From contig NZ_CP147243.1 of NCBI RefSeq assembly GCF_037198285.1, positions 124,001 to 188,000 of the forward strand: DNA of 64,000 nt. Direction: 5' to 3'. Below, in pieces: positions 1 through 64,000 of this stretch. Source of the stretch: Haladaptatus sp. DJG-WS-42. Its GTDB lineage: Archaea > Halobacteriota > Halobacteria > Halobacteriales > Halococcaceae. The first letter of the stretch is position 1. Each line of letters opens with the position of its first letter. The notes beneath the pieces are model-generated. The model was not told the origin of the DNA. It worked only from the letters and a program-made list of their open reading frames with translations, and did not search any database. The position numbers and the translations under genes were made by a program.

Positions 1-300
1 GAATACGGCGTCGCGCCCACCTACGTCGTGCTCAACGACACGAGCCTCGGGATGGTACGCGAGATGGACGCCGACATGCCTGGTGTGGAGTTCCAGAACA
101 CGGACTTCGTCGCCGTAGCGGAGGCGCTTGGCGGGACTGGGATTCGCGCAAACTCCCCTGGCGAACTCAGAGCAGGCCTCAAAGCAGGCAACGCCGCGGA
201 CACGCCAACGGTCATCGACGTGCGTATCGACCGGTCAGAACGGATGGCGGACACGCTTCAATCGTCGTTCTACGCCTCGGTTGGCGGCCTTCACGAGTGA
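1..300 (+). CDS. Thiamine-diphosphate-dependent enzyme, acetolactate synthase-like (C-terminal end, partial)
   Basis: Open from the first base to a TGA at 298-300; about 99 residues are visible and the N-terminus lies outside the window. The visible part reads like the end of the TPP-binding domain of the acetolactate synthase/benzoylformate decarboxylase family: a beta strand (PTYVVLND), then LGMVREM in place of the usual N-N-x-x-x-G-M motif after the TPP/Mg2+ site, then a closing strand TPTVIDVRID. These enzymes decarboxylate 2-oxoacids. The substrate cannot be told from this fragment. Its last ten bases overlap the end of the convergent P-type ATPase gene. Confidence 0.75.
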   Translation, partial: EYGVAPTYVVLNDTSLGMVREMDADMPGVEFQNTDFVAVAEALGGTGIRANSPGELRAGLKAGNAADTPTVIDVRIDRSERMADTLQSSFYASVGGLHE

Positions 301-2837
301 ACGACGAATTGGCGCACGATGCGGGCGACGAGAACGAACAGAAGTCCGCCGGTCACCATTCCGATTCCGAGAAGTCCCCAATCGCCGAGGCTGAGCGGGA
401 CGGTGCCAAAATAGGTGCGAAGCGGCGTGTAGACGACGGCGAGTTGGAGTGCAAGCGAGCCTGCAACCGCGAGAAACAGCCACCAGTTGATAACCGGCGT
501 GCCGCGAAGCCAGCGCACGACGAACAGTTTGACAAATTCGAGCAGGACGAACCCCGTGAACACCATCGTGAGGGCGTAGGGTGTCACTGTTGGCGCGCCG
601 TCGAGGACGACCACCATCAGTCCGAGCATCACCAGCGCGGCGGCCACGCCAGCCCCGCCAACAAAGCCAAGCAGTTCGCGGTCGAGGATGCCTGTGGCGC
701 GCGCTCTTGGCTGTCTGTCCATCACATCGTCGCCCGTCGAATCAACACCAAGTGCGAGTGCGGGCAGACCGTCAGTAAGGAGGTTTATCCAGAGCAGTTG
801 CACCGCCGGGAGGATGAGATACCCGGCGAGCGAGGCGATGAACACCAACAGCACCTCCGCGAAGTTCGCAGAGAGCAGGTAGGCAACGAACTTCCAGATG
901 TTGTCGAAGACGGCCCGTCCGTTTCGGATTGCGGTGCGAATCGTGGCGAAATTGTCGTCGAGGAGGACGATGTCGCTGCTCTGGGCGGCCACGTCCGTCC
1001 CGCGTATTCCCATCGCCACGCCCACGTCTGCGCGCTTGAGCGCGGGCGCGTCGTTCACGCCGTCGCCGGTCATCGCCACGACGTGGCCCTGCGCCTGTAA
1101 CGCTTCTAAAATTCGCACCTTGTGGGCGGGCGTCGCCCGGGCGAACACGGTGGTTCCAGACAGGCGCGCGGTGAGTTCGTCGTCGTCCATCGCATCGAGT
1201 TCCGTCCCGTCGAGCGTTGCGCCCGAAAGGCCAATATGGGCTGCGATGACGCTTGCCGTGACGCGGTTGTCGCCCGTGATGAGTTTGACGTCGATACCGG
1301 CGCGGTGGCACTCCGCGATTGCGGTGGCGACCTCTGGACGGGGCGGGTCAAGCAGGCCCTGTAACCCGACGAAGATGAGCGACTCGTCCGGGTCGTTGGT
1401 GGTGTTGTAGGCGAAGCCGAGAACGCGGAGCGCCGCCGCGGCGAAGGCGTCCGTTTGCTCGCGGATTTGCGCACGCAGGTCGTCAGTGAGCGGGACAACA
1501 CCGGCCTCGGTGTGGACGTGTGAGCAGTGGTCGAGCACCGGTCGGGGAGCGCCTTTGACGAAAGCAACGTCGTCGTGGACGGTCATCATCTGCTGGGTCT
1601 CTGCAGAAAAGGGGCGTTCAGAGACGCGTGGGTGGGCGTCCCGAACCGCGTCCGGGTCGAGGCCGTACCAGCGCGCAGAGCCGAGTAACGCCTGCTCGGT
1701 CGGGTCACCCACGTCGTCGGTGGCGTCGTTGCAGACGACGCCGATTTCGAACAGGCGGCGCAGTCTGTCGTCCTCCGACGGGTCGTCTGCGAGCGAATAC
1801 ACGCGGTCTGGCACCCACACTTGACTCACGACCATCTCGCCTTCGGTGACGGTGCCCGTCTTGTCCGTGCAGATGATATCGACCGTTCCAAGGGCTTCGA
1901 CCGCGGGGAGTGCCCGAACGAGGGCGTGTTCTGCGGCCATCCGTCTGACGCCGAGTGCGAGCGTGAGCGTCACCACCGCGGGAAGGCCCTCTGGAATGGC
2001 TGCCACCGCGAGGGAGACGGCGGCGAGCGCAGCCTGCACGGCGTCGGTTCCAGCGAGGACGACTAAGATTGGCGCAAGCAACGCAGACACGAAGAGAATG
2101 CCGATGCCGAGCGATTTTCCGAGCGCCGCGAGGTCGCGTTGAAGCGGCGTCAGCGGCGCGGTGGCTGCGGCGAGCGCCCCGGCGATTTCGCCCATCTCGG
2201 TGTCCATGCCGGTTGCCACGACGACGGCTTCGCCGCGACCGCGGGTGACGGTGGTTCCCCGGTACACCATGTTCGTCCGTTCGGCGAGTGGTGTGTCCGG
2301 AGAAACCGGCGCGACAGATTTTCCAACGGGCAAACTCTCCCCGGTCAGCGGCGCTTCGTCGCATTCGAGCGACTGGACCGAAGAGAGCCGGGCATCCGCC
2401 ATCACGGCGCTGCCCTGCGTCAAAATAAGCATGTCACCGGGGACGACGTCGGTCGCCGGAATGTTCCGCTCACGGCCGTCTCTGCGGACGGTTGCGTTCG
2501 GCGTTGCGAGTTTTCGCAGGGCGAGCAGACTCTGCTCTGCGCGGTAGTCCTGTACGAATCCGAACGCGCCATTCGCGGCGACGATGATGCCGATAAGCAG
2601 CGCGTCGATGGCGTGACCAACGGCCGCAGAGAGAAGGGCCGCGACCACAAGTACGCCGATGAGCAGGCTCGAAAACTGGGCGACGAGTATCGACAGTGGT
2701 CGCCTGCCTTCGGTGTCGATGAGGTCGTTTTCACCGTGGGCTAAAAGGCGACGCGCAGCCTCGTCGCTCGACAAGCCGTCCGGTTGACTGCCGACAGAAT
2801 CGAGCGTCGCCTCGACCGTCGCGTCGTGACCCACCAC
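291..2837 (-). CDS. P2-type cation-transporting ATPase (Ca2+/Mn2+-like)
   Basis: 848-residue membrane ion pump that couples ATP hydrolysis to cation movement across the cell membrane. All P-type landmarks are present in order: N-terminal cation-ATPase domain (about 5-70), actuator loop TGES at 165-168, transmembrane ion-site motif PEGLP at 282-286, phosphorylated Asp325 in DKTGT, nucleotide-domain KGAP at 428-431, TGD at 521-523 and hinge GDGVNDAP at 591-598, followed by a C-terminal membrane bundle with [14 protein letters not shown] plus NLLTDGLPA is typical of the P2A/PMR1-SERCA side of the family, so Ca2+ or Mn2+ is the best guess; a P2-type H+ or Na+ pump is the alternative. The start is GTG at 2837, with a second in-frame GTG directly after it. 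Length is normal. Confidence 0.93.
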
Positions 2838-2922
2838 AGCCTACAGTTCGTCAGACTGATAGATAGGCGTAGCGTCCGTCTCACGGCAACGTTTTTCGCA
2901 ATTCCCACCAACGTTCGTGACA

Positions 2923-3879
2923 ATGGCAGAAACGGTACTCGTCACCGGCGGCACTGGCTTCATCGGCGCATACGTGGCCCAAGACCTCGTCCACGCGGGT
3001 CACGACGTGGTCGCGTACGACCTTTCGACCGACAAAACCCGCCTCGACAAACTCGGCGTGGCAGACGATGTGTCGGTGGTTCGCGGTGACGTGACCGACC
3101 CGACCGCCGTTGTCCGCGCGGTCAAAGAGTCGGGCGCGACGCGCATCATCCATCTCGCTGCGCTGCTCACGACGGCCGCAGAAGCGAACCCACGGGCCGC
3201 GATGGACGTGAACATCCAGGGGACGAACAACGTCTTCGAGGCGGCTCGCACCCTTTCTGACCAAGTCGAGCGCGTCGCGTGGGCCTCAAGCGCCGCCGCC
3301 TTCGCCCCGCCGAGCAACTACGGCGAGTGGGTGACCGAAGCCGACCTCGTGTATCCTGACACGCTCTACGGCGCGACGAAGGTGTACAACGAACATCAGG
3401 CGAAGGTATACTTAGAAGAGTTCGGCGTCTCGCACGTTGCCCTCCGCCCGACGGTAGCCTACGGCCCCTACCGAGAAACTGGCGGCTCTGCGTTCCTCGC
3501 CCAGATGATAGAGCGCCCCGCCCTTGGCAAGTCCTTCTCGGTCGAATTTGGTGACCAAATCATCGACTGGCAGTACGTCCGCGACATCGCCCAAGCGTTC
3601 CGCCTCGCCGCGTTCGCGCCCGAGGACGACCTGACACAGCGCGTCTACAACGTCCGCGGCGAACTCGCCACGATTCGAGAGGCTGCGGAGGTTGTGAAGA
3701 AGGTCATTCCGGACGCAGACCTCTCCGTCTCTGACGAAGGCGAACTGCCGTGGACGCAGGTGCTCGACATGACCAAAGCAAAGCAAGACCTCGGCTACGA
3801 CCCCGAGTACGACCTCGAAACCGGGATTCGAGAGTACGTGAAAGTGCTCCGTGAAGAGGCTGGATTGGAACCGCTCTAA
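2923..3879 (+). CDS. NAD-dependent epimerase/dehydratase family protein (extended SDR)
   Basis: 318-residue extended short-chain dehydrogenase. The N-terminal Rossmann motif TGGTGFIG is at residues 8-15, the catalytic Y149-x-x-x-K153 (YGATK) is intact, and a conserved NIQGTNN segment sits near 97-104. Such enzymes epimerise, dehydrate or reduce nucleotide sugars or related alcohols using NAD(P); the substrate cannot be read from the sequence. ATG at 2923 is preferred over the in-frame GTG at 2917 because it begins directly before the first beta strand (MAETVLVTGG). The gene ends in a four-base overlap with the convergent cupin gene. No sugar-nucleotide pathway genes adjoin it. Confidence 0.9.
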   Translation: MAETVLVTGGTGFIGAYVAQDLVHAGHDVVAYDLSTDKTRLDKLGVADDVSVVRGDVTDPTAVVRAVKESGATRIIHLAALLTTAAEANPRAAMDVNIQGTNNVFEAARTLSDQVERVAWASSAAAFAPPSNYGEWVTEADLVYPDTLYGATKVYNEHQAKVYLEEFGVSHVALRPTVAYGPYRETGGSAFLAQMIERPALGKSFSVEFGDQIIDWQYVRDIAQAFRLAAFAPEDDLTQRVYNVRGELATIREAAEVVKKVIPDADLSVSDEGELPWTQVLDMTKAKQDLGYDPEYDLETGIREYVKVLREEAGLEPL

Positions 3880-4235
3880 TCTTCGTTCAACACGATTCCA
3901 TCGTCTTTCACATTCGGCGCGCCGACGATGAACACTTCACCCGCGGTTACACAAACGAGTTGGCGGATTTCGTCGGGCGAGACGACCACCACGTCCCCCG
4001 CTTTCAGTTCTTCCGCCGAATCCTCGTAGTGCATCTCGAAGGTGCCGCTCAGGATGTGGTAGAGTTCTTCTTGGGTTTTCTGCCGGTGGCGATTCAGCCG
4101 TTGGCCGGGTTCGCACACCCAGACGTTCGGGCGCATCTTCTGTGGCCTGAGTTCGTAGCCGACGGCTTTCAGCTTTGGAGAGTCAGACCCGACTTCTCGC
4201 ATCTCGATTTCGTCCAGATTCACCTTCGCGTGCAT
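3876..4235 (-). CDS. Cupin-domain protein
   Basis: Small single-domain cupin, 119 residues from the ATG at 4235; an upstream GTG at 4256 would add seven residues. The first cupin motif is recognisable but degenerate: an HRQ triplet stands where HxH is usual, followed by EELYHILSG. The second motif (AGDVVVVSP...) carries no clear metal-binding His. This suggests a binding or regulatory cupin with weak or no metal site rather than a dioxygenase. It lies on the same strand as the HD-domain and EthD genes just upstream, with a 39-base gap, so the three could be co-transcribed. Substrate unknown. Confidence 0.82.
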   Translation of the reverse strand: MHAKVNLDEIEMREVGSDSPKLKAVGYELRPQKMRPNVWVCEPGQRLNRHRQKTQEELYHILSGTFEMHYEDSAEELKAGDVVVVSPDEIRQLVCVTAGEVFIVGAPNVKDDGIVLNED

Positions 4236-4274
4236 ACCTGTATTTCGTCGGCTCACCGCAAAAAATCGCGCCCG

Positions 4275-4859
4275 TTACGCTTGGGTCTGGGAGTAGCGTT
4301 TGACCCACTCTTTCAGACTAATCCCCATCGTGGCCTGCGTGATGGCGTTCGAGGACGCCGAGTTCGCGCTTTTGACGAGTTCGGCTTCCATCGTCCGGCG
4401 TGGAATCTCGCCGATGAAATGCGGAATCGCGCGCTGGACGGCGAGCGGGACACCCACCTCATGGGCGAGGGCGTAGCCCGACAGTGAGTGCGGGATATCC
4501 TCGGTAACGTAGGTTGGGTTAGGGTCGGTCAGGTGGTCGTCCACGTGCGTGACGTATTCGTAGCACTTGCCCACGTCGTGGAGCAGGCAGGCGGCGCGAA
4601 TCACGTCAAAATCGGGGTCAGCGCCGTGGAAGTCGCGCTGAATCTCCGCGCTCGCCACGGCGATTTTCACGACGCCACGGGTGTGTTCGACGTTGGTCAC
4701 CTCGTGGATGTTCCATGCGTAGGGGATGTCCGCGATGTCGCGCCACCCGCCGCGTTCGAGACCGCGTGCCCACGCCTCGACGACACGGTCGCGGAGGTCG
4801 TCGTCGCGGATGGCATCGAGTTCAGGAAACGACTCTCTGACCTGTGCCTCTCGATCCAT
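4275..4859 (-). CDS. HD-domain phosphohydrolase-like protein
   Basis: 194 residues. The HD metal site is visible: His59 in the NVEHT segment, His94-Asp95 in LLHDVGK, and a later His in the SGYALAHEVG helix. HD proteins are metal-dependent phosphohydrolases acting on nucleotides or cyclic dinucleotides, or are hydratases; the specific activity is unknown. The gene starts two bases after the end of the upstream EthD gene (ATG at 4859, previous stop at 4862), so translation is probably coupled. Length is ordinary for a stand-alone HD protein. The physiological role cannot be inferred from its neighbours. Confidence 0.85.
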   Translation of the reverse strand: MDREAQVRESFPELDAIRDDDLRDRVVEAWARGLERGGWRDIADIPYAWNIHEVTNVEHTRGVVKIAVASAEIQRDFHGADPDFDVIRAACLLHDVGKCYEYVTHVDDHLTDPNPTYVTEDIPHSLSGYALAHEVGVPLAVQRAIPHFIGEIPRRTMEAELVKSANSASSNAITQATMGISLKEWVKRYSQTQA

Positions 4860-4861
4860 GG

Positions 4862-5584
4862 TCAGTGCCCCGTCTCGTCTTTCTGGACCGTTTCCTTCCC
4901 GATGAAGCGTGGGCGGTCGCCAATCGAGAGAAAGTTGTTCACGTCCTCGCGGGCTTCCTTTGCTTTGCCCTTTGCCGGGTCGTAGTCGCGCGAGCCTTCG
5001 CTCCCGAGCGCGTCGTGGAGCGCATCCAAATCCTCGAAGTAGAGTTCGGCCACGCCGTCGAACTCGGCGTTTTCGGGGTCGGTCGGCAAGATGGTGTCGT
5101 ACTTGACGACGCCTTCGATTTCGCGAGCGATTGGCGTGTGGTTGTTCTGCCAGTGGTCGACGAATTCCTCGTGGGTCATCCCATCCTTGCGGACGAGGAA
5201 CGCGGAGTGCTTGTAGAGGCCCTCGGTGTCGCCGCTCACGTCGTCTCGCTGGACGATGACCTCGCCGATGAACCGGGGGCGGCGCTGGATGTCGAGGAAG
5301 TTGTTCACGTCCTCACGAGCTTCTTTGGCTTTGCCCTTGGCCGGGTCGTAGTCGCGCGAGCCTTCGCTCCCGAGCGCGTCGTGGAGCGCGTCTAAATCCT
5401 CGAAATATAGCTCTGCGAGGCCGTCGAACTCGGCTGCCTCGGGCGTGACCGGGAGCACCGTCGCGTACTTGACGACGCCCTCGATTTCACGGGCGATTGG
5501 TACGTGGTTCGTCTGCCAATAGTCAACGAACGCCTCGTGGGTCAACCCCTCTTTTCTGACCAAAAGCGCGACGTGCTTGTACAT
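4862..5584 (-). CDS. Tandem EthD-domain protein
   Basis: 240 residues made of two EthD-type ferredoxin-like domains, residues about 1-118 and 123-240. Each begins YKH.A.LVRK.G.THE.FVD.W and contains the conserved H-x-P-I-A-R-E segment. EthD domains are dimeric alpha-beta-barrel domains found in ether-degradation accessory proteins, decarboxylases and cyclases; here the two copies may form a pseudo-dimer in one chain. Around 40 residues in the second half of each copy are identical, and the DNA is almost identical too (see the repeat entry), so the duplication is young or kept alike by gene conversion. A TATA-like tttattg lies about 22-28 bases before the ATG. Function unknown. Confidence 0.85.
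   Translation of the reverse strand: MYKHVALLVRKEGLTHEAFVDYWQTNHVPIAREIEGVVKYATVLPVTPEAAEFDGLAELYFEDLDALHDALGSEGSRDYDPAKGKAKEAREDVNNFLDIQRRPRFIGEVIVQRDDVSGDTEGLYKHSAFLVRKDGMTHEEFVDHWQNNHTPIAREIEGVVKYDTILPTDPENAEFDGVAELYFEDLDALHDALGSEGSRDYDPAKGKAKEAREDVNNFLSIGDRPRFIGKETVQKDETGH
4960..5390 (-). repeat. Near-identical internal direct repeat inside the EthD gene (366-bp period)
   Basis: The stretch at about 4975-5023 recurs at 5341-5389 without a mismatch over about 49 bases, and similarity continues on both sides with few changes. The offset is 366 bases, exactly 122 codons, so the reading frame is kept. It encodes the identical SEGSRDYDPAKGKAKEAR region of both EthD domains. The outer parts of the two domains have diverged much more. 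This is seen directly in the sequence. Confidence 0.9.
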
Positions 5585-5696
5585 GCGTCAGCGGATAGAC
5601 TCAGGAGATCACAATAAACTATGAGGGATGGCGCTGGAAATTCAGTCAATTTCGCGGAACTTCTACGGTTAAGCCCTTACCCGTCGAAGATGCTGT

Positions 5697-6548
5697 ATGA
5701 ACCGTTCAGTTTTCGTAACGGTCCTCATGGGGCTGGTGGTAGTTCTAGCAGGATGTTCGGGGGGCGTCACAGACGAGACAACAACGACAGGGGCCGGGGC
5801 CGGAAACGATGTCACGACGACGACAACACAGACGACCACGATGGGAGAGCCGTACACGGCGTCCGGTGACGACCTTGACGCGACGACGCTGGCTGGCGCA
5901 CACGAAGCGGCACTCAAAAACGCGGGGAGTTTCACGAATCAACTGAACATCTCAGTTGATACGACGAACGGTACGCTTGACCTCAACGCGGCGACGCGAG
6001 TGAATCTAAACGACGGAACGGCCACCCAGACGAATCTGCTCGCGTTCGATGAGTTCCGCTTTGAATCGACGGTATACACTGCTGGGTCATCATCCTACGA
6101 GCGCACCTACTTCCAATCGAACGATTCTGAGTACACTGAGTACCGCCAAGGAAGCGAACCGTATACCAATATGGAAGAGACAGAACCCGTGGACGTAACC
6201 GAGTCGATGCAGATTGACATCGTCACCGACACAGTTGACGGCGCAGACTGGACACAGGTTGGCGTCGAACAGTTCGATGGCGTTTCCGTGACGCGCTATG
6301 AGGCAAAGGGTGTAGAGAGCTTCAGAGACCTTCGGGAGGACATCGACCCGGCGAGCAACCAGACGATTACGAACGCACAAGCCGTGTTGCTCGTCGATGA
6401 GAACGGAATCGCTCGCTTCATCGAGATTCGGTTCGACGTCGAAGACGACGATGTCTCAGGGACGATTTACCTCATCTCCACGATGACCGATGTTGGCACC
6501 ACGACAGTCGCAGAACCCGACTGGCTCGACCGCGCGAAACAGAGCTAA
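5697..6548 (+). CDS. Haloarchaeal lipoprotein, DUF7537-like
   Basis: 283 residues. A Sec-type signal peptide with one hydrophobic stretch ends in a lipobox LAGC with Cys20, followed by a Thr-rich linker (about 26-50, many TTT runs) that likely spans the S-layer space. The rest is a beta-rich domain with repeated T-x-Y/F and E-x-T patterns, resembling outward-facing haloarchaeal lipoproteins and possibly LolA/LppX-like folds. It should be anchored to the outer face of the membrane. It is flanked by a divergent EthD gene and a downstream M24 gene, each with its own promoter, so it is probably monocistronic. The DUF assignment is from memory of the family and is uncertain; no ligand is evident. 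Confidence 0.8.
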   Translation: MNRSVFVTVLMGLVVVLAGCSGGVTDETTTTGAGAGNDVTTTTTQTTTMGEPYTASGDDLDATTLAGAHEAALKNAGSFTNQLNISVDTTNGTLDLNAATRVNLNDGTATQTNLLAFDEFRFESTVYTAGSSSYERTYFQSNDSEYTEYRQGSEPYTNMEETEPVDVTESMQIDIVTDTVDGADWTQVGVEQFDGVSVTRYEAKGVESFRDLREDIDPASNQTITNAQAVLLVDENGIARFIEIRFDVEDDDVSGTIYLISTMTDVGTTTVAEPDWLDRAKQS

Positions 6549-6618
6549 TCGAATTCAATTTTTCACGAAAGACACAGCGCCGTAAAGGTTCTTCACGGTT
6601 GTCGGTGATTGATGCTGT

Positions 6619-7893
6619 ATGACGCGATACCGTCGAGATTTCATGGAGGGAACCCGCGGCACGCAAGCGGTAGACTGGGAAGAGCGCATCAACACCCAGC
6701 GCCTCCGCGAAGAGCGCCACGCGCGGGCGGTCGAACAGCTCAACGCAGAAGGCCTCGGGAGCATGCTCCTCATCGACGACCCGAACGTCCGGTACGTGAC
6801 CGGCCTCGCCATGACTGGCGGGAGTGGCGCAGACCATTATACGTTGCTCACAGCGGACGGCTCGGTCGTCCACTGGGACACCGCAGATCACGCGAGCAAC
6901 CAGCGCTTTAACTGCCCGTGGCTCGCTGACATTCGCTACGCCTGCCCCGGCCTCGGAAACGTCCCACGGGCATCTGGAAGCCCCTCTGCCCGGAAGTTCT
7001 TACTCGGGAAGATGGCCGAAACCGTCGTCGAGGCGATGGAGGAGTACGGCGTCAAAGGCCAGCCCATGGGCATCGACGTGGCGAACGGCGGCCTCGTCTC
7101 TGCCTTCGAAGAGCGCGGCGTGCAGGTCGAAGCCGAGAAATGTTCGCGGGCGATGGAGACGGCGCGAAAGACGAAGACGAAAGACGAAATCGAGTGCCTG
7201 CGACAGGTCGCGGCCATCTGCGAAGCGGGCTTCCAGAAAATCAAGGAAGTCGCCCGTCCCGGCATGCGCGAATCTGAGGTGTGGGGCGAGGCTGTCCGCG
7301 AACTCTGGCGACATGGTGCGTTCGTCGGCGGGGGCTACCTCACCTCCGGGCCGAACACGTGGCCAAAACATCAGGCGAACACGACGGACAGAATCCTGCG
7401 ACCCGGCGACCTCGTGTACGCCGACTTCTACAACATCGGCTATCTCGGCTACCGTTCGTGTTACTACCGCACCTTCTCGCTTGGCGAGCCAACGAAGGCG
7501 CAGAAAGAAGCCTACGAACTCGCTCGCTCGAACCTCTACGCCGTCCTCGACCGCATCGAACCGGGTGCGACGACCGACGACGTGTGCAAGGGTTTCCCCG
7601 ACATGGAGGGCGAACACGCAGACTACTACGGCGCGACCGACCACTGGCAAATGACGACCAACCACTGGGCACACGGTCTCGGCCTCCAACTCTACGAGGT
7701 GCCGCTCATCTGGCGGGGTATCTCAGAAGACCACCCAATCGGACTGGAAGAAGGGATGACGATGGCCGTCGAAACGCAAGAACCCGCAGACAGACAGGGC
7801 GTGCGCTTAGAGGAGATGGTCGTCGTCAGGGAGAATGGCGTCGAAATCCTGAGCCAGTGGCCGTCTGACGAGATTACCGTTATCGACTATTGA
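6619..7893 (+). CDS. M24-family metallopeptidase-fold protein (Xaa-Pro dipeptidase/creatinase/DddP-like) with an altered metal site
   Basis: 424 residues with the two-domain creatinase layout: N-terminal domain about 25-180 and a pita-bread domain about 185-424. The usual five metal ligands (D, D, H, E, E) align as Asp269 (YADF), Cys281 (SCYYRTF, where the family has Asp in SDxTRTF), His352 (AHGLGL), Glu385 (AVET) and Glu398 (VRLEE). The second His of the HGxGLxxHE motif is Tyr (LYE). Prolidases, creatinase and the DMSP lyase DddP share this fold, so the reaction is open; this may be a lyase or non-peptidase hydrolase. It has its own TATA-like element about 25 bases upstream and ends in a seven-base overlap with a convergent GNAT gene. 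Confidence 0.85.
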   Translation: MTRYRRDFMEGTRGTQAVDWEERINTQRLREERHARAVEQLNAEGLGSMLLIDDPNVRYVTGLAMTGGSGADHYTLLTADGSVVHWDTADHASNQRFNCPWLADIRYACPGLGNVPRASGSPSARKFLLGKMAETVVEAMEEYGVKGQPMGIDVANGGLVSAFEERGVQVEAEKCSRAMETARKTKTKDEIECLRQVAAICEAGFQKIKEVARPGMRESEVWGEAVRELWRHGAFVGGGYLTSGPNTWPKHQANTTDRILRPGDLVYADFYNIGYLGYRSCYYRTFSLGEPTKAQKEAYELARSNLYAVLDRIEPGATTDDVCKGFPDMEGEHADYYGATDHWQMTTNHWAHGLGLQLYEVPLIWRGISEDHPIGLEEGMTMAVETQEPADRQGVRLEEMVVVRENGVEILSQWPSDEITVIDY

Positions 7894-8375
7894 CGGTGGA
7901 TGACGTAGACGGCTTCGGGGTAGGCTTTCTCACCGATGTACGTCTCGCCTTCGCGCTCAAGAGCGAATCCGTAGTCTTCGTAAAAGGAATTGCCGAGTCG
8001 GTTGTCTTTGAGCACCATCGCCCGGACGAGGTCGACGCCGCGGTCGAACAGTTCGGTGACCGCACTTTGGAGGAGGGCCGTGCCGACGCCGCTTCGTCGG
8101 GCTTCGGGATGGACGTACAGTCTGAGGATATCTCCCTCGTCGTGGTTCCAGAGGGCGTGGACGAAGCCCGTGACAGTGTCGTCTTTCTCCGCGACGAGCA
8201 TGACGGTGTCCGTCCGTTCGATCTCCTTTTTGATGAGGGCGGGATTATACCAGTCAGCGACGCCCTCGCTTGCCGTTTCACGGCTGAGAATCGTCGGGTA
8301 GTCGCCCTCCCACGACGCCTGCGCAACTGTCAAAATCCCCGTTGTATCCTCCGGCATCGCGGCCCTCACTGACAT
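7887..8375 (-). CDS. GNAT-family N-acetyltransferase
   Basis: 162 residues with a standard GNAT fold: N-terminal VRAAMPEDTTGI strand-helix, central beta-4 strand DILRLYVHPEARRSGVGTALL containing the acetyl-CoA pyrophosphate loop (R-x-S-G-V-G, a form of Q/RxxGxG/A), and C-terminal NSFYEDYGF motif. It transfers an acetyl group from acetyl-CoA to an amine on a protein, amino acid or small molecule. The acceptor is unknown. It is convergent with and overlaps the end of the M24 gene by seven bases. It has no operon partner. Confidence 0.9.
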   Translation of the reverse strand: MSVRAAMPEDTTGILTVAQASWEGDYPTILSRETASEGVADWYNPALIKKEIERTDTVMLVAEKDDTVTGFVHALWNHDEGDILRLYVHPEARRSGVGTALLQSAVTELFDRGVDLVRAMVLKDNRLGNSFYEDYGFALEREGETYIGEKAYPEAVYVIHRQ

Positions 8376-8452
8376 GCATACTCATAGCACGACAGGTCGA
8401 TTAGTCTTTTCGTCGAAGCCACACCTATAACGGTCGCTTGCGTGGGTCGCGT

Positions 8453-9457
8453 ATGCAGATTGGTACGGGCCTGTTCACCTGCCAGCATCGCCCTGACGAT
8501 GACCGCTCACTGAACGAAATCTATCAGGAGATGCTCACGCTCGGACGCGCCATCGAGGATGCAGGGCTTGCCAGTGCGTGGGTCTCAGAACACCATTTTA
8601 CCGACGACAGCTACCTCTCAGGGACGATGCCCGCCCTCGGCGCACTTGCAGCCACGACCGACGCAATCGAGATTGGGACGTGCATCGCGCTCGCACCGCT
8701 CTACGACTCGGTTCGCCTCGCAGAAGACGCCGCCACCGTTTCCCTGCTCGCAGATGGCCGCCTCTCGCTCGGGCTGGCCGTTGGCTACGTAGACGACGAG
8801 TTCGATCGCTTTGGCGTGCCGAAAGACGAACGAACTGCCCGACTCGAAGACGCCGTTTCGGTCCTTCGCGGCGCGTGGTCTGACGGCCCACTCAATTTCG
8901 CCTCACAATTCCACAACGTGCCCGACGACACGCTCGTGACGCCGAAACCGGAGTCCGCGCCGCCGGTACTCCTCGGCGGAAAGGCCAAACCTGCGGTTCG
9001 CCGCGCCGCACGTCTCGCAGACGGGTGGATTGCCCCCTCTTCGCTCTCCATCAAAGGCGTAAAACTCCGACAAGAGGACATCCACACCGTCCGCGAGCAG
9101 GAAGGAATCGACGGCGAATTCACGACGTACCTGATTCAACATGGTTTCGTCGCAAATTCGAAGGAAGCGGCGTGGGAGACGATGAAAGACGGCTATTGCT
9201 ACCTCCAGCGCAAGTACGCAGAATGGGGAAGCGGCGAGACACTCGACGAACTGCCTGGAGACCGCGTCGAGGAACTCAGAGAACAGGCCATCTTCGGCAC
9301 ACCCGAGCAAGTCATCGACCAACTCGAACCCTACCGCGAGGCGCTTGGAGATAATGTCCACTTCATCTTCCGCACCTACTACCCCGGCATCGGCACCGAC
9401 GAGATGGTCGCATGTATCGACCGACTTGGTGACGAAGTCGTCCCACACTTCGCCTGA
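8453..9457 (+). CDS. LLM-class (luciferase-like) flavin-dependent oxidoreductase
   Basis: 334 residues from the ATG at 8453, which starts the first barrel strand (MQIGTGLFT); a TTG 15 bases upstream is less likely. The bacterial-luciferase fold is shown by AWVSEHHFTDD near residue 45, the IEIGTCIALAPLYDSVRLAEDAA-type segment and the PPVLLGGKAKPAVRRAARLADGW segment that lines the flavin site. Members use FMN or, in archaea and actinobacteria, F420 to oxidise or monooxygenate small organic substrates. The EHHF motif fits an alkanal-monooxygenase-like subgroup, but the substrate is not known. The methyltransferase gene follows after 38 bases. Confidence 0.9.
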   Translation: MQIGTGLFTCQHRPDDDRSLNEIYQEMLTLGRAIEDAGLASAWVSEHHFTDDSYLSGTMPALGALAATTDAIEIGTCIALAPLYDSVRLAEDAATVSLLADGRLSLGLAVGYVDDEFDRFGVPKDERTARLEDAVSVLRGAWSDGPLNFASQFHNVPDDTLVTPKPESAPPVLLGGKAKPAVRRAARLADGWIAPSSLSIKGVKLRQEDIHTVREQEGIDGEFTTYLIQHGFVANSKEAAWETMKDGYCYLQRKYAEWGSGETLDELPGDRVEELREQAIFGTPEQVIDQLEPYREALGDNVHFIFRTYYPGIGTDEMVACIDRLGDEVVPHFA

Positions 9458-9495
9458 GGTTACACACTTTTCGCGTTCCCGGTCGTACACGAAGT

Positions 9496-10053
9496 ATGGG
9501 CTTTCACACGTTCAACAAAGACCACGCAGGATTTCTTGATGACCCAATTCGCTATCGCTTCCTCTCGGTTGACGAACTCTTGGCTCACCTCGAACCCGAG
9601 AGCGAAATGACCGTCGGAGACCTCGGCAGTGGTACGGGATTCTACACCGACCACGTCGCACCCTACGTTTCGAAAGTGTACGCGGTGGACGTCCAGGAGG
9701 GAATGCACGACCTATACCGTGAGAAAGGCGTTCCCGAAAACGTCTCGTTGACCACGGCAGAAATCGGTGATTTGCCCTTCGCAGACGAGTCACTCGATGC
9801 GGCGCTCTCGACGATGACGTACCACGAGTTCGCGGATGACTCGGCGCTCGCGGAGGTACGTCGCGTGCTGAAACCCGGCGGCAAACTGGTCGTCGCAGAC
9901 TGGTCTGCAAACGGCGAGAACGTCGAAGGCCCGCCGCTGACAGAGCGATTCTCACTCGCGGATGCGAAAGCGCATCTTGAAGCCGCCGGGTTCACCGTCG
10001 AATTTGCGAGCGAACGCGTGGAAACGTTCGTGGTTGTCGCGACGAAAAACTAG
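9496..10053 (+). CDS. Class I SAM-dependent methyltransferase
   Basis: 185 residues, a compact methyltransferase-11-type domain. SAM motif I GDLGSGTGFY is at 41-50, the acidic ribose-binding residue follows in YAVDVQ, motif II lies near DESLDAALSTMTYHEF and the RVLKPGGKLVVADW strand-turn is conserved. It transfers methyl from S-adenosylmethionine, most likely to a small molecule. It sits 38 bases after the LLM oxidoreductase on the same strand and may be co-transcribed. The last four bases, CTAG, are shared with the stop codon of the convergent downstream gene. Confidence 0.9.
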   Translation: MGFHTFNKDHAGFLDDPIRYRFLSVDELLAHLEPESEMTVGDLGSGTGFYTDHVAPYVSKVYAVDVQEGMHDLYREKGVPENVSLTTAEIGDLPFADESLDAALSTMTYHEFADDSALAEVRRVLKPGGKLVVADWSANGENVEGPPLTERFSLADAKAHLEAAGFTVEFASERVETFVVVATKN

Positions 10054-10511
10054 CTGAAGTCAGGGAGGTCTTCCGGAGCCTCGTATTCTGCTTCCCAGTC
10101 TACGTACTCCTCTTTTAACACGTCGCTCACGATCTGGCCGAGTTCGGTGAGTCCGGCGTTGATGGCAGAGACGTCACCCCACGAGGTGAGGCCGGGGTGG
10201 AGATTCTGTTCTTTCCAGTTTTCGGGGAGCCCCGGCGCGTGGTAGCCAACCCGGTCTGCAAAATCGTCCCAGAAGAAATCGAACTCGGAGATGAGCGAGA
10301 GGTCTTCGACGACGCCGAACTGGGCTTCGGTCACGTCCGTGTGCTCTGCCCACTCGTTGAACGAGCGTTCCCACGCACCGTCTTCTAAGAACTCCTGTAA
10401 CTCCTCTCTGCGGTAGTCTTGGGAGCCAAACACCTCCACATCCTCGTAGTCAGCAACGTCCGTGTTGGCGACGATGCGCGGTGCGGGTGGGGCGTCGATG
10501 TCGAGACTCAT
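10050..10511 (-). CDS. Acidic hypothetical protein
   Basis: 153 residues, no signal peptide or membrane segment, very rich in Glu and Asp, with several Trp residues in the middle (EWAEH, FFWDDF, ENWKEQN). I do not recognise the family. The composition, intact frame and tight fit between neighbours argue that it is real. The ATG at 10511 is followed by a proline-rich start and a TATA-like aaaccgcg/ttttatcc region about 25 bases upstream. It could be a soluble binding or partner protein; no catalytic motif is evident. Confidence 0.7.
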   Translation of the reverse strand: MSLDIDAPPAPRIVANTDVADYEDVEVFGSQDYRREELQEFLEDGAWERSFNEWAEHTDVTEAQFGVVEDLSLISEFDFFWDDFADRVGYHAPGLPENWKEQNLHPGLTSWGDVSAINAGLTELGQIVSDVLKEEYVDWEAEYEAPEDLPDFS

Positions 10512-10550
10512 AGGAGAATATATGTGAGAAGCCCGGATAAAACCGCGTCC

Positions 10551-11006
10551 CTACGCCCTGCCGTTCATTTCGGCTTCGGCGTTGAGGGCTTCGTCGAGGA
10601 GGCGTTGGCCGTCGGTAGTTGCCGCCTCGAGGTCGGGCACTTCCGTTGGCTTGTGGTGGTCGTCGATGGCGACGTAGACGAAAAACGACTCCGTCGTGAG
10701 TTCGGTGTCGCCGGTGAGTGGGTCTTCGCGGTAAGCGCGCAAGCGAACCCGGACGCTCGTCCGCCCGGCTTTGTAGACGTAGGCGCGGATGAGCGCGGTC
10801 TCACCAAGCGGAATCGGGCGGTGGAAGTTCACTTGGTCCATGCGCGCGGTGACGCAGGTTTCACCGGCAAACCGCATCGCTGACATCGCTCCGACTTCGT
10901 CCATCCACTTCATCACGTTGCCACCGTGGGCGATTTCGTAGGTGTTGGTGTGGTTTGGCAAGATGAGTTCACGATTCTCGATATACGTCTCCATGAGCGA
11001 TGGCAT
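10551..11006 (-). CDS. Acyl-CoA thioesterase (hotdog fold, YciA/BACH-like)
   Basis: 151 residues from the ATG at 11006; a longer open frame upstream to 11168 is not coding-like and would overlap the divergent regulator. Hotdog features are clear: HTNTYEIAHGGNVMKWMDEVGAM contains the catalytic-region helix with the conserved N/D, then FHRPIPLGETALIRAYVYKAGRTSV, and SFFVYVAID. These enzymes hydrolyse acyl-CoA to free acid plus CoA in the cytoplasm. The C-terminal tail ends in DEALNAEAEMN. The gene is divergent from the ribbon-helix-helix regulator, 119 bases between starts. Chain-length preference is unknown. Confidence 0.9.
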   Translation of the reverse strand: MPSLMETYIENRELILPNHTNTYEIAHGGNVMKWMDEVGAMSAMRFAGETCVTARMDQVNFHRPIPLGETALIRAYVYKAGRTSVRVRLRAYREDPLTGDTELTTESFFVYVAIDDHHKPTEVPDLEAATTDGQRLLDEALNAEAEMNGRA

Positions 11007-11125
11007 ACGTCGGGGTTTTCGCGGGAGGGAAATGAGTCTGCTGTCTCTCACGCTCGAAACCAAACTAGTACGATTCCAGACACGATTCGTGACCTTTACC
11101 GCACTCCGCCCCTGAGTGTGAGTGT

Positions 11126-11674
11126 ATGTCACATGACAGGGTGACAGTTTCGCTCGACACCGACGCACGGGCGGCGCTCGAAGACCTGACGAGCCGCACC
11201 GGTGTGGGCCAGAGTGAGATGGTTCGACGCGCGCTCACCTTTTACGCCGCGAACTTTCAGGCCGCAACGACAGAGACGAGTGTAAATCTGCAAGACTACC
11301 ACAAGATGCTCTCAGGTGGCGAACACGCACTGTTCGACATCGACTTCCTCCACTGCTTTCTCGACTACGTCGAAGGAGAAAACGGCGAGCCAGACCCGGA
11401 GTTTCTCGCGGACGCGGACAAAGTCTCAGACTACCACGCCCACGAGTACAAAGGCCAGTTCGATAACTTAGGCGAAATGCTCGAATGGCTCTCACTGTGT
11501 GGCTTTCTCACCGTCAGGCGCAGCGAGGAGAACACCTACCACGTCGTCTACCCCTCAGAACAGCTCCGCTGGTTCATGACCAGATTCATCCAACGGAGTT
11601 CGGTTCACCTGCCGTTCACAATCGAAATCGAAGAGGGACTCACGAAGGTGCTGATGACCGAAGTTCCAGAATAG
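11126..11674 (+). CDS. Ribbon-helix-helix (CopG/MetJ-like) transcriptional regulator with C-terminal domain
   Basis: 182 residues. The first 45 form a ribbon-helix-helix: DRVTVSLDTDARAALEDLT is the DNA-contacting strand and first helix, and GVGQSEMVRRALTFYA is the second helix. The remaining 130 residues form an extra domain (HALFDIDFLHCFLDY..., FLTVRRSEENTYHVVYPSE) that may sense a ligand or mediate oligomerisation; I do not recognise it. The gene is 113 bases upstream of the LivK-like lipoprotein, on the same strand, and that gap holds repeats suited to such a dimeric regulator. It is therefore the best candidate to control the hyu-liv cluster, by inference only. TATA-like ctttacc lies about 30 bases upstream. 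Confidence 0.85.
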   Translation: MSHDRVTVSLDTDARAALEDLTSRTGVGQSEMVRRALTFYAANFQAATTETSVNLQDYHKMLSGGEHALFDIDFLHCFLDYVEGENGEPDPEFLADADKVSDYHAHEYKGQFDNLGEMLEWLSLCGFLTVRRSEENTYHVVYPSEQLRWFMTRFIQRSSVHLPFTIEIEEGLTKVLMTEVPE

Positions 11675-11695
11675 TAGACCGCCGCTGCATAACTT

Positions 11696-11765
11696 TTCAT
11701 ACGTTTTCACAACAGTTCATACTCAGTATTGCTACTGTGAGACAGGGTAACAAGAGTCTATATAT
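11696..11765 (+). promoter_or_regulatory. Promoter and candidate operator region of the livK-hyu-liv cluster
   Basis: TATA box tctatatat at 11757-11765 predicts transcription starting at about 11786-11788, which coincides with the second ATG (11788) and rules against the ATG at 11764. Upstream lie two direct repeats TTCATAC at 11696-11702 and 11716-11722, 20 bases apart (two helical turns), and a perfect inverted repeat CAGTA-TTGC-TACTG at 11724-11737. The sites are seen; their binding by the upstream regulator is inferred. Confidence 0.6.
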
Positions 11766-11787
11766 GGATAGTGGTCTGACTCCGACC

Positions 11788-13155
11788 ATGGCATCGGGTG
11801 ACAATTTCGTACGAGAACTTCAGCGTCGGCGGTTCCTGCGCCTCGCAGGGCTTGCAGGCGCGACCGGGCTCGCGGGATGTATCAGTCAAGAAGACGTCCA
11901 AGACGACGGCGGCTCCGATGGCGGTGGCGGCGGAACCGAAGAAGGCAGTGGCGGAGACGGTGGCTCTGAGACAGACGACGGCGACTCCGGCGACGGCGAC
12001 AGCGGTGGCGACAGTTCGCCGGTCGATGTCGGCGTGGTCATCCCGTTCAGCGGCGACCTCTCTGACTTCGGTGGCCCAATGATGAACGCGCTCCGGATGG
12101 CCCAAGAGGACATCAACGCGGCGGGCGGCCCGCTCGGGCGCGAGCTTACCCTGCACGACGAGGACTCGGGCACCGACTCGACGCAGGGTGTGAACGCGGC
12201 GAACAAACTCGTGGACACGAACGACGTGAGCGCGCTCATCGGCGCGGTATCGAGCGGTGTCACCATCAGCATCGCAAAGTCGGTGACCGTGCCGAGCAAC
12301 GTACTTCACATCACGTCCGCCTCGTCCTCACCGAGCATCTCGACGCTTGACGACAACGACCTCGTCTTCCGCACGCGGACAAACGACCGCTTCGTCGCAA
12401 AGGTGATGGCGAAAATCATCGAAGACCAAGGCGTCGAGAAGGCGTCGGTCATCTACATCAACAACGACTTCGGCGAGGCGCTCGCCGACACGTTCGAGTC
12501 GACCTTCTCGGGGACGACGACCACGACTATCGGGTACGAATCCGGGCAATCGTCGTACCAGCAAATTCTCGCAAAGGCGTTCGAAGACGACCCCGGCTTC
12601 GTCGCGTTCGCGGGCTACCCCGAGAGCGGGACGACCATGCTCAGCCAGTGGGCAGAAGAGGGCTACGGCGGCAACTGGGTGCTTCACACCAGCCTGCTCT
12701 CTGAGGACGTTATCGAAAACGTCGGCGCAGACGTGATGAACGGGATGTACGGCGTCCGCACGCAGCCACCAAGCGGTGGCGCGACGGAGACGTTCGTCTC
12801 GGAGTATCAGGAAGCTTACCCGGACGCGCAGGTGTTCGACCCGTACTCGTGGAACTCCTACGACGCGCTCGTCTCCTATGCGCTCGCCGTCCACAAAGCG
12901 GGCACGGACGACGCCGCAGACGTCAAAAAGGCCATGCGCGAGGTTTCGAACCCTGACGGCGAGCAAGTAAGTTACGCCGAGTTCGGTGCGGGCGTCGAGA
13001 AGTTAGACGCCGGAACGGCAATCGACTACAGCGGTCCGAGTGGCAACGTCAATTACGACGACAACGGCGACGTGGCCAGTGACATGGTTATCGTCCAAGT
13101 TGAGGATGGCGAGTTCAAAAACCAGGACACGATTCCAGCAGACGACCTCGTCTAA
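11788..13155 (+). CDS. Branched-chain-amino-acid-type ABC transporter substrate-binding lipoprotein (LivK-like)
   Basis: 455 residues. A twin-arginine signal RRRFLRLAG (13-21) runs into a lipobox LAGC with Cys31, so the protein is exported folded through Tat and lipid-anchored outside. A Gly/Ser/Asp/Glu linker covers about 32-75. The periplasmic-binding-protein type I fold follows (VDVGVVIPFSGDLSDFGGPM, then ASVIYINNDFGEALADTF, then FVAFAGYPESGTTMLSQW). It delivers the substrate to the LivHMGF permease encoded 5 kb downstream. It is followed 66 bases later by hyuA, which suggests that the captured ligand is what HyuAB acts on. An earlier in-frame ATG at 11764 lies inside the TATA box and is rejected. 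Ligand identity is unknown. Confidence 0.93.
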   Translation: MASGDNFVRELQRRRFLRLAGLAGATGLAGCISQEDVQDDGGSDGGGGGTEEGSGGDGGSETDDGDSGDGDSGGDSSPVDVGVVIPFSGDLSDFGGPMMNALRMAQEDINAAGGPLGRELTLHDEDSGTDSTQGVNAANKLVDTNDVSALIGAVSSGVTISIAKSVTVPSNVLHITSASSSPSISTLDDNDLVFRTRTNDRFVAKVMAKIIEDQGVEKASVIYINNDFGEALADTFESTFSGTTTTTIGYESGQSSYQQILAKAFEDDPGFVAFAGYPESGTTMLSQWAEEGYGGNWVLHTSLLSEDVIENVGADVMNGMYGVRTQPPSGGATETFVSEYQEAYPDAQVFDPYSWNSYDALVSYALAVHKAGTDDAADVKKAMREVSNPDGEQVSYAEFGAGVEKLDAGTAIDYSGPSGNVNYDDNGDVASDMVIVQVEDGEFKNQDTIPADDLV

Positions 13156-13221
13156 CCACTTCAGTGAACCCATATTTCAGTACATGACCAACACAGCAGT
13201 GTCTACAAACGCGGAGGCCCC

Positions 13222-15270
13222 ATGAGTGACGGACGGCGCATCGGCGTCGACATCGGTGGGACGTTCACGGACATCGTCACCATCCACGACGGCGAGGTGA
13301 CGGTGAGCAAGACGCCATCGACGCCCGCCTCGCCCGACGAGGGCGTGATAAACGGGCTCCAGAAGGTGCGCGAACGCGAGGGCTTCGACGCCGCGGAAAT
13401 CGGCTTTTTGGCTCACGGCACCACGGTTGCGACCAACGCCGTCTTGGAAGGCGAGTGGGCCGACACCGCCCTCATCACGACCGAGGGCTTTCGCGACGTG
13501 CTCGAAATCGGTAGACAGGCCCGGCCCGACATCTACGATTTTCAGGTCGAAAAGCCCGTGCCGGTGGTCGAACGCGACCGCCGCTACGAGGTGCGCGAAC
13601 GCCTCGATGAGCGCGGGAACGTCCTCACGGAACTCGACGAAGCCGAGGTGCGCGACCTCGCCGCCCGTCTTATCGAGGCGGACGTAGACAGCGTGGCAAT
13701 CAGCCTGCTCTACTCGTTCGAAGACGACAGCCACGAGCGGCGCGTCCGCGAGCTACTCCGGGAAGAAGGCTTAGACGCATCCTACTCACTGTCGAGCAAT
13801 GTCCTTCCGGAAATCCGCGAGTACGAGCGCACGCTGACGACGGCACTAAACGGCGCGCTGAAACCGGTGATGGACCGGTACATCGGCAACTTAGAGACCA
13901 AAGTCGAAGCCGAGGGCGTCGGTGCGGAACTCAAAATCATGCAGTCAAACGGCGGCATCATCACCGCCGATATCGCGCGCGAACGCCCGGTCAACACGCT
14001 TCTCTCTGGGCCTGCGGGCGGCGTCCAAGGCGCAACCTACGTCTGTGGCCTCTCCGGCGAATCGAACCTCATCACGATGGACATGGGCGGCACCTCGTGT
14101 GACGTGTCGCTCGTCGAAAACGGCACGCCGCTCGTCTCGACGGATACGAACATCGGCGAGTACCCCGTCTCAGTCCCGACCATCGACATCCACACCGTGG
14201 GCGCGGGCGGCGGCTCAATCGCGTGGATTGACGCCGGGGGCGCACTCCGCGTCGGCCCGAAATCCGCGGGCGCAGACCCCGGCCCAATCTGTTATGGGCG
14301 CGGTGGCACCCAGCCGACGATTACCGACGCGAATCTCCTGCTCGGGCGCATCGACCCGAGCGCGTTCCTCTCGGGCGAACTCGACGTGGAACTCGAAGAC
14401 GTGCGTCGTATCGTCAACGACCAAATCGCAGCCCCACTCGACATGACGGTCACAGAGGCCGCCCAAGGCATCTTAGACGTTGCGAACGCGAACATGGCAC
14501 GAGCGCTTCGGGTCGTGAGCGTCGAACGCGGCTACGACCCCCGCGAGTTCGGCCTCGTCGCATTTGGCGGCGCAGGACCGCTGCACGCCTGCAAACTCGC
14601 AGAAGAACTCGACATTCCGAAGGTCATCGTCCCGCGGACGGCCGGTGTCCTCTCCGCGCTCGGCTTGCTCATCAGCGACATCCTCTACGACTACAGCACC
14701 TCGCGCGTGCGGCCGTGGCAGGACATCACGCCTGAGTCACTCGGCGCACAGTTCGCAGAGTTCGCGAAAAAAGGCGAACAGCGACTGGCCGCAGAGGACT
14801 TGGCCGCAGACGCGATGCAGTTCGAGCGGACGGTTGACCTGCGCTATGCGGGCCAAGCGTTCGAACTCTCCGTGCCGGTTCCAGACGGCGAATTGGACGA
14901 CACGAAACTCTCGACCATCGCCGCGCAATTCCACGACCGCCACGAACAGCGCTACGGACACGCCTACCGTGATGAACCGGTCGAACTCGTCACCATCCGC
15001 CTGCGGGCGCGTGGCGTGGTCGAAACGCCAAATCTTCGCCCGGCGGATGCGGGCGGGGAAGTCGATGACGCCGTTCTTTCGGCCCGCGACGTGGCCTTTG
15101 ACGGCGAAACGCACGAGACGCTCATCTATGACCGCGGCGACCTTCCAACGGGCGCGAGCTTCGAAGGGCCAGCCATCGTGAGCGGCGTCGAGAGTACCGT
15201 CGTCATCCACCCCGGCGGGCAGGTGTCGATAGATGACTTCGGCAGCCTGCACGTGGAGGTCTCCCAATGA
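13222..15270 (+). CDS. Hydantoinase/oxoprolinase subunit A (HyuA family)
   Basis: 682 residues, normal for HyuA. The N-terminal actin-like ATPase motif GVDIGGTFTDIV is at 6-17; the second phosphate-binding motif MDMGGTSCDVSLV and the GAGGGSIAW and FGGAGPLHAC segments follow. The family couples ATP hydrolysis to opening or carboxylation of substrates such as N-methylhydantoin, 5-oxoproline or acetophenone, as the large partner of HyuB. A Shine-Dalgarno-like GGAGG lies four bases before the ATG. The stop overlaps the HyuB start (ATGA), so the two are translationally coupled and probably equimolar. The real substrate is unknown; presence of the liv transporter points to an amino-acid-related cyclic amide. 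Confidence 0.93.
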   Translation: MSDGRRIGVDIGGTFTDIVTIHDGEVTVSKTPSTPASPDEGVINGLQKVREREGFDAAEIGFLAHGTTVATNAVLEGEWADTALITTEGFRDVLEIGRQARPDIYDFQVEKPVPVVERDRRYEVRERLDERGNVLTELDEAEVRDLAARLIEADVDSVAISLLYSFEDDSHERRVRELLREEGLDASYSLSSNVLPEIREYERTLTTALNGALKPVMDRYIGNLETKVEAEGVGAELKIMQSNGGIITADIARERPVNTLLSGPAGGVQGATYVCGLSGESNLITMDMGGTSCDVSLVENGTPLVSTDTNIGEYPVSVPTIDIHTVGAGGGSIAWIDAGGALRVGPKSAGADPGPICYGRGGTQPTITDANLLLGRIDPSAFLSGELDVELEDVRRIVNDQIAAPLDMTVTEAAQGILDVANANMARALRVVSVERGYDPREFGLVAFGGAGPLHACKLAEELDIPKVIVPRTAGVLSALGLLISDILYDYSTSRVRPWQDITPESLGAQFAEFAKKGEQRLAAEDLAADAMQFERTVDLRYAGQAFELSVPVPDGELDDTKLSTIAAQFHDRHEQRYGHAYRDEPVELVTIRLRARGVVETPNLRPADAGGEVDDAVLSARDVAFDGETHETLIYDRGDLPTGASFEGPAIVSGVESTVVIHPGGQVSIDDFGSLHVEVSQ

Positions 15271-16931
15271 ACATCGACTCAGTCACGCTCGAAGTCATCA
15301 GAAACGCCTGTATCGCCATCGCAGAGGAGATGAACGCGAACCTGATTCGCACCGGTTACTCGCCGAACATCAAAGAGCGCCGCGACTGCTCGTGTGCGAT
15401 GTTCGACGCGACGGGTGAACTCATCTCTCAAGCCGAAAACATGCCCGTCCATCTCGGCGCGATGCCGTTTTCGGTGGCCGCCGCCATCGACCGCTTCCCA
15501 CCGGAAACGCTCGAAGAAGGCGATGCAATCCTGCTCAACGACCCGTTCCGCGGCGGGGCGCACCTGCCAGACCTGACACTTGTGACGCCCGTGTTCGTAG
15601 CGGGCGACATCGTCGCCTACGCCGCGAACCGCGCCCACCACGCCGACATTGGCGGGGCGCGAGCGGGCAGCGTGGCCGCAGACTCCACGGAGATTTACCA
15701 AGAAGGGCTGCGAATCCCACCCGTGAAACTGTTCGCCGGTGGCGAGGTGAACGAGCCGGTGATGGAGATGATTCTCTCGAACGTGCGCACGCCGGACGAA
15801 CGCCGCGGCGACCTCCGGGCACAGGAAGCCGCGAATCAGACGGGCAAACGCCGGTTCATCGAACTGGTCGAAAAGTACGGCACGGACACGCTCTCAGTGG
15901 CGCTCGACGAAATCAAAGACTACTCAGAGCGACGGATGCGCGCAGAAATTGAGGAGTTGCCAGACGGCACCTACCAGTTCGACGACGTGCTCGACGACGA
16001 CGGCGCGGGCAACGAGAACCTGCCAGTCGTCGCGCAAGTGGAGGTCGAAGGCGATTCCGTCCACGTCGATTTCACCGGGACGGCCCCACAGACAGACGGC
16101 CCCGTGAACGCGGTGTTCGCGGTCACAGCGTCTGCGACCTACTACGCCGTCCGCTGTGTGACCGACCCCGACATTCCGCCGAATCACGGGTGTTATCGGC
16201 CAATCGACATCCACGCGCCCGAGGGGACGATTGTGAACCCCCAACTCCCGGCGGCAGTCGTCGGCGGAAATTTAGAGACCTCCCAGCGCGTGACTGACGT
16301 GGTGCTCGGCGCGTTCGGCGGGCAGGTTCCAGAGCGCGTCGTCGCCGCCTGTCAGGGGACGATGAACAACATCACCTTCGGCGGCACTGACCCACGCGAC
16401 GGCTCGCCATACGCCTTCTACGAGACGCAAGGCGGCGGCTTCGGCGGCCGCGCGGGCAAAGACGGCATGGACGGCGTCCACGTCCACATGTCGAACACGA
16501 TGAACACCCCAATCGAGGTGCTTGAAACAGCCTACCCGCTCCGGGTGACGCGCTACGAACTGCGCGAAGATTCGGGCGGTGCGGGCGAGTTCCGCGGCGG
16601 CCTCGGCCTCCGTCGGGACATCCAAGTGCGCGACCACCGCGCGACGTTCAGTCTGCTCGCAGACCGCCACGTGAACGCCCCCTACGGCCTCGCTGGCGGC
16701 GAATCAGGCGGCAGAGGCGCGGCCTACCTCACCGACGACGGCGAGGAGACGAAACTCCCCCAGAAATCGACGCATAACCTCGAACCCGGCCAGACCGTGA
16801 GCGTACGGACGCCGGGGGCGGGTGGCTACGGCAGCCCCGACGACCGCGACCCCGAGGCAATCGCCCGGGACGTGCGCCTCGGAAAGGTGTCTGCCGACTT
16901 CGCCCGCGAACACTACGGCTACGAGGAATAA
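15267..16931 (+). CDS. Hydantoinase/oxoprolinase subunit B (HyuB family)
   Basis: 554 residues, the usual size for HyuB. Recognisable family segments are NACIAIAEEMNANLIRTGYSPNIKERRDCSCA at the start, DPFRGGAHLPDLTLVTPVF, RAHHADIGG with its His pair, and the Gly-rich QGGGFGGRAGKDGMDG near the end. It forms the complex with HyuA. A GGAGGT lies nine bases before the ATG. The first bases overlap the HyuA stop. The MFS gene starts three bases after its TAA. No dihydropyrimidinase-type or carbamoylase gene is nearby, so complete hydantoin-to-amino-acid breakdown is not encoded here; a 5-oxoprolinase or lactam role is an alternative. Confidence 0.93.
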   Translation: MNIDSVTLEVIRNACIAIAEEMNANLIRTGYSPNIKERRDCSCAMFDATGELISQAENMPVHLGAMPFSVAAAIDRFPPETLEEGDAILLNDPFRGGAHLPDLTLVTPVFVAGDIVAYAANRAHHADIGGARAGSVAADSTEIYQEGLRIPPVKLFAGGEVNEPVMEMILSNVRTPDERRGDLRAQEAANQTGKRRFIELVEKYGTDTLSVALDEIKDYSERRMRAEIEELPDGTYQFDDVLDDDGAGNENLPVVAQVEVEGDSVHVDFTGTAPQTDGPVNAVFAVTASATYYAVRCVTDPDIPPNHGCYRPIDIHAPEGTIVNPQLPAAVVGGNLETSQRVTDVVLGAFGGQVPERVVAACQGTMNNITFGGTDPRDGSPYAFYETQGGGFGGRAGKDGMDGVHVHMSNTMNTPIEVLETAYPLRVTRYELREDSGGAGEFRGGLGLRRDIQVRDHRATFSLLADRHVNAPYGLAGGESGGRGAAYLTDDGEETKLPQKSTHNLEPGQTVSVRTPGAGGYGSPDDRDPEAIARDVRLGKVSADFAREHYGYEE

Positions 16932-16933
16932 AC

Positions 16934-18091
16934 ATGGCGAACGCACCTGCACGGACACTCAAATACGCGCCCCACCTCGCGATGGGGTGCGTCGGGTACG
17001 TGACGTTCGCATACGCCGCCGTCCCGGACGTCCTCATGGCGACGTACGACGTGGGCTTTACCGCCGTTGGCTTGCTCATGAGCGCGGCGCTCGTTTCATT
17101 CGTCCTCGTGCAGGTGCCTGCAAGCCACCTCGTCGCCCGGTTTGCGACGACTCGCCTCCTGTTTGGCGCGGTGGTGTTTCACGCCATCTTCGCCGTTGCC
17201 CTCGACTTTGCGTCGAGCTACGAAACCCTGCTCGTCCTCCGGGCGTGTTGGGGGCTTGCCGGTGGGTTCGTTCTCTCGGTTGGCGCAACCCACATCGCCC
17301 GCCTCTACGCAGGCACGTCCGCGACGCACCATCAGGGTGTCTTCGGCGGGATGCTCACCTTTGGCGGTGCGATCGGCTTCGCCGCCGCCCCCACGCTCAT
17401 CGAACTTGGACTGCTTCACAGTCCCGGTGCGCTGCTTTCTGTACCGGCGCTCGTCGCATGCTGGCGCGAGCGTCATGACGCACAGACGGCCCCATCAGGG
17501 GAGGGACCACGCGGAACCCTGTCATCCGTCCTCTCCCCGCCGGTCGTCCTCGCGTCACTTTGCTACATTGCAATTATCAGTTCATACATCACCCTCTCTA
17601 CGTTCATCACGGCCTTCGCCGCGGATTTGAACGTGACCGGGCCGCTCAACGTGGCCGTGTTACTCACGGCGACTGCCGGGCGCATCACCGGCGGCACCGT
17701 CGTCTGGCGGTGGTCGCTTGGCGACCCGTGGTTTATCGGCGGCGCAACCGCCGTCGCCGCGGTCTGTTTTGGCGCGCTCGCGGTGGTTGCTCCATCGCCG
17801 CTGTTACTCATCTTACCCGTCGTGGCGATGCTCGCCGTATCGGTTCCGTTCGGCGCGGTGTTCAACGTCACCGCCGGAGCCACGTCCTCAGAGGGGTCGG
17901 CAATCGCGGTCGTCGTCGCGGCGGGCAACGTTGCGGCGTTGATTCTGCCAGCGGTCACGGGCGCGCTCCGCGACGCAACCGGCGAGTACGCGAGCGGATT
18001 CGTCTTGCTCGCCGCACTCAACCTCGTCGCGCTCGGCGCGGCCACATTGCTCGGCACGAAACAGTTCTCACCCCAGGTTCAGCACTCATGA
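16934..18091 (+). CDS. Major facilitator superfamily permease
   Basis: 385 residues with about eleven to twelve hydrophobic helices split by a central hydrophilic loop at about 178-192 (HDAQTAPSGEGPRG). The first half contains the ARFATTRLLFG loop in the place of the MFS A motif. It starts three bases after hyuB and ends in an ATGA overlap with an 18-codon reading frame that leads to livH. A second transporter in an operon that already has an ABC importer may export the product or take up a related compound; this is inference. Direction and substrate cannot be told from the sequence. Confidence 0.9.
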   Translation: MANAPARTLKYAPHLAMGCVGYVTFAYAAVPDVLMATYDVGFTAVGLLMSAALVSFVLVQVPASHLVARFATTRLLFGAVVFHAIFAVALDFASSYETLLVLRACWGLAGGFVLSVGATHIARLYAGTSATHHQGVFGGMLTFGGAIGFAAAPTLIELGLLHSPGALLSVPALVACWRERHDAQTAPSGEGPRGTLSSVLSPPVVLASLCYIAIISSYITLSTFITAFAADLNVTGPLNVAVLLTATAGRITGGTVVWRWSLGDPWFIGGATAVAAVCFGALAVVAPSPLLLILPVVAMLAVSVPFGAVFNVTAGATSSEGSAIAVVVAAGNVAALILPAVTGALRDATGEYASGFVLLAALNLVALGAATLLGTKQFSPQVQHS

Positions 18092-18144
18092 TTCGGAACA
18101 CCACCCACACGGACGCACAGACCCACGCGGAGGTGGCTCGCTGA
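18088..18144 (+). CDS. Possible 18-codon coupling ORF between the MFS gene and livH
   Basis: A short frame ATG...TGA whose ATG overlaps the MFS stop as ATGA (18088-18091) and whose TGA overlaps the livH ATG as TGATG (18142-18146). The peptide (MIRNTTHTDAQTHAEVAR) is polar with no known motif. It may only pass reading ribosomes on to livH; translation is unproven, and the arrangement could be chance. Confidence 0.3.
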   Translation: MIRNTTHTDAQTHAEVAR

Positions 18145-19346
18145 TGGCATCGGCGGGCCTCCTTGACGCGATTTTACAGGGATTAATTACGGGTACGATT
18201 ATCGCGGCGGGCGCACTCGGCCTGTCGCTCATCTACTCCATCGCGGAAGTGCCGAACTTCGCCCACGGCGACATGATTACCATCGGCGCGTATCTGACAC
18301 TCGCGCTCAACAAACCCGGCGCGGTGCCGTTCGTCCCTGACTTCGGGGGCCTCCCGCTCATCGCCGCGGGCATCGTCGGTATCACCGTCGCCGGGGGAAC
18401 TGGTGCGGTGTATGAACTCGCTATCTTCCGGCGGTTCCGGTCGAAAGGCGCAGACCTCATCACGATGGTCATCGTCTCGCTCGGCCTCGCGCTCGTGTTG
18501 CGCAACGTCGTGTTGTTCCTCGTCGGCTCGGGGAACATCAACTACAACACCGAACGCGTGACGAACACGAACGTCGAACTCTACCTGACCGGCAGCGGCC
18601 TCAGCGTCCAAACCGTCCAGCGGCAAGCGGGCGACCTCGTCACCCTCGGCGAATGGGGCTACGGCTGGCTTAGCCTGCTCGTCATCGTCGGTGTCGCCAT
18701 CGCGGCGGGCATTGGCGTCTACCGCCTGCGAACCGACGACACGGGCTTCGAGACGGTACACCTCGTCTCCCCACGAGTCCTCGGCGTGGCAGCGGGTATC
18801 GCCACCTTCGGCGTGCTCGCAACCGTGCTCCAAGGCGCACCGCTCGCCATCGACGCCGCGGCGTGGTCTACGAGCATCGGCGTGAGCATCAAGTACGGCG
18901 TCATCCTCGGGCTGACGCTCGTCACGATGCTCGCCATGAATCTCCTGCTCAAGGGCACGCGAACGGGCCGGGCAATGCGCGCGACGGCGGACAACATGGC
19001 GCTCGCGGAGATTCGCGGCGTCAACATCGACCGCGTGCAGTTGGTCGTCTGGGTCATCGCAGCACTGCTCACCGCGCTCGCAGGGATTCTGACCGGCTGG
19101 TTTGCGAGCAACCTGAATCCGAACATGGGCTTTTCGCTGTTGCTCCCTATCTTCGCCGCCGTCATCATGGGCGGGATTACCTCGCCGTACGGTGCGGTGC
19201 TCGCCAGCCTCATCATCGGCGTCTCGATGGACGTGGGCGTGTTCTTGCTCCCTGCGGAGTTTGCGACCTACCGGACCGCAATTGCCTTCGTCATCCTCAT
19301 CGCGGTGTTGCTTGTGAAGCCTGAGGGCCTGTGGGGTGATGTCTGA
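18144..19346 (+). CDS. livH: Branched-chain amino acid ABC transporter permease LivH-like
   Basis: 400 residues, larger than the usual 290-310. The N-terminal signature IYSIAEVPNFAHGDMITIGAYL and the C-terminal MGGITSPYGAVLASLIIG are typical of LivH. The extra length is an insertion at about 130-255 with additional hydrophobic segments (LSLLVIVGVAIAAGIGVY and VAAGIATFGVLAT). It forms the membrane channel with LivM. The start overlaps an upstream 18-codon ORF, and the stop overlaps the livM ATG by one base (TGATG). It should import the ligand captured by the lipoprotein at 11788. Confidence 0.92.
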   Translation: MASAGLLDAILQGLITGTIIAAGALGLSLIYSIAEVPNFAHGDMITIGAYLTLALNKPGAVPFVPDFGGLPLIAAGIVGITVAGGTGAVYELAIFRRFRSKGADLITMVIVSLGLALVLRNVVLFLVGSGNINYNTERVTNTNVELYLTGSGLSVQTVQRQAGDLVTLGEWGYGWLSLLVIVGVAIAAGIGVYRLRTDDTGFETVHLVSPRVLGVAAGIATFGVLATVLQGAPLAIDAAAWSTSIGVSIKYGVILGLTLVTMLAMNLLLKGTRTGRAMRATADNMALAEIRGVNIDRVQLVVWVIAALLTALAGILTGWFASNLNPNMGFSLLLPIFAAVIMGGITSPYGAVLASLIIGVSMDVGVFLLPAEFATYRTAIAFVILIAVLLVKPEGLWGDV

Positions 19347-20800
19347 TGGCGCTTGCTGATTTCTTCATCAGCCTCATGACGTTCGTGACCATCTACAGCC
19401 TCTTCGCGCTCGGGTTGAACGTGAAGTTCGGCTTTACCGGCCTCATCGACTTCGGGCACGTCGCCTACTTCATGATTGGCGCGTATGTCACCGTCTTCCT
19501 CGCCATGCCTGCGGGCATCTCAGAGACCTACGAAGGTATCTCTGGCCTCGGCCTCGCCACCATGTTCGCGGGTGTTCCGGGTGGCGACTTACTAGGGTGG
19601 GCACTCGCGCTCGTCCTTGGCATGCTCGCCGCGGCGCTCGTCTCGCTGCTCGTCGGGATTCCGACGATACGCCTGCGCGAGGACTATCTGGCGATTACCG
19701 CACTCGGCATTGCGACCATCCTGAACGCCGTGTTCCACAACGAACGCTGGCTGTTCAACGGCGCGTTCGGGATTCGTGAGATTCCACGCCCCCTCGAAGC
19801 TGTGTTCCCAATCGGGACGGGAAGCTTCCAACTCAATCTCCTCATCTTCGGCCTGCCTTCGGTGTTCGCCCTCGGGTATGTGGGCTACCGCACGGTGAAG
19901 GTCGTCCGCCCGCTCTCGGCGCGGGAAACTGCACTCGGTGTGGGAACCACCCTCGCACTGGCGGGGAGTCTCGGCTTCGTCATCACGACGATGCTCGGCC
20001 TCGTCGTGAATCTCGGCGTCGTCTCGCTCAACGTGGACAACACCATTGCGCTCCTGTTGCTCGTTCTCGCGGTGGTGCTCGGACGACAGGCGCTGCGCGA
20101 AACGGACCACATCGGCTCGTTGCTCGCGCTCGTCTCAGCGGTGTTGTTCAGCCTGTGGTATCTCGGACAGCCGCTCGTCAAACTCGTCACCGACGGAAAC
20201 ACGAGCGACTTGCTGCTCAACCTGTTCTGGCTCTACGACGCGAACGCTGGAAGCGCAGGCGGCCTCGACTACGACCGCTTTTTCTTCCTGTTCACGCTCG
20301 TGTTGCTCGCGGGCGCGTACTGGTGGGTCCAGCGCACCGTGAACAGCCCGTACGGGCGCGTCCTCCGAGCGGTTCGCGACGACGAGACGGTTCCGGAAGC
20401 CCTCGGGAAACCGACCTTCCGCTACAAGATTCAGAGCCTGATGTTCGGCTCTGCGCTCGCCGGCGCGGCCGGTGGGCTGTGGGCGGCGAACATTGGCTTC
20501 ATCGACCCAACGCAGTTCGCTTCGACGGTGACGTTCTTTGCCTACACCGCGGTCATCATCGGCGGGACGGCGAACAACCGCGGTGTCATCCTCGGCACGG
20601 CGGTGTTCTGGGTCATCAACTCGGGGACGCGCTTCCTCGATGACTTCTTCCCGAGCGAGTACGCCCAGCAGCTCGCCGCGTTGCGACTCATCCTCATCGG
20701 GGGGCTGCTCATCGTCATCCTCTACTACCGGCCGGAGGGGATGCTCGGCGAGCAGGACTACGACATCGACCTCGGCCGGGGAGGTGTGAGCGATGACTGA
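19346..20800 (+). CDS. livM: Branched-chain amino acid ABC transporter permease LivM-like
   Basis: 484 residues against 320-420 usually. The LivM signature GLNVKFGFTGLIDFGHVAYFMIGAY begins the protein, RLREDYLAITALGIATI marks the conserved cytoplasmic loop, and the coupling region ALGKPTFRYKIQSLMFGSALAGAAGGLWA lies near the end. About 110 residues of extra hydrophobic helices are inserted between about 175 and 300. The stop overlaps livG by eight bases. With LivH it forms the transmembrane pathway. Confidence 0.92.
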   Translation: MALADFFISLMTFVTIYSLFALGLNVKFGFTGLIDFGHVAYFMIGAYVTVFLAMPAGISETYEGISGLGLATMFAGVPGGDLLGWALALVLGMLAAALVSLLVGIPTIRLREDYLAITALGIATILNAVFHNERWLFNGAFGIREIPRPLEAVFPIGTGSFQLNLLIFGLPSVFALGYVGYRTVKVVRPLSARETALGVGTTLALAGSLGFVITTMLGLVVNLGVVSLNVDNTIALLLLVLAVVLGRQALRETDHIGSLLALVSAVLFSLWYLGQPLVKLVTDGNTSDLLLNLFWLYDANAGSAGGLDYDRFFFLFTLVLLAGAYWWVQRTVNSPYGRVLRAVRDDETVPEALGKPTFRYKIQSLMFGSALAGAAGGLWAANIGFIDPTQFASTVTFFAYTAVIIGGTANNRGVILGTAVFWVINSGTRFLDDFFPSEYAQQLAALRLILIGGLLIVILYYRPEGMLGEQDYDIDLGRGGVSDD

Positions 20801-21566
20801 CATCCAGAACCCAATCCTCGACATTCAGGGCTTAGAAAAGCACTTTGGGGGTATTACCGCCATCGACGGCCTCGATATGCAGGTCGGCGACGGCATCACG
20901 GGTCTCATCGGCCCGAACGGTGCCGGGAAGACGACGTTTTTCAACTGCGTCACTGGCTTTCTCACGCCGGACGCGGGGAGCGTCGAGTTTGCCGGGACGA
21001 ACATCACCGGCAAGCGTCCGTCTGCAATCGCAGACGAAGGGCTCGTCCGGACGTTCCAAATTCCCCGCGAACTGCCGGAGATGACTGTCCGTGAAAATCT
21101 ACAACTCGCGCCGAAAGCCCAGAGCGGCGAAAACCTCGCCACCGCGTGGCTCCGCGGCGATTCGTTTGCTGAAGACGAACGGCGCGTCCGCCGAAAGGCG
21201 GCTGAGATGGCGGAGTTCCTGGAAATCGACCACGTCCTCGACGCGAAAGCCGGGACGCTTTCGGGGGGCCAGCGCAAGCTGCTCGAACTCGCGCGCGTCT
21301 TGCTCACCGAACCGGACATGGTTCTCCTTGACGAACCGCTTGCGGGCGTGAATCCGACGCTCGAACGCAAGATTCTCGCGCGCATCCACGACCTCGAAGC
21401 GGAGGGCTACAGCTTCCTCTTCATCGAACACGACATCGACATCATCATGGAAACCTGCGAACGCGTCGTCGTCATGCACCAAGGACAGGTGCTCACGGCT
21501 GGCGAGCCGGAGGCGGTAAAGCGCGACGAACGCGTCATCGAAGCCTACCTCGGGGAGGAGGTCTGA
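20793..21566 (+). CDS. livG: ABC transporter ATP-binding protein LivG-like
   Basis: 257 residues. Walker A GPNGAGKTT near residue 41, Q-loop region, signature LSGGQRKLLELAR, Walker B MVLLDEPLAGVNP and a switch His in FIEHDID are all present. The extended loop between the Q-loop and signature (KAQSGENLATAWLRGDSFAEDERR) is characteristic of LivG compared with LivF. It energises uptake through LivHM. It overlaps livM by eight bases and ends directly before the livF ATG; a GGGAGGAGG run in its last codons can serve as the livF ribosome-binding site. Confidence 0.93.
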   Translation: MTDIQNPILDIQGLEKHFGGITAIDGLDMQVGDGITGLIGPNGAGKTTFFNCVTGFLTPDAGSVEFAGTNITGKRPSAIADEGLVRTFQIPRELPEMTVRENLQLAPKAQSGENLATAWLRGDSFAEDERRVRRKAAEMAEFLEIDHVLDAKAGTLSGGQRKLLELARVLLTEPDMVLLDEPLAGVNPTLERKILARIHDLEAEGYSFLFIEHDIDIIMETCERVVVMHQGQVLTAGEPEAVKRDERVIEAYLGEEV

Positions 21567-22265
21567 ATGCTCGAACTCACGAACCTCGATGCGGGCTACG
21601 GCGACCTCCAGATTCTCACCGACGTGGACATGGTGGTCGAAGCAGGCGAATACGTGACGATTGTCGGCCCGAACGGCGCAGGTAAATCGACCGCGATGAA
21701 GTCCGTGTTCGGCTTGACGACGCACATGGGCGGCACTGTCACGTTTCGTGACGAAGATATTCAGGGCGTTGACACGCCCGAGATTATCCAGCGGGGAATT
21801 GGCTTCGTCCCACAGTCGGACAACATCTTCCCGACGATGACGGTGCAGGAAAATCTGGAGATGGGCGCGTACATCGACGACAGCGAAACGCAGGCAGCCA
21901 TCGACGCCGTTTTCGAGCGGTTTCCCATCTTAGAAGAACGCAAGCGCCAGCGTGCGGGAACCATGTCCGGCGGCCAGCGCCAGATGCTCGCGATGGGGAG
22001 TGCACTCATGCTCGAACCGGATTTGCTCCTGCTCGACGAACCGTCTGCGGGACTCGCCCCGGATCTGGTCGATGAGATGTTCGACAAAATCGACGAGATC
22101 AACGATGCGGGCACGGCCATCATGATGGTCGAGCAGAACGCGAAGGAGGCGCTTCGCCGGTGTGACCGCGGCTACGTATTGGTGAACGGTGAGAACGCCT
22201 ACGACGGGCCGGGCGACGAGTTGCTGGCAGACGACGAGGTTCGCCAGCGCTTCCTCGGGGGCTGA
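21567..22265 (+). CDS. livF: ABC transporter ATP-binding protein LivF-like
   Basis: 232 residues, the usual LivF size. Walker A GPNGAGKST, signature MSGGQRQMLAMGSALM, Walker B LLLLDEPSAGLAP and the switch residue segment MMVEQNAKEAL, where Gln stands beside the usual position as in LivF proteins. It pairs with LivG as the second ATPase. It is the last gene of the cluster; a 48-base gap with its own Shine-Dalgarno-like GGAGG separates it from the TraB gene, so read-through into traB is possible. Confidence 0.93.
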   Translation: MLELTNLDAGYGDLQILTDVDMVVEAGEYVTIVGPNGAGKSTAMKSVFGLTTHMGGTVTFRDEDIQGVDTPEIIQRGIGFVPQSDNIFPTMTVQENLEMGAYIDDSETQAAIDAVFERFPILEERKRQRAGTMSGGQRQMLAMGSALMLEPDLLLLDEPSAGLAPDLVDEMFDKIDEINDAGTAIMMVEQNAKEALRRCDRGYVLVNGENAYDGPGDELLADDEVRQRFLGG

Positions 22266-22313
22266 GTCAGAGACTCCGACAACGGTAAAAGCCGCGCCCC
22301 TGTAACGGAGGTG

Positions 22314-23600
22314 ATGAGTGAGTCCGCGGAGCCGTCCCCCGCAGAAGGCAGCGTGCGTGTCGTGGGGACAGCCCACGTCTCCGCCGACAGCGTCGACGAA
22401 GTAGAGCAGGTCATCGACGACGAACGACCCGACGTGGTCGCCGTCGAACTCGACGAGGGTCGCTATCGCCAACTCAAAGGCGAGACGCCGGACAACCTCG
22501 ACGCAAGCGACCTGCTTCACGGCAACACGGTGTTCCAATTTCTCGCCTACTGGCTGCTTTCGTACATTCAGACCCGAATGGGCGAGCGATTCGACATCAA
22601 GCCCGGCGCAGACATGATGGCGGCGGTCGAAACAGCAGAGTCGTTGGGAATTAACGTCGCCCTCGTTGACCGCGACATTCAGGTCACCATCCAGCGATTC
22701 TGGGCGCGGATGACCTTTTTCGAGAAGCTACGGATGCTCTGGCAGTTGACCGTCGGCCTCGCCGGATTCGGCGACGAAGCAGAAGACATTGACATGGACG
22801 AGCTGACTAACGCGGACGTGGTCACCGCGATGATGGCCGAATTCCGCCGCTTTTCGCCGGGCGGGGCAGAAGCCCTGATCGACGAACGCGACGCCTTCAT
22901 CGCCCACCGCCTCGTGGCGCTGCGCGAACAGGGCTTCGACGTGGTCGCAATCGTCGGTGCAGGCCACCGTGCGGGGATTCTTGGCTACCTCGAAAACCCG
23001 GCCTCGCTGCCGCCGATGGAGAACCTCGTTGGCGTCCAGAAAAAGCGCTTTTCGGTGTACAAGGCGTTTGGCTACCTGTTCACCCTCGGTTTCCTCGTGT
23101 TCTTCATCCTGCTTGCGATGGCGGGCGCACGCGACGGCTTCCTGCTCGAACTGTTCGTCGCCTTCTTCCTCATAAACGGCATCTTCTCGTTTACGCTTGC
23201 GAAGGTCGCCGGTGCCCACTGGTCGAGCGCGACCATTGGCGGGGCCGTGGCGTGGATGACGAGCGTGAATCCACTGCTTGCACCCGGTTGGTTTGCGGGC
23301 TACGTCGAACTGCGTTACACCAGCGTCAACATCACAGACATCGGCAAACTCAACGACATTCTCTCTGACGAACAGAGCCCGATGGGCGACCTGTGGTCGC
23401 GGATGAAGGCCGTCCCGCTGTTTCGGCTCATTCTCATCGTGGCGATGACCAACATCGGGAGCATGATTGCGAGCGTCCTGTTCGCGTTCGTCGTCCTGCC
23501 GTACATGGCCGCTGACGTCGGCGGTATCGACGGGGTTGCCCGTCTGATGGTACAGGGCGCAGAAAACAGCGCAGACCTCATCTTGAGGCAGTTTACATGA
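22314..23600 (+). CDS. TraB/PrgY-family membrane protein
   Basis: 428 residues from the ATG at 22314 (the GTG at 22311 is less likely). The cytosolic TraB domain shows GTAHVS at 18-23, VAVELDEGRY and the closing VVAIVGAGHRAGI; these conserved Gly/His/Glu/Arg positions resemble a metal-dependent hydrolase of the Tiki/TraB/EreA group. Four or so transmembrane helices fill about 240-428. Bacterial TraB/PrgY shuts down peptide pheromone; archaeal members are uncharacterised. The stop overlaps a site-2-type protease gene by four bases, suggesting a working pair in the membrane. A GGAGG lies only two bases before the ATG, unusually close. Confidence 0.88.
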   Translation: MSESAEPSPAEGSVRVVGTAHVSADSVDEVEQVIDDERPDVVAVELDEGRYRQLKGETPDNLDASDLLHGNTVFQFLAYWLLSYIQTRMGERFDIKPGADMMAAVETAESLGINVALVDRDIQVTIQRFWARMTFFEKLRMLWQLTVGLAGFGDEAEDIDMDELTNADVVTAMMAEFRRFSPGGAEALIDERDAFIAHRLVALREQGFDVVAIVGAGHRAGILGYLENPASLPPMENLVGVQKKRFSVYKAFGYLFTLGFLVFFILLAMAGARDGFLLELFVAFFLINGIFSFTLAKVAGAHWSSATIGGAVAWMTSVNPLLAPGWFAGYVELRYTSVNITDIGKLNDILSDEQSPMGDLWSRMKAVPLFRLILIVAMTNIGSMIASVLFAFVVLPYMAADVGGIDGVARLMVQGAENSADLILRQFT

Positions 23601-24193
23601 ATTTTAGCGCAAAAGAAGTCCAAGACCTCGTCATCGCGTGGATAGCCCTCGGCGTGGCGTTTACGTTCTTCCTCGCCGGGCCGAGTATCGTCCAATCAAC
23701 CCAACTGCCGCTCGTCATCGGGGTGAGCATGCTCACCGTCGGCATTGGGTTCCTGCTCCACGAGTTGGCCCACAAGGTGACGGCCATCCGCTTCGGGCAG
23801 GTCGCGGAGTTCCGCGCCGACTACGGCATGCTCATGCTCGCCGTCGCGGCCGGACTCGCGGGCTTCCTGTTTGCCGCGCCGGGCGCCGTCTACCACGCCG
23901 GGCGCAACGTCACGAAGCGAGAAAACGGCCTGATTGCCCTCGCCGGGCCGGTCACGAACCTCCTGCTCGCGGCCGTGTTCGCGCCGCTCGCATTCGGCGT
24001 GGGCGGGACGCTTGGCTACGTTGGCCAACTCGGCTTGACCATCAACCTCCTGCTCGCCGGATTCAACATGCTCCCCTTTGGCCCGCTCGACGGCAAGAGC
24101 GTGTTTCGATGGAGTAAGGTCGTGTTCCTCGTGGTCTTCCTCCCGAGTGCGGCGCTCGCACTCCTCGCGTTGTTCAGATTCGGCCTCACGTAA
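23597..24193 (+). CDS. Site-2-protease-like M50 metalloprotease
   Basis: 198 residues, almost all hydrophobic helices. The zinc site is intact: His55-Glu56-x-x-His59 (HELAH) in an early helix and the third ligand Asp in FGPLDGKSVFRW near the end. This is the minimal intramembrane protease form without PDZ or CBS domains. It should cut transmembrane segments of substrate proteins, releasing regulators or clearing signal peptides. The start overlaps the traB stop (ATGA), so the two are co-translated. The substrate is unknown; the TraB protein itself or its targets are reasonable guesses. Confidence 0.9.
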   Translation: MNFSAKEVQDLVIAWIALGVAFTFFLAGPSIVQSTQLPLVIGVSMLTVGIGFLLHELAHKVTAIRFGQVAEFRADYGMLMLAVAAGLAGFLFAAPGAVYHAGRNVTKRENGLIALAGPVTNLLLAAVFAPLAFGVGGTLGYVGQLGLTINLLLAGFNMLPFGPLDGKSVFRWSKVVFLVVFLPSAALALLALFRFGLT

Positions 24194-24244
24194 CCGGGCC
24201 GGGGAATCGGAGTCCTTTTTGTTCCATCCAACCCGCTCTCAGGC

Positions 24245-25228
24245 ATGACCGACGAGGACGCAGAGGAACTCACGTACTCGAAGGCGGGCGTGGACATCGA
24301 CGCGAGCGAACAAGCAACCGCAGCGCTCATCGGCGCTGTGGGCGACCTGGCGGGCGATTACGCGGGCGTCGTCGATATCGGTGATCGGTATCTCGGGCTT
24401 GCCACCGACGGCGTGGGGACGAAACTCCTCGTCGCGGAGCAACTCCATGACTACTCGACCATCGGGATCGACTGCATGGCGATGAACGCGAACGACCTCG
24501 TCGCGGCGGGCATCGAGCCAGTCGCCTTCGTGGACTACCTCGCCATCGACGTGCCGAACGACGAGATTGCACAACAGGTCGGCGAGGGCCTCGCAGAAGG
24601 CGCACGACAGGCGGGCGTCGCGCTCGTCGGCGGCGAGACGGCGGTGATGCCCGACGTCATCAAGGGCTTAGACCTCGCGGGGACGTGCGCCGGACTCGCG
24701 CCAAAGGACGCGATGTTCCCCGGTGAAGCCGAAGTTGGCGACGCGCTCGTCGGCTTCCCGTCTTCGGGCGTCCACTCAAACGGCCTCACCCTCGCACGGA
24801 CCGCAGCGACGAGAAATCACGCGTACACAGACCCGTTCCCGGGCGACGAGTCGAAGTCCGTGGGCGAAGTGCTGCTCACGCCGACGCGCATCTACGCGGA
24901 CATCCTCCCAGCACTCAGAGAGCACAACACCCACGCCGCAGCCCACGTCACGGGCGGTGGCTGGACGAACCTCACGCGCATGGGCGACCACCACTACGAA
25001 ATCACAGACGCGTTCGACCCACAGCCAGTGTTCGAGTTCATCCAGTCAGAAGGCAACGTCGCAGACGAGGAGATGTACCGGACGTTCAACATGGGGACGG
25101 GCTTCGTCGTCGCCTGCTCGCCGGACGATGCAGAGAAACTGGTCGAAGCAACCGACGACGGAAAACTCATCGGCCACGTCGAAGACGGCGACGGAACGGT
25201 CTCGGTCCGTGGATTGACACTCGACTAA
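24245..25228 (+). CDS. purM: Phosphoribosylformylglycinamidine cyclo-ligase (AIR synthetase)
   Basis: 327 residues. PurM closes FGAM to aminoimidazole ribonucleotide with ATP in de novo purine synthesis. The family order is visible: YSKAGVDIDASEQATAALIG at the start, TDGVGTKLLVAEQL, IGIDCMAMNANDLVAAG, VALVGGETAVMPD, the VGFPSSGVHSNGLTLAR ATP-site segment and HVTGGGWTNLTRM. Length is normal for archaeal PurM. It is not with other pur genes. A T-rich element (cctttttgtt, about 24211-24220) lies 25-34 bases upstream and could be its promoter. A short T tract follows the stop. Confidence 0.95.
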   Translation: MTDEDAEELTYSKAGVDIDASEQATAALIGAVGDLAGDYAGVVDIGDRYLGLATDGVGTKLLVAEQLHDYSTIGIDCMAMNANDLVAAGIEPVAFVDYLAIDVPNDEIAQQVGEGLAEGARQAGVALVGGETAVMPDVIKGLDLAGTCAGLAPKDAMFPGEAEVGDALVGFPSSGVHSNGLTLARTAATRNHAYTDPFPGDESKSVGEVLLTPTRIYADILPALREHNTHAAAHVTGGGWTNLTRMGDHHYEITDAFDPQPVFEFIQSEGNVADEEMYRTFNMGTGFVVACSPDDAEKLVEATDDGKLIGHVEDGDGTVSVRGLTLD

Positions 25229-25258
25229 CTACTTTATCCACCCCTCCTTTTTCTACGT

Positions 25259-26149
25259 ATGGCCCCCGACGCGTCGCTCCCATCTTCAGTCCCCCTTACG
25301 TCCGAATATCGGGAGGTGAACGGCGTGACCCTGCACGTCATCACTGCGGGGCCGGAAGACGGCCCGCTCGTCGTGCTCCTCCACGGCTTCCCCGACTTCT
25401 GGTACGGCTGGCGCGAACAGATACCGGCGCTCGCAGACGCAGGCTTTCGCGTGCTCGTCCCCGACCAACGCGGCTACAATCTGAGTGACAAACCAAGCGG
25501 CGTCCGCGCCTATCGCATCTCGAAACTCGCAGGGGATGTCGCCGCGCTCATCCGGTCTGAAGGCCGTGACTCGGCCCACCTCGTCGGCCACGACTGGGGC
25601 GGCGGCGTGGCGTGGGACTGTGCGACCCGCTATCCCGAGATGGTAGACCGGCTTTGCATTCTCAACGCGCCACACCCGCGGGTGTTCGCGACCGCGCTGG
25701 CGACGAATCCTCGGCAACTGCTCCGAAGTTGGTACATTTTCTACTTTTTCCTCCCACTCCTTCCGGAGTGGACGCTCGGGCGAAATCGGCAGGCAACGCT
25801 CGAACTGGTGCTCACCGATAGCTCGCGGCCCGGCATCTTCCACGAGGGCGTGATGCGCTACTATCACGAAGCGTGGAGCCGAGACGGGGCGCTCAGGTCG
25901 ATGATACACTGGTATCGGGCGATGCCGCTCGCGGGGCCACTTCCGCCGAAAACGCGGATTCGTGTACCGACACTCATCTGCTGGGGACAAGACGACGGAG
26001 CGCTGCGCCCAGAGCTGGCGGCAAAGAGTTTGGAGTACTGTGAAAATGGGACCCTCAAACGATTCGAGCGGGCGTCACACTGGGTGCACGTCGAAGAACC
26101 AACGGGCGTAAATGAGGCGCTGTGTGCCCATCTCGGCGTAGAATCTTAG
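25259..26149 (+). CDS. Alpha/beta hydrolase, epoxide-hydrolase-like
   Basis: 296 residues. The oxyanion motif [10 protein letters not shown] is at 42-51, the nucleophile is Asp112 in GHDWGG, the acid lies in WGQDDG and the base His in [10 protein letters not shown]. An Asp nucleophile with HGFP and GHDWGG matches epoxide hydrolases and haloalkane dehalogenases; a lid with Trp/Tyr residues ([24 protein letters not shown]) fits epoxide hydrolase better. A cytosolic enzyme for detoxifying or using epoxides is likely. TATA-like ctttatcc at about 25231-25238 supports its own leaderless start. It shares its TTAG stop bases with the convergent XRE-CBS gene. Confidence 0.88.
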
Positions 26150-26697
26150 CTCAGGTGGGCGGCGATGTCGGCTTCGGTGATGATACCGACCATCTGCCCG
26201 GAGTCGATGACGATGACGGCGTCGTGGTGATTCAGGTGGTTGTCGATTTCGTCGAGCGTCGCCTCGGGGGTGACCGTCGTAATCGACTCGCGCATCACTT
26301 CTGAGACCGGCAGGTCGCCTGCGTTATCGGTATCGCCGGCTTTGCGGATGTCTGAGTTGCTGATGAGGCCAACCGGGTAGCCGTCGTGAAGGACGGGAAG
26401 TTGGGAGAAGCCAGCTTTCAACATCAACTCGATTGCGTTTCGGACGCTGTCGTCCGGGGCGGTGCTGATGACATCTTCGTGCATCAGGTCTTCAGCCCGG
26501 AGAATGTCGCCCTCTGCCTCTTGCAGCGCGTTTACGATGCGTCGAAGCGTCGAGAGGCGCGGGTCTACGTCACCGCCTTCGATGCGTGCGATGAGCGGTT
26601 GGGACACCCCTGCCCGGTTTGCGAGTTCACTTTGGGTGAGACCCAGCCCGGTGCGTCGTTCCCGGAGGTCCGCTGGGGTCGGCAGTTCCATACGCAA
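26146..26697 (-). CDS. XRE-type HTH plus paired CBS domain regulator
   Basis: 183 residues. An N-terminal helix-turn-helix (about 8-60: [24 protein letters not shown]) is joined to a CBS pair (about 70-183, [18 protein letters not shown] and [24 protein letters not shown]). The HTH should bind a promoter and the CBS pair an adenosine ligand such as AMP, ATP or SAM. Archaea carry several such proteins with no well-defined targets. It ends in a four-base overlap with the convergent hydrolase. The UPF0212 gene lies 67 bases upstream on the same strand; co-transcription is possible. Confidence 0.9.
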
Positions 26698-26764
26698 AAT
26701 TACTATGGGTTATACGAAAAACCTTCGGTTGCTCAGACGGTGGCGCTGAAAACGCGAAAAATGC

Positions 26765-27124
26765 TTACTGCTCGTCTTCGGTGTCGAGTTCGAACGTCTC
26801 GATGACGTTGAGGGGCACGTCGCGGAGCGCGCCACCGACTTCGCTCTTTGCGATGCGCTGGGCGTGTTCGGTACCCTCTGCGTTGAACACCTTCATCTCC
26901 AGGAGGAGACCGACGAGCGCCGTGTTCGCGGCGATGAACGCGGAGTCGAACGGCTCGTCACAGGCCGGACAGCCGGTGACGCCGACTTCGACCTCGACGT
27001 AGTCCATGTCCTTCTGGTTCAGTCGCTTCCCTGCTTCGCTGACCGCGACGCCGATGGCGTCGTCGATCTGCTTTACGTCTCTGACCAACCAGGCGGCTTC
27101 CATTGCGACCAAATAATCGCTCAT
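26765..27124 (-). CDS. UPF0212/DUF555 family protein
   Basis: 119 residues. The family is recognised from the start MSDYLVAMEAAWLVRDVK, the conserved Cys pair GCPACDEPFDSAF and the AKSEVGGALRDVPLNV segment. It is restricted to archaea, of unknown function; the C-P-x-C pair may bind zinc. Length is normal. It precedes the XRE-CBS gene on the same strand. Confidence 0.9.
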   Translation of the reverse strand: MSDYLVAMEAAWLVRDVKQIDDAIGVAVSEAGKRLNQKDMDYVEVEVGVTGCPACDEPFDSAFIAANTALVGLLLEMKVFNAEGTEHAQRIAKSEVGGALRDVPLNVIETFELDTEDEQ

Positions 27125-27403
27125 ACTCCTACTCAGTCGGCGGGGGGTTTGAAGCGTTGTGATTTCCCCGCGGAGCGCGCACGCTATCGGAATTATCGCT
27201 ATAACTTATGCGTAGGGACGGGGTTGCTCATCGCTTGCTGATTGAACGCCCGGCCCAGTCTGTGTATTTTGTTGCGTCGGAATCAAGTTAGATTGAATCG
27301 ATAGACGGCGCGGCGGTGTGCGGTGGCACCACCCCACATTTTAGTTCCGATGCGTAGGGAAGGTTTATATATACCCCCCTCGGCAGCAACAACCGAAGAC
27401 GAA
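27125..27403. other. Intergenic region with promoter and an 11-bp direct repeat
   Basis: 279 bases without a convincing gene. It contains ATGCGTAGGGA twice, at 27208-27218 and 27350-27360. The second copy lies three bases before a strong TATA box TTTATATATA (27364-27373), in the place of the TFB-recognition element, and serves the 56-residue ORF that follows. The first copy follows a TATA-like gctataact. I see no tRNA or hairpin that would define an RNA gene, but a short transcript cannot be excluded. Confidence 0.55.
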
Positions 27404-27574
27404 ATGAACCGCCTCTACCGCGCAAGTCTGCTGGCCCTGTACCAACTGAGCATCTTCGCTGGCATTTTGCTCCTGCCGCTCGCCCTCGGCGCTCGCCGCC
27501 TCGGCATCCCACTGCCAATCCACCGTGTCATCGACCGGCTTGGGACCGCTGTTGACTCTGCTGACGACCGCTAA
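27404..27574 (+). CDS. Small single-helix membrane protein
   Basis: 56 residues. One hydrophobic segment (about 8-30: LLALYQLSIFAGILLLPLALG) follows a short basic start (MNRLYR) and is followed by a basic/amphipathic tail (RRLGIP...RVIDRLG), so the tail is probably cytoplasmic. A strong TATA box 30-40 bases upstream shows that it is transcribed. It is followed by a T-rich stop region (ccctttttaaac, about 27596-27607) and by psmB. I do not know its function; possible roles are a subunit-like or regulatory microprotein. Proximity to the proteasome gene may not mean a functional link. Confidence 0.65.
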   Translation: MNRLYRASLLALYQLSIFAGILLLPLALGARRLGIPLPIHRVIDRLGTAVDSADDR

Positions 27575-27640
27575 CGACGAACCAACCGCCACCACCCTTT
27601 TTAAACACTTCCAGCTTCGAGCGGTCGCTCAAACCACGAG

Positions 27641-27676
27641 CCACCGGGTGATTTCACCCTGAAGAGGTGGTTTTAT
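27641..27676 (+). promoter_or_regulatory. psmB promoter with an adjoining nested inverted repeat
   Basis: TATA-like ttttat at 27671-27676 is 27-32 bases before the psmB ATG. Directly upstream lies a nested inverted repeat: outer arms CCACC (27641-27645) and GGTGG (27666-27670), inner arms GGGTGA (27646-27651) and TCACCC (27654-27659) around TT. As DNA it could be an operator abutting the TATA box. Confidence 0.5.
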
Positions 27677-27702
27677 CAGTACTCGGCAACTAGGAACACG
27701 CA

Positions 27703-28428
27703 ATGCGAGACCCAACGATTGGCTCTGAGTTCTCTCGGAACCTAAACCGCTTCGCCCCCCAGGATGCGAACCCGTATGCGTCCTCGTTCGCTTCGATTCC
27801 TGAGTTCGACGCCTCGAAAATCGACAACGACATGGTCAACAGCACCGGGACGACGACCATCGGCCTCACGACCGAAGACGGCGTCATCATCGCAACCGAC
27901 ATGCGCGCCTCCCTCGGCGGCCGCTTCGTCTCCAACAAGGACGTCCAGAAGGTCGAACAGATTCACCCGACCGGCGCGCTCACGCTCGTTGGCTCCGTCG
28001 GTGGTGCCCAGATGCTGATTCGTTCCCTGCGCGCAGAGGTCAACCTCTACCAGTCTCGTCGCGGCGAGGAGATGTCCATGAAGGCACTCTCCACCCTCGC
28101 AGGCCACATGTGCCGTGGACTGCCAACGACGCCAATCCTCGGCGGTGTCGACGACGACGGTCACCACGTCTACAGCATCGACCCAGCAGGCGGCGTCATG
28201 AAAGACGACTACACGGTCACCGGCTCCGGCCTAACCGTCGCCTACGGGACGCTCGAACGCCTCTACGAACCCGGTCTCTCGAACGAAGAAGCAATCGGCG
28301 TGGCCGCCGCTGGTGTCAAAGCCGCCGTCGAACGCGACACGGGCTCCGGTAACGGTGTCTACATCGCAGAGATTACCCACGACGGCGTCGACATCCACGG
28401 GCACAAAGACTTCAACGAAGTCTTATAG
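27703..28428 (+). CDS. psmB: Proteasome beta subunit
   Basis: 241 residues. The first 49 residues form a propeptide ending NSTG; autocleavage before Thr50 (G-TTTIGL) exposes the catalytic N-terminal threonine of the mature subunit. TTEDGVIIATDMRASLGG and YSIDPAGGVMKDDYTVTGSG are conserved for archaeal 20S beta. The 49-residue propeptide is typical of haloarchaea. It forms the inner rings of the 20S core with an alpha subunit encoded elsewhere and degrades proteins delivered by PAN or other AAA ATPases. It is monocistronic here, with its own promoter and a downstream T-rich terminator. Confidence 0.96.
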   Translation: MRDPTIGSEFSRNLNRFAPQDANPYASSFASIPEFDASKIDNDMVNSTGTTTIGLTTEDGVIIATDMRASLGGRFVSNKDVQKVEQIHPTGALTLVGSVGGAQMLIRSLRAEVNLYQSRRGEEMSMKALSTLAGHMCRGLPTTPILGGVDDDGHHVYSIDPAGGVMKDDYTVTGSGLTVAYGTLERLYEPGLSNEEAIGVAAAGVKAAVERDTGSGNGVYIAEITHDGVDIHGHKDFNEVL

Positions 28429-28432
28429 AGCC

Positions 28433-28461
28433 GTTTTCTGTTTTCGCATCGCAGCTTTTTC
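28433..28461 (+). terminator. T-rich terminator after psmB
   Basis: Three T runs follow the psmB stop closely (28434-28437, 28441-28444 and 28456-28460). Oligo-T tracts of this kind are intrinsic terminators in archaea. No strong hairpin is needed or seen. Confidence 0.5.
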
Positions 28462-28594
28462 TCACAAGAGTGCGTTCACACTGAGCGGCCGTTCCCAGTT
28501 CCCACACCGACAGTGCGAGGCCACCGCACGAATCATTATCACTACTGCAGACGAATCTCTTTCAGGCATCTCGCGGGGTGTCCGAGGCTCACCA

Positions 28595-29149
28595 ATGGTC
28601 AGTTTAGAGACGGCATTCATCGTGCTGGTAGTACTCGTCCCGCTCGCGGTCATTCTGGGGAGTGTCATCCTCTTTTCGTACGTCACAACCCAGTATCTCC
28701 AAACACGCGCCACAGTCTCTCACGGGTCGCTTTCTGCGGTGCAGGAACGCCTTGATGTGCTCGAAAGCGCCCGCTACATCACCTCGGGGACCATTGTGGA
28801 CGTGCGCGAACATTCCCAGCGGTCGAAAAAATGGCTTTTCACCGGCCCTGCGGTTTCCGGAATTCAGGTCGTGATTGCCGTGCCGACCGAGACTGAGACC
28901 GACACCAGCCTCTGGTTCAAGACGCCCGAAAAACTCGATGGTACCTCGAAATTTGAGCGGTTTCTCGCCTACTGCAAGGTACACCCGAGCGAAGTCGAAG
29001 AACTCCTTGGCAAACAGGTTCCGGTCACGCTGAAAGACGGTGAGTGGCAAACGAACTGGATTACGGCCTCTCGGCGACGCGAACCGATTGTTTCGGTTTC
29101 GCAGGTTGTCTCCCGGCTGTTCGGCGAGGAAGAAGAAGACGTGGTGTAG
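28595..29149 (+). CDS. Single-pass membrane protein of unknown function
   Basis: 184 residues from the ATG at 28595; the longer upstream frame overlaps psmB and is rejected. One N-terminal transmembrane helix (about 6-30: TAFIVLVVLVPLAVILGSVILFSYV) leads to a cytosolic or external globular domain with alternating strands (TSGTIVDVREHSQRSKKWLF, SGIQVVIAVPTETETD, KQVPVTLKDGEWQTNW). The end is acidic (EEEEDVV). I do not recognise the family. It stops one base before the end of the convergent GCS2-like gene, leaving no space for a terminator. Confidence 0.75.
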   Translation: MVSLETAFIVLVVLVPLAVILGSVILFSYVTTQYLQTRATVSHGSLSAVQERLDVLESARYITSGTIVDVREHSQRSKKWLFTGPAVSGIQVVIAVPTETETDTSLWFKTPEKLDGTSKFERFLAYCKVHPSEVEELLGKQVPVTLKDGEWQTNWITASRRREPIVSVSQVVSRLFGEEEEDVV

Positions 29150-29150
29150 T

Positions 29151-30701
29151 TCAGCTATCCGCCCACTTGGCAAACGTACCCTCGATGAGGGTGTCTTTTT
29201 GCTTTCGCATGTACTCGCGTTGCATCCCCGAGAGTGCGTCTGCGAAGGAGTCTCCCTTCTCGACGCGCGCGGTGACTTCGTCGTGTTTCCACTGCGCTGG
29301 CGTCATGCGGTGGCGTGCGCGCATCCGGAGTGGCCAGAGATATTTCGCGGCTTCTTCGTCCGAGTGACCGCGCAGTTTGAGGCCGTCTTTCGCGTGGGCG
29401 AAGATGTCTTCGTACATCGTTTCGAGATTCGTCGTTTCGCGGCCGTCGTTCGTAATCCATCGCATGTCTGCATCCAGCCCGTCGCGGACGGCGGCGTAGA
29501 AGTTCTCCTCTGCGAACTGCCAATCGAGGTCGGCGACCGGATGCTCCCTGCGCGGCAGGCTCTCCATCAGTCCGGCGAACATCGCTTGGAAGGCGATGGA
29601 GTCGCGGACGGTTGGCTGGGCGGGAATTGGTCGGAATTCGATGCGGGCGTTCGCCGCAGACCGCGTTGGCCCGCCGAACACCGGCCGCACCCACCGCCAG
29701 TACGTGCCGTGTTTCATCCGGAAGTGGGCAAACTTGTCGTCGAAGCGGTCAGACGCGGAGACGGGCATTGGGACGAGCGTCGAATCCTCGACGATGTTGT
29801 CGATGGCCGCTTCGACGCTGTCTATGTCACGCGGGAAGCTGACTTTTCCTTTCTCGCCGGTTGCCGGATTGAGCGCCGTCTCGAACACGCTGATACGGTT
29901 TTCCATCCACGCGTCGTCGAGAATCTCGTCTGTGGTGGCGTCCTCGTCGTAGAGATCTGCGGGGAAAAACGGCGCGTTCACGCCAAGAGCAAGCAGTGGT
30001 CCCGCGAATCGAAGCGCGTAGCGGAAGTGTCGCGGAAGGTCGCGCGCTTGGGCGACCTGATAGTGGGGTTGAATCGACGTGATAAGGCTCTCTGGCATTA
30101 CCGTATCAGCCTGTAGCGAGACGTGTGGAGCTTCAAGCCGCATCCCGGCGTCGAGGCCGTCTTTTCGGTTCGCCATCGCGTGATAGCGCACCGAATCTGA
30201 CATGTTAGTTGCAATCGTGACGTCGCCGTCAGTGATGCTGTTGGTCAGGTATTCGCGCGCTGATTCGCCCTCTGGCGGGATGGTCCACATGCCGTCGCTC
30301 ACGAGGCGCATGCCCTCTGCACCGACGCACTCTTGGGCCGTCTGGAGGCGGGCGCGAACCTCTGCCTCCTGTGCGGCGAGGCCGTACTGATTGAGTGGTT
30401 GGGGGCTCGTGGACATCTCGGCGTTGTGCAGCCCGAGTTCCTTCTCGAAGCCGATGAATTCGAGCAAGCGTCGGGGAACCCGCATGAGTTCGCCCGCGCC
30501 GCCGCCGTCGTCGTGGCGACCCTCTGCGTCCGCGACGGCGTAGAACTCGTACTCGAAGCCGATGATGGCCTGTGGGTTGTCGAACGTGCCTGCTGCGACT
30601 TCCTCTTTGATGACCGAAGCGTCTTCTTCCACCCGTGTCTGGAACGCCTCTGCGTCGATTTCGAGGACGTCGTTGACCTGCGCAGCAAGGTCTAAGTCCA
30701 T
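29151..30701 (-). CDS. Glutamate-cysteine-ligase-like (GCS2 family) protein, long form
   Basis: 516 residues. The GCS2 fold is indicated by IIGFEYEFYAV (about 46-56, the family's E-x-E-F metal/glutamate site), AEMSTSPQPLNQYG, the RLEAPHVSLQAD segment and ANARIEFRPIPAQPTVRDS. GCS2 enzymes join an amino acid to the gamma-carboxyl of glutamate using ATP. Haloarchaea use gamma-glutamylcysteine as main thiol, made by a shorter GshA; this protein is about 150 residues longer, so another gamma-glutamyl or amide ligation is possible. No partner genes adjoin it. Confidence 0.75.
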   Translation of the reverse strand: MDLDLAAQVNDVLEIDAEAFQTRVEEDASVIKEEVAAGTFDNPQAIIGFEYEFYAVADAEGRHDDGGGAGELMRVPRRLLEFIGFEKELGLHNAEMSTSPQPLNQYGLAAQEAEVRARLQTAQECVGAEGMRLVSDGMWTIPPEGESAREYLTNSITDGDVTIATNMSDSVRYHAMANRKDGLDAGMRLEAPHVSLQADTVMPESLITSIQPHYQVAQARDLPRHFRYALRFAGPLLALGVNAPFFPADLYDEDATTDEILDDAWMENRISVFETALNPATGEKGKVSFPRDIDSVEAAIDNIVEDSTLVPMPVSASDRFDDKFAHFRMKHGTYWRWVRPVFGGPTRSAANARIEFRPIPAQPTVRDSIAFQAMFAGLMESLPRREHPVADLDWQFAEENFYAAVRDGLDADMRWITNDGRETTNLETMYEDIFAHAKDGLKLRGHSDEEAAKYLWPLRMRARHRMTPAQWKHDEVTARVEKGDSFADALSGMQREYMRKQKDTLIEGTFAKWADS

Positions 30702-30765
30702 AGCCGAGGGTGAGAGGGCGACGACATAAAATCTCTTGGCAACACGTCAGCTTCGAGAAACGGTA

Positions 30766-32592
30766 TCAAACGCCCCACAACGCGACGATACCGAGTGTCG
30801 TCACAACGGTGAGCAACAGTTGCAGTGGGGCGCCGACTCTGACGTAGTCGATAAAGCGGTAGCCACCCGGTGAGTACACCATGAGGTTCGTCTGATAGCC
30901 AACGGGCGTCATGAACGCCGTCGAGGCGGCGAACGTCACGGCGAGCACAAATGCGAACGGTTCGGCTCCAATTCTGAGCGCGGCATCGACCGCGATTGGC
31001 ATGGTCAACACCACGCTTGCGACGGGCGTAATCACGTCTGCGAGCAGGCCGGTGAGCAGATAGAACAGTCCGAGAACGACGATGGCTGGGAGCACCGCAC
31101 CGTACTCGACGATGATGCTCCCGAGGAAAGCTGCCCCACCCGTTTCCTGCATGGCGAGGCCGAGCGGGATGATGCCCGCGAGCAAGAAAATAACCTCCCA
31201 GTTCACCGAGTCGTAGGCCTCAGACGGCCGGATGACATCGGTCACGACCATCGCCACGACGCCGCCGAGCGCGGCGATGACGATGGGGAGCAGGTTCAAC
31301 GCGGCGGTGGCGATGACCCCGGCGATGATAGAAAGGGCCAGCGCCACCTTCCGGCGGTCGAGCGGTTCTGGGTCGGTGAGCGCGCTCGTGTGGGCGACTT
31401 CGGTGATGAGCAGTTCACCGCGTTCTTCTAACAGTTCGACAGCAGAGTCGGTCGCGTGGAGCAAGAAGCCGTCCCCTTCCTGCAATTTCGGGCCGGAGAG
31501 GTGGTCGTGGAAGATGTCCTCACCGCGTCGGATGGCGAGCACCGTGGCCGCGTAGCGCTCTCTGAGACGCGCGGTTGCGAGCGTCTGGCCGATGAGCGAG
31601 GACTCGGCCGGGATGATGGTTTCGACGAGCGTGCCCGGGCCGCTCAGCGGGGCCAGTTCGAGTTCGGTCACCGGGGCTTTCCGCAGAACGCGCAGCGACT
31701 CACCGGCGGCGAAAGCGCTTATCGCGTTTTCGTCGCCTCGCACGGTGAGGATGTCGCGCACTTCGATTTCTTGGTCGGTCTCCTCTGCGAGATACAGACG
31801 GTCTCCGCGCGTTATCTGGAGCACGTCCACGTCGTAGACACGTTCTGCGAGTGCTTCGTTGATTTTCTCCCCGACGAGCGGCGAACTCTGGCTGACCGTG
31901 ACCTTCACGAGATAGTCGGCTAACTCGAACTCGTCTGTAAGGTCTGCGGCGAGGATGCGCTCTGGCAGCAGATACTGGCCAATCGTCATCAGGTAGATGG
32001 CTCCGACCAGCAATATGAGAAAGCCAAGCGGGGTGAACTCGAACATCGAGAAGGGATGGTTGATGAGGTCAGCAGAGATGTCCGAGGCGACGATGTTCGT
32101 CGCCGTTCCGATGAGCGTGAGCGTCCCGCCAAGCATCGCGGCGTAGGAAAGCGGAATGAGCAGCTTTGACGGAGAGATGCGACTCTGGTCTGCGAGGTCG
32201 GTGACCATTGGGATGAACACGGCGACGACGGGTGTGTTGTTGATGATACCCGCGACTGGGCCAGTGATGCCGATGGTGGCCGCAAGCAGCTTCATGCGAC
32301 TTCCCGCCGTGTACTCACCGACTCGACGGCCGAGTTGGGTCACGATGCCGGTTTGTTCGATGCCAGAGGAGAGAATGTACATTGCGACGATGGTGATGGT
32401 CGCCGCGTTCGAGAAGCCAGAAATCGCCTCCTGTGGAGAGATTTGCGTCCACGGCTGGAGGATGACCATGGTGACGAGCAGCGCAATCGCAGTGATGTCG
32501 GCGGGCAGCCGTTCGGTGACGAACAACACCACCGTGACGGCGATAAGGCCGAACACCACGAGCGCGCCGGTAGACGGTGGCGGAATTGCCAT
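30766..32592 (-). CDS. SLC13-family anion permease with two TrkA-C (RCK_C) domains
   Basis: 608 residues. Two sets of hydrophobic helices (about 8-200 and 405-608) flank two TrkA-C domains at about 221-293 and 308-392. The helical halves carry DASS/SLC13 patterns such as SNAATITIVAMYILSSGI, GPVAGIINNTPVVAVFIPMV and the second-half ITPVASVVLTMPIA and STAFMTPVGYQTNLMVY. Members move sulfate, dicarboxylates or similar anions, often with Na+; the TrkA-C domains sense ligands. It starts ATG at 32592 and is divergent from ligA 87 bases away. Substrate is not defined. Confidence 0.9.
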   Translation of the reverse strand: MAIPPPSTGALVVFGLIAVTVVLFVTERLPADITAIALLVTMVILQPWTQISPQEAISGFSNAATITIVAMYILSSGIEQTGIVTQLGRRVGEYTAGSRMKLLAATIGITGPVAGIINNTPVVAVFIPMVTDLADQSRISPSKLLIPLSYAAMLGGTLTLIGTATNIVASDISADLINHPFSMFEFTPLGFLILLVGAIYLMTIGQYLLPERILAADLTDEFELADYLVKVTVSQSSPLVGEKINEALAERVYDVDVLQITRGDRLYLAEETDQEIEVRDILTVRGDENAISAFAAGESLRVLRKAPVTELELAPLSGPGTLVETIIPAESSLIGQTLATARLRERYAATVLAIRRGEDIFHDHLSGPKLQEGDGFLLHATDSAVELLEERGELLITEVAHTSALTDPEPLDRRKVALALSIIAGVIATAALNLLPIVIAALGGVVAMVVTDVIRPSEAYDSVNWEVIFLLAGIIPLGLAMQETGGAAFLGSIIVEYGAVLPAIVVLGLFYLLTGLLADVITPVASVVLTMPIAVDAALRIGAEPFAFVLAVTFAASTAFMTPVGYQTNLMVYSPGGYRFIDYVRVGAPLQLLLTVVTTLGIVALWGV

Positions 32593-32679
32593 ACCCAGTC
32601 ATTCTCATGGCAAGACTATTACCATTGCCCCGCCCGTCGTTCGGGGCGTTTATTCTCACAGAGGACAACGGTTTCGTCA

Positions 32680-34329
32680 ATGGAGTTCGCCGCGTTCGCC
32701 GCCCGCGCTCGCGCCATCGAAGCCGAGCCTGCAGACCTAGCAATCGTCTCGCTCGTTACGACCCTTTTTGCAGAAGCGGGCGACGACCTCGACACCATTT
32801 CGCGGTTCATCCAAGGCCGCGTGTTCCCCGCCCACGATTCGACCACGCTCGATATCGGCCCACGACTGCTGTACGAGGCACTCGCCCGTGCCGCCGGACA
32901 GAACATCTCCGCCGCAGCCGTCGAGGACCGCCTCGCCGAGATGGGCGAAATTGGCGAGGTAGCCGCGAGCTACGACTTCGGCGGCCAGCAAGGCCTCGCC
33001 GCGTTCGGAACAGGTGGAACGGACGCGCTCACCGTCGCTGAGGTGGATGAAGAACTACGCCGAGTCGCCGCCGCAGACGGGTCGGGGAGTCAAGACCGAA
33101 AACTCGACATCCTGTTCGGGTTGTTCAACCGCACCGACCCCGACGAAGCCCGGTATCTCGCGCGTCTCGTTCTTTCTGAAATGCGTATCGGCGTCGGGGA
33201 GGGAGCCGTGAGAGATGCCATCGCCCAAGCGTTCGAGGTCGATGTTGAACCGGTCGAACGCGCCTTGCAGGTATCGAACGATTACGGCCTCGTCGCCGTC
33301 ACCGCCCGCGACGATGGCGAAGCTGGACTCGCTGACCTGACCCTCGAAATCGGGCGGCCCGTCCAGGCGATGCTCGCACAGGCGGGAACCGTCACGGATG
33401 CCCTCGAAGCGTGGGAAGAAGCCGCGGTCGAAGTCAAATTCGACGGCGCGCGCGTCCAGATTCACTCCGACGGCGAGGACGTCACCATCTTCTCGCGGAA
33501 CATGGAGGAGGTGACCGAACCGCTGCCGGAAGTCGTGGCGTTCGTTCACGAACACGTCGCCGCCCCTGCCATCCTCGACGGCGAGGTCGTAGCCACCGAC
33601 GACGACGGCCGCCCCCTGCCGTTTCAGGAAGTCCTCAAGCGTTTCCGACGAAAGCACGACGTGGCCCGCGCCCGCGAGGAGGTCGAACTCTCGCTGTACG
33701 TTTTCGACTGCCTGCACGCAGACGGTGACGACCTGTTAGAAGCCCCGCTCACGGAACGCCACGCTCGGCTCACAGACCTACTCGACGTGGGCGTTTCAGA
33801 ACTGCACGTCACGGGCGACGCAGACGAAATTGCGGCTATCGAAGCCGACGCGCTCGAAGACGGCCACGAGGGTATCATGCTCAAGAATCCCGATTCGACG
33901 TACTCACCGGGTCGCCGCGGGAAAAACTGGCTCAAGCGAAAGCCAGCCGTGGAAACGCTCGACCTCGTCGTGACCGGCGCGGAGTGGGGCGAGGGCCGCC
34001 GGGCGAAGTTCCTCGGGACGTTCCTCCTCTCTGCGCGAACCGACTCGGGATACGAAACAATCGGCAAGGTGGCGACGGGCATCACCGACGAGCAACTCGC
34101 AGAACTCACGACCCTGCTCGAACCGCACATCGAACAGCAGTCGGGACAAACGGTCGAGATACACCCAGAAGTCGTGTTCGAAGTCGGCTACGAAGAGATT
34201 CAGACCTCGCCCACCTACTCCTCCGGCTACGCGCTCAGATTTCCGCGATTCCTTTCAGTGCGAGCGGACAAGACGGTCGATGACGCCGATTCGCTGGAGC
34301 GCGTCGAACGCCTCGCCCAAAATCAGTAA
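32680..34329 (+). CDS. ligA: ATP-dependent DNA ligase
   Basis: 549 residues from the ATG at 32680; a longer upstream frame to 32335 lies antisense to the permease and is rejected. N-terminal DNA-binding domain about 1-210; the adenylated Lys253 lies in VKFDGARVQIH (KxDG); further motifs are FDCLHADGDDLL, EGIMLKNP and the C-terminal OB-fold KRKPAVETLDLVVTGAEWG. It seals nicks in replication and repair with ATP. Length is normal for archaeal LigA. The promoter shares the 87-base gap with the divergent permease gene. Confidence 0.95.
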   Translation: MEFAAFAARARAIEAEPADLAIVSLVTTLFAEAGDDLDTISRFIQGRVFPAHDSTTLDIGPRLLYEALARAAGQNISAAAVEDRLAEMGEIGEVAASYDFGGQQGLAAFGTGGTDALTVAEVDEELRRVAAADGSGSQDRKLDILFGLFNRTDPDEARYLARLVLSEMRIGVGEGAVRDAIAQAFEVDVEPVERALQVSNDYGLVAVTARDDGEAGLADLTLEIGRPVQAMLAQAGTVTDALEAWEEAAVEVKFDGARVQIHSDGEDVTIFSRNMEEVTEPLPEVVAFVHEHVAAPAILDGEVVATDDDGRPLPFQEVLKRFRRKHDVARAREEVELSLYVFDCLHADGDDLLEAPLTERHARLTDLLDVGVSELHVTGDADEIAAIEADALEDGHEGIMLKNPDSTYSPGRRGKNWLKRKPAVETLDLVVTGAEWGEGRRAKFLGTFLLSARTDSGYETIGKVATGITDEQLAELTTLLEPHIEQQSGQTVEIHPEVVFEVGYEEIQTSPTYSSGYALRFPRFLSVRADKTVDDADSLERVERLAQNQ

Positions 34330-34365
34330 GCCACCTTCTTTGCCGTCGATTTCAAACCTGTGAGT

Positions 34366-35067
34366 ATGACCTTCAGACACGACGGTCTGCTCGTCGATTG
34401 GCTCGGCTACGCGACCGTCCGCCTCGAATCCCAAGATGGGACGGTCGTCTACTTCGACCCCGGACGCTACGGCGTCTTAAACGACTACACCGCCCGAGAC
34501 GGTGACGTGGTCTGCGTGACCCACGCCCACCACTACGACTCGGACGGCATCGAGCGCGTGGCGAAAGACGACGCGACGGTCGTCATCTTCGAGAACATCA
34601 ACCACCGCTTCATCGACCGTGACGTGATGGACGTAAATCGCCTCCCCTATGAGGTGCGGAAGGTGGACGACGAGTCGGATATTGCCGTGGATGACGTTAT
34701 CATCCGCTCGTTCGCGGCGTACAACGATCCCGACGGGCCACACCTCCGTGAAAACGGCGAGCCGTACCACAAAGAAGGGATGGGCGTTGGCTATCTCGTC
34801 ACCCTTGATGGCATCAACGTGTTCTGGCCCGGCGACACGGACGTGCTCGACGGCCACGAGCGCCTCGACGTGTCGCTGTTCATGCCGCCGATTGGCGGGA
34901 GTTTCACGATGGACCGCCACGAGGCCGCAAACCTCGCAGAAGCCCTCGACCCCGACCTCGTCTGCCCGATTCACTACAACACCTTCGAGGCAATCGAAGC
35001 CGACAGCACGGCGTTCGCTGGAGACGTGGCTTCGCGGAGCGTTCCCGTGGTGCTCGATGAGCACTGA
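34366..35067 (+). CDS. Metallo-beta-lactamase-fold hydrolase, UlaG-like
   Basis: 233 residues from the ATG at 34366 (GTG at 34360 is the alternative). The fold shows the metal motif THAHHYDSD, ending with FWPGDTDVLDG and the final CPIHYNTFEAIE. This pattern belongs to the COG2220/UlaG group of metal-dependent hydrolases whose substrates include lactones and phosphodiesters. It is 36 bases after ligA, on the same strand, so the two could be co-transcribed. No specific substrate can be proposed. Confidence 0.87.
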   Translation: MTFRHDGLLVDWLGYATVRLESQDGTVVYFDPGRYGVLNDYTARDGDVVCVTHAHHYDSDGIERVAKDDATVVIFENINHRFIDRDVMDVNRLPYEVRKVDDESDIAVDDVIIRSFAAYNDPDGPHLRENGEPYHKEGMGVGYLVTLDGINVFWPGDTDVLDGHERLDVSLFMPPIGGSFTMDRHEAANLAEALDPDLVCPIHYNTFEAIEADSTAFAGDVASRSVPVVLDEH

Positions 35068-35106
35068 GGCGAGAAGGGCTAACTCGGTCGCCTGCGACAC
35101 TATCGC

Positions 35107-35988
35107 ATGGACACCACCAAGCAAGTGTACGAATCTGCGGCGTCAGGCTGGCAACGCGGCCTGTACGCGGACATCAAACACACCTTTCGCGCACCGCTCG
35201 TCAACTGGATTTTTCGGACGACGATGGCGAACGAACCCGCGTTTCTGCGGTACGCGTGGGGACAGGTCAAACCCGTCTTCGAAACCGAAGCGTTCGCCAC
35301 ATTCTCGGTGCGCTATCGTGACACCATCCTCGCGGAACTCGAAACTGGGCACGAACTCCCCGGGTACGAACCCGCAGATGTGGGTCTTACCCCCGCTGAA
35401 TTCCGCGAACTGAACGGACAACTCACCACCTTCGACATCGTCTCGCCGCGACTCGCCGTCCTCTTTTCGCTCGTAGACCGTGGCCTGAACGGGGGCGACG
35501 TGGGAACAACTCCCGACACCAGCGAGGCCGCGTGTACGCCGTTTTCTGACTCTCTCGACCGAAATCGGGGGCTCGCACCAACAATGCTCCCACAAGGACA
35601 CGTCCCCGACGAGGCCCAACAGGCACTCGACGGCCTGACCCAGTTCCACGGGTTCGGCGAGAGTCTTCCCAGTATCTACCGCTGTCTCGGGCAATGGCCG
35701 TCGTATCTGGATACGGCGTGGCGCGACCTCAAGCCGATTCTCGAAAGCGACGCCTTCGAACAGGCGGTGGCCGAGAGTGAATCGCTGAAAGGCGCGTTTG
35801 TCGAAGCCGTCGCCTTCAGGCCACAACTCGACCCGAGGACGCTCCGCGCGGTTGGGTTCTCGGAAACGACGATAGCGGCTGTCCAAGACCTCTTTTCGTC
35901 GTTCAACGGCGGCGCGGTCAGGACGGTCATCCCGGCGTTGCCACTCTTTGCGAAAACGGTAGGCGCAGAAGGGAAAAGAAGCCGTTAG
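35107..35988 (+). CDS. DehI-family (group I haloacid dehalogenase fold) protein, probably not a dehalogenase
   Basis: 293 residues built as two similar halves, as in DehI. The recognisable parts are [34 protein letters not shown], the [21 protein letters not shown] segment and the second-half [17 protein letters not shown]. DehI dehalogenates 2-haloacids by water attack activated by an Asp seven residues before the WP pair. When I align from memory on that WP pair, Ile stands in that place here ([10 protein letters not shown]), so catalysis of that reaction is doubtful. The fold is also found in non-dehalogenase proteins. It overlaps the end of the convergent top6A gene by four bases. Confidence 0.75.
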
Positions 35989-37079
35989 ATGATGTCCATC
36001 GCAGAGAGGCGTTCTGGCAGGTAGGTGTCGGTCACGAAGTCAAGCCCGCGCGAGGCGAGTGCCTGCTGTTCTGCCTTCTTGTCGATGTCGAGTTGGAGTT
36101 CGATCTGTTCGGTCCAGTAGTCGGATTGGAAGCGCGGGTCTTCGAGTTCGCTTTCGAGCGCGTTGCGGTCTGAGTCGCTGAGCGGGTCGGTCGGCAGGTC
36201 GTACTTCACGATGTCTTCTGGCTGGATGCCAACGAACTTCGCGTCGGGCGTGGCCAGATATTTCGACAGGTGGGCGCTCTTAATCGAGCCGTACGCAACG
36301 GAGCCGAAGATGCGGTACGACCACGGGTCGCCGTCTGTGAACACCACGACGGGCAGGTCGAGTTCGTTGTGCAGGCGCTTGGTGATGCGTCGGGTTGCCC
36401 GCGCGGGCTGTCCCTTCAGGTGGACGACGATGACGTTGTACTCCTCATCGAAGCCGTTTTCGACCAGTCGGTCGCGCATCCCACCGGTCTCCACACAGAG
36501 GATGAAGTCAGCGTCGTGGTCTAAGAACTCGATGGTGTCCGGATTGTTCGGGATCTGGTAGCCGCCTTCCCCGACGTCCTTCTGACAGTGGATGTCGCGT
36601 TCGCCACGGCGAGTCTGTTCGCGGAGGAACAGCGGCCCCATGAGCGTCGCTCCGGATTCTTCCGGGCGCATGTGCAGGTCTTCGCGGGTGACGTTCGAGA
36701 CGATTTCTAAGTCTTCGATGAGTTGGTTCGACTCGTCCTGACTGGAGAACTGCGCTTCTTCCTCGTTCCACGATTCAGAGAGGTAGTACAACTCACGAAG
36801 GGTAGACGAGCGGTCTTCGTCCAGTTGTGTTGCGAGGAAGTCGATGGTGTAGACGGCTTTGAGCAGCTTTCGCGCCCCGCGGACGCTGTTCGCGCTCCGG
36901 GTGCTCTTTCGGTCGCCGTACACCCAGACGCCGAGCTCTTCGTCGTAGACGATGTTGCTCTTCGTCCGCGTGGGAATCTGCATCTTCGGGATGTCGCCCC
37001 CGGCGAACTGGTCGTAGAACGATGCGGCGAGGTCGATGAGTTGCTCGCGGGCAACGTCGTCGTTTTTACTTGGACTCAT
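35985..37079 (-). CDS. top6A: DNA topoisomerase VI subunit A
   Basis: 364 residues, Spo11-like. The catalytic tyrosine is one of Tyr98-Tyr99 in [10 protein letters not shown] of the winged-helix domain; the Toprim domain shows the Glu of [11 protein letters not shown] and the acidic pair of [13 protein letters not shown]. TopoVI-A makes the double-strand break, with subunit B supplying ATPase energy. The ATG overlaps the top6B stop by four bases, so the two are coupled and presumably equimolar. The downstream end shares TTAG bases with the DehI-like gene. Confidence 0.96.
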
Positions 37080-39499
37080 GCGTTTACTGTCAGGCGTTCA
37101 TTCTCGACCCCGCTCACGCTGAGGTCGAACGATGCGTCGTCGTCTGCCACCGTGTATTTGAGTACGGCGTCATCTCCCGCGCTCACCTCGGCGGTCCACT
37201 TGATGAACCACTCGCCGTCCATTTCGACAACTGTTGCGCCTTTCGAGACGCTCTGTGGCTCTGCGGTGACGATATCGGTGAGTTCGAGGCTCGCATTCAC
37301 GTTCGAGTGATTTTCGACCACTACTTCGACCGTGCCGTCCTCCACGTTTCGCTCGACGAGGACGTTGTTCATGATGCGCGCCATCGAGTCGTCGATGACC
37401 AGCGGCGGGCGTTTGGTGACCTCGGAGAGTTTCGTCGCCATCTTCGGGAGGATGGAGGCGAGGACGTCCTGTTTGCGCTGGCGCTTCTGGAGCGACCGGC
37501 GCTTTTTCAGGTAGGATTTGAGTTCGCGGGCCGCTTCGCGGATGGCGAGTTCGATTTCGTCGTGAATCGCCGGGACGTTTGCGAGGGCGTCTTTCGACTC
37601 GCTCGTGAACGGGACGTTGGTCGACGCGACGTGTACCATGATGACCGCGGGCCCTTTCGGCAGGCCGCTGCCGCCAGGTTGGTCTAAGCCGTAGTTGCGC
37701 CAGCCAATGGATTTCGTGACTTCCGTAATCGTACACGCCCCCTGCTGGTAGACCAGCGGTACGCGATTGGCGAAGCGAAGCAGTTCAACGGTTCCCTCCG
37801 CGGGAAGGTCGCCGCCGTAGGCGATACCGGCTTCCACGATGAACGGGTCGCCGCCGTGGACGTCTGCGTCGCGGGTCGCGGCGGAGTAGAAGTCCGCGTC
37901 GAACTCCTTTTTCAGCCCGGCGAGGAGCAGGTCGTCCGTAATCGGTGAGAGACACGTCGTGGGCGGCGCCATGATGTCGGCTTCGCGCATCCCTTCGAGC
38001 AGTTCGCTCGCCGTGTCTCGGCTTCCGGCAACTTCCTTGACGTTCGGGAGGTCGTCAGAAACCGTCTTCATGATACGCCAAAGCGCGTCTACGATGTTGT
38101 TTCGCGCCGTCTCCCCGACGGTCGCGTCTTCGCGCTTTTGGGTCTGCTCTGCGGCGCGGTCCACGAACGACCGGAGGGTTTTGAGTGTCGCGCGGTCGCG
38201 TTCGTTCTCACCACCAAATTTAGCCGCGATACGTTCTGCGAGGCTGTAGACGACGGCGTCGTCTTTGCGGCTGGTCGTCGCCTCGTCTACGAGCGAGTAG
38301 ATGTCAGAAACACGGTTTGCAGCGATAACTTCCCACGCCGCCGCAACTGCGTTTTTGCGCACGGTTTTGCCGAACGTTGGGTCGAACGCATCTTCCGTCT
38401 CGTCTGCAACGTCTGCGACGACACGTTCGAGGTTGGTGTAGGAGACGCGCTCCATTACGGAAATACGGGAGGCGACCGTCTCTGCGAACGACTCTGTGGG
38501 TTTCTCGCCTTTGTTGACGACAGCCGCTTCGATGGCTCCGACGAGTGTCGTGACCTCGGGGTCGTCTTCAGAGCCGAGATTGACCTCCTCGGTCGCACCC
38601 GGCGGCATCCACGCCATCTCGCGGCCGAAGTGGCGGTCGCGGAAACCTTCTAAGATGCTTTCGGCCGTTTTCTTCCCGACGCGGGTGAACTCCTCTTGGA
38701 GGAAGCCGGAGACGGAGTGCGACGCCGTCCCATCAAGCATCTTGAGCAGTGTGCCGAGTTCAACGCCGTGTGGGTGCGGTCGAATCTCCTCAGTTTCTGC
38801 GGGCAGTTGGTCGGTCGCGCGTTCGAACTTGAACGTCTCCTCTGGCTCGCGCATCTCGATGCGAGCGTGGGGATTCACAACTGCGGTGTGCTTGATATAG
38901 CTGTGGAGGTTTGCGCGAGCGCGCATGTTCGCTTCCATCTCCAGCTCGATGCGCGTGCCGTGTGGGCGGTCCCACGTGGTTTCGCGCTCGGTCTGAATCT
39001 CCGGTTCGTTCGTGTCGGTGTCGATGATGAGTTCGAAGTATTTGGCCTCGGCACTCCCTTTCGTCCGACTCGTGATTTTCGCGGGTTTCCCGGAGGTGAG
39101 TTGTGAGTAGAGGACGGCCGCAGAGATACCGATACCCTGCTGGCCACGGGACTGTTCGCGCTTGTGGAAGCGCGACCCGTAGAGCAGTTTCCCGAACACC
39201 TTCGGGATTTGCTCGGCGGTGATGCCGGGGCCGTTGTCCTCGATGATGAGACGATAGTAGTCTCCCACCTCGGCGATTTCTACGTAGATGTCGGGGAGGA
39301 CTCCGGCCTCCTCGGTGGCGTCGAGGGCGTTGTCGACAGCCTCCTTGACAGCAGTGACCAGACCGCGGGCACCGCTGTCGAATCCGAGCATATGCTTGTT
39401 CTTCTCGAAGAACTCGGCGATGGAGATCTCGCGCTGGCTTTGGGCCAGCTCTTCTGCGATCCCCTCGCCCTCGCCGAGTGTCGATTGGAACGAGGTCAT
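37076..39499 (-). CDS. top6B: DNA topoisomerase VI subunit B
   Basis: 807 residues. GHKL ATPase motifs are seen: [14 protein letters not shown] with Asn57 and IEDNGPGI at 86-93, then [17 protein letters not shown]. After the transducer domain comes a C-terminal Ig-like extension (about 720-807). The usual H2TH domain lies near 230-310. It drives strand passage by TopoVI and so relaxes and decatenates DNA. Longer than the 530 residues in crenarchaea, as is usual in haloarchaea and methanogens. Its TATA box is at 39524-39530, 25 bases upstream, suggesting a leaderless transcript. It is the first gene of the top6BA operon. Confidence 0.96.
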
Positions 39500-41677
<2,178 letters not shown>

Positions 41678-44182
41678 ATGAGTTCTGACGTACCTGCTGA
41701 CGAGCCTGCAGAGATTCACTCGACCGTCCTCATAGAGGACGAAATGGAACAGTCCTACATCGACTACGCGATGAGCGTCATCGTCGGTCGTGCCCTTCCT
41801 GCCGTCGAAGACGGCCTGAAACCCGTCCACCGACGGATTCTGTACGCGATGCACGAGATGGGGCTGTCGAGTGGCTCTAGCCACCGAAAAGCCTCGTCCA
41901 TCGTTGGCCAAACGATGGGTAACTACCACCCACACGGCGACAGCGCAATCTATGACGCGCTCGCCCGGATGGCACAGGACTTCTCGCTTCGCTATCCACT
42001 CATCGACGGGCAGGGGAACTTCGGGTCGATAGACGGCGACCCACCGGCCGCCATGCGGTATACGGAAGCGCGGATGAGTTCTATCGCAGAGGAACTCCTT
42101 TCTGACATCGAGAAGGACACGGTTGACTTCTCGGGCAACTACGACGACCGCCTGCAAGAGCCAGATGTCCTTCCATCGGCCATTCCAAACCTCCTGCTCA
42201 ACGGGTCGTCCGGGATTGCTGTGGGAATGTCCACGAACATTCCGCCGCACAATCTGGGCGAAGTCATCGACGCAACCGTCGAGCTCATCGAGAACCCCGA
42301 GGCAGACGTCCAAGACCTGATGGAGTACGTCGAAGGGCCGGACTTCCCGACCGGAGCCAACATCGTTGGCCGCCAAGGCATCTACAACGCCTACACGACC
42401 GGCCGGGGTCGCCTGCGGGTTCGCGCCGAGTTCGAGGTCGAGGAGAACGAGAAGGACCGCGACCGCATCATCATCACGGAGATTCCGTATCAGGAGAACA
42501 AGTCGCGACTCATCGAGCGGATTGCGGACAACGTAAACGACGGCACGATAGACGGCATTTCGGACCTTCGGGACGAATCCGACCGCGAAGGGATTCGCGT
42601 CGTCATCGAACTCAAGCACAACGCGAACACGGACATCGTTCGCAACCAACTGCTCGAACACCACCTTGAGTCCACCTTCGGCGTCATCAACCTCGCGCTG
42701 GTCGATGGCCAGCCGCGCATCCTGACGCTAAAGGAGATGCTCGTCCACTACTTAGAACACCGCAAAGACGTCGTCCGGCGGCGTTCTGAGTACGAACTGA
42801 ACGAGGCAGAAGAGCGCGCCCACATCTTGGAAGGGCGCCTGATTGCCTTAGAGAACGTTGAGGAAGTCGTCGAGACAATCCGCAACTCAGAAGACCGCGA
42901 CGCGGCGAAGACCGGGCTGCAAGAGAACTTCGAACTCTCCGAAAAGCAATCTGAACACATCGTTCGGATGCAACTCGGGAGCCTCACGTCGCTCGAAGCC
43001 CAGGAAATCGAGACGGAGTACGACGACGTACTCGAAACCATCGAGCGCCTCGAAACCATCCTCGGCGACGAGGACGAGTTGCTCGCCGTCATCAGGGGCG
43101 AACTCCTCGCCATCAAAGACGAGTACGACGACGACCGCCGCACCTCAATCGTCGAGGATTACGGCACGGTCACGCACGAAGACCTCATCCCACAGGAGGA
43201 CGTGCTGGTCGTCATCACGGAAGACGACTACGTCAAACGCATGCCCGTAAACCGCTTCGACGCTCAGGGTCGCGGCGGGAAGGGAATCATCGGGACGAAT
43301 CTCAAAGAAGGCGACCGGGTTTCGAAGGTGTTCATGGCGAACACCCACGACTACCTGCTCGCCTTTACGAATCAGGGACAGGTCTATCAACTGAAGACCT
43401 ACGAGATTCCAGAGGTCGGCAGGACGGCACGGGGGAAATCCGCCGTCAACCTGCTCAAACTCGACAAGGGTGAGGAGATTACGGCTGTCGTCAACACCGA
43501 CGACTTCTCAGAAGAGGAGTATCTCACCTTTGCCACGAAACACGGCTACGTCAAGCGAACGGGTGCGGACAACTTCACCAACATCCTCTCGACGGGGATT
43601 CGCGCCATCCGCTTAGAAGACGGCGACGAACTCGTGGACGTCGAGATTACGGACGGTAAAGCAGACCTCCTGATTGCGACGGCGGGCGGCATGTCCATTC
43701 GGTTCGAGGAGACGGACGCTCGCGCTATGGGCCGCACCGCCCGTGGGGTAAACGGCATCAAGCTCTCGGGCGACGATACGGTCGCCGGACTCATCGCCGC
43801 AGACGAGTCCGCAGACCTACTGACCGTCACCGAGAACGGCTACGGCAAGCGCACGCCAATCAGCAAGTATCGCACCCAATCGCGCTACGGCAAGGGCCTC
43901 ATCGACATCAAGACCAACGAGCGAAACGGCGAGGTCACCGCCATCAAGGCGGTCTCCGACGACGATGACGTCGTCGTGATGAGTGACGATGGCCAGATTA
44001 TGCGCACCCACGTCGCAGACATCTCGGAGGTTGGCCGCAACACGATGGGTGTCATCGTGATGCGTCTCTCCGACGGCGACAAGGTGGCGAGCGTTGACGT
44101 GATTCCACCGCTCGACGCACGCGACGGCGCAAAAGATGACGAAGAAGACGAGGACGCAGAAGAAGTGGAAGCCGACGAGTAA
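41678..44182 (+). CDS. gyrA: DNA gyrase subunit A
   Basis: 834 residues. The active tyrosine is Tyr128 (AMRYTEARM), quinolone-site residues lie around 80-90 ([13 protein letters not shown]), and the GyrA-box QGRGGKG at about 529-535 marks the C-terminal wrapping domain, so this is gyrase and not topoisomerase IV. The last 20 residues are almost only Asp and Glu. It begins directly after gyrB and belongs to the same operon. TrpB follows 64 bases later with its own promoter. Length is normal. Confidence 0.97.
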
Positions 44183-44208
44183 GCACCCGGCAACCGCTGT
44201 CGCTGACC

Positions 44209-44233
44209 ATACATTTTTGTGCACTGTTGTACA
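44209..44233 (+). promoter_or_regulatory. trpB promoter with two TRP-box-like sites
   Basis: TATA-like tacatttt (about 44209-44217) lies 30 bases before the trpB ATG. TGTGCA at 44218-44223 and TGTACA at 44228-44233 follow, spaced ten bases start to start, i.e. on one DNA face and between the TATA box and the expected transcription start. TGTACA is the known TRP-box consensus of the TrpY repressor of Methanothermobacter. Sequence seen directly; regulation inferred. Confidence 0.55.
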
Positions 44234-44246
44234 TTGGCTTGCTACC

Positions 44247-45416
44247 ATGCAACACAATTCGGGAGACAATCCGGGCAAATTCGGCACCTTTGGCGGCCGA
44301 CACGTTCCAGAACCGCTCGAAGAACCACTCGCACAGTTGGGAGCGGCGTTCGACGAGATTGCGAAGTCGCCCGAGTTCAGAGCCGAGTTCTACGACCTAC
44401 TCACGAAGTACGCGGGCCGTGAGACGCCGTTATATTACGCCGAAAACCTTTCTGCAGCGTACGGCGCAGACATCTATCTCAAACGCGAAGACCTGCTCCA
44501 CGGCGGGGCACACAAAATCAACAACGCGCTCGGACAGGCGTTGCTTGCGAAGAAGGCGGGGAAAACGCGGCTCATCGCGGAGACGGGCGCGGGCCAACAC
44601 GGCACGGCGACCGCCATGGTCGGTGCACTGTTCGGCCTTGACACCGAGATTTACATGGGGAAAAAGGACGTCGAGCGCCAGAAGATGAACGTCTTCCGGA
44701 TGCGACTCATGGGCGCGACGGTGAACGAGGTCACCCGTGGCGGGTCGGGGCTCGCAGACGCCGTCGACGCCGCGCTCGAAGACTTTGCGGGGAACATGGA
44801 CGACACGCACTACCTCGTTGGCTCTGCAGTCGGGCCAGACCCGTTCCCCCGGATGGTGCGCGAGTTCCAGTCCGTGATAGGCGAGGAAGCGCGCGCTCAG
44901 ATACTCGACCAAACTGGGAGCCTGCCGGATGCGGCGGTCGCCTGCGTCGGCGGCGGGTCGAACGCGATTGGCCTGTTTCACGCCTTCCGCGACGATGATG
45001 TGACATTCTATGGCGGCGAAGGCGGTGGCGAAGGTGGAGATTCGAAGCGTCACGCCGCGCCGCTCGCGGCGGGGAAAGACGGCGTCATCCACGGGATGGC
45101 CACGCGCGTTATCGAAGATGACGTGGAAGTCCACTCGGTCTCTGCTGGACTCGACTATCCGGGCGTCGGCCCCGAACACGCCATGTTCCGGGCGGTTGGC
45201 CGGTGTGAGTATCGCGCCATCACCGACGACGAAGCCATCGACGCCTTCCGGACGCTAAGCGAGACAGAAGGCATCATTCCGGCGCTCGAAAGCAGTCACG
45301 CGCTCGCCCTCGCAAAGCAAGTTGCTGCCGACCACGATACTATCATCGTCAATCTGAGCGGCCGTGGTGACAAGGATATGGAGCAGGCTGCCTCGTTGCT
45401 CGACCTCGGCGCATAA
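44247..45416 (+). CDS. trpB: Tryptophan synthase beta chain
   Basis: 389 residues from the ATG at 44247 (an in-frame extension runs back into gyrA and is rejected). The PLP lysine is Lys90 in GGAHKINN, the catalytic Glu lies in AETGAGQHG, the phosphate-binding loop is GGGSNAIG and the end shows [10 protein letters not shown]. It condenses indole and serine to tryptophan. The N-terminus [15 protein letters not shown] is of the TrpB1 type that pairs with TrpA. No trpA or other trp gene is adjacent in this window, so this is a detached copy; trp operon genes may be elsewhere. Own promoter with two TGTRCA boxes. Confidence 0.95.
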
Positions 45417-45635
45417 CGGCACTCCGCTCGGGACAGTCGTCTGGCGTGGCTGGAAGGGATGACGTTCAGATATGTAAATTCCGCAAGAATGCGTGCGATT
45501 GTCGAAGATTTTTCGATAAACTCGATTAATTTTTGTAGTAGTGTTACGACCGGAGTGACAAGGTATCGCCAGTTTATTCAGGCTCCAACCAGGCACCCGG
45601 TGCCGGTCGCTGGCAGTCGTACCACCCGACAAACA
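45417..45635. other. Intergenic region with palindrome before the winged-helix gene
   Basis: 219 bases. An AT-rich patch at about 45508-45540 (tttttcgataaac, ttaatttttg) may end trpB transcription or start the next. A TATA-like gtttattca at 45572-45579 lies about 57 bases before the next ATG, giving a leader of about 30 bases. In that leader is a perfect inverted repeat GGCACC-C-GGTGCC at 45592-45604. No gene is supported here. Confidence 0.5.
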
Positions 45636-46130
45636 ATGCCACTGGACAAAAACCGGTTTAACGACCTCTGGGGGAATCTCAACGACGTCCTCGAGGAGTT
45701 TATCGAACCGCCCGATGGTGAACGCGAGTTGGGCGACGAGGAGCCACAGATACGTGACGAGCAGGCAGCACCAACCGCTGAATCACCCACTGAATCGCCG
45801 CTCGACCAGTTGATATCGAGCGAGTCAAAGTCGAAGGCGGAAATCGTCCTCGAAACCGGGATGACGCCACAAGAACTGCTCATCGAACTGCTCGATGAGT
45901 ACGATGGCAAGATGCGCCAACAGCAGGTCGTGAATGCGACGGGGTGGTCTGAAGCCTCCGTGAGTCGCCTCCTCACGAAGATGGAGCACGCAGAACAGAT
46001 CACTCGGGTGCAGATTGGCAACGAAAAAGTCGTCTTTCTCCCAGACCACGTCCCTGACGCGGCCAAACACCCCTTCCAGCGAATTGCAGATGAGGAGATC
46101 CGTCGAGAGAGAATCGTAAACCGGAGTTGA
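45636..46130 (+). CDS. Winged-helix transcriptional regulator (MarR-like, DUF7343 type)
   Basis: 164 residues from the ATG at 45636; the upstream extension is not coding-like. The first 70 residues are polar and acidic. A winged helix fills about 85-150: ELLIELLDEYDGKMRQQQVVNATGWSEASVSRLLTKMEHAEQI is helix 1 to recognition helix, and TRVQIGNEKVVFLPD is the wing. Such haloarchaeal proteins are regulators, some membrane-anchored, but this one has no hydrophobic segment. The leader contains a palindrome that could be its own operator. It is convergent with the arginase gene, five bases apart. Confidence 0.8.
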   Translation: MPLDKNRFNDLWGNLNDVLEEFIEPPDGERELGDEEPQIRDEQAAPTAESPTESPLDQLISSESKSKAEIVLETGMTPQELLIELLDEYDGKMRQQQVVNATGWSEASVSRLLTKMEHAEQITRVQIGNEKVVFLPDHVPDAAKHPFQRIADEEIRRERIVNRS

Positions 46131-46135
46131 GCGGG

Positions 46136-47056
46136 CTACAGAATCGTCTTCCCGAGGACGCTTGCGGCGAGTTCAGTTGCTAGTTCTGCAGTTTCGTTGT
46201 GTTCGTCGAGAATCGGATTCACTTCGACGATTTCGAGCGAGCGCATGAAGTCTGTTGCCCTGTTTTCCGCCGCAACGATTTCGAGTGCTGCGTGTGCCTC
46301 GCGGTAGGTGACGCCACCGCGAACGGGCGTCCCGACGCCGGGTGCTTCGTTCGGGTCGAGCCAGTCCATGTCGAGGCTGACGTGGACGCCATCGACGCCA
46401 TCGCATGCGATTTCAATGGCATCGTCGACCACGGCTGAGACGCCGTATTCGTCGATATCGGACATCGTGAATGCCGTGATGTCGCTTTCGCGGATGGCCT
46501 CACGCTCGGCTTCGTCGACGCTCCGGAGGCCAACGATGACGATGTTCTCTTCGCGAACGTTCGGGGCGTGCGCCCACTCTGTGTCTGCAAATTCGTCGCG
46601 GCCGAGCACCGCCGCGAGCGGCATCCCGTGGACGTTCCCGCTCGGCGAGGTCGAGGGAGTGTTGAAGTCGCCGTGGGCGTCGAACCAGATGACACCGAGG
46701 CTCGCGTCTCTCGCGGCACCGGCCATCGTGCCAATCGCAATCGAGTGGTCGCCGCCGAGAACGAGCGGGAACTCGCCTGCGGACAGCGCAGCGGCAACGG
46801 TGTCCGCGAGTCGAGTGCACACCGTCGCCGTCTCATCGAGATATTTTGCCTTCCCGTGTTTTGGCTCACCGGCTTCCGGGTCGCGTAAGTGGGCGTGTGG
46901 GACGGTGATGTCGCCTGCATCGTTACAGGTGATGTCGAGTTTTTCCAGTCGGTCTACGAGGCCCGCGTATCGAATCGCAGAGGGGCCCATGTCAACCCCA
47001 CGTCGGTCTGCGCCGAGGTCCATCGGAACCCCGATGAGTCGTGCTGGTTGCTGCAT
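46136..47056 (-). CDS. rocF: Arginase
   Basis: 306 residues from the ATG at 47056 (another start lies nine bases upstream). The Mn2+ ligands are all present: His104 (GGDHS), Asp126, His128 and Asp130 (DAHGD), Asp229 and Asp231 (SLDMDWLDP). The FNTPSTSPSGNVHGMP loop is the arginase, not agmatinase, pattern. It splits arginine to ornithine and urea, providing nitrogen and ornithine from arginine catabolism. Adjacent genes are a winged-helix regulator (convergent) and an epimerase (39 bases upstream on the same strand), with no other arginine genes. Length is normal. Confidence 0.94.
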   Translation of the reverse strand: MQQPARLIGVPMDLGADRRGVDMGPSAIRYAGLVDRLEKLDITCNDAGDITVPHAHLRDPEAGEPKHGKAKYLDETATVCTRLADTVAAALSAGEFPLVLGGDHSIAIGTMAGAARDASLGVIWFDAHGDFNTPSTSPSGNVHGMPLAAVLGRDEFADTEWAHAPNVREENIVIVGLRSVDEAEREAIRESDITAFTMSDIDEYGVSAVVDDAIEIACDGVDGVHVSLDMDWLDPNEAPGVGTPVRGGVTYREAHAALEIVAAENRATDFMRSLEIVEVNPILDEHNETAELATELAASVLGKTIL

Positions 47057-47095
47057 ACAAACCACTACACGACAGGCCCTGAAAAAAGGAGTCGA

Positions 47096-48013
47096 TTACT
47101 GATATTGTGCGCAGACGAGTTCCAGCCCTTCCTTGAAGGAGATGGCTGGTTCCCAGCCGGTTTCTGCTTTCATCTTCGAGCTGTCTGCCATCGTGTCGTG
47201 GACGTACACGTCCTCGGAGATGGGATTCTCGATGTACTCGGGTTCGACGCTCGTCCCAAGGGTGTCATTCAATTTCTCGACGAGCGTGGTGATGGTGTAG
47301 CTCTCGCCCGTGCCGAGGTTGTAGATGCCGGTGAGTTGGTGGTCTGCAGCGAGTTCGAGGCCACGGACGATGTCAGAGACGTGGGTGAAATCTCGGGTTT
47401 GGGTGCCGTCACCGTAGATGACTGGCGCCTCACCATTCGCAATATCGTCTGCGAACTGAGCGATAAGATTCGCGTACTCGCCTTTGTGTTCTTCTGCGCC
47501 GCCGTAGCCCTGGTACACCGAGAAAAACCGCATGCCTGCCATGTGCATGTCGTAGTGGTGGGCGAAGTACTCACCGTAGCGTTCGCGGGCGAGTTTCGAC
47601 GCCTCGTATCCAGTCCGTGCAGCCACGCTCATCGACTCGGGAGAGGGTTCGGTTTGATTGCCGTAAATCGAGGACGTCGAAGCGTACACCACCGTGTCAC
47701 ACCCGTCGAGACGCGCTTGGTTCACGGTATTCACAAACCCTTCGACGTTGACGCGCGCGCCGGTCACTGGGTCGTCTTCGTGCATCTGATACGAGGAGAG
47801 AGCCGCGAGATGGAACACCACGTCAACGTCGGTCGGGAGGTCGTCATCGAGGACGCTTGTTTCGACGAATTCAACCGACGAATCGAGGTTCTCCGGCGTC
47901 CCGAGGTAACAATCATCGACGGCGATAACGTCGTTGTCTGTGGCGAGGTGGTTCGCGAGGTTCGAGCCGATGAATCCGGCCCCACCAGTCACGAGCACAC
48001 GCATATCGTTCAT
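47096..48013 (-). CDS. NAD-dependent epimerase (UDP-glucose 4-epimerase-like)
   Basis: 305 residues from the ATG at 48013; a second ATG at 48004 begins directly at the MRVLVTGG strand. The Rossmann motif TGGAGFIG is near residues 9-16; the Ser of YASTSSIYGN and the Y-x-x-x-K of YEASKLARERYG are intact; the later part (GDGTQTRDFTHVSDIVRGLELA, GTGESYTITTLV) is typical of UDP-galactose/glucuronate 4-epimerases. It probably interconverts nucleotide sugars for glycans of S-layer protein or lipids. No glycosyltransferase neighbours are present. Confidence 0.92.
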   Translation of the reverse strand: MNDMRVLVTGGAGFIGSNLANHLATDNDVIAVDDCYLGTPENLDSSVEFVETSVLDDDLPTDVDVVFHLAALSSYQMHEDDPVTGARVNVEGFVNTVNQARLDGCDTVVYASTSSIYGNQTEPSPESMSVAARTGYEASKLARERYGEYFAHHYDMHMAGMRFFSVYQGYGGAEEHKGEYANLIAQFADDIANGEAPVIYGDGTQTRDFTHVSDIVRGLELAADHQLTGIYNLGTGESYTITTLVEKLNDTLGTSVEPEYIENPISEDVYVHDTMADSSKMKAETGWEPAISFKEGLELVCAQYQ

Positions 48014-48150
48014 TACCACAGCTAGATAGATGTGGGTGCAAAGAGGTACCGGAAACGGGACTCCAGCGACAATCTGTCCCGTCGCCTGCACGTAATTTCT
48101 GTCACTAATGTGTCTCGTACCCGGTCGATTTATCACGTACTATCCGCCGC

Positions 48151-48158
48151 CTTTAAGG
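48151..48158 (+). promoter_or_regulatory. TATA box of the HTH gene at 48181
   Basis: ctttaagg lies 23-30 bases before the ATG at 48181, so the transcript should start at or next to the start codon (leaderless). Confidence 0.5.
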
Positions 48159-48180
48159 AAATCTATCACGAAAGACGCCT

Positions 48181-48714
48181 ATGTCATCAATTGAGCTGAC
48201 CCCGAGCCAGAAACGCATCCTCTCTGCCCTGATTAACCTCCATCGCCAGACCGAAGACGCAGTAAAAGGCGAAGACATTGCGGCGGAAGTAGACCGGAAT
48301 CCGGGCACAATTCGCAACCAGATGCAGAGCCTGAAAGCACTGCAACTGGTCGAAGGTGTCCCCGGCCCGAAAGGCGGCTACAAACCAACCGCAAACGCCT
48401 ACGAAGCCCTCGAAATCCAGGACATGGACCAGCCAGCAGAGGTGCCGCTGTTCCACAACGGTGAGGCCGTAGACGGCGCAAACGTCACCCAGATCAACCT
48501 CTCGAGCGTCCACCACCCAGAACTCTGCCGTGCAGAGATTTCGCTTCGCGGCTCCATCCGTGAGTTCCACGAAGGCGACGAGGTCACCGTTGGCCCGACG
48601 CCGCTCTCGAAACTCGTCATCGAAGGCGTCGTTGACGGCAAAGACGACACAGACAACGTCATCATCCTGACGATTGACGACATGAAAGCGCCCGTCGGCG
48701 AGCCAAAGAAGTAA
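48181..48714 (+). CDS. Helix-turn-helix regulator with beta-rich C-terminal domain
   Basis: 177 residues. A winged helix occupies about 5-75: TPSQKRILSALINLHRQTEDAVKGEDIAAEVDRNPGTIRNQMQSLKALQLV, followed by a wing KGGYKPTANAYEAL resembling Rrf2-type proteins. The C-terminal half (about 80-177) is made of strands (INLSSVHHPELCRAEISLRGSIREFHEGDEVTVGPTPLSKL...VIILTIDD) and may bind a ligand. Archaeal proteins with this layout are conserved and not characterised. Leaderless promoter. The 135 bases after it carry the Ndh promoter. Confidence 0.82.
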   Translation: MSSIELTPSQKRILSALINLHRQTEDAVKGEDIAAEVDRNPGTIRNQMQSLKALQLVEGVPGPKGGYKPTANAYEALEIQDMDQPAEVPLFHNGEAVDGANVTQINLSSVHHPELCRAEISLRGSIREFHEGDEVTVGPTPLSKLVIEGVVDGKDDTDNVIILTIDDMKAPVGEPKK

Positions 48715-48848
48715 CCCTCACTCTCATTTCAGTTTCTTCGCGGCGAGTGGCGACACGCTGCTAATTGGTGGCAATTATCATTGAAATCGGCCGCGGACGG
48801 CGTGACGATTCCAAAGCCTTTGTATCTCAGGACTTCAGAGTTGCCACC

Positions 48849-50006
48849 ATGACCGAGAATATCGTGGTGCTCGGCGCGGGCTACGCCGGCGCAGCCGCGA
48901 TTCAGAGCCTTGAAGCCGAAGTTGATAACGCAGATATTACCTGGATTTCGAAAGAGGACTATCATCTCGTCCTCCACGAAGTCCACCGTTGCATCCGCGA
49001 CCCGAGCGTCCGGGACAAGATTTCGCTCCCCATCGCGGACATCAAATCTCCGAGCACTCGATTTATCAAAGCAGAGGTCGAGTCCGTCGACACCGACGAC
49101 CGTGAAATCGAGCTTGACGACGGCTCGACCGTTGACTACGACTACCTCGTCGTTGGCCTCGGGTCGAAGACGGCCTACTACGGCATCCCGGGCTTAGAAG
49201 AAAACTCCCTCACGCTCAAAGGGCTAGACGACGCCCTCGAAATCCACAACCAGATCAAGGACGCCGCCCGTGAAGCCTCCCGCAACGACCCCGCCAAAAT
49301 CGCCATCGGTGGCGCTGGGCTCTCGGGCATCCAGACCGCTGGTGAAATCGCGGAGTTCCGCGACATGCACCGCGCGCCACTCGAGATTTACCTCGTCGAA
49401 GCGATGGAGGAAATCTTCCCCGGACAGGACCCCGAAGTGCAGGGTGCCCTCAGAAAGCGTCTCCTCAAAGCCGACATCAACATCCTCACGAACGACCCAA
49501 TCACCGAAGCTGCAGCAGACACCATCTACTTCGACGAGGGCGAACCCCTCGAGTTCGACGTGTTTGTCTGGACCGGCGGTATCACGGGACAGGACGCCCT
49601 CGAAGAGGCGAACGTCGAGAAGAACCACAACCGCGTGAACGCAGACGCGACGTTCCAGACCTCAGACGAGCGCGTGTTCGCCCTCGGCGACTCCGCTATC
49701 ATCGAACAGCTCAACCAAGAGCGCCCCGCCCCGCCAACGGCACAGGCCGCGTGGCAGGCAGGCGGCGTCATCGGCGAGAACGTTGCACGCGCCATGAACG
49801 GACAGGCGCTCACCTCGTGGAGCTACAAAGACAAGGGGACGGTCGTCTCCATCGGCGACGACGCCGTTGCCCACAACGTCATGATGGTGCCAATCGGCAC
49901 GTTCGGCGGCCCCGCAGCAAAAGTGCTGAAGAAGTCTATCGCTACCCGGTGGATTGCTGACGTGACCTCGGTGGGTCGCGCCGTCTCCGCTTGGGGCGAC
50001 ATGTAG
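48849..50006 (+). CDS. Type II NADH dehydrogenase / FAD-dependent oxidoreductase
   Basis: 385 residues from the ATG at 48849. FAD motif GAGYAG at 8-13, YLVVGLGSKTAYYGIPG, NAD motif IAIGGAGLSGIQTAGEIAE in the middle, and the end-of-FAD-domain motif VFALGDSAII. It transfers electrons from NADH to menaquinone without proton pumping, bound at the membrane inner face; the C-terminal part (VLKKSIATRWIADVTSVG) may form the membrane-binding helix. A TATA-like tttgtatc (48819-48826) lies 23-30 bases upstream (leaderless). An upstream in-frame ATG-less extension is rejected. Sulfide:quinone reductase is less likely as the Cys pair is missing. Confidence 0.92.
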   Translation: MTENIVVLGAGYAGAAAIQSLEAEVDNADITWISKEDYHLVLHEVHRCIRDPSVRDKISLPIADIKSPSTRFIKAEVESVDTDDREIELDDGSTVDYDYLVVGLGSKTAYYGIPGLEENSLTLKGLDDALEIHNQIKDAAREASRNDPAKIAIGGAGLSGIQTAGEIAEFRDMHRAPLEIYLVEAMEEIFPGQDPEVQGALRKRLLKADINILTNDPITEAAADTIYFDEGEPLEFDVFVWTGGITGQDALEEANVEKNHNRVNADATFQTSDERVFALGDSAIIEQLNQERPAPPTAQAAWQAGGVIGENVARAMNGQALTSWSYKDKGTVVSIGDDAVAHNVMMVPIGTFGGPAAKVLKKSIATRWIADVTSVGRAVSAWGDM

Positions 50007-50265
50007 AAGTCGGGAATCACGTTTCTGTTGCTGTCTGTGAGTGAGTCACCGAATTTGTTACTGGTTTCACGACCGGTCACCGCGAATGCGACTGACACCA
50101 GTTGACTGTCGCTTTCTGCGGTCTGTCTCGATTAACTGCGTGTTACGGCGGTGTAGTTGGCATAACAATGGCACAGACTGTCCACCTCTATCCTAGGGAC
50201 TAGAGATGCACTGAGGCGAGCGAGTACCTGACGCGCCTCTCGGTCCACGACAAGGGGTGGAAATC
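50007..50265. other. Intergenic region before the SMP-30-like gene, with two CTAG sites
   Basis: 259 bases, no convincing gene. It holds CCTAGGGACTAG at 50192-50203, two copies of the tetramer CTAG that is nearly absent from the rest of the window. GCGAC and GTCGC arms around 50092-50116 could form a loose stem. A Shine-Dalgarno-like GGGGTGG directly before the next ATG suggests a transcript with a leader. Confidence 0.4.
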
Positions 50266-51264
50266 ATGACAGCAATCATTTCACGAAGAGCAGTTCTCAG
50301 AACAATCGGCATGGGTGGTCTCGTTCTCGCGATGGGAACCGTGAAAGCCGACGCGTGTGACGGCGTCGAGATACTGTTCTCCTTCGACGCCGCAAGCGGC
50401 GAGCTCCCGGAGAACCTCGCAGTCGATAGACGGGGGAACAAATATCTCGGCATGTCGACGCTCGGAGAACTCTGGAAAGTTCCAGCCGACAATACGACCC
50501 CGGAGACGCTTGCGACCTTCAGTGTCGGTGCAGGCTTCGGTGTGCTTGGCGTGACGGTCACTCCACAGGGAACCGCCTTCGTCTGCTTGTTGACCGGTGT
50601 TGGTGAGGGCGACGACGCAGCAGACACCCACGGTATCTGGAAAGTAGAACGGGATGGGACGAAATCGCTTGTTGCCCCGCTCCCGCCAACGACGTTCCCG
50701 AACGATCTCATGGCGTTCAGAGACGGGTTGCTCGTCACAGATTCTATCGGTGGCGCAGTCTGGTACGTGACCGAAGGGAGTGCCACGCCGTGGAGTACGG
50801 CGGAACTCCTCGAAGGAACGGGCGCGTTTGGCTTTGGGTTCCCCATCGGTGCAAACGGCATCGTCCGCGGCAAGGACGGTGCGGTCTACGTCGGCGTCTC
50901 AGAGCGAGGACACATCGTCAGGATTCCGGTCAACCCGGATGGAAGTGGGGGAACACCCGAACTGTTCGTCGCAGACGACCGGATTTTTGGGTGTGATGGA
51001 ATTACCCTCGACAACCGTGGAAACCTCTACGTTGCGGTCATCGCACAGAACACCATCGTTCGGGTGAACGCCGATACTACGATAGAAACGCTGGCAACTG
51101 CCGAAGATGGTCTCGACGGCCCGTCGGACGTCGCGTTCGGAACGTCCCGGAATGAACAGCAATCGCTGTTCATCACCAACTTCGCGCTGCTCAACGCGGA
51201 GAATCCGATGCCAGGACTTGCAACGCTTTGCGTTGGGGTTCCTGGTCGGCCAGTAAACAGGTAA
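50266..51264 (+). CDS. Exported SMP-30/gluconolactonase-like beta-propeller protein
   Basis: 332 residues from the ATG at 50266, with GTG at 50257 as an alternative. A Tat-type signal SRRAVLRT (6-13) plus a hydrophobic stretch ends near residue 30 (KADA), so the mature protein is secreted; no lipobox. The rest shows repeated propeller blades (PENLAVDRRGNKYLGM, LGVTVTPQGTAFVC, PNDLMAFRDGLLVTD, ANGIVRGKDGAVYVG, DGITLDNRGNLYVAV, PSDVAFGTSRNEQQSLF). Lactonase and strictosidine-synthase-like proteins share this fold; catalytic metal residues are not certain. Preceded by GGGGTGG, unlike the leaderless genes around it. Confidence 0.82.
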   Translation: MTAIISRRAVLRTIGMGGLVLAMGTVKADACDGVEILFSFDAASGELPENLAVDRRGNKYLGMSTLGELWKVPADNTTPETLATFSVGAGFGVLGVTVTPQGTAFVCLLTGVGEGDDAADTHGIWKVERDGTKSLVAPLPPTTFPNDLMAFRDGLLVTDSIGGAVWYVTEGSATPWSTAELLEGTGAFGFGFPIGANGIVRGKDGAVYVGVSERGHIVRIPVNPDGSGGTPELFVADDRIFGCDGITLDNRGNLYVAVIAQNTIVRVNADTTIETLATAEDGLDGPSDVAFGTSRNEQQSLFITNFALLNAENPMPGLATLCVGVPGRPVNR

Positions 51265-51277
51265 CCCGAAGCCTGAG

Positions 51278-52093
51278 CTATTCGAGTGGGATGCCCGGAT
51301 GCCACTGGTCGGCTCCGGCTTCCGCCGCGGCTTCGTCCATCTTCGCTAAGAGCCTCACCGCGAGAGAAGCTGTCTCCGCGGCGCGGCCTTCGCCTTCGGT
51401 GCGGAACTCGCCAGTGACGCGATTCGCGTAGACGGTGCAGACCGCACCCGCGCGAAGCCCGTAGATGTTGGCGATGGTCATGATGGCCGCGGCCTCCATC
51501 TCGATGTTCTTCACGTTCGCGTCCTTGAGTTCTTCAATCATCTCCTCGGCACCGCGGGCTTCAAAGCCCTCGAACCCGGCGCGACCCTGCCCGGCGTAGA
51601 AGCTGTCTGCGGACATCGTGATACCGGTGTGGTAGTCGTAGCCGAGGCGTTCTGCGGCTGCAATGAGCGCCATGACGACTTGTTGGTCTGCGACGGCGGG
51701 GTAATCCTCGCGGACGTATTCGGAACTCGTGCCTTCTTGGCGAACGCCACCGGTCGTAATCACGAGGTCACCAACGTCCATCTCGGGTTGGATTGCGCCA
51801 CAGGAGCCAACGCGGATGAACGTGTCCACGCCGATGCGCGCGAGCTCTTCGACGGCGATGGCTGCGGAGGGGCTGCCGATGCCCGTGGAGGTGACGCTAA
51901 TCTGCGCGCCATCGTAGCTGCCGGTTGCAGTGCGATATTCGCGGTGTGCACCGCGAATCTCGAAGTCGTCCCAGAACTGGGTAATCTTCTCTACGCGCTC
52001 TGGGTCTCCTGGGAGGAGCACGGCGTTTGCAACGTCGTCGGAGCTGACGCCGAGGTGATACTGTACGTCGTCGTTTGGGTCTTCTGCGTCCAT
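51278..52093 (-). CDS. udp: Uridine phosphorylase
   Basis: 271 residues of the nucleoside phosphorylase-I family. Conserved parts are LLPGDPERVEKI at the start, VTSTGIGSPSAAIAVEEL, FIRVGSCGAIQPEMDVGDLVI with its phosphate site and NIEMEAAAIMTIANIYGL. It splits uridine (or other nucleosides) with phosphate to base and ribose-1-phosphate. Its ATG overlaps the cdd stop by one base (TAATG), so cytidine deaminase feeds it uridine directly. It is the last gene of the operon. Broader purine/uridine specificity is possible in haloarchaea. Confidence 0.93.
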   Translation of the reverse strand: MDAEDPNDDVQYHLGVSSDDVANAVLLPGDPERVEKITQFWDDFEIRGAHREYRTATGSYDGAQISVTSTGIGSPSAAIAVEELARIGVDTFIRVGSCGAIQPEMDVGDLVITTGGVRQEGTSSEYVREDYPAVADQQVVMALIAAAERLGYDYHTGITMSADSFYAGQGRAGFEGFEARGAEEMIEELKDANVKNIEMEAAAIMTIANIYGLRAGAVCTVYANRVTGEFRTEGEGRAAETASLAVRLLAKMDEAAAEAGADQWHPGIPLE

Positions 52094-52479
52094 TATTTGA
52101 GGTGAGATTCGGTGATGGTGTTCGGGAGCAGTTCGCCAAGGGTGTATTCTGTCACGTCTTCGCCTTCGTCACAGAGGACGGTGAGGGAAGGGTCGCAGAA
52201 CTCAGACAGCGTCTGGCGACACATGCCACAGGGCGTGACGCCGTCGCGTCGCCCGGAGCTGACGGCGATGCGGGCGAAGTCGCGGTGGCCGTTTTTGACG
52301 GCTTCCGCGATGGCGACTTCCTCTGCGTGCAGGGAGTTCGAGTAGTTCGCGTTCTCCAGATTACACCCGGTGAACACGGTTCCGTCTGCGGTTTCAAGGG
52401 CTGCACCCACGCGATAGTCGGAGTACGGCACGTGTGCCGCCGACTGAATCTCGCGAGCGGCCGCGATGAGGGCGTCCAT
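52093..52479 (-). CDS. cdd: Cytidine deaminase
   Basis: 128 residues from the ATG at 52479; the longer upstream frame would run through the divergent promoter and is rejected. The zinc site is His51-Ala-Glu53 plus Cys84-x-x-Cys87 (PCGMC); Glu53 is the proton shuttle. It deaminates cytidine and deoxycytidine to uridine forms. Small, tetramer-type CDAs usually have Cys in the place of His51; here the HAE form of larger dimeric enzymes is used. The minus-strand TATA (ctattttta, 52501-52509) lies 22-30 bases before the ATG, so the transcript is leaderless. Followed by udp with a one-base overlap. Confidence 0.93.
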   Translation of the reverse strand: MDALIAAAREIQSAAHVPYSDYRVGAALETADGTVFTGCNLENANYSNSLHAEEVAIAEAVKNGHRDFARIAVSSGRRDGVTPCGMCRQTLSEFCDPSLTVLCDEGEDVTEYTLGELLPNTITESHLK

Positions 52480-52626
52480 GCGCGACCTATGCGGAGGCGG
52501 TAAAAATAGCCACCGTGATTGCCTGAGAACTGTTGCGTGCGAAAGGTGACTGAGACAGTCAGAGAACCCTGAACTTGAAAGAATGTTGATATAGAATTGT
52601 CCCTTCTGTATCGTGGGGGACCCAAA
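52480..52626. promoter_or_regulatory. Divergent promoters of cdd-udp and the SDR gene with a shared palindrome
   Basis: Minus-strand TATA for cdd at 52501-52509; plus-strand TATA-like gatatag at 52588-52594 for the SDR gene, which then has a leader of about 10 bases. Between them is the perfect inverted repeat TGACTG-AGA-CAGTCA at 52547-52561, in a position suited to one regulator controlling both directions. Binding is inferred. Confidence 0.55.
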
Positions 52627-53382
52627 ATGAACGGAATTGACGGAAAGGTAGCGATAGTTACGGGAGCGAGTTCGGGAATTGGCCGTGCCACGGCACTGCG
52701 GTTTGCCGAAGAGGGCGCAAACGTCGTCGTCACAGATGTGCTCGAAGACGGTGGCCACGAGACAGTCGAATTGATAACCGACGCAGGCGGCGAGGCGACG
52801 TTCATCCGAGTCGATGTGACGGACGACGCAGACGTGACCGCGATGGTCGAGACGACGCTCGACGTGTACGGTGGCCTCGATTTCGCCCACAACAACGCCG
52901 GTATCGAAGGCGAGATGTCACAACTCGCAGACACGCCGGACGACGACTGGGCGCGCGTCATCGACGTGAACCTGACCGGCGTCTGGCGCTGTATGAAACA
53001 CGAGATTCCGGTAATGGTAGAACACGGTGGTGGCGCCATCGTCAACACGTCGTCGGTCGCCGGACTGATGGCCGCTGGTGGCGGCCCCTACGTGGCGAGC
53101 AAACACGGCGTCATCGGCCTCACGCGCGTTGCGGCTGTCGAATACGCCAAACAGGGCATCCGCGTGAACGCGGTCTGTCCGGGCGTCGTCGACACGCCGA
53201 TGGTGCGCCGCGCTGCGGAGGACACGCCGGAGCTCGTAGACCAGTTCGTCGCCATGCAACCGCTCGGCAGGCAGGCGCAACCCGAAGAAATCGCGAGCGC
53301 CGTTGTCTACCTCTGTAGTGACGACGCCTCGTTCATCACGGCGCACCCGCTCCCGGTCGATGGCGGGCTGTTGTCTACCTAA
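52627..53382 (+). CDS. Short-chain dehydrogenase/reductase (classical SDR)
   Basis: 251 residues. Cofactor motif TGASSGIGR near residues 12-20, the NNAGIEG segment, catalytic Ser in NTSSVAGL and Y-x-x-x-K in YVASKHG, and the PGVVDTPM loop are all conserved. It oxidises or reduces an alcohol/ketone pair with NAD(P). It lies on the plus strand inside a minus-strand nucleoside cluster, between cdd and the transporter, with a promoter facing away from cdd. The substrate may be a sugar or polyol from nucleoside breakdown, by context only. It is convergent with the permease gene, 20 bases apart. Confidence 0.9.
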   Translation: MNGIDGKVAIVTGASSGIGRATALRFAEEGANVVVTDVLEDGGHETVELITDAGGEATFIRVDVTDDADVTAMVETTLDVYGGLDFAHNNAGIEGEMSQLADTPDDDWARVIDVNLTGVWRCMKHEIPVMVEHGGGAIVNTSSVAGLMAAGGGPYVASKHGVIGLTRVAAVEYAKQGIRVNAVCPGVVDTPMVRRAAEDTPELVDQFVAMQPLGRQAQPEEIASAVVYLCSDDASFITAHPLPVDGGLLST

Positions 53383-53402
53383 CCGGAAAAATGCTTTTTC
53401 GC

Positions 53403-54476
53403 TCAATCTTCGCCCGAGTCGTAGTGGTCGCCAGCCGCGGCTGGCAGGCGCGTCCGGCCAACGAGCGCGAGCACGACGATGACGAGCACGAACGGAATCA
53501 TCTGGATGATGGATTTCGGAATGCCGATGCCGAGAATCTGCAGGCGGAACTGCAGGGCTTCGAGCGTTGCGAACAACAACGAGGCGAGGAACGTTCCGAC
53601 TGGGTTGTAGTTCCCGAACAGGTAGGCGGTGATGGCGATGAAGCCACGCCCGTTGACGATGGTCGCGCCGCCGCCGGTGAACTTCCCGACGAGCACGAGC
53701 GAGAGCGCCGCGCCGCCGATGCCGGTGAGTGCCCCAGAAAGCAGGACGCTCCCGTAGCGCACGCGGCGCACGTCGATACCCGCGGTGTCGAGTGCCTTCG
53801 GATTCTCACCGCTCGCGCGAATCCACTGCCCGAACGGCGTGTGGTAGAGGAAGTACCACGAGGCGGGCACGGCGATGAGCAGCATGTACACCGTTGGGTT
53901 CGCGTCGAACAGGATTGGCCCGACGACGGGTATCTGTGAGAGCCCCGGAATCGCAACCGTACTGAGCGTGTTCACGCTCGGAGAGTCGAACTGGCTGAAC
54001 AGCACTTGCGCGGCGAACGGGCCGAGCCCAAGCGCAATCAGCCAGACGGCGAGACCAGCGATAATTTGGTCTGCCTCTAAGTCGATGGTGACCACGGCGA
54101 ACAGCAGGGAGAGCAGGATGCTCGTGAGGACGCCAATGGCGAATCCAACCCACACCATGGTTTCTGAGGCCGCGCCGGGGTCGCCAGTCAACAGGGCGAT
54201 GCTCGCCGCACCCGCGAATGCGGAGACGATGAGCAGGCCTTCGAGGCCGATGTTGATGACGCCCGCTTTCTCTGCGAACAGGCCACCGAGAGCAGCGAAA
54301 GCGATTGGAACCGCGGTGCGGAGCGCGGCAGACGCGAGGTTGCCGTCAATGAGGGCAAACACTTCGCCTGCCGTCTCTGGGTCGGTGACGGCAAGCGCGA
54401 GGACGGCGACCACCGCGAGAGCGCCAGTGCCGAGCGCGACTTTGCCGCGTTTGTCGAGTTGTTGGTATCGGTTCAT
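53403..54476 (-). CDS. Nucleoside-type ABC transporter permease (NupQ/YufQ-like)
   Basis: 357 residues with about nine or ten hydrophobic helices. The segment FAALGGLFAEKAGVINIGLEGLLIVSAFAGA is the mark of the second permease of BMP-dependent nucleoside importers. It pairs with the permease encoded upstream, whose stop overlaps its start by four bases. The end is hydrophilic (GRTRLPAAAGDHYDSGED). It imports nucleosides that cdd and udp, just beyond the SDR gene, would process. Confidence 0.9.
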   Translation of the reverse strand: MNRYQQLDKRGKVALGTGALAVVAVLALAVTDPETAGEVFALIDGNLASAALRTAVPIAFAALGGLFAEKAGVINIGLEGLLIVSAFAGAASIALLTGDPGAASETMVWVGFAIGVLTSILLSLLFAVVTIDLEADQIIAGLAVWLIALGLGPFAAQVLFSQFDSPSVNTLSTVAIPGLSQIPVVGPILFDANPTVYMLLIAVPASWYFLYHTPFGQWIRASGENPKALDTAGIDVRRVRYGSVLLSGALTGIGGAALSLVLVGKFTGGGATIVNGRGFIAITAYLFGNYNPVGTFLASLLFATLEALQFRLQILGIGIPKSIIQMIPFVLVIVVLALVGRTRLPAAAGDHYDSGED

Positions 54477-55660
54477 TGGTCTTCACCGCCGTCGGTTGCG
54501 ACGGCTGAATTCGAGCCGACGTTGAATCGCGTGCCGAGCATGCGGAAGAACTCGGGCATGGCGACGAACAGGATGATGAGGCCACGAAGGACGCCCACCA
54601 GCTGTGAGGGAACGTCGAGATTGAAGTCAATCGCGACGCGCCCGACTTTGAGCATGCCGAACAGGAACGCCGCAAAGATGGCTCCCACCGGATTGTTCCC
54701 GGCAAGGATGGAGACGGTGATGCCGTCGAACCCGAACGCCGGAGCCGTTGGCATCCAGCGGCCGGTCACCATCAGGATGTAGACCGCACCGGCGATGCCA
54801 CCGAGCGCGCCCGACAGTCCCATCGAGATGACGGTCATCTTCTTCGCGCTGACGCCGCTGTAGGCGGCCGCGCCTTCCTGAATCCCGCTAATACGCAGGT
54901 CGTAGCCGAATGCCGTGCGTGCGAGGAACCACGTCATCGCGGCGACGAGTGAGAGTGCAATTGCGAGCGCGACGAGCGAGAAGTCACCCGGGAAGATTGA
55001 CGAATCGAGCATCGCGTAGTCCGGAATCCGCGCCGTCTGCGTGTTGTTCGTGCTGTTCGGGTCTTTGAACCACGTCGAGACGATGAGCAGCGAGAGGAAC
55101 GTCGCGATGAAGTTCAGCATGATGGTCGTGATGACTTCGTTGGCCTCTGCATAGGCCTTCAGCGCACCCGGGATGGCCCCGTAGAGGCCGCCAATGAGCG
55201 CACCAACGAACAGGCCGAGCGGAATCAAGATGAGGCCGCCAACGAGGCCGCCGGGGAGCGACGAAGCGAGCAGTGGGACGGTGATAGCCGTCGCCATAGA
55301 GCCCATCACGAACTGTCCCTGCGTCCCGATGTTGAACAGGCCAGCGCGGAACGCGAGTGCGACCGACAGCCCGGTCAGCAGGAGAATCGTCGTCTGCTGG
55401 AGCGTCTCACCGAACACGCCCGCATTCGAGAACGGGCCGGTGAACAGTTCGAGGTACACCGAGACGGGGTTGTAACACGAGTAGCCCACGCCCGGGAAGA
55501 ACAGCACTGGTTGGGAACACTGTGCAACGAATCCGGCGGCCAGCACGACGATGCCACCGACGAAAATCGACGCGATGAGCGCGGCGATGCTGATGAGAAT
55601 GCGTTCGAGGTTCGAGGCGGTGGTCATCCGCGCAACGGCGGCTTCGAACTGCTGTTTCAC
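54473..55660 (-). CDS. Nucleoside-type ABC transporter permease (NupP/YufP-like)
   Basis: 395 residues, about ten hydrophobic helices. LTGLSVALAFRAGLFNIGTQGQFVMGSM and YAEANEVITTIMLNFIA are family features; FGYDLRISGIQEGAAAYSGVSAKKM is the coupling loop contacting the ATPase. It forms the translocation pathway with the 53403 permease. Its ATG overlaps the stop of the ATPase gene and its stop overlaps the next permease start, each by four bases, so the three are co-translated. Confidence 0.9.
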   Translation of the reverse strand: MKQQFEAAVARMTTASNLERILISIAALIASIFVGGIVVLAAGFVAQCSQPVLFFPGVGYSCYNPVSVYLELFTGPFSNAGVFGETLQQTTILLLTGLSVALAFRAGLFNIGTQGQFVMGSMATAITVPLLASSLPGGLVGGLILIPLGLFVGALIGGLYGAIPGALKAYAEANEVITTIMLNFIATFLSLLIVSTWFKDPNSTNNTQTARIPDYAMLDSSIFPGDFSLVALAIALSLVAAMTWFLARTAFGYDLRISGIQEGAAAYSGVSAKKMTVISMGLSGALGGIAGAVYILMVTGRWMPTAPAFGFDGITVSILAGNNPVGAIFAAFLFGMLKVGRVAIDFNLDVPSQLVGVLRGLIILFVAMPEFFRMLGTRFNVGSNSAVATDGGEDQ

Positions 55661-57204
55661 GAGTGGTCACCCCCGTCGAATCCAGCGGGATACTCCCCTG
55701 CCATGAGCAAGCCAAGTTCTTCTTCGGTCACGTTTTCGGGGTTGACGATAGCCATAAATTCGCCGTCGTGCATCACCGCAAGCCGGTCTGAAAGTTGGGT
55801 GACTTCTTCGAGTTTCGAGGAGACGAGTAAGACAGCCGTCCCCTCGTTTCTGAGGTCGATGAGTCGGTCGTGGATGAACTCAATCGACCCCACGTCCACG
55901 CCGCGCGTCGGGTGGGCGGCGACGACGAAGTCCGGATTCCGCTTGAACTCACGGCCAACGATGAACTTCTGTTGGTTCCCGCCTGAAAGCGACTCCGCGG
56001 TCGCGCGTTTGTCCGGCGGTCGCACGTCGTACTCGTCGATGATGTCTGCTGCGTGATTCTCGGTGTAGTCCCAGTCGATGCGCACGCCGCTCGCAAACGG
56101 CGCTGTATGCTGGTTGCCGAGGGCGGCGTTCTGGATAAGGTCGTAGTCCATGACGACACCACTTTCCTGCCTGTCTTCTGGGATGTAGGACATCCCGCGC
56201 TCGATGCGCCCTCTGCGCGGGAGGTCGGTGATGGTGTCGCCCTGATAGATAATGTCGCCCGTATCAATTGACGACAGCCCGGTGACGGCGTTGATGAGTT
56301 CCGACTGCCCGTTGCCGTCAACGCCTGCAATGCCGAACACTTCGCCCGCACGAACTTCGAAGTCTAAGTCAGATAATTTCGCCACGCCGCGGTCGTCGCG
56401 GACGCTCACCGAATCGACGCCGAGCACCTGCGAGCCGGGGTCTGCAGGCGCTTTATCGACTTCGAGCATGACCTCGCGGCCGACCATCAGCTCTGCGAGT
56501 TCTTCGCGGCTCGTGTCGTTCGCATCGACGCTGCCGACGTTCTTGCCGTCGCGGAGGACGGTGATGTCGTCTGCGGCCTCCATCGCCTCGCCGAGCTTGT
56601 GCGAGATGAAGATGATGGTCTTTCCTTGGTCGGTCAGTTCGTCAAACACGGTGAACAGCTCCTCTACCTCTTGGGGGGTGAGGACGGCTGTTGGCTCGTC
56701 GAGGATGAGGATATCTGCGCCCCGATAGAGGGCTTTCAGAATCTCGACGCGCTGTTGTTCACCGACACTCACTTTTTCGAGTGGCGCGGTGGGGTCTACG
56801 TCGAATCCGTATTTGTCGGCGAGTTCGGTGACTTCGGTGATGGCCTTCTGTCGGTCCATCGCCATGCCGAACCACTTTCGTGGTTCGTTCCCGAGGACGA
56901 CGTTGTCTGCGACAGTCATCGGGTCGACCAGCATGAAGTGCTGGTGTATCATTCCGATGCCGGTCTTGATGGCGTCGCGGGGGGAGGAGAAGTCGCGGGG
57001 GGTGCCGTTTATGTTGACGGTGCCCTCGTTTGGCTTGTACAGTCCATAAAGGACGTTCATGAGGGTCGTCTTTCCGGCACCGTTCTCACCGAGCAGCGCG
57101 TGGACGCTTCCCTGCTCGACGGTCAGGTCGACATTGTCGTTGGCAACTACGCCCGGAAACCGCTTTGTAATCCCGGCTAGTCGTACGGCTGGTGTCTCAC
57201 TCAT
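55657..57204 (-). CDS. Nucleoside-type ABC transporter ATPase, two fused ABC domains (NupO/YufO-like)
   Basis: 515 residues with two ABC domains. The first has Walker A GENGAGKTT, signature VSVGEQQRVEIL and Walker B ILILDEPTAVLTP. The second has a degenerate Walker A (GVDGNGQSE) and signature LSGGNQQK, as in sugar/nucleoside type ATPases such as RbsA and YufO. The first domain is thus the main hydrolysing site. It energises import through the two permeases. The upstream BMP lipoprotein gene is 65 bases away on the same strand. Confidence 0.93.
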   Translation of the reverse strand: MSETPAVRLAGITKRFPGVVANDNVDLTVEQGSVHALLGENGAGKTTLMNVLYGLYKPNEGTVNINGTPRDFSSPRDAIKTGIGMIHQHFMLVDPMTVADNVVLGNEPRKWFGMAMDRQKAITEVTELADKYGFDVDPTAPLEKVSVGEQQRVEILKALYRGADILILDEPTAVLTPQEVEELFTVFDELTDQGKTIIFISHKLGEAMEAADDITVLRDGKNVGSVDANDTSREELAELMVGREVMLEVDKAPADPGSQVLGVDSVSVRDDRGVAKLSDLDFEVRAGEVFGIAGVDGNGQSELINAVTGLSSIDTGDIIYQGDTITDLPRRGRIERGMSYIPEDRQESGVVMDYDLIQNAALGNQHTAPFASGVRIDWDYTENHAADIIDEYDVRPPDKRATAESLSGGNQQKFIVGREFKRNPDFVVAAHPTRGVDVGSIEFIHDRLIDLRNEGTAVLLVSSKLEEVTQLSDRLAVMHDGEFMAIVNPENVTEEELGLLMAGEYPAGFDGGDHS

Positions 57205-57269
57205 TGAAATAGTTCCGCTAGTTTGCCCGAGGCTTCGGAGGGTTCAGGCAAGTATTGAACGGTTTCCGA

Positions 57270-58385
57270 TTACAGCTCGGACGGAACCGTAATCTCGCCG
57301 TCTACGATCTGCTGTTTGCTCTCTTCGAGTTTGCTCTTTACGTCCTCGGGGATAGAGGAGCCGAGTTCCTGCCCGTACACTGCCTCGACACCGCCTTCGT
57401 CGAGACCGAGGCGGTTCTCGACGCCACCTTCGAAGCTGCCGTTGACGACGGCTTCGACCGACTCGTACACGGCGAGGTCAACGTGCTTGACCATGCTCGC
57501 GAGGATGACGTTCTTGTACTCGGCGTTGGATTTCGACTGGTCTGCGTCGACACCCATTGCGAAGCGTCCCTTCTGACGGGCAGCCTGGAAGACACCGAGA
57601 CCGGTACCACCAGCGGCGTGGTAGACGATGTCCGCGCCGTTTTCGTACATCGTGAGCGCGATTTCTTTGCCCTTTGCGGGGTCGTTGAACGCGCCAGCGT
57701 AGGCGGACTGGACTTCGATGCTGTCGTCGTGGTGGGCAACGCCTGCTTTGAAGCCAGCGAGGAACTTTTCGATGAGCGGAATCTCGAAACCACCCACGAA
57801 GCCAACGGACTTCTGGTCTGGTTTCGTGGCGCTGTCGCCCGCGCTAAACTCTTGGGTCGTGAGCAGTGCCGAGAGGTAGCCAATCTGGAACGAGCCTTGG
57901 TGCTCTTTAAAGCGGTAGTTTGCGACGTTGCCGAGCATCTCGCCGTCTTCGGTCTGGGCAGTTTCGTCGATGAGGACGAAGCTCTGGTCTGGGAACTCTT
58001 GGGCGTTCGAGACCATCCCGTCTTTCTGGACGAAGCCGACGCCCGTCACGAGGTCGTAGTTCGGGTCGGTCTCCTGGGCGAAGCGCTTCTGGAGGTCGCC
58101 GACCTGCGAGGCTTCCTCTGGCTCTGCGTTCTCGTACGCCACGTTGTACTCTTCTGCGGCTTGTTTGACGCCTTGGTGGGCCATGTCGTTGAACGACTTG
58201 TCACCGAGACCGCCGGTGGCGTACACCATGCCCACGTTGACTGGGTCTTCGCCACCCTCGCCACCGTCGCCGCCGTCGGTGGATTCGCCGCCAGAGGATG
58301 AGTTCGTGTTCGTGGTACAACCGGCGAGGCCAGCGACACCGAGGGCGCTCGCTGCTTTGAGGAATCGTCTTCGGTCGACAGGCAT
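57270..58385 (-). CDS. BMP-family nucleoside-binding lipoprotein
   Basis: 371 residues. A Tat signal RRRFLK at 5-10 and a lipobox LAGC with Cys23 are followed by a Ser/Gly/Asp linker (24-47) and the BMP/PnrA fold: VNVGMVYATGGLGDKSFNDMAHQGVKQA, the SVGFVGGFEIPLIEKFLAGFKAG segment and DIVYHAAGGTGLGVF. PnrA-like proteins bind purine or pyrimidine nucleosides. It captures nucleosides outside the cell for the ABC importer. Leaderless promoter directly upstream. As the first gene it is usually most expressed. Confidence 0.93.
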   Translation of the reverse strand: MPVDRRRFLKAASALGVAGLAGCTTNTNSSSGGESTDGGDGGEGGEDPVNVGMVYATGGLGDKSFNDMAHQGVKQAAEEYNVAYENAEPEEASQVGDLQKRFAQETDPNYDLVTGVGFVQKDGMVSNAQEFPDQSFVLIDETAQTEDGEMLGNVANYRFKEHQGSFQIGYLSALLTTQEFSAGDSATKPDQKSVGFVGGFEIPLIEKFLAGFKAGVAHHDDSIEVQSAYAGAFNDPAKGKEIALTMYENGADIVYHAAGGTGLGVFQAARQKGRFAMGVDADQSKSNAEYKNVILASMVKHVDLAVYESVEAVVNGSFEGGVENRLGLDEGGVEAVYGQELGSSIPEDVKSKLEESKQQIVDGEITVPSEL

Positions 58386-58408
58386 GTCTCACAAAAGAAA
58401 CGAAGAAC

Positions 58409-58417
58409 TCTATAAAT
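58409..58417 (-). promoter_or_regulatory. Promoter of the BMP-nucleoside transporter operon
   Basis: Minus-strand TATA atttatag at about 58410-58417 lies 25-32 bases before the ATG at 58385, so the transcript is leaderless. An AT-rich stretch surrounds it. Confidence 0.6.
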
Positions 58418-58447
58418 CGTTCGTTTTAGATTACAGTATGTGGTGGC

Positions 58448-59800
58448 TTAGCGCTTCACAACGGCTGTTTTTACGATTTCTATGACCGTGGAAACAAGGG
58501 TATCCACGTCCGCACTTTCTGCATACACTCTGACATACGGCTCGGTCCCGCTCGGGCGAACGAGCACCCACGACCCGTCTTCTCGTTCGAGGCGAACGCC
58601 GTACTCAGTTGATACAGTTGCGTCGGGGAAGGCGGCGGGAAGCGCCGTTTCGAGTTCAGCCATCGCGGCTTCCTTCCGGTCGTCGGGACACTCGGTGCTC
58701 ACTTTGCGGTACGGGCGTTCGGTGACTGGTTCGCGGAGTGCAGAGAGGCCGTGAGCGGCGACGAGTCGGGCGAACACCGCGGCGCTCGCAGGGCCGTCAA
58801 TCCAGCCGCCGAACTGGGTGTGGATGTGTTTCCACGGCTCTGCGGCGAACACGACGCGCGTCCCCTCTGTGCCGTTTTCGAGCGCGGTTTCGATACCTTC
58901 GTGGAGCGCGCCAAGTCGAATGCGCTCGACGCGACCACCGGCGTCGCGGACGCGCTCGTCGATGCGCGCAGAGGCGTTCGGCGTCGTCACGACGACGGGG
59001 TCTTCTGCGTCGCTCGTGCGCACGTAGTGTTCTGCGAAGATGGCGACGATGGTGTCCTCGTGGACGACTTCGCCATTGCCGTCTAAAAACACCGCACGAT
59101 CTGCGTCGCCGTCGTGCCCGATGCCGAAGGCGAAATCGCCGTCTGCGAGGAACGCCCGCAGGTCTGCGAGCGTCTCGGGGGTTGGCTTGCTCTCGCGGCC
59201 GGGGAAGTGACCGTCTACGTTGCCGTTCAGCGTGACGACGTGCGCGCCGAGTTCGCGGAGGACGTAGGGCGTGGCGAGCGCGGCCATCCCGTTGCCGCAG
59301 TCGACGACGACTTTGAGGCCGTCGAGCGGCGCACCCATCGACGTCCCGTACTCACAGACGGCCTTCCGGTAGGCGGAGAGCGGTTCGCTCGTGCTCGCGA
59401 CACCCCACTCGTCCCAATCGAGGGGCGATTGCCCTGCTTCGACCCGTTGTTCGATGCGGCGTTCTGCGTCGCGGTCGTATTCGACACCATCGCAAAAGAG
59501 TTTGAGCCCGTTGTCCTGTGGCGGGTTGTGACTCGCCGTAATCATCACGCCGTGTCGACCCTGCGCGGCGAATGCAAGCGCCGGAGTCGGCAGTTGTCCG
59601 GCGCGGTAGACGGTCGCACCGGCGCTTTCGAGTCCGGCTTCGAGGGCCGCGGCGAGCGCGGGGCCGGTTTCGCGGCCGTCGCGCCCAACGACGAATTCAT
59701 CGTGTTCGTCGCCGGCGGCTCTGCCAACGGCGAGCGCCAGCGACGGCGTCACTCGGTCGCGGGCGCTTCCGCGGATACCCGCTGTTCCGAACAGTTCCAT
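58448..59800 (-). CDS. Alpha-D-phosphohexomutase family protein (phosphomannomutase/phosphoglucosamine mutase-like)
   Basis: 450 residues. FGTAGIRG at 4-11, catalytic Ser90 in TASHNPPQDNG, metal loop GHDGDADRAVFLD, and the phosphate-binding end RPSGTEPYVRVY are intact; the sugar loop segment is FAAEPWKHIHTQFGGW, while many phosphohexomutases have GEXSGH there. The family moves a phosphate between C1 and C6 (or C5) of sugar phosphates. Its position 62 bases ahead of the nucleoside operon suggests phosphopentomutase action on ribose-1-phosphate as an alternative to mannose or glucosamine phosphates. TATA box at 59821-59830, leaderless. Confidence 0.9.
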   Translation of the reverse strand: MELFGTAGIRGSARDRVTPSLALAVGRAAGDEHDEFVVGRDGRETGPALAAALEAGLESAGATVYRAGQLPTPALAFAAQGRHGVMITASHNPPQDNGLKLFCDGVEYDRDAERRIEQRVEAGQSPLDWDEWGVASTSEPLSAYRKAVCEYGTSMGAPLDGLKVVVDCGNGMAALATPYVLRELGAHVVTLNGNVDGHFPGRESKPTPETLADLRAFLADGDFAFGIGHDGDADRAVFLDGNGEVVHEDTIVAIFAEHYVRTSDAEDPVVVTTPNASARIDERVRDAGGRVERIRLGALHEGIETALENGTEGTRVVFAAEPWKHIHTQFGGWIDGPASAAVFARLVAAHGLSALREPVTERPYRKVSTECPDDRKEAAMAELETALPAAFPDATVSTEYGVRLEREDGSWVLVRPSGTEPYVRVYAESADVDTLVSTVIEIVKTAVVKR

Positions 59801-59820
59801 ACCCCAAATTTTGCTGGCGG

Positions 59821-59830
59821 CTATTTATTT
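59821..59830 (-). promoter_or_regulatory. TATA box of the phosphohexomutase gene
   Basis: Minus-strand aaataaatag, 21-30 bases before the ATG at 59800, predicts a leaderless transcript. Confidence 0.6.
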
Positions 59831-59847
59831 CCACGTAGTTCGAACCG

Positions 59848-60309
59848 TCAGAGTTCGACGCCGCTCGGGATGAGACTGTGTTGGTGGAGCAACTCACCCG
59901 TGTGGCTATAGACGAGGAAGGTCGCCTTCTCGAATGCAACGTCCTCTTCTGTGCCGTCTAACTGAAGGGTGTAGTGTTTCTCACCGTCCGAGAGATTACC
60001 ATACCGCCGCGCGACGCGGATGAATCGGAGCACTTCGCGGGTTTCGAGATTTACTTCCAAGATGAACTCGCCGGTGGTCCGATTGGTCACCGCGAGGACG
60101 CCGTCGCTCCCGTCCGTAGTGAGGGGGCGTTTCAGTCGGAACGAAACGTCAACATCGGCGGCGGCGAGCGGTGTTCCATCGGCATGATTGTGCCACCCGC
60201 TGAACTTCTCACGCGGGCCGGTGTAAGAAATCGAAAGCGTTGGTTGCTGGGGCTCTGAGGTGTCGTCGTCGAGGTTTGTGAGGGAGACCCCGAAATAATC
60301 GCGCCTCAT
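59848..60309 (-). CDS. Hypothetical haloarchaeal protein, possibly DUF5793
   Basis: 153 residues from the ATG at 60309. Soluble, beta-rich (RRDYFGVSLTNLDDD, LSISYTG, DVSFRLKRPL, GVLAVTNRTTGEFILEVNLE, HYTLQLDG, FLVYSHTGELLHQHSL). The N-terminus resembles DUF5793 proteins of haloarchaea, known only from sequence; I am not certain. No catalytic motif. It is divergent from the membrane protein at 60397 across 87 bases that hold candidate operators. Confidence 0.72.
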   Translation of the reverse strand: MRRDYFGVSLTNLDDDTSEPQQPTLSISYTGPREKFSGWHNHADGTPLAAADVDVSFRLKRPLTTDGSDGVLAVTNRTTGEFILEVNLETREVLRFIRVARRYGNLSDGEKHYTLQLDGTEEDVAFEKATFLVYSHTGELLHQHSLIPSGVEL

Positions 60310-60370
60310 TGCGTGTGTCAAAGAGGCGCATAGGTATGAACGTACCGTTGTGTCAGACGCCCGTCTTGCG

Positions 60371-60393
60371 GTACTTTTTACTCACTGACAGTG
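60371..60393 (+). promoter_or_regulatory. Promoter and palindrome before the pilus-like locus
   Basis: TATA-like acttttta at about 60373-60380 is followed by a perfect inverted repeat CACTG-A-CAGTG at 60383-60393, directly before the start codons at 60397/60406. A repressor bound here would cover the transcription start. Sequence seen; function inferred. Confidence 0.5.
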
Positions 60394-60396
60394 GCG

Positions 60397-60906
60397 ATGT
60401 GCAATATGGCATGGGTCAATAGTGAGTATGCAAACGAACTCGCCGTGTTGGCGACGTGGCTCTCGGCGCTGATGCCGTGGTCGTTTTCGTTCGCATCACT
60501 TGATTTCGGAACCGTCGTCGTCGTTCGATTTCTGTTCTTCCATATCCAGTACGTGCTCGGCGTCTCGTTTGGTGAGCAAGAACAGATTCTGTTCACCGTC
60601 CTCGAACTGCAGACGTTCTACGAAAACGCCCAGACCATCCTCGCCCAGCAGCTGTGGTTGGTCGGCGCAGTCGTGTTCATCCTCGCACTCGCGTTCAGCA
60701 TCGCTCTATATCTCGCAGAAGACCGCGTAGCTGGCGCGCGCGCAGACCCCGTGCGGGTACTCGGTGGGCTGTTGCTCCTCACCGGGCTCGTGCTCACCGG
60801 CGCGACGGTCTTGCTCTACCAGTCGTTCATCGGCGTCGCTATCCCGCTTGGCGCGCTGTTCTTGCTCGTATTTGGCGTCACGCTCCTTCGGGTCGAACGC
60901 GCCTGA
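60397..60906 (+). CDS. Membrane protein of unknown function ahead of the secretion ATPase
   Basis: 169 residues from the ATG at 60397; ATG at 60406 and GTG at 60391 are other possible starts. Four hydrophobic segments are seen: about 8-23 (LAVLATWLSALMPWSF), 29-48 (GTVVVVRFLFFHIQYVLG), 84-104 (LWLVGAVVFILALAFSIALYL) and 118-164 (two helices, LLLLTGLVLTGATVLLY and VAIPLGALFLLVFGVTLL). I do not recognise the family. It is 81 bases upstream of the ATPase gene on the same strand and may be part of the same assembly system or just a neighbour. Confidence 0.75.
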   Translation: MCNMAWVNSEYANELAVLATWLSALMPWSFSFASLDFGTVVVVRFLFFHIQYVLGVSFGEQEQILFTVLELQTFYENAQTILAQQLWLVGAVVFILALAFSIALYLAEDRVAGARADPVRVLGGLLLLTGLVLTGATVLLYQSFIGVAIPLGALFLLVFGVTLLRVERA

Positions 60907-60987
60907 GATAGGGTCGGATTTATGTAGGTTCCGCCTGTCAGTCATGACAATAACCGGACGCCCACGTGGGGCAACGGCGGGGATTCC

Positions 60988-62643
60988 ATGGCAAACGAGT
61001 TATCATCTGAAACTACCACACAGGCACACCACGACGAAGAAGCGAGCGTGCTCTCGCAGTTTCAACAGTGGCTTTCGCGCACATCGAAGATGTTGACCGG
61101 TTCGACGCTCAGCCTCACGAACTACGACCCGACCGCAGACGGGCCGCTCGTGACGTTCAGCGGGCTTGCTGGCTGGGAAGAACTCGACCGCTATTGGGTG
61201 AACGCCCCGTTCGCATTCGTCGCCATTCTCTACAGTCCCGAGAAAAACGACCACCGCTATCACGTCGTCGAGCCAGACCTCTCACCGGTCGAAGCCCGGT
61301 TGCTCGAAACGCTCGTAGACGACATCCGCGACCCGCTGCTGTACCGAGGCTCGACGAACACCGACCCCGAAGTGGTGTTGAAAGACGAACTCAGAAAGCG
61401 CCTTGAGGAGTACGGTGCGAGCGTCGAGATGGCGACATTCTACCGCCTGTTTTACTACCTCAATCGCTCGTTTCTCGGCTACGGCAAACTCGACCCGCTC
61501 ATGCACGACCCACACGTAGAAGACATCTCGTGTGACGGCTACGACATCCCGTTGTTCATCTACCACGACGAACAGGACAACATCGAAACCACCATCACCT
61601 TCAGCCAAGCGGAACTCGACAACTTCGTCATCCAACTCGCCCAGCGCTCGGGTAAGCACATCTCGATTGGCGCACCCGTCGTCGGGACGACGCTCCCAGA
61701 CGGCAGTCGTGCAGAACTCGTCATGGGCGAGGAAGTGACGCCACGCGGCTCTGCGTTCACGATTCGCCGCTACGCAACCGACCCGTTCACGCCAATCGAC
61801 CTCATCAACTACGGGACGTTCACCCTCCGCCAGATGGCATATCTCTGGCTCGGCATCGAAAATGGACGGTCGCTCATCTTCGCGGGCGGGACGGCATCTG
61901 GGAAGACCACATCGATGAACGCCGTGTCGATGTTCATTCCACCGCGTGCGAAGGTGTTGACCATCGAAGACACCCACGAACTCACGCTCTTTCACGACAA
62001 CTGGCTTTCTTCGGTCACCCGCGAACGCCTCGATGAGGGGGCAGACATCACGATGTACGACCTGCTTCGCTCCGCGCTGCGCCACCGTCCCGAGTACATC
62101 ATCGTCGGCGAGGTGCGCGGTGAAGAGGCAATGACGCTGTTTCAGGCGATGAACACGGGTCACACCACCTACTCGACGATGCACGCAGACAGCGTCCAAA
62201 CGGCCATCAACCGCCTCGAAAACGAACCCATCAACGTCCCACGCCAAATGGTCCAATCGCTCGACATCCTCTGCATCCAGTCGCTTGTCCGCGTCGAAGG
62301 CGAACGTTCGCGGCGCAATCGGACGATCGCTGAAATCGAGGGTATCAACCAACGCACGGGCGAACTCGACTACTCGACTGCGTACACGTGGGACGCGAGC
62401 ACGGACACCGTCTCAGAGGGGACCAGTACCGTGTTAGACGAAATCAGAGACGAACGTGGGTGGTCGCAGAGCCAACTGCTCAATGAGGTGCGCAATCGTC
62501 GTCGCTTCCTCGAATATCTGCGCGAAGAAGGGATAAACGACTATCGGCAGTTCACCGCGATGGTAAACAAATACTACGCCGATACGGACGCGGTGATGGC
62601 GCAGGTTGACGCACACCGCACACAGGGACACGCAGCAGAATAA
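60988..62643 (+). CDS. Type II/IV secretion ATPase, ArlI/PilB/TadA-like
   Basis: 551 residues. The N-terminal domain (about 50-200) includes RYWVNAPFAFVAIL; the RecA-like core has Walker A GGTASGKTT at 301-309, an Asp-box (TIEDTHEL), Walker B-like YIIVGEVRGEEAM near 371 and the His-box MNTGHTTYSTMHAD. It is a hexameric ATPase that drives assembly of an archaeal type IV filament or archaellum. Sequence and length are close to ArlI, but no archaellin or arlH/arlG gene precedes it; a pilus system is more likely. The TAA overlaps the next ATG (TAATG). Confidence 0.92.
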   Translation: MANELSSETTTQAHHDEEASVLSQFQQWLSRTSKMLTGSTLSLTNYDPTADGPLVTFSGLAGWEELDRYWVNAPFAFVAILYSPEKNDHRYHVVEPDLSPVEARLLETLVDDIRDPLLYRGSTNTDPEVVLKDELRKRLEEYGASVEMATFYRLFYYLNRSFLGYGKLDPLMHDPHVEDISCDGYDIPLFIYHDEQDNIETTITFSQAELDNFVIQLAQRSGKHISIGAPVVGTTLPDGSRAELVMGEEVTPRGSAFTIRRYATDPFTPIDLINYGTFTLRQMAYLWLGIENGRSLIFAGGTASGKTTSMNAVSMFIPPRAKVLTIEDTHELTLFHDNWLSSVTRERLDEGADITMYDLLRSALRHRPEYIIVGEVRGEEAMTLFQAMNTGHTTYSTMHADSVQTAINRLENEPINVPRQMVQSLDILCIQSLVRVEGERSRRNRTIAEIEGINQRTGELDYSTAYTWDASTDTVSEGTSTVLDEIRDERGWSQSQLLNEVRNRRRFLEYLREEGINDYRQFTAMVNKYYADTDAVMAQVDAHRTQGHAAE

Positions 62644-64000
62644 TGGCTCAGATACCGCTTTCCGTGCTTCCGTTGGGTCTCGTCGCGATTGTTGTGGTGC
62701 TCCTCGCCGCCACCCCGTACAGCGACCGCCTCGACCGAATATCCACGCGTCTCGCCCTCGCGTCGTTCGGAAATCAGGTCGATAAAACAGCCACGCGTTT
62801 GGCGCGACGACGCACGCTCCAGCGCGCACACATCAACGTTCCGTACCGGGTGTACGCATCGAAATCGCTGCTGTACAGCGGGATTGTCGCCATCTGTGGA
62901 GCCATCATCGGTGCGTATCTCGCCACTTCGTTGCTCCTCGCCGTTGCCGTATGGAACGCACAGCTCGTCACCCAGATTCCCGCGCTGTCAGCCCTTGGAC
63001 GGCTTCCCGGCGCACAGATTCCCGCGCTGCGACAGTTCCTATTCTTATTCTTCTCGGGCATCACCAGCGGTTTGCTCGCCGGGTACGCGACCTTCCGGCT
63101 TCGCTGGGGCGTTCCGAAAGCCTCCGCGGACGGGCGCGAACGCCGGATTGATGCGAGTCTCGCGCGGACAGTTGCGTTCATGTACGCCCTGTCGCGTGGC
63201 GGGATGGCGTTCCCGAAAATCATGCAGGCACTCCGCGACAACAGCGCCGTCTACGGCGAATCAGCGACGGAGTTCGCCGTCGCCGTCAGAGACATGGAGT
63301 TGCTCGGGGCAGACATCCTCACCGCCATTCAACGTGTCTCGCGGCGGACGCCGAGTCCGGAACTCAAAACCTTCCTCGAAAACCTCGCAAGCAACCTCCA
63401 GAGCGGCCAGAGCGTCTCCGTGTTTCTGCGAGAGGAGTACGACCGCCGAAAGCAAGAGGCAGAGGTTCGCCAGACATCGTTTCTCGAACTGCTCGGGGCG
63501 TTCGCGGAAGGCTACGTGTCGCTGCTCGTCGTCGGGCCGTTGTTCTTCATCACGGTGTTGCTCATCATCGGGCTCGTGAGCGGCGGGACGTTGGTCGCGC
63601 TCCAGGTGGTCGTCTATCTCGTGGTTCCCATCGCGACGCTCGCGTTCATCGTCTTTCTCGACCGCTATACGAATCCGACGGGCGGGTTTGCAAAGGAACG
63701 AACTGCAGTGTCATCACCGCTCGCCGTCACGGGTGTTCGCACGACCGACGCACCGGATGCGGCACGTGCACTCCCAGACGGCGGCTACGCCACGAATACG
63801 GAGCGTGAGGTGCAGGCGCAATTGAATCTGTACGAGCACTTTCGCACCATCGCGACGGTGCTCGAACGCCCGGTACAGACGCTAATCTCTCGACCGTTCG
63901 TGTTGCTCTACGTGACCGTCCCACTCGCCACGCTCTGGGTGATGGTTCATGCGTGGCCCGCGTTTATCCGCGGGACTGCGTCGATTCTGGTGCTTGACGA
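62643..64000 (+). CDS. Type II secretion system F / ArlJ/TadC-like membrane protein (partial, runs off the window)
   Basis: 452 codons are visible from the ATG at 62643 with no stop before base 64000. Hydrophobic segments are at about 6-22, 80-108, 125-150, 293-312, 318-344 and 418-445. The cytosolic T2SSF domain (about 165-290) has SLARTVAFMYALSRGGMAFPKIMQAL and the following SFLELLGAFAEGYVSLLVVGPLFF, characteristic of ArlJ/TadC. It is the membrane platform for the ATPase encoded just upstream, with which it overlaps by one base. Further pilus genes probably follow outside the window. Confidence 0.92.
   Translation, partial: MAQIPLSVLPLGLVAIVVVLLAATPYSDRLDRISTRLALASFGNQVDKTATRLARRRTLQRAHINVPYRVYASKSLLYSGIVAICGAIIGAYLATSLLLAVAVWNAQLVTQIPALSALGRLPGAQIPALRQFLFLFFSGITSGLLAGYATFRLRWGVPKASADGRERRIDASLARTVAFMYALSRGGMAFPKIMQALRDNSAVYGESATEFAVAVRDMELLGADILTAIQRVSRRTPSPELKTFLENLASNLQSGQSVSVFLREEYDRRKQEAEVRQTSFLELLGAFAEGYVSLLVVGPLFFITVLLIIGLVSGGTLVALQVVVYLVVPIATLAFIVFLDRYTNPTGGFAKERTAVSSPLAVTGVRTTDAPDAARALPDGGYATNTEREVQAQLNLYEHFRTIATVLERPVQTLISRPFVLLYVTVPLATLWVMVHAWPAFIRGTASILVLD

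Follow-up and report, generated by a model that had tools for sequence, protein, structure and literature searches.

Phased TGTACA-type boxes before a second trpB gene of Haladaptatus: a probable trp operator shared with the trpD and trpC promoters of haloarchaea

Introduction

TGTACA, reportedly established by Xie and Reeve in 2005, is said to be the TRP-box consensus of the TrpY protein in Methanothermobacter thermautotrophicus, where a separate trpB gene (trpB2) is reportedly among the TrpY targets. The promoter considered here resembles that system in the TGTACA consensus, in the presence of several boxes per promoter, in its trp targets, and in the inclusion of a separate trpB gene. It differs in that the boxes form strict 10-bp arrays, the gene encodes a second TrpB1 rather than a TrpB2, and no divergent trpY gene lies beside trpB.

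Three further systems invite comparison. A trpB1 within the operon together with a second trpB1 outside it (the 'i1_o1' gene content) has been described for Natronomonas pharaonis, and the same arrangement is found here; that paper does not appear to treat the promoter (PMC1854888), whereas the copy described here carries a putative trp operator. In Thermococcus kodakarensis, the regulator Tar (TK0271) ties trp to other aromatic genes, a link that may have its parallel here, but Tar belongs to a different protein family and activates its targets (PMC6737238), unlike the repressor proposed below. In Halobacterium salinarum, LrpA2 (Trh1) has been proposed as a regulator of aromatic amino-acid genes and is strongly induced when these amino acids are missing (PMC4162585). 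No paper linking TGTACA boxes to haloarchaeal trp genes was found in the open-access literature. A TRP-box operator is of a known kind and, as far as that literature shows, new for haloarchaea.

We analyzed a window of 64,000 nucleotides from the archaeon Haladaptatus sp. DJG-WS-42 (contig NZ_CP147243.1, positions 124,001 to 188,000), to which all unqualified positions refer, and compared its trpB promoter with those of other trp genes in the same genome, in other haloarchaea, and in other classes of the phylum.

Results and discussion

The genome consists of one 2.78-Mb contig with three trp units, trpCBA, trpDFEG, and the trpB gene of the window. In the first unit, trpC-trpB-trpA are followed by the genes that encode 2-amino-3,7-dideoxy-D-threo-hept-6-ulosonate synthase and 3-dehydroquinate synthase II. 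The second unit stands apart from trpCBA, and in it trpE lies downstream of trpD. The trpB gene of the window (44247..45416, plus strand) encodes a tryptophan synthase beta chain of 389 aa that scores 548.6 bits against TIGR00263 (curated cut-off 392.45), which places it in the TrpB1 type, and that is 53% identical to the TrpB of the trpCBA operon. Its 5' neighbor is gyrA (41678..44182, plus strand), whose stop codon is separated from trpB by 64 bases that must hold the promoter, and which also precedes trpB in two other species of the genus. A gene for a DUF7343 winged-helix protein (45636..46130, plus strand; Pfam PF24034) follows on the 3' side. It was set aside as a candidate regulator: it is adjacent to trpB in all three species of the genus and not in the other genera checked. 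Second trpB genes occur in many haloarchaea and are mostly 66–82% identical to that of the window. The argument of the earlier note that trpB is detached and hence needs its own tryptophan control fails, because the trpB of the window is a paralogue and the trpCBA unit elsewhere in the genome is intact.

The promoter reads, in order, gaccatacatttt-TGTGCA-ctgt-TGTACA-ttggcttgctacc-ATG, with the trpB ATG at 44247. Box 1 (TGTGCA, 44218..44223, plus strand) starts at -29 from the ATG and departs from the consensus at one position, and box 2 (TGTACA, 44228..44233, plus strand) starts at -19, so that the two are 10 bases apart from start to start and 13 bases separate the end of box 2 from the ATG. 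A TATA-like stretch, TACATTTT, lies at 44210..44217 on the plus strand, recognized by its sequence and by the position expected from haloarchaeal promoter spacing, and transcription would start a few bases 5' of the ATG. The letters and coordinates of the boxes, their 10-base step, and their place between the TATA-like stretch and the ATG are therefore as first described. The boxes also match the TRP-box consensus, as the earlier note proposed. Its suggestion that a repressor bound there would obstruct RNA polymerase agrees with this layout, given the predicted start sites, and TBP/TFB could be obstructed as well. A weaker third box may exist in the same 10-bp register at -39 (CATACA, 44208..44213, plus strand); it overlaps the TATA-like stretch, has two mismatches to the pair pattern and is tentative, and GGTACA is found at -39 in three Halococcus-type promoters (L372, L374, and L375). 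Two features tie this promoter to the other trp units of the same genome: box 2 and its flanks form ten letters, TTGTACATTG, common to the trpB and trpD promoters, and box 1 at -29 occupies the register of the first trpC box. The -9 box that trpC promoters have is lost in trpB. No bacterial-type promoter, terminator, or Rfam element was found in the trpB leader.

The boxes are no more abundant than chance predicts, whether single hexamers or pairs are counted, and their number carries no argument: TGTRCA is present in 32 copies in the window, where 28.2 would be expected, and TGTRCAN4TGTRCA with at most one mismatch has 13 matches in the whole genome against 14 for a reversed control pattern. 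The case rests on placement and conservation. Such counts would also suit a different reading, in which the trpB pair is a chance match and trpB is constitutive. Placement speaks against it. The pattern TGTACN4TTGTACA with at most one mismatch matches the 2.78-Mb genome at nine distinct places, three of which lie just upstream of trpDFEG, trpCBA, and the trpB of the window. If each promoter is given 50 bases, 0.0005 of the nine places would be expected to fall in the three trp promoters (P about 2e-11). By the time of this calculation the pattern had been modeled on the trpB and trpD sites, so that the value overstates the surprise and the trpC match is the one fully independent case within the genome. 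The best of the nine places, TGTACG-aatt-TGTACA-ttg, lies about 32 bases 5' of trpD, and the trpC promoter of the same genome reads TGTACA-AATC-AGTTCA-TCAT-TGAACA-ACA-ATG. Two other sites were noted in this genome. TGTACTATCTTGTACC at G000:C1:381926-381941 (L210) abuts the start codon of a gene that looks to be of the SBDS type and is probably a chance match, and TGTGCATGTGTGTGCA at G000:C1:1258015-1258030 (L008), 35 bases 5' of a 199-aa gene, may be a simple GT-rich stretch.

Independent of this within-genome P value is the conservation of the boxes before trpD and trpC throughout the class. The trpD promoter consensus (n=50), CTTAAGTnGATGTACGnATTTGTACATTACAAGACGAAnnCGTACATTGG, places its boxes at 0, +10, and +30, downstream of a TATA-like CTTAAG, and is degenerate at +20. 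In the trpC promoter consensus (n=42), CGCAAGnCTTATGTACAnATCAGTnCGTTAnTGTACAATAATG, the boxes start 29, 19, and 9 bases ahead of the start codon. The first trpC box lies at -29 in 29 of the 42 promoters and at -26 or -32 in 11 more, a 3-base offset that would be expected if the start codon were called differently. Information content is generally higher in the box columns than in the spacers. Promoters were scored with a matrix built from the trpD and trpC promoters of other genera, the own genus being left out, against a null of random sequences with the neighbor composition of each promoter. On this scale 48/50 trpD and 42/42 trpC promoters exceeded 99% of the null, figures that are partly circular because the matrix comes from the same kinds of promoters. 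Pattern searches with a reversed control are free of this circularity. In 145 genomes of the class, TGWACNNATTTGTACA had 48 matches in 46 genomes, compared with one for the reversed control; 44 of the 48 are found no more than 80 bp upstream of trpD, most often at a distance of 32 or 33 bases, and 43 of these 44 have the same orientation. The triple pattern TGTACAN4TGTACAN4TGTACA with at most two mismatches occurred at about 66 places in 60 genomes and nowhere in the control, and the matches that were placed belong to trpC apart from a few (tryptophanase, a symporter, and one trpB). One triple-box match lies inside a long frame (L352), and one match of the TGWACNNATTTGTACA search lies in G091 (C32). 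These trp promoters carry more than one TGTACA-type box over the TATA box or the predicted start site, in keeping with the control by tryptophan that the earlier note had suspected.

Second trpB promoters are another matter. The suggestion that the pair is conserved before haloarchaeal trpB genes generally does not hold: 12 of 155 second trpB promoters exceed 99% of the null (1.6 expected), several of the 12 come from related genomes, and a TGTRCA pair with 10-bp spacing is absent from most of the 155 stand-alone promoters. The pair is kept within the genus and is weaker in Halococcus. G124, another species of the genus and close to the source genome with 78% identity at third codon positions, has TGTGCA at the same place and differs at one of the 45 bases that precede the ATG. 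In G315, a third species, third codon positions are only 58% identical and the flanks have diverged, but TGTTCA-tcgt-TGTACA stands at exactly -29 and -19 behind the same gyrA gene, and 31 of the last 45 positions before the ATG are identical. Box 2 is TGTACA in all three species. In the sister genus Halococcus (a label resting on G309, which matches Halococcus thailandensis without a single difference across 4161 bases), boxes such as GGTACA-catt-TGTGCG at -39 and -29 are weaker and in register. Other second trpB promoters mostly lack the pair, which suggests that one family acquired or retained the operator at its second trpB, whereas in the two trp operons it is a constant feature. Separately, TGTGCAGTAGTGCACA and TGTGCAGCAGTGAACA stand upstream of second trpB genes at L047, L052, and L165 (genus g3 and a Halodesulfurarchaeum MAG), and these boxes possibly represent an independent gain of the operator.

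The absence of the pair from most other second trpB promoters fits the chance-match reading, just as the genome-wide counts do. On the other side, that reading would leave unexplained the ten letters and the register that this promoter shares with the trpD and trpC promoters of the same genome, the persistence of the boxes in G315 despite its low identity at third codon positions, and the P value given above, and we regard a fortuitous match before a constitutive trpB as very improbable.

A few box arrays precede genes other than those of the trp operons. A tryptophanase gene (NF009709, 630.6 bits) has triple boxes upstream at L354 and L358 (genus g5), at about 1501-1526; this type of site was found in three genomes of one genus, two of which were read. 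Its boxes lie upstream of the TATA-like stretch, unlike those of the biosynthetic promoters. A gene for an SNF-family sodium symporter (PF00209), possibly a tryptophan transporter, has triple boxes that extend to the start codon at L343 and L345 (genus g10), also at about 1501-1526. These positions would fit activation of tryptophan breakdown and repression of uptake, respectively, and, judged from gene families, both targets appear to make sense for tryptophan and to support the assignment of the boxes to a trp operator. A triple box also stands directly before trpB at G021:C39:47075-47100 (L090), where the gene, 57% identical to the trpB of the window, seems to head its unit.

The sample from outside the haloarchaea comprised 20 trpE loci from other classes of the phylum. 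Three of these loci have spaced boxes at the start of trpD and one at the start of a trpC-like gene; all four belong to a single family that, from genome size and gene order, we tentatively regard as Methanosarcinaceae-like. One further locus possibly has boxes before trpE, and the remaining loci of the 20 had none at the threshold used. The sites in the methanogen-like loci are L330 10995, L331 11281, L332 6000, and L333 1894. Boxes in such loci suggest that the operator may predate the haloarchaea.

Taken together, the same phased boxes before trpD and trpC throughout haloarchaea make a tryptophan regulon by far the best reading of the trpB pair. We put a probability of about 0.78 on the two trpB boxes being the core of a trp operator that is bound by a tryptophan-responsive regulator and shared with trpDFEG and trpCBA. 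The boxes probably form a real tryptophan on/off switch, and by analogy the protein bound to them is most likely a tryptophan-responsive repressor acting like TrpY. Such a regulator would bind TGTACA-like boxes exactly one helical turn apart, the 10-bp steps placing the boxes on one face of B-DNA and lining up neighboring subunits. The bound array would span the promoter from TATA box to start site, and the regulator, with tryptophan bound, would keep off TBP/TFB or polymerase. Repression could thereby shut off trpB, trpDFEG, and trpCBA together, along with the two first genes of the aromatic pathway that lie behind trpCBA, and the second trpB would have joined a regulon already governing the two trp operons. 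Repression is the proposed sign of control because in Halobacterium all seven trp genes, along with three Na+-dependent transporters, rise in the absence of aromatic amino acids (PMC4162585). The boxes, their spacing, their register, their presence at all three trp units, and their conservation are observed directly in the genomes; the regulator, its ligand, and the direction of control are inferred.

As to the protein that reads the boxes, TrpY is the natural candidate, since its TRP box is TGTACA. TrpY homologues have also been reported in haloarchaea (PMC6737238). If a true TrpY orthologue were responsible, haloarchaea would share the Methanothermobacter system itself, and the identical consensus and target genes and the arrays before trpD in Methanosarcinaceae-like loci are consistent with this. 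However, no divergent HTH regulator gene lies beside the trpB of the window, where gyrA is found, or beside trpD of the same genome, and an HTH protein encoded 5 kb from a methanogen trp operon, not known as a TrpY, has no match in the source genome. TrpY homologues also need not have a trp role, as in Thermococcus, and the function of the haloarchaeal branch cannot be estimated (PMC6737238). A TrpY orthologue is a candidate that we put forward tentatively. The interpretation in the earlier note is partly supported: its functional guess is right in kind, and TrpY may be the reader.

Lrp proteins bind helically phased sites. A member of the Lrp/AsnC family, for example an orthologue of Halobacterium LrpA2 (Trh1), would suit such arrays, and it may be considered slightly less likely than TrpY. 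The source genome has seven Lrp-type genes above the family cut-off, and lrpA2, the proposed regulator, rises 14.9-fold without aromatic amino acids (PMC4162585). Against this reading, no Lrp gene is linked to any trp unit of the source genome, and none of the seven has convincing boxes in its own promoter; a search for Lrp genes flagged by such boxes accordingly gave no convincing candidate. Gene neighborhoods in methanogens led to an XRE-type protein encoded near a trp operon (L330), which had neither a match in the source genome nor a close structure and was discarded.

A further candidate is a relative of O6-methylguanine methyltransferase that lacks the catalytic cysteine. In the source genome, this Ogt/MGMT-like DNA-binding protein is encoded divergently from trpCBA (G000:C1 about 2139821-2140321, minus strand; L002:194-694). 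Such a gene lies beside trpC in 32/45 loci, always in divergent orientation, and its product keeps the DNA-binding domain PF01035, while the catalytic PCHR has become PDHR in nearly all copies that cover the motif and PSHR in one. It is absent beside trpC in the other 13 loci although the boxes are kept there, for which reason the gene may be a bystander, and its role as the reader of the boxes is rather unlikely. Less likely still is the wider proposition of a class-wide phased-box regulon that covers tryptophan synthesis, uptake, and breakdown and is read by this repurposed relative of a DNA-repair enzyme instead of TrpY.

Conclusions

The operator common to nearly all examined haloarchaeal trpD and trpC promoters, which the second trpB of Haladaptatus probably shares, offers bait for finding the regulator, and it also provides a reporter for tryptophan control and a well-delimited set of targets. 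Tryptophan-inducible expression tools in this group may be concerned as well, the tryptophanase promoter of one genus carrying the same boxes. With an operator defined by sequence, the control of tryptophan synthesis in haloarchaea becomes directly testable.
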